DNA of 11,217 nucleotides from contig CACZTC010000031.1 of NCBI GenBank assembly GCA_902784015.1, positions 1-11,217 of the forward strand, written 5' to 3'. The translations under genes and the position numbers were made by a program. The notes below the pieces were generated by a model. That model was given only the letters and a program-made list of their open reading frames with translations, was not told the DNA's origin and made no database searches. Positions 1-11,217 of the stretch are shown piece by piece (the stretch's first letter is position 1; every line of letters starts with the position of its first letter). Origin of the DNA: an uncultured Erysipelotrichaceae bacterium. Lineage in GTDB: Bacteria > Bacillota_I > Bacilli_A > Erysipelotrichales > Erysipelotrichaceae.

Positions 1-167
1 GCTATATAAATATCTTTATTAAGATAATAATCATGATTATTAGAATAATAAGAAGGACAACACTTTTCTTCTTCCCACTCTTTAGATAATTCCACTAAAT
101 TATCTAAATAACCTTGAAAATCTTCTTCTTTAGACTTAATATTTATTTTCTTATATTCTATTTCCAT
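1..167 (-). CDS. GNAT-like acetyltransferase, N-terminal part (cut by window edge)
   Basis: An open frame of 55 codons begins at the ATG at 167-165 and runs off the left edge without a stop. It starts MEIEYKKINIKSKEEDF and continues with an acidic helix and the segment EWEEEKCCPSYYSNNHDYYL, then KDIYIA at the edge. The acidic or aromatic helix, a Pro-Ser-Tyr turn and a following beta strand resemble the first 60 residues of many Firmicutes GNAT N-acetyltransferases. The acetyl-CoA-binding motif would lie outside the window, so the family call is tentative and the substrate unknown. The ATG lies 4 nt after the aroQ stop codon with only a weak purine-rich stretch (TTAAAGAT) before it. It is therefore probably the distal gene of the aro operon and co-transcribed with it; a role in aromatic metabolism need not follow. 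Confidence 0.6.
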   Translation of the reverse strand, partial: MEIEYKKINIKSKEEDFQGYLDNLVELSKEWEEEKCCPSYYSNNHDYYLNKDIYI

Positions 168-171
168 ATCT

Positions 172-603
172 TTAATCTTTTATTAATTTATCAAGCGCTA
201 CTAAATAACCTTTAGCTCCTAAACCTATTACTCTATCAAAACATGCTTCACTAATATAAGATAGCTTCCTAAATACATCGCGTTCATTAATATCACTTAA
301 ATGCACTTCGATAACAGGAAGAGGACTAATCGCTTTTATTGCATCTAATAAAGCAATACTTGTATGCGTATAAGCTCCAGGATTAATGATAATACCATCA
401 TATTTTTCAAAATAAGCTTCCTGTATCCAATCAACTAAATCACCTTCGTGATTAGATTGCCTACATATTACTTCAATATCTTTTTCTTTCGCATATTCTT
501 CAATCATATTAATAATCGAAGAATAAGATATATCGCCATAAATATTCTTTTCTCTGATTCCTACCATATTAAGGTTAGGGCCATTAATAACTAATATCTT
601 CAT
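172..603 (-). CDS. aroQ: Type II 3-dehydroquinate dehydratase
   Basis: Dehydrates 3-dehydroquinate to 3-dehydroshikimate, the third shikimate pathway step, in the cytosol; type II enzymes are usually dodecamers. The 143 residues match the usual length of about 145. The opening MKILVINGPNLN, the flexible catalytic loop with R17 and Y22 (IREKNIYG), the QSNHEGDL segment (49-56), NPGAYTHTS (74-82, with N74 and H80) and EVHLSDINERDVFR (99-112, with H101, R108 and R112) are the standard active-site blocks, all present. The stop codon of tyrA lies 2 nt upstream of the ATG, and an AAGG ribosome site sits inside the tyrA end. It is the last pathway gene of the operon. The gene name must not be confused with the AroQ class of chorismate mutases, which is unrelated. 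Confidence 0.96.
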   Translation of the reverse strand: MKILVINGPNLNMVGIREKNIYGDISYSSIINMIEEYAKEKDIEVICRQSNHEGDLVDWIQEAYFEKYDGIIINPGAYTHTSIALLDAIKAISPLPVIEVHLSDINERDVFRKLSYISEACFDRVIGLGAKGYLVALDKLIKD

Positions 604-605
604 CT

Positions 606-1460
606 TTATACCTTCTTTTTCTCAAAAGCTTTTCTTCTTTCAGTAGAAGTTATTAATTTTTCTTTTATACTGGCGAAATCTTCATTAGCTAAAAGATCTC
701 TAAATTCTTTCATTTCATCAGTAAAATTATCTATTTCTTTAATAAGATTATCTTTATTCATGATAAATAATTCTGGCCATAAATCTTCATTGATACGCGC
801 AATCCTAGTTAAATCTCTAAAGCTATCACCTGTATATTCTGCTAAATGTGAATTATCTTTTACATTCATTAAAGATACCGCAATAACATGTGTTAATTGG
901 GATAAGAATCCTATCATTAAATCATGTTCTTCCGCACTTAATTCAGCTATATTATTAAACTTTAATATTTTCGCAATATCATTAGCTACTTCTAAGCCTC
1001 TTTCTGTATTCTTTTCTGTTGGCACAATAATAAAATTAGCTACTTCAAATAGATGAGGATCTGCATATTGGATACCTTTAAATTCTCTACCTGCCATAGG
1101 ATGGCACGCAATGAATTCAACATCCTCTCTTAATATTCCATTAATCTCAGCCATCACTTCTTTTTTTATACCGGTAACATCAGTGAGAATACTATTAGGT
1201 TTTAATAGATGTTGATTCTCTTTTATCCAATTAATAAATGTTTGTGGATATAAAGCAGATATGACAATATCACTATCTTTAACTAGATTTACATCATCCC
1301 CACCTTCCACTATCCAATTCAATCTTTTTGCGAATGCGATAGCTTCTTCATCAATATCAATTCCCGTTATTTTATAACCTGCATGTGATAAGCCTTTCGC
1401 ATAGCTACCACCTAATAAACCTAAACCAATTATAGTTATTTTAGAACCTCTCGATATCAT
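606..1460 (-). CDS. tyrA: Prephenate dehydrogenase (monofunctional, no ACT domain)
   Basis: Oxidative decarboxylation of prephenate to 4-hydroxyphenylpyruvate, the branch step toward tyrosine, normally NAD-dependent. An N-terminal Rossmann fold shows GLGLLGGS at 12-19. The substrate region carries DVTGIKK (94-100), HPMAGRE (120-126, catalytic His120), the helical SQLTH (187-191) and GDSFRDLTRIA (211-221). At 284 residues the protein ends soon after the dimerisation helices. It has neither the C-terminal ACT domain seen in longer Bacillus-type TyrA nor an N-terminal chorismate mutase. Feedback control on the protein by tyrosine is therefore less obvious, leaving operon-level control more important (inference). 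The start is supported by AGGAG at 1474-1470, 9 nt before the ATG. The first 20 nt overlap the end of aroA, pointing to coupled translation. An arogenate-using variant cannot be excluded by eye. Confidence 0.94.
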   Translation of the reverse strand: MISRGSKITIIGLGLLGGSYAKGLSHAGYKITGIDIDEEAIAFAKRLNWIVEGGDDVNLVKDSDIVISALYPQTFINWIKENQHLLKPNSILTDVTGIKKEVMAEINGILREDVEFIACHPMAGREFKGIQYADPHLFEVANFIIVPTEKNTERGLEVANDIAKILKFNNIAELSAEEHDLMIGFLSQLTHVIAVSLMNVKDNSHLAEYTGDSFRDLTRIARINEDLWPELFIMNKDNLIKEIDNFTDEMKEFRDLLANEDFASIKEKLITSTERRKAFEKKKV

Positions 1461-2715
1461 ATATATTCACTCCTATCTTTTCTAAATCCTCAAAGAAGCG
1501 AGGATAGCTTTTATTAATTGCTTCAGTGCCATTAATGATTATTGCGTCTTCATTACCACTAGCTAATATAGCTAGAGCCATGACGATACGATGATCATTA
1601 TGTCCATCTAATTCCATATTATTAGTAATATTACTTTCTTTAATAATTACTTCATCTTCACTACTTTCAATGGCGATATTTAATTTTTTCAATTCTTCTT
1701 CCATCGCTTGAATGCGATCGCTTTCTTTTATTCTTAAGCGCTTCACATTCTTAAAAATACTTTTACCCATAGCCTTAGTAGCTAACACAAATAAGATTGG
1801 GCCTAAATCAGGATTATCTTTTAGATCTATTTCTTTTCCTACTAGATAACTAGGATAAAAAGTATAACCTTCTTTATTCTCTTCAATTATCATATTCATA
1901 CTTCTTAAGATATCTATGATGGCATGATCTCCTTGAATAGAATCATGTTCCATATTAATTATCTTAATTGGCTTATTGATTATTTGAGCTAAACACGCAA
2001 AGAAGGCAGCTTGTGAATCGTCCGCTGGTATATTAGCTTCAAAAGCTTGATATCTTTGATTACCTTTTATATATAGAATATTATCTTCTTCTTTTATTTC
2101 TATACCTGCTTTATTTAAAGTGGCTATAGTTAAATCTATATAAGATTTAGATTCAATAGGCTCAATTATTTCTATTTCACTATCTTCTTCTAATAAAGGT
2201 AAAGTGAATAATAAGCCGGTAATAAATTGTGAAGATATATTACCTGGTACTATATAATGAGCACTTTTTAATTTACCTTTAACTATTAATTTATCTTCAT
2301 ATAAATCAAATAATAGTCCTTGTTTATGATATATATTCTCATATATATCTAAAGGTCTTTTTAATAATCTACCATGGGCTGTAAATATTATTTCTTCATC
2401 ACTTAAAGATAATAAAGGAATAAGGAATCTTAAAGTTGAGCCTGATTCATTACAGAAGATATTATTATCTATTAATTTAATATTTCCATTAATACCATGA
2501 ATAATTAAATCTTCATTAATCTTTTCATAAGTAATTCCTATTTTTTTTAAAGCTTCTAATGTCGCTTTGATATCTTCATTTTCTTCATAATTATGAAGAA
2601 TACTTTTACCATTAGCTAAAGCAGCACAAATCAAAAAGCGATGCGCTATAGATTTACTACAAGGCACTTTTACTTCTTGATTCTTTATTACTCCTTTACT
2701 AATAGCTTTTATCAT
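1441..2715 (-). CDS. aroA: 3-phosphoshikimate 1-carboxyvinyltransferase (EPSP synthase)
   Basis: Condenses shikimate-3-phosphate with PEP to give 5-enolpyruvylshikimate-3-phosphate. The 424 residues match the family length of about 430 for the two-domain inside-out barrel. Visible active-site blocks are VPCSKSIAHR (17-26, with K21, S22 and R26), the PEP loop NESGSTLR (89-96), SSQFITG (161-167), DDSQAAFF (232-239), the aspartate segment DNPDLGP (300-306), RIKESDR (328-334) and DGHNDHR (370-376). The PEP loop reads ESGSTLR rather than the NAGTAMR of the enterobacterial class I enzyme. That variant is, to my knowledge, common in clostridial relatives; I draw no conclusion about glyphosate sensitivity. 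The ATG overlaps the aroF stop by one base (TAATG), and the gene overlaps tyrA by 20 nt, so it sits in a coupled operon. Confidence 0.96.
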   Translation of the reverse strand: MIKAISKGVIKNQEVKVPCSKSIAHRFLICAALANGKSILHNYEENEDIKATLEALKKIGITYEKINEDLIIHGINGNIKLIDNNIFCNESGSTLRFLIPLLSLSDEEIIFTAHGRLLKRPLDIYENIYHKQGLLFDLYEDKLIVKGKLKSAHYIVPGNISSQFITGLLFTLPLLEEDSEIEIIEPIESKSYIDLTIATLNKAGIEIKEEDNILYIKGNQRYQAFEANIPADDSQAAFFACLAQIINKPIKIINMEHDSIQGDHAIIDILRSMNMIIEENKEGYTFYPSYLVGKEIDLKDNPDLGPILFVLATKAMGKSIFKNVKRLRIKESDRIQAMEEELKKLNIAIESSEDEVIIKESNITNNMELDGHNDHRIVMALAILASGNEDAIIINGTEAINKSYPRFFEDLEKIGVNIYDIERF

Positions 2716-3731
2716 TAGAGACTTCTTCCTACTGCTTCCGCAACTATTTTTCCTTTTCTAATTAATTCTTTGAATTTTTCTGGCTTTAGGGCTTGTGCGC
2801 CATCGCTCCATGCTTTATCTGGACAATCATGAACTTCAATAATCAAGCCATCCGCTCCAGCTGCAATTGCAGCTAAAGACATTGGCTCAATTAATTTCCA
2901 GTCCCCAGTTGCATGACTTGGGTCAATTATAATAGGTAAATGTGTCTTCTCTTTAATAATAGGAATAACTGCTAAATCCATTGTATTACGTGTATATTTT
3001 TCGAAAGTTCGAATACCTCTTTCACACATTATGACATTAGGATTACCTGCAGCCATAATATATTCAGCTGACATAATCCAATCTTCGATAGTAGCTGACA
3101 TACCACGCTTTAATAATACTGGTTTATTAATATGCCCAACTGCTCTTAATAAATCAAAATTCTGCATATTACGAGCACCAATTTGAACTAAATCAACATG
3201 TTCCACAAATTCATCAACCTTATCAGCACTCATCACTTCACTTACTATCGGCATACCAGTTTTCTCTCTAGCTTCAACCATATCCAATAAACCTTGATAA
3301 CCTAAGCCTTGAAAAGAATAAGGAGAAGTACGTGGTTTATAAGCTCCGCCTCTTATCATATCAGCGCCACAATCTTTAACTTCTTCAGCTATTCTACAGA
3401 TTTGTTCACTACCTTCTACTGAACAAGGTCCACCAATGATAACGATCTTCTCATTACCACCAACTTTAATACCTGCCACATCCACAATCGTATCTTCAGG
3501 ATGGAACATACGATTTGATAATTTATATGGAGCTGATACACGTTGAACATTCTCTACCCATTCATTGGCTAAGATATCACGGTCAGATATTTGTGAAGTA
3601 TCTCCAACTAAGCCAAAGACATTAAAGTTATCACCTTGAATAATATTTACATGCACACCTTTTTCTTCAAAATCGTTATATAACCTATCCACTTCACTTT
3701 GTGGTGCTTCTTTTTTTAATGTAATAATCAT
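2715..3731 (-). CDS. aroF: 3-deoxy-7-phosphoheptulonate (DAHP) synthase, type I-beta with N-terminal regulatory domain
   Basis: Catalyses the first committed step, PEP plus erythrose-4-phosphate to DAHP, on a metal-dependent TIM barrel. At 338 residues it has the same length and layout as the Thermotoga maritima enzyme. A ferredoxin-like N-terminal domain (about 1-66) precedes the barrel, which contains GGPCSVE (100-106, metal Cys103), KPRTSPYSFQG (132-142), KRG (208-210), DPSHATG (270-276, His273), Glu299 and Asp310. In that family the N-terminal domain closes over the barrel when tyrosine or phenylalanine binds, so the enzyme is probably feedback-inhibited by the same two amino acids that the upstream leader seems to sense (inference). 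It lacks the chorismate mutase domain fused to the Bacillus homologue. It starts with a 4-nt overlap with aroE-aroK (ATGA), after a GTAGGAG ribosome site. The symbol could equally be written aroG. Confidence 0.95.
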   Translation of the reverse strand: MIITLKKEAPQSEVDRLYNDFEEKGVHVNIIQGDNFNVFGLVGDTSQISDRDILANEWVENVQRVSAPYKLSNRMFHPEDTIVDVAGIKVGGNEKIVIIGGPCSVEGSEQICRIAEEVKDCGADMIRGGAYKPRTSPYSFQGLGYQGLLDMVEAREKTGMPIVSEVMSADKVDEFVEHVDLVQIGARNMQNFDLLRAVGHINKPVLLKRGMSATIEDWIMSAEYIMAAGNPNVIMCERGIRTFEKYTRNTMDLAVIPIIKEKTHLPIIIDPSHATGDWKLIEPMSLAAIAAGADGLIIEVHDCPDKAWSDGAQALKPEKFKELIRKGKIVAEAVGRSL

Positions 3732-4972
3732 AATTTTTCTCCTACCTTTTCTATTATTTCATTAGTTATATCTTCGATATTACCTTCATTTATAATTCTA
3801 ATATCTGCATATCTTTCATATAAACTATAACGCTCTTCATATAATCTATATAAATCTTCTTTATTCATTGATAATGGTCTATCTTCGCTAGGAAATAAAT
3901 CTTCTTTATTCCTATCAATCCATATCGTTATACTATTTTTGCTAAGATAACGCATTACTTCTTCATCTTTAATTACTCCGCCTCCGCTTGCGATAATCAA
4001 GCCTCTTTCATTAGCCAAGCTTTGCGCAACCTCTTTTTCTTTTTCTCTAAAATAAGCTTCGCCATATTTATTAAAACATTCGCTTATTTTCATGCTGATT
4101 GCTTCTTCAACTAATATATCCATATCAATAGCTTTTAAATTAGTCTTTTCTGAAATTAATTTAGCTATTGTTGATTTACCAGAAGTAGGCATACCTATTA
4201 ATAGAATATTGGCATGTTTATATAATTCCTCTATATAACACTTTTCAACCTTAGACCAATCTATTTCTTTATCTAAGAAGATCTCTTCTGCATAGCCTGC
4301 TTGATATACTAACATCCTTAAGCCACCATAAGTTTTAATACCTCTACATTTAGCTTCAAACATTAATTTAGTATTTAAAGGATTCGCGATAATATCTATC
4401 ACCCCTAATAATTCACTGAATTTATCTAAATCAATATTAGGCATAACTTCTGTATTAGGATATAAACCAAGAGGTGTCGTATTTACAATATATGCATATT
4501 CATTAGCTTTTTCATTTAATTCTTCATATGTTATTTTTTCTTCATTTTTATATCTTGATATTATATCTACTTTAGCGCCTTTTGAATCTAAAGCATATTT
4601 ACAAGCCTTAGCGCCTCCCCCGCTTCCAAGTATCGCTACTTTTTTATCTTTAACATCAAGCTTATAAAAATCTAATAATCTATTAAAGCCAAGATAGTCA
4701 GTATTATATCCTTTGAGTTTTCCTTCTTTATTAACGATACAATTAATAGCTTGAATATCATTAATCTCTTCAGATATTTCATCTAAATAATCTATGACTG
4801 TTTCTTTATAAGGTATTGTTACATTGATGCCATCGAAGTTTTTCTCTTTCATGAAATTATCTAAGTCTTCTTGAGCTATTTCATACATTTGATAATCTAT
4901 GCCCATTAGATAATTATGGATATCTTTGGAATAACTATGACCTAAAGGATAACCTAATAAGCCTAATTTCAT
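3728..4972 (-). CDS. aroEK: Fused shikimate dehydrogenase - shikimate kinase
   Basis: One 414-residue frame carries two consecutive pathway enzymes. Residues 1 to about 235 are AroE, reducing 3-dehydroshikimate to shikimate: the substrate loop GHSYSKD (11-17), TIPYKE with catalytic Lys56, GYNTD (88-92, Asp92), the NADP-binding GSGGGAK (116-122), NTTPLG (164-169) and the closing VYQAGYAEE (222-230, Gln224). Residues from about 254 to the end are AroK, phosphorylating shikimate: a P-loop GMPTSGKST (260-268), DMD (283-285), FRE (308-310, Arg309), GGG (330-332), lid EDRPL (363-367) and EERY (379-382). The linker (about 236-253) is short and charged. No in-frame start with its own ribosome site was seen at the junction, so the fusion appears real rather than two overlapping genes. 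It starts in a 4-nt overlap with aroC, preceded by GAGGAAATC. Confidence 0.94.
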   Translation of the reverse strand: MKLGLLGYPLGHSYSKDIHNYLMGIDYQMYEIAQEDLDNFMKEKNFDGINVTIPYKETVIDYLDEISEEINDIQAINCIVNKEGKLKGYNTDYLGFNRLLDFYKLDVKDKKVAILGSGGGAKACKYALDSKGAKVDIISRYKNEEKITYEELNEKANEYAYIVNTTPLGLYPNTEVMPNIDLDKFSELLGVIDIIANPLNTKLMFEAKCRGIKTYGGLRMLVYQAGYAEEIFLDKEIDWSKVEKCYIEELYKHANILLIGMPTSGKSTIAKLISEKTNLKAIDMDILVEEAISMKISECFNKYGEAYFREKEKEVAQSLANERGLIIASGGGVIKDEEVMRYLSKNSITIWIDRNKEDLFPSEDRPLSMNKEDLYRLYEERYSLYERYADIRIINEGNIEDITNEIIEKVGEKL

Positions 4973-6051
4973 AACTGATTTCCTCGATGTTCTTTTAAAA
5001 GATCCAATAATACTAAAGCGATAATACTATCTATAACTACTCTAGCTCTATGTACAATACAAGGATCATGCCTTCCCGCTATTTGTAGCTCACACTCTTC
5101 CATCTTATCTAAGTTAACACTATTTTGAATCTTAGAAATTGAAGGAGTAGGTTTAATAGCTGTTTTAATGATGATAGGCATACCATTACTGATACCTCCT
5201 TGTATCCCCCCGCTATTATTACTCTTAGTCTTCACTTTATTATCAACAATAATAAATTCATCATTAACTTCTGAACCATATTTATCGCACATCTCAAAGC
5301 CGCCACCAAATTCAATTCCTTTAACAGAAGGGATACTGAAGATTGCTTTAGCTAATAGACCTTCTAAAGTATCAAAGAAAGGTTCACCTATTCCTACTTC
5401 CAAGCCTATAATAGCTGTCTCTAAGATGCCGCCAACTGAATCGCCATTATCTTTAGCTATTTCTATTTCTTTTAAGATTTTATCTTTTTTATCTTCTTCT
5501 AAAATTGCTATATCTATTTCATTTACTTTATCAATATCTTTTTCTATATCAACAAAATCCCTATCTTCTATGCCATGTACTTTTTTAAGATGAGTTCCTA
5601 TCTTAATACCTTTTTCTTTTAATAATTGCATGGCTAGAGCCCCGCAGGCAACAAGTGGAGCAGTTAAGCGACCACTAAAATGTCCACCTCCACTTTTATC
5701 TTCATAGCCACCATATTTAATATGTGCTACATAATCAGCATGTGATGGTCGAGGAATATTCTCTAACTTTTCATAATCTTTTTTGCGCACATTATTATTT
5801 TTTATTAATAATGTGATAGGACTACCTTCACTAATTCCAGCTTTAATACCACTAATGAATTCAACTTTATCTTCTTCATTTCTTGGAGTTGATATCTTAC
5901 CTATAGCTTTACGTTTATTCATTTGTTTTTCAAGATAATCAAAATCAATTTTAATGCCACTAGGAAAGCCATCTAAACAAGCTCCAACATAAGCTCCATG
6001 TGATTCTCCAAATAATGTCACTGTTATATTTTTACCTAATATATTACTCAT
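4969..6051 (-). CDS. aroC: Chorismate synthase
   Basis: Converts EPSP to chorismate by anti-1,4 elimination, using reduced FMN as cofactor. The chosen product is 360 residues, normal for the family (about 360-390). Conserved blocks are GESHG (15-19, His18), RPSHADY (101-107, His104), KSGGGHFSGR (119-128), the GDSVGG flavin/substrate loop, NNSGGIQGGISNG near residue 278, and GRHDP with the following helix at the C terminus. I start at 6051 because AGGAG at 6064-6060 lies 8 nt upstream, and the product then begins MSNILGKNITVTLFGESHG as expected. An in-frame ATG at 6072 would add seven residues but has no ribosome site. The chosen start overlaps the end of aroB by 8 nt, and the stop overlaps aroE-aroK by 4 nt. 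Confidence 0.95.
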   Translation of the reverse strand: MSNILGKNITVTLFGESHGAYVGACLDGFPSGIKIDFDYLEKQMNKRKAIGKISTPRNEEDKVEFISGIKAGISEGSPITLLIKNNNVRKKDYEKLENIPRPSHADYVAHIKYGGYEDKSGGGHFSGRLTAPLVACGALAMQLLKEKGIKIGTHLKKVHGIEDRDFVDIEKDIDKVNEIDIAILEEDKKDKILKEIEIAKDNGDSVGGILETAIIGLEVGIGEPFFDTLEGLLAKAIFSIPSVKGIEFGGGFEMCDKYGSEVNDEFIIVDNKVKTKSNNSGGIQGGISNGMPIIIKTAIKPTPSISKIQNSVNLDKMEECELQIAGRHDPCIVHRARVVIDSIIALVLLDLLKEHRGNQL

Positions 6052-7048
6052 ATATTTTTCTCCTGAAGTCATCTATTGACCAATCTTCTAAATGTGCTTC
6101 TCCTATCTTATCAACCTGTACGATTGTTATTTTATTATGATCTGCTTTTTTATCTTTCTTAATTAATTCAATTATTCTCTCTTTATCTACTTCGCAAGAT
6201 ACTGGTAAACCCATCTTCTCTAATATATTAATTAATCTATCTTTTATATCTTTATTATTAAGAATACTAACCATACCCATACCTACACATTCCCCATGTA
6301 GATATCTATCTAATTCAAAATAAGATTCATAAGCATGACCTATCGTATGGCCAAAATTCAATAATTTTCTTTCCCCTTTTTCTCTTTCATCATTCTCAAC
6401 TATTTCTTTTTTTATTTTTAAGCTTTTAATAATAATCTCTTCTAAATAATCTAAATAATTATCTTTTTCAAATAATTCAAATAGACTCTCATCTTTTATT
6501 AAGCCTGCCTTAATAGCTTCAACTAAACCATTATGGAAATTCCTTCTATCTAAAGTATTTAATGTATCTAAATCAATAAGTACACATGAAGGCTGCCAAA
6601 AAGATCCTACACAATTCTTATTACCATCAACATCAATCGCTGTCTTACCACCAATTGAAGAATCTATTTGCGATAGGGTTGTAGTTGGAATATTAATATA
6701 TTCAATACCACGCATATATGTTGAAGCTGCAAAACCTGCTAAATCTCCTATCACACCGCCACCAAGGGCTATAACCAAATCATTTCTAGACATATTATTA
6801 TCTAACATGACTTTATGTATTCTTTCTAACATCTCATATGATTTACTTCCTTCACCTTTTGGTAGAACTAATAAATCTCTTCTTTTTAATTTATTTAATA
6901 AAATATCTTTATATTCCTGAGGCACTCCTTCATCACTAATAATTAAAACAAATCTATCGCCACCGATATAATCTTCTACTTTATTTAGTATTCCTCTTTC
7001 TACAATAATTGGATAATTTTTATCTTTTGTGTTTACTATCATTTCCAT
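6044..7048 (-). CDS. aroB: 3-dehydroquinate synthase
   Basis: Cyclises DAHP to 3-dehydroquinate, using NAD and a divalent metal. From the chosen start the product is 334 residues; relatives have about 350. Motifs are the NAD-binding ALGGGVIGDLAGFAAS (94-109), PTTTLSQIDSSIGGKT (121-136), GNKNCVGSFWQP (142-153), GLVEAIKAGLI (174-184, metal ligand Glu177), NFGHTIGHAYE (231-241, His234) and HGECVGMGM (251-259, His251). It is the first structural gene after the leader region. The start at 7048 is chosen because AAGGTG (7060-7055) precedes it by 6 nt. An in-frame ATG at 7072 lies inside the 3' arm of the leader terminator hairpin and lacks a ribosome site, so the longer form is unlikely. A further ATG at 7042 would remove only two residues. 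Confidence 0.95.
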   Translation of the reverse strand: MEMIVNTKDKNYPIIVERGILNKVEDYIGGDRFVLIISDEGVPQEYKDILLNKLKRRDLLVLPKGEGSKSYEMLERIHKVMLDNNMSRNDLVIALGGGVIGDLAGFAASTYMRGIEYINIPTTTLSQIDSSIGGKTAIDVDGNKNCVGSFWQPSCVLIDLDTLNTLDRRNFHNGLVEAIKAGLIKDESLFELFEKDNYLDYLEEIIIKSLKIKKEIVENDEREKGERKLLNFGHTIGHAYESYFELDRYLHGECVGMGMVSILNNKDIKDRLINILEKMGLPVSCEVDKERIIELIKKDKKADHNKITIVQVDKIGEAHLEDWSIDDFRRKIYE

Positions 7049-7054
7049 AACATT

Positions 7055-7061
7055 CACCTTT
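7055..7061 (-). promoter_or_regulatory. Ribosome binding site that fixes the aroB start
   Basis: AAAGGTG on the minus strand lies 6 nt upstream of the ATG at 7048-7046. It begins within a few bases of the U-tract of the leader hairpin. It is therefore transcribed only if RNA polymerase passes that hairpin, and it selects the downstream ATG over the one at 7072. Confidence 0.75.
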
Positions 7062-7093
7062 ATAAAAGCCATATGGCATATCCCATATGGCTT
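7062..7093 (-). terminator. Leader intrinsic terminator (attenuator hairpin) ahead of aroB
   Basis: On the minus strand AAGCCATATG (7093-7084) pairs perfectly with CATATGGCTT (7075-7066) around an 8-nt loop. If the last two A-U pairs are left open, the 8-bp GCCATATG/CATATGGC stem is followed by UUUUAUA. The uridine tract is short, so termination is probably moderate. It sits between the leader peptide and aroB rather than at an operon end, as expected for an attenuator. It can be displaced by an alternative pairing described under the leader region. A role limited to translation or RNA stability is a possible alternative. Confidence 0.72.
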
Positions 7094-7161
7094 AGATTAC
7101 TATTATTCCATATTAGATAATGCCAAAGTATAAAATGGGCAATTATCTAATCTTGCCCTCA

Positions 7162-7203
7162 CTATCTAAAATAAAAGTAATAAAATAAATTGGCCTTTTT
7201 CAT
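7162..7203 (-). CDS. aro operon leader peptide MKKANLFYYFYFR
   Basis: A 13-codon frame ATG...TAG on the minus strand encodes M-K-K-A-N-L-F-Y-Y-F-Y-F-R. Codons 7-12 (7185-7168) are all Phe or Tyr (TTT TAT TAC TTT TAT TTT), an arrangement very unlikely by chance directly before an aromatic biosynthesis operon. It parallels the known Phe-rich pheA and Trp-containing trpE leader peptides of enteric bacteria. The stop codon is 3 nt upstream of the first pairing segment, so a terminating ribosome would cover that segment. There is no Trp codon, so the operon appears tuned to Phe and Tyr only. The nearest Shine-Dalgarno-like sequence, GAGGTG (7223-7218), is 14 nt away and lies upstream of the predicted transcription start, so initiation may be leaderless. 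The peptide itself probably has no function once made. Confidence 0.85.
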   Translation of the reverse strand: MKKANLFYYFYFR

Positions 7204-7210
7204 TACAAGA

Positions 7211-7239
7211 ATAATAACACCTCAATTAATTGTTTTCAA
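7211..7239 (-). promoter_or_regulatory. Extended -10 promoter for the leader and aroB operon
   Basis: TTGAAA (7239-7234) and TATTAT (7216-7211) are separated by exactly 17 nt. A TGT triplet directly before the -10 makes it an extended -10 (TGnTATTAT). The start of transcription is expected about 7 nt downstream, at 7204 or 7203, which coincides with the A of the leader ATG. A perfect 10-nt palindrome CAATTAATTG (7232-7223) fills much of the spacer and could be an operator, although such short AT-rich palindromes also occur by chance. The promoter lies just past the pheA stop codon, so aroB and the genes after it can be transcribed independently of pheA. Confidence 0.75.
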
Positions 7240-7248
7240 CTGCTTTGT

Positions 7249-8082
7249 TTATGAAGCATTATTATTGAAGGCTTCATAATTGCCTAATATTTTTGATTCT
7301 AGACAATGTAATTCTATTTCTTTCAAGACTTCTTTCATTTCCCTATTAGAAACATTACCCTCAAAATCAATATAAAACATATATTCAAAGACTTTATTAG
7401 GGATAGGTCTAGATTCTAATTTCAAGATATTAATACCCGACTTTGATAAGATACCTAATAAATTATATAGAGCACCTGGCCTATGTTTTAATACTAAAAC
7501 CATTGATATCTTATTAGCTTTTTTATTTTCAATAATATCTTTAGTTATAACTAAGAATCTTGTCATATTGACTTCAGAATCCTGTATTTCTTCTAATAAG
7601 CTTTCTAAACCATAATATTCTCTAGCTAAATAACTCCCAAAAGCAGCTTTACTTTTATCATTACAATTCTTAATATATTCCACGCTTTTAGCTGTATCCT
7701 GATATGGGATAGCTTTAATATTAGGATGCTTATCTAAGAAATCTTGACACTGTGATAAAGCTTCAGGATGACTATATACTTCTTTAATATCTTCTATCTT
7801 AGTTCCTGGCACTACAATTAAATCTTCTTTAATCGGAATATTTATTTCACCTATCGCATAAATATCATTATCTTTAAAAAGATCATAAGATCTTGCGATA
7901 ATACCTGTTGTTGTATTTTCAACAGGCAAAATAGCATAATCTAAATCACCATTAACTACAGCATCAATAATATCTTTAAAATTTGTATAGCCTATTCTTT
8001 CTATTTCTTCATCTTTAAAATATTTAACTGCTGCTATTTCACTAAATGTTCCATTATTTCCTTGATATCCTACTTTTTTCAT
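7249..8082 (-). CDS. pheA: Prephenate dehydratase with ACT regulatory domain
   Basis: Decarboxylates and dehydrates prephenate to phenylpyruvate, the branch step toward phenylalanine. The 277 residues show the catalytic domain at about 1-180, with GYQGNNGTFSE (5-15), LPVENTTTG (52-60), SHPEALSQC (104-112) and the diagnostic TRFLVI (174-179). An ACT domain follows at about 190-268, with HRPGALYNLLGIL (200-212) and the Phe-binding ESRP (223-226), so allosteric inhibition by phenylalanine is expected. No chorismate mutase domain is present, unlike the enteric P-protein. The start is preceded by AAGGTGG 3-4 nt upstream. It has its own promoter in the divergent intergenic gap and no evident terminator before the leader promoter. 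Some pheA transcripts may therefore read into the aro leader and meet the same attenuator. Confidence 0.96.
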   Translation of the reverse strand: MKKVGYQGNNGTFSEIAAVKYFKDEEIERIGYTNFKDIIDAVVNGDLDYAILPVENTTTGIIARSYDLFKDNDIYAIGEINIPIKEDLIVVPGTKIEDIKEVYSHPEALSQCQDFLDKHPNIKAIPYQDTAKSVEYIKNCNDKSKAAFGSYLAREYYGLESLLEEIQDSEVNMTRFLVITKDIIENKKANKISMVLVLKHRPGALYNLLGILSKSGINILKLESRPIPNKVFEYMFYIDFEGNVSNREMKEVLKEIELHCLESKILGNYEAFNNNAS

Positions 8083-8096
8083 AAACCACCTTGACT

Positions 8097-8105
8097 TGGT
8101 ATAAT
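8097..8105 (+). promoter_or_regulatory. Extended -10 promoter of the plus-strand gene pair
   Basis: TGGTATAAT is a perfect extended -10 element (TGn plus consensus TATAAT at 8100-8105). The -35 region 17 nt upstream (TTTCAT, 8077-8082) is poor, which an extended -10 can compensate. The expected transcription start, 7 nt downstream of the hexamer, is 8112, exactly the A of the first ATG of the membrane protein gene. It overlaps the pheA promoter on the other strand, so polymerases for the two directions should compete for this stretch. Confidence 0.6.
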
Positions 8106-8132
8106 TCTATTATGCTTAAAATATTTCTTCAA
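8104..8132 (-). promoter_or_regulatory. pheA: pheA promoter
   Basis: On the minus strand TTGAAG (8132-8127) is followed after 17 nt by TAGAAT (8109-8104). The predicted start near 8097 gives a 5' leader of about 15 nt containing the AAGGTGG ribosome site. That leaves no room for an attenuator, so pheA seems not to share the leader control of aroB. The -10 overlaps by two bases the -10 of the opposing plus-strand promoter, and the -35 lies inside the coding region of the divergent gene. Confidence 0.55.
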
Positions 8133-8639
8133 CATAAACTAAGCTTCTTTATTGGCTGTATCTTAATACCTTTTATTCTTTTATTCTCTTTATTTTATTT
8201 TAAAGATGATAATATTACTTCTTTATTAATGCATAAAGGCCTATATGCATATATCATAGCTTTACTATTATTAGCTTGGCTCATCTTTTTATTAATAAAA
8301 GAAGGTAAAAATATCTTGAAGATTTATGATTATATAATTCTCATTATTTTAATAACTATCCCCTTATTATTACCTTATACTAGCGAAGAAGCTATCAATA
8401 CTAATTTACATATTTTATTATCTTACACAGCTTTATTATTCTTAAATATTCTTTTATATAAGCTTCATTATCATAAAAGCAATTATCGCAATATCTATAC
8501 TATGATATCTTTATTTTGTATATTTCATTGTATTTTAAATATGCGTATTACAATGTTGGCGGAAATAATATATGCTTGTGCGATAAGCATCTTATTAACT
8601 TTAATATATATAGGAGAAACAAATGAAAAGAATAATTGA
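8112..8639 (+). CDS. Six-helix membrane protein of unknown function
   Basis: I do not recognise this 175-residue protein. It is strongly hydrophobic with about six predicted membrane helices near residues 11-29, 43-62, 73-88, 99-116, 128-144 and 150-168. The loops are short, with lysine/aspartate at 31-33 and 63-70, histidine/lysine at 117-122 and a charged tail NEKNN. There is no cleavable signal peptide, transporter motif or enzyme motif visible. I start at the ATG at 8112 because an extended -10 promoter places the transcription start on it. An in-frame TTG at 8091 lies inside that promoter and has no ribosome site. The last 17 nt overlap the next gene, so the two are probably co-transcribed and may work together. 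The base composition matches the surroundings. Confidence 0.72.
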   Translation: MLKIFLQHKLSFFIGCILIPFILLFSLFYFKDDNITSLLMHKGLYAYIIALLLLAWLIFLLIKEGKNILKIYDYIILIILITIPLLLPYTSEEAINTNLHILLSYTALLFLNILLYKLHYHKSNYRNIYTMISLFCIFHCILNMRITMLAEIIYACAISILLTLIYIGETNEKNN

Positions 8640-9054
8640 TGAATATTCATATAAATTAGGAGCGGCTGATGCTTTTATGGAAATGATTAGAAGTGGCACT
8701 AAAAAATTAGCTCTATCTCATCCATGTGATTCTTTAGAAGAAAGAGATGATCTTTTAGATGATTATATTAATTTAGCTAATAAATATAAAATTAAATATT
8801 ATTTAGAAGATAGTCCTTTAATTACTGATCTATTTCCAGCCTCATTAAATAAAAACAAATGTAATATTTTATTCTATTTAGATGATGAAATAATAACTAC
8901 ATATTTAAATTTAAAACAAGAAAAAGAAGAAGCTATTAAGAATAATATTTATCAACAAAAACGTTATGATATAGCTTATAAATATGGCAAATTATTATCT
9001 TATCAAGAAAATAGGATAGATTATTTAATTAAGAATAATAATGAAAAAGAATAA
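8623..9054 (+). CDS. Conserved-looking soluble protein of unknown function
   Basis: A 143-residue, charged, probably cytosolic protein without signal peptide or membrane segment. A good ribosome site, AGGAG, lies 6 nt before the ATG, inside the end of the membrane protein gene. The N-terminal third has a compact block, LGAADAFMEMIRSGTKKLALSHPC (residues 12-35), followed by an acidic ERDDLLDDY helix, an EDSPLITDLFP segment (62-72), a hydrophobic strand NILFYLDDE (81-89) and a long Lys/Glu/Tyr-rich helix to the end. The ordered pattern looks like a genuine folded family rather than a spurious frame, but I cannot name it. No catalytic motif is evident. It ends 2 nt before the stop of the converging channel gene, with no clear terminator between them. 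Confidence 0.75.
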   Translation: MKRIIDEYSYKLGAADAFMEMIRSGTKKLALSHPCDSLEERDDLLDDYINLANKYKIKYYLEDSPLITDLFPASLNKNKCNILFYLDDEIITTYLNLKQEKEEAIKNNIYQQKRYDIAYKYGKLLSYQENRIDYLIKNNNEKE

Positions 9055-9056
9055 TA

Positions 9057-9851
9057 TTATTCATTTGTGACTTTAATAGTAGGAACTTCAATATTATTAT
9101 TTTTAAAAGCTTTATATACTTCTTCATTCATATAATAATAAATATCCCAATAATCTTTTCTTTCGCAATATGGTCTAGCAATTATCTTATAAGATGTATC
9201 ACTCGCTTCAGCTATAGTTACAAGCGCATCTGGCTCTTTTAATATCTTTTCATTTTTATCCATTATTTCTTTAATAATATTTTTAACTTCATCTATATCT
9301 ACTTTTCTACCACAACTAAATGTCATATCAACCATTCTTATATTCTCTTTTGAATTATTAATAATATTAGCATTCATCAAATTACCATTAGGTATGGTAA
9401 TAGTTTTTTTATCTAAAGTAGTTAAGACTGTATAAAACAAAGTTATCTCTTTTACATAGCCTTCAGCTTCGCTTGCCTTAATAGAATCTCCTATCGCAAA
9501 AGGCTTAAAGATCATTAACATAATCCCTCCAGCCAAATTACCTAAAGCTCCTTGTAGAGCCATGCCTATAGCTAAGCCTGAAGAAGCTAATAAAGCGATA
9601 ACGCTTGTTGTAGGGATGCCTAAAATAGTAATAACTGTAATGATTAAGATTAAATATAATAAAAATTTAGTGGCACTATTAATAAATTTACGTAATGTTT
9701 CATCTTGGTTTTTTAGCTTTTGTATATTATTTATTATTTTTAATATTTTAGAAATAATAATTCTTCCAATAATATATACAACAATAGCTAATATTATCTT
9801 TACCGCAACATCAGTACTTATTTCTAATAATTTCTTAATAATCTCTTCCAT
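9057..9851 (-). CDS. mscS: MscS-family mechanosensitive ion channel
   Basis: A small-conductance mechanosensitive channel that opens under membrane tension to release solutes during osmotic downshock. The 264 residues compare with 286 in E. coli MscS. Three membrane helices are visible: about 14-40, 61-79, and the pore-lining TM3 at about 84-115. TM3 has the signature SGLAIGMALQGALGNLAGG (91-109), whose Ala/Gly packing matches the family, and is followed by FKPFAIGD (115-122). The cytoplasmic beta domain follows, with GYVKEITLFYTVLTTLDKKTITIPNG (131-156) and NANIINNS. The C-terminal alpha/beta domain ends in IEVPTIKV, the position of the usual IPFPQ strand, with no long tail. It lies 11 nt after arcC, with an AGAGGA ribosome site in the gap, so the two are probably one transcript. 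No functional link to carbamate kinase is obvious. Confidence 0.93.
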   Translation of the reverse strand: MEEIIKKLLEISTDVAVKIILAIVVYIIGRIIISKILKIINNIQKLKNQDETLRKFINSATKFLLYLILIITVITILGIPTTSVIALLASSGLAIGMALQGALGNLAGGIMLMIFKPFAIGDSIKASEAEGYVKEITLFYTVLTTLDKKTITIPNGNLMNANIINNSKENIRMVDMTFSCGRKVDIDEVKNIIKEIMDKNEKILKEPDALVTIAEASDTSYKIIARPYCERKDYWDIYYYMNEEVYKAFKNNNIEVPTIKVTNE

Positions 9852-9862
9852 TTTATCCTCTA

Positions 9863-10801
9863 TTATTTCTTTATAATAGTTCCCGTTTCCCCATTTAATC
9901 CTTCTTTAGCTTTTTCTAAAGAAGTAATTAAAGCCTTATTACCTGTTTCTTTAACATATTTCATACAAGCTTCTACTTTTGGAAGCATTGAACCTTTCGC
10001 AAATTGATCCTCTTCTATATATTTCTTAGCTTCTTCTAATGTCATTTCATTAATAACTTTTTCATCATCTTTATTGAAATTGATACATACTTTTTCTACC
10101 GCAGTTAAAATAACTAAGCTTTCAGCTTTTAAATCAATCGCTAATCTAGCACTGGCATTATCTTTATCTATAACTGCTGCAACACCAGATAATAACCCAT
10201 CTTCATCTTCAATAACAGGTATACCACCGCCACCAATCGCAATAACGATAGCACCAGTATCAGATAATTCTTTAATCAAATCTAATTCTTCTATTCTAAT
10301 AGGAATAGGTGAAGCTACAACTTTACGATAACCTCTACCAGCATCTTCAACATAGATATCACCTGTTTCTTCCATTAATTTTTTGGCTTTTTCTTCGCTA
10401 TAGAATACTCCTACTGGTTTAGTAGGATTACTAAAGCCAGGATCATCTTTATCTACTACAACCTGTGTTATTATCGTAGCGCATTTAATATTACTATTTC
10501 TTTTTTTAAGTTCATTTTTGATGGCTTGTTGGAGATGATAACCAATATAGCCTTGGCTCATAGCTCCGCATTCCGCTAATGGCATGGAAGGTGTATTACC
10601 GCCATTTTCATTAGAAAATAACATCGCATTATTAATAATACCAACTTGTGGACCATTACCATGACCTACTATTACTTGATAGCCATCTAAAGCCAAATCG
10701 ACTATTGTGATAGCTGTCTTTTTTACCAATTCTAATTGTTCACTAGGTTTATTACCTAAAGCATTTCCACCTAAAGCTACTACTATTTTACTTTTATTCA
10801 T
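9863..10801 (-). CDS. arcC: Carbamate kinase
   Basis: Transfers phosphate between carbamoyl phosphate and ADP, normally making ATP at the end of arginine (deiminase), agmatine or ureide/purine breakdown. The 312 residues match the family (about 310). Amino acid kinase fold motifs are VVALGGNALG (7-16), GHGNGPQVG (46-54), SMPLAECGAMSQGYIGYHLQQ (72-92), the carbamate-kinase-specific excursion DKDDPGFSNPTKPVGVFY (117-134), GRGYRKVVASPIP (155-167), AIGGGGIPV (188-196), DKDNASARLA (212-221), FAKGSMLPKVEA (267-278) and the GTGT-like end NGETGTI (303-309). No arginine deiminase or ornithine transcarbamylase gene is adjacent, so the pathway it serves here is open. The region before the ATG has only a weak ribosome site (AGAAAGAAG). 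Glutamate 5-kinase and uridylate kinase are excluded by the GNALG and DKDDPGF blocks. Confidence 0.96.
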   Translation of the reverse strand: MNKSKIVVALGGNALGNKPSEQLELVKKTAITIVDLALDGYQVIVGHGNGPQVGIINNAMLFSNENGGNTPSMPLAECGAMSQGYIGYHLQQAIKNELKKRNSNIKCATIITQVVVDKDDPGFSNPTKPVGVFYSEEKAKKLMEETGDIYVEDAGRGYRKVVASPIPIRIEELDLIKELSDTGAIVIAIGGGGIPVIEDEDGLLSGVAAVIDKDNASARLAIDLKAESLVILTAVEKVCINFNKDDEKVINEMTLEEAKKYIEEDQFAKGSMLPKVEACMKYVKETGNKALITSLEKAKEGLNGETGTIIKK

Positions 10802-10833
10802 TATTATTCTTCTTTCTACTATTTCCGTGCTTT

Positions 10834-10862
10834 AGTTTATCATTATTTCCTAAGTCCATAAA
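10834..10862 (-). promoter_or_regulatory. arcC: Possible arcC-mscS promoter
   Basis: On the minus strand TGATAAACT provides an extended -10-like element (TAAACT at 10839-10834), with TTTATG 17 nt upstream (10862-10857). Both hexamers deviate from consensus. It sits correctly between the upstream terminator and arcC and would give a 5' leader of about 25 nt. Catabolite-type operators or hairpins were not seen in the gap. Confidence 0.3.
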
Positions 10863-10891
10863 GCCTATTATTAAAACAATAGTATGTTTAT

Positions 10892-10918
10892 AAAAAGATT
10901 TAGCTTTCACTAAATCTT
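10892..10918 (-). terminator. Intrinsic terminator behind the Rpn-like gene
   Basis: On the minus strand AAGATTTAG (10918-10910) pairs perfectly with CTAAATCTT (10903-10895) around a 6-nt loop and runs into a U-tract (UUUUUA). It starts 4 nt after the stop codon of the Rpn-like gene and separates that gene from the arcC-mscS unit. On the plus strand the stem is followed by ATATCAG with no U-run, so it acts in one direction only. Confidence 0.82.
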
Positions 10919-10921
10919 ATA

Positions 10922-11217
10922 TCAGTCTTTAATTCCTTTAAAAATGATTTTCTTTATTCTTTCTTCACTCATATTAAAAATTTGTGCTATTTCTTTAACA
11001 GAATCTACTTCATTATTCTTCATTTTTAAATAGTTATATGCATTCAAGATATCTTCTTTTCTAGCTTTTTCTTCCCCTTTTTTTATTCCTCTTTTTTCTC
11101 CTCTTTTCTCGCCATGATATAAAGCATCCTCTATCGCTAGTCTCATTGACATATATTCTTCCCTCCATCCTGTATCTTCTCTTGTTCTTCTTACTTCTTC
11201 TATTATCCCCTCTATAA
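10922..11217 (-). CDS. Rpn-family / PD-(D/E)XK nuclease-like transposase-type protein, C-terminal part (cut by window edge)
   Basis: The frame is open to the right edge (first full codon 11215-11213) and ends with TGA at 10924-10922, giving 98 residues of a longer protein. The visible part reads IEGIIEEVRRTREDTGWREEYMSMRLAIEDAL, then a glycine-lysine-glutamate-arginine repeat (GEKRGEKRGIKKGEEKARKE), then a short helix-turn-helix-like end (VKEIAQIFNMSEERIKKIIF). This tail, with a repeated G-E-K-R-G linker and a small terminal helical motif, is typical of the Rpn/YhgA-like family, whose N-terminal half carries a PD-(D/E)XK nuclease fold. That half is outside the window, so I cannot say whether the gene is intact. 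The ATG at 11152 is internal to the frame and not a convincing start. The assignment rests on the tail alone. Confidence 0.7.
   Translation of the reverse strand, partial: IEGIIEEVRRTREDTGWREEYMSMRLAIEDALYHGEKRGEKRGIKKGEEKARKEDILNAYNYLKMKNNEVDSVKEIAQIFNMSEERIKKIIFKGIKD

Follow-up and report, generated by a model that had tools for sequence, protein, structure and literature searches.

Transcription attenuation mediated by a ribosome on a leader peptide is a known mode of gene control. In the trp and pheA leaders of Escherichia coli, transcription terminates when no ribosome is present, reads through when the ribosome is stalled, and terminates again when it has reached the stop codon; the pheL leader peptide carries Phe codons. 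The his attenuator of enteric bacteria consists of a relay of segments A to F, in which the ribosome-free pairing of A with B lets C take D. Histidine attenuators have been predicted in Erysipelotrichales, Peptostreptococcaceae, and the Bacillus cereus group (PMC9413887), and His leader peptides have been published in bacilli (PMC2965389). In Acholeplasma, aroF is preceded by the uORFC-13-1 motif, whose upstream ORF has Phe codon(s) (PMC8632094), and the trpL of Sinorhizobium meliloti is leaderless, its transcript starting at the ATG of the leader ORF (PMC7298713). For the 'trpB motif' (RF04312), its authors propose a riboswitch and leave a classic attenuator open (PMC11109978).

The locus analysed here belongs to an uncultured Erysipelotrichaceae bacterium (GCA_902784015.1, contig CACZTC010000031.1), and the whole stretch of 11,217 nucleotides is referred to as the window. 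Its leader, located between pheA and aroB, was considered a ribosome-mediated transcription attenuator sensing the supply of Phe and Tyr (charged tRNA), with a probability of about 0.88. The element is very probably real and is strongly conserved in relatives. It shares Phe codons with pheL, but instead of the targets of the E. coli trp and pheA leaders it would control the common shikimate pathway together with tyrA; the enteric his attenuator has His codons, his genes, and another phylum as host, whereas Phe/Tyr codons and other genes are found here. The His attenuators predicted in Firmicutes are comparable in being of the leader-peptide type, and some come from the same order, but with His codons and his genes. 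The uORFC-13-1 motif is comparable in having a Phe upstream ORF and a terminator before a shikimate gene in another low-GC lineage, and differs in genus and gene (Acholeplasma, aroF). The preliminary description had called such an attenuator unusual in low-GC Gram-positives, which is right in part, given the His leaders published for bacilli and Erysipelotrichales and the Phe upstream ORF in Acholeplasma. The element itself was not described in the literature searched, most of which lay outside subscription journals.

The attenuator would control an aroB-aroC-aroEK-aroF-aroA-tyrA-aroQ operon, whose genes we take, from their translations and without a family-library run, to be those named. The genes around the element were as follows.

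7249..8082, minus strand: pheA (prephenate dehydratase), just upstream of the attenuator, named from its translation
6044..7048, minus strand: aroB, which directly follows the attenuator, probable start ATG 7048-7046 (ORF list)
4969-6072, minus strand: aroC, ORF downstream of aroB
3728-4972, minus strand: aroE-aroK, shikimate dehydrogenase and shikimate kinase in apparently one fused ORF, named from its translation
2715-3731, minus strand: aroF/DAHP synthase, ORF
1441-2715, minus strand: aroA, ORF
606-1460, minus strand: tyrA, ORF
172-603, minus strand: aroQ, ORF

The leader consisted of the following features.

7211..7239, minus strand: predicted promoter, -35 TTGAAA (7239-7234), 17-bp spacer, extended -10 TG-T-TATTAT (hexamer 7216-7211)
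7162..7203, minus strand: leader ORF MKKANLFYYFYFR, ATG 7203-7201, stop TAG 7164-7162
7160..7169, minus strand: segment A, covering the 3' end of the leader ORF and its stop, 10 pairs with D (7122-7113)
7153..7158, minus strand: segment B, GGGCAA, pairing with TTGCCC (7142-7137) in C
7137..7151, minus strand: segment C, ATTAGATAATTGCCC, pairing with B or D
7107..7125, minus strand: segment D, the switch strand, with A, C, or the antiterminator site as partner
7074..7090, minus strand: antiterminator site, the 5' terminator arm and loop, pairing with D
7066..7093, minus strand: terminator hairpin, 11 perfect pairs (7093-7083 with 7076-7066), loop GATATG

The leader fold was stronger than 200/200 dinucleotide shuffles (z -3.45). 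Three pairings put forward in the preliminary description could be recovered from the sequence, namely B:C (6/6 pairs), C:D (7151-7138 with 7124-7112, 13 pairs and one bulge), and the pairing of D with the antiterminator site (7125-7108 with 7090-7074), which is present and imperfect. Its terminator hairpin also stood, but the arms that it gave, 7093-7084 and 7075-7066, stopped one base short at the inner end. It had missed the promoter position and the A:D helix (7169-7160 with 7122-7113), which encloses the B:C hairpin in the MFE structure of the window and appears in the consensus fold as well. Behind the terminator hairpin of the window lies a weak T tract, TTTTATAAA; positions 7067-7058 read TTTTATAAAG. 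A simple terminator scan scored no terminator in 6900-8200. A conserved short block is seen behind C (7136-7129, minus strand), which is GTTTCAT-like in general and ATTTTAT in the window, with two T columns invariant in 17 sequences; RNA polymerase might pause here, with the B:C hairpin setting the pause.

The distribution of the element was followed through the relatives of the window. Proteins resembling AroB were found in 48/60 of the relatives' genomes. Among 24 aroB loci fetched from the same genus, 23 reach upstream of aroB (L018, whose contig starts inside aroB, was set aside), and 17 of these 23, the window included, carry the element; in the other six, pheA abuts aroB and no element is present. 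Three of these six loci, followed upstream of pheA, contained neither a Phe/Tyr leader ORF of the type looked for nor an Rfam leader. A covariance model, R1, built from the 17 genus elements matched 31/70 genomes of the genus (30 seen before aroB and one at a contig end) and gave no match in 39/70, some genomes being incomplete. A 21-bit R1 match (E 0.086) upstream of pheA in an element-free locus, L202, was judged to be chance. In the order, R1 matched 51/294 genomes, reduced to 48/294 by a context check (30 of the genus and 18 of other genera), and all 48 lie within the family of the window, Erysipelotrichaceae; the matches in G166, G216, and G181 and second matches in G079 and G073 were rejected by context. 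Four of 395 genomes of the class were matched, all in the family, and six of 392 genomes of the phylum, five of them in the family; the sixth (G742/L211) was rejected because no aro genes were present in the 3,072 bases fetched. The order, class, and phylum samples have genomes in common, and filtering was strict in the large searches.

Context was read for 37 matches, of which 32 were accepted: 30 before aroB, L067 before aroF-tyrA, and L087 near a contig end. L079, L080, L081, L082, and L083 were rejected as false, with no aro genes in the fetched stretch. These five R1 matches and that in G742/L211 had E values of about 3e-4 to 1e-2, and L078 (E 2.7e-4), which precedes aroB, was kept. Together with the 17 genus loci, all of which precede aroB, the accepted matches make up 49 elements; 48/49 stand before genes for the same amino acids as those in the leader peptide, and one is at a contig end. 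A pheA match was present upstream in 16 of the 32 accepted loci, within the stretch fetched. Among named aroB loci, which partly come from the same genomes as the order, class, and phylum samples, 42/80 matched R1 at E 2.6e-5 or better, a count that leaves out the weak matches L154, L176, and L138 (E 0.024-0.059). Cultured carriers include Holdemania filiformis DSM 12042, Anaerorhabdus furcosa ATCC 25662, and Lactimicrobium massiliense, and H. massiliensis AP2 also carries the element; most other named matches were Erysipelotrichaceae metagenome assemblies, several of them Solobacterium sp. Searches with DNA patterns recovered just 8 to 22 of the 49 elements and were judged too unspecific.

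Phe/Tyr-rich leader ORFs with a different RNA were also noticed before aroB in other Erysipelotrichales (L134; L137, Traorella; L146, Merdibacter; L153, Longicatena; L155; L169; L180), most of them with a long hairpin near the stop codon followed by a terminator. Their consensus fold yields the terminator only, and they are possibly an independent attenuator design. In L130, L138, L143, and L176, a terminator-like hairpin before aroB occurs with fragments of the element and no evident Phe/Tyr leader ORF, perhaps as a decayed form.

The leader peptide was examined in the 49 elements and in a set of 41, from which the near-duplicates L016, L089, L094, L075, L077, L088, L097, and L100 were left out. 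In the window, six consecutive Phe/Tyr codons, already noted in the preliminary description and confirmed in the sequence, occupy codons 7-12 (7185-7168: TTT TAT TAC TTT TAT TTT), and are followed by an Arg codon, AGA (codon 13, 7167-7165), and the stop. An ATG leader ORF that has at least four F/Y residues and ends in the element was present in 49/49 elements, a count that is not independent, since at least four F/Y was a search condition of the leader ORF script. Phe or Tyr made up 278/691 leader-peptide residues, and Trp was absent from all 49 peptides. The run is specific to the reading frame: the F/Y share of codons -8 to -2 was 76% in frame versus 15% in either other frame (41 elements), and F/Y occurred at codons -7 to -2 in 32, 37, 36, 39, 29, and 36 of the 41. 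All four codons (TTT, TTC, TAT, and TAC) are in use, and F and Y exchange between elements. All 49 elements therefore have a short ORF that encodes a series of the pathway's end-product amino acids, and in the 41 the series is specific to the frame. The final two residues are FR or YR in 36/49 peptides, and B begins 1-3 nt past the stop codon in 35/41 elements.

Compensatory evolution of the pairings was evaluated by a swap test, in which the duplex energy of segment pairs within species was compared with that of species-permuted combinations (20,000 permutations). In the 41 elements, z values were -6.9 for A:D, -9.5 for B:C, -7.8 for C:D, -9.7 for D:EF (antiterminator), and -12.3 for E:F (terminator), and all five helices were at the p floor of the permutations. 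Control pairings gave p values of 0.65 (A:C), 0.23 (B:D), 0.14 (C:EF), 0.056 (A:EF), and 0.97 (B:EF). The same five pairings were at the floor (p 5e-5) in 16 genus elements (L016 left out), where the controls A:C, B:D, and C:EF gave p 0.13 to 0.85, and again at the floor in 15 elements of other genera, with three controls at p 0.10 to 0.47. Columns were counted on A4, an alignment of all 49 elements that was fitted to the tested structure; relatedness remains in both the swap test and the column counts. Over A:D, B:C, and E:F, 95.4% of the cells were paired, and both-side changes occurred in 19/24 modelled pairs, a value as high in 0/500 shuffles and far lower in slid versions. By helix, both sides had changed in 5/8 model pairs of A:D, 5/6 of B:C (47 distinct sequences), and 9/10 of the terminator. 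Smaller sets gave weaker column signals: for C:D in 17 rows, both-side change in 3/12 pairs was as high in 105/500 shuffles and the covariation score in 2/500, and for B:C in the genus set (16-17 sequences), both-side change in 2/6 pairs was as high in 187/500 shuffles. The D:antiterminator core, nearly invariant within the genus, displayed neither both-side changes nor column covariation in 17 rows. L076 has largely different letters in C, D, and the terminator, with the pairings kept (read by eye).

Because elements with other peptide ends keep the A:D pairs, A:D is, from sequence comparison, not just a by-product of coding FR-stop. Thirteen of the 49 elements lack the FR/YR end; four of them (YF) have nearly the same RNA sequence, read in a different frame, and the other nine reduce to six non-redundant elements (L013, L015, L074, L076, L085, and L099) with 7-11 A:D pairs. 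In five of these six, the element's own D was clearly the better partner of A (0-4/40 foreign D as strong), while in L013 it was not specific (17/40); the corresponding value for the window itself was 12/40. On alignment with related genomes, the check named in the preliminary description, the F/Y codon run and the alternate pairings were conserved and compensatory changes were found. Its claim of a Phe/Tyr ribosome-mediated attenuator with mutually exclusive segments thereby gains support: terminator and antiterminator exclude each other and bear the marks of compensatory evolution, with the D:antiterminator core (17 rows) lacking column covariation.

In the proposed mechanism, D would decide the outcome through its three exclusive partners. 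With no ribosome near, D would pair with A around the B:C hairpin and the terminator would form. A ribosome slowed in the Phe/Tyr run would cover A and leave B exposed, so that B:C forms and D is freed; D would then pair with the 5' arm and loop of the terminator, and RNA polymerase would read through. When Phe and Tyr are plentiful, a ribosome at the stop codon would cover A and B, and C, being freed, would pair with D, allowing the terminator to form. We infer that the ribosome stalls, that transcription terminates, how far the footprint extends, and what each state leads to, the last being modelled from folds. These suggest a truth table of terminate, terminate, and read through (ribosome absent, at the stop, and stalled), as in trp and his.

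For the folds, RNA under and upstream of the ribosome was removed, the A-site to +12 being counted as covered, an assumed footprint size; in most elements, B then lies under a ribosome that has reached the stop codon. In transcripts extending 8 nt into the 3' terminator arm (n=41), D was mainly on A in 27, on C in 3, and on the antiterminator site in 11 elements without a ribosome. These counts became 1, 9, and 31 with the A-site at -15; at -9, D was on C in 11 and on the antiterminator site in 30; and with the ribosome at the stop, on C in 39 and on the antiterminator site in 2. At full length without a ribosome, D was on A in 36, on C in 2, and on the antiterminator site in 3, with a mean of 9.1 expected terminator pairs; the antiterminator site was the main partner in 13-14/41 elements with the A-site at -15 to -9, and C was the partner in 41/41 at the stop. 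From these counts across ribosome positions, the antiterminator is most favoured with the ribosome within the Phe/Tyr run. A transcript of the window ending at +9 gave 14.6 expected antiterminator pairs with the A-site at -15 to -9 and 0.0 both without a ribosome and at the stop. The antiterminator pairing behind the readthrough that the preliminary description foresaw at a Phe/Tyr stall was thus favoured in partial transcripts but not in the full-length window, where the terminator wins in every state (at most 0.14 expected antiterminator pairs). With B:C enforced, the antiterminator won in 6/15, 7/16, and 7/16 elements at A-site -9, -12, and -15, and did not win in the window. Since the terminator is always favoured in the full-length window and only 13-14/41 full-length elements favour the antiterminator, antitermination would have to be kinetic, as it is in trp.

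Compared with the his attenuator, the stalled state (B:C with D:E) and the stop state (C:D with the terminator) correspond one to one, and both systems place a relay strand (C) between the ribosome and the antiterminator strand; in the swap test and the ribosome-position folds, these his-type states were found as pairings, not as function. The ribosome-free state differs: his has A:B, whereas in this leader the partner of A is D itself, with the B:C hairpin left intact between them, and no support was found for A:B in the swap test (p 0.076, mean -1.6 kcal/mol). The antiterminator strand of trp is covered directly by a ribosome that has reached the stop codon, while here such a ribosome would act through B and C. 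The topology is thus nearest to his, with a different ribosome-free pairing.

The ribosome-free state is where the main competing account departs. According to the preliminary description, transcription should read through when the leader is not translated, opposite to trp; this account, which keeps the attenuator and treats A:D as irrelevant, is unlikely and that claim was probably wrong, having overlooked A:D. In transcripts reaching 3-5 nt into the 3' arm, D lay on the antiterminator in 16/16 and 14/16 ribosome-free elements, and kinetic trapping could make such early pairing real. However, longer ribosome-free transcripts shift D to A (27/41, then 36/41), and A:D is conserved, covarying, and specific for its own D in five of the six elements with other peptide ends. 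The folds therefore make termination the likely ribosome-free outcome, but not a secure one, as the antiterminator leads in 10-16/16 elements in the short transcripts in every state, including the stop. Control of aroB translation in place of termination was regarded as quite improbable. The weak T tract of the window would fit it, as would the SD-like AAGGTG of aroB (7060-7055, minus strand) directly behind the terminator hairpin; but this site lies outside the hairpin, and among the last 8 aligned positions 6 or 7 are T in 25/41 elements, compared with 5 in the window.

Less probable still is a riboswitch, a leader that binds a metabolite or a protein and whose short ORF would be incidental. 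This reading takes its cue from RF04312, whose hairpin-then-terminator outline and AGAUA/UAUCU letters overlap with the element in the accessible part of its description (PMC11109978), where a leader ORF is not mentioned. The family matched the window (7057-7153, minus strand) with 30.2 bits and L049 with 34.4 bits, below its gathering cut-off of 59, and gave no match in 7/8 related loci scanned, and the F/Y reading frame is strongly conserved. No Rfam 15 family, riboswitches included, scored over its cut-off in the window. RF04312 itself is possibly worth checking for leader ORFs. Direct tRNA sensing by a T-box was the other candidate, as T-boxes occur in 40/40 relatives searched and stand upstream of aroB in several sister-family genomes; yet RF00230 had no match in the window at gathering score, nor in 7040-7245 at E up to 10, by which this reading is refuted and practically out of the question. 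The genome of the window has nine T-boxes, none of them in the window. In the sister family f2, a T-box precedes aroB in L029 (156-406) and L026 (193-435), 2/6 loci, the other four ending too early upstream of aroB, and a DAHP synthase-like frame lies between T-box and aroB in both (by eye). Among the matches listed, a T-box about 1.07 kb upstream of aroB was also present in G038, G043, G046, and G050. Because a T-box precedes the same genes in some sister-family members, control of the aro operon appears to have changed between sensing tRNA directly and sensing through the ribosome, which offers a natural comparison.

How the sensor ORF of the Phe/Tyr attenuator starts could be approached through its promoter, a prediction that matches the consensus at 10/12 positions plus the TG. 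In the window, 7 nt separate the end of the -10 from the leader ATG; the predicted start site falls on or next to the A of this ATG, so the leader mRNA would be leaderless. An SD-like GAGGTG lies upstream of the -10 and hence outside the predicted transcript; if transcription began further upstream, it would be in the transcript but 14 nt from the ATG. Promoter-like sites (score at least 11) were present 6-9 nt before the ATG 13 times among the 41 elements versus about 0.65 expected from mononucleotide shuffles, and a second cluster of 22 sites lies 15-25 nt before it. An anti-SD duplex of -5.6 kcal/mol or stronger precedes the ATG in 10/15 non-redundant elements of other genera. The leader ORF is thus predicted to be leaderless in the window and in about a third of the elements. 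The trpL of S. meliloti has the same leaderless start, but with Trp codons and in an alphaproteobacterium, and the start site here is a predicted one.

Few leader-peptide attenuators have been described in Firmicutes, and the element would extend their range to control of the common shikimate pathway by Phe and Tyr; its topology, A:D around B:C, differs from those of trp and his. As cultured carriers exist, it is directly testable. A wider proposal is tentative and rather doubtful, namely that a family-wide attenuator arose in Erysipelotrichaceae in which one strand with three partners reads the absent, stalled, and finished ribosome separately and the sensor ORF became leaderless in part of the lineage. 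If this were true, sensing would depend on leaderless (possibly 70S) initiation in addition to the supply of Phe and Tyr, and the switch would respond to the condition of the translation machinery as well.
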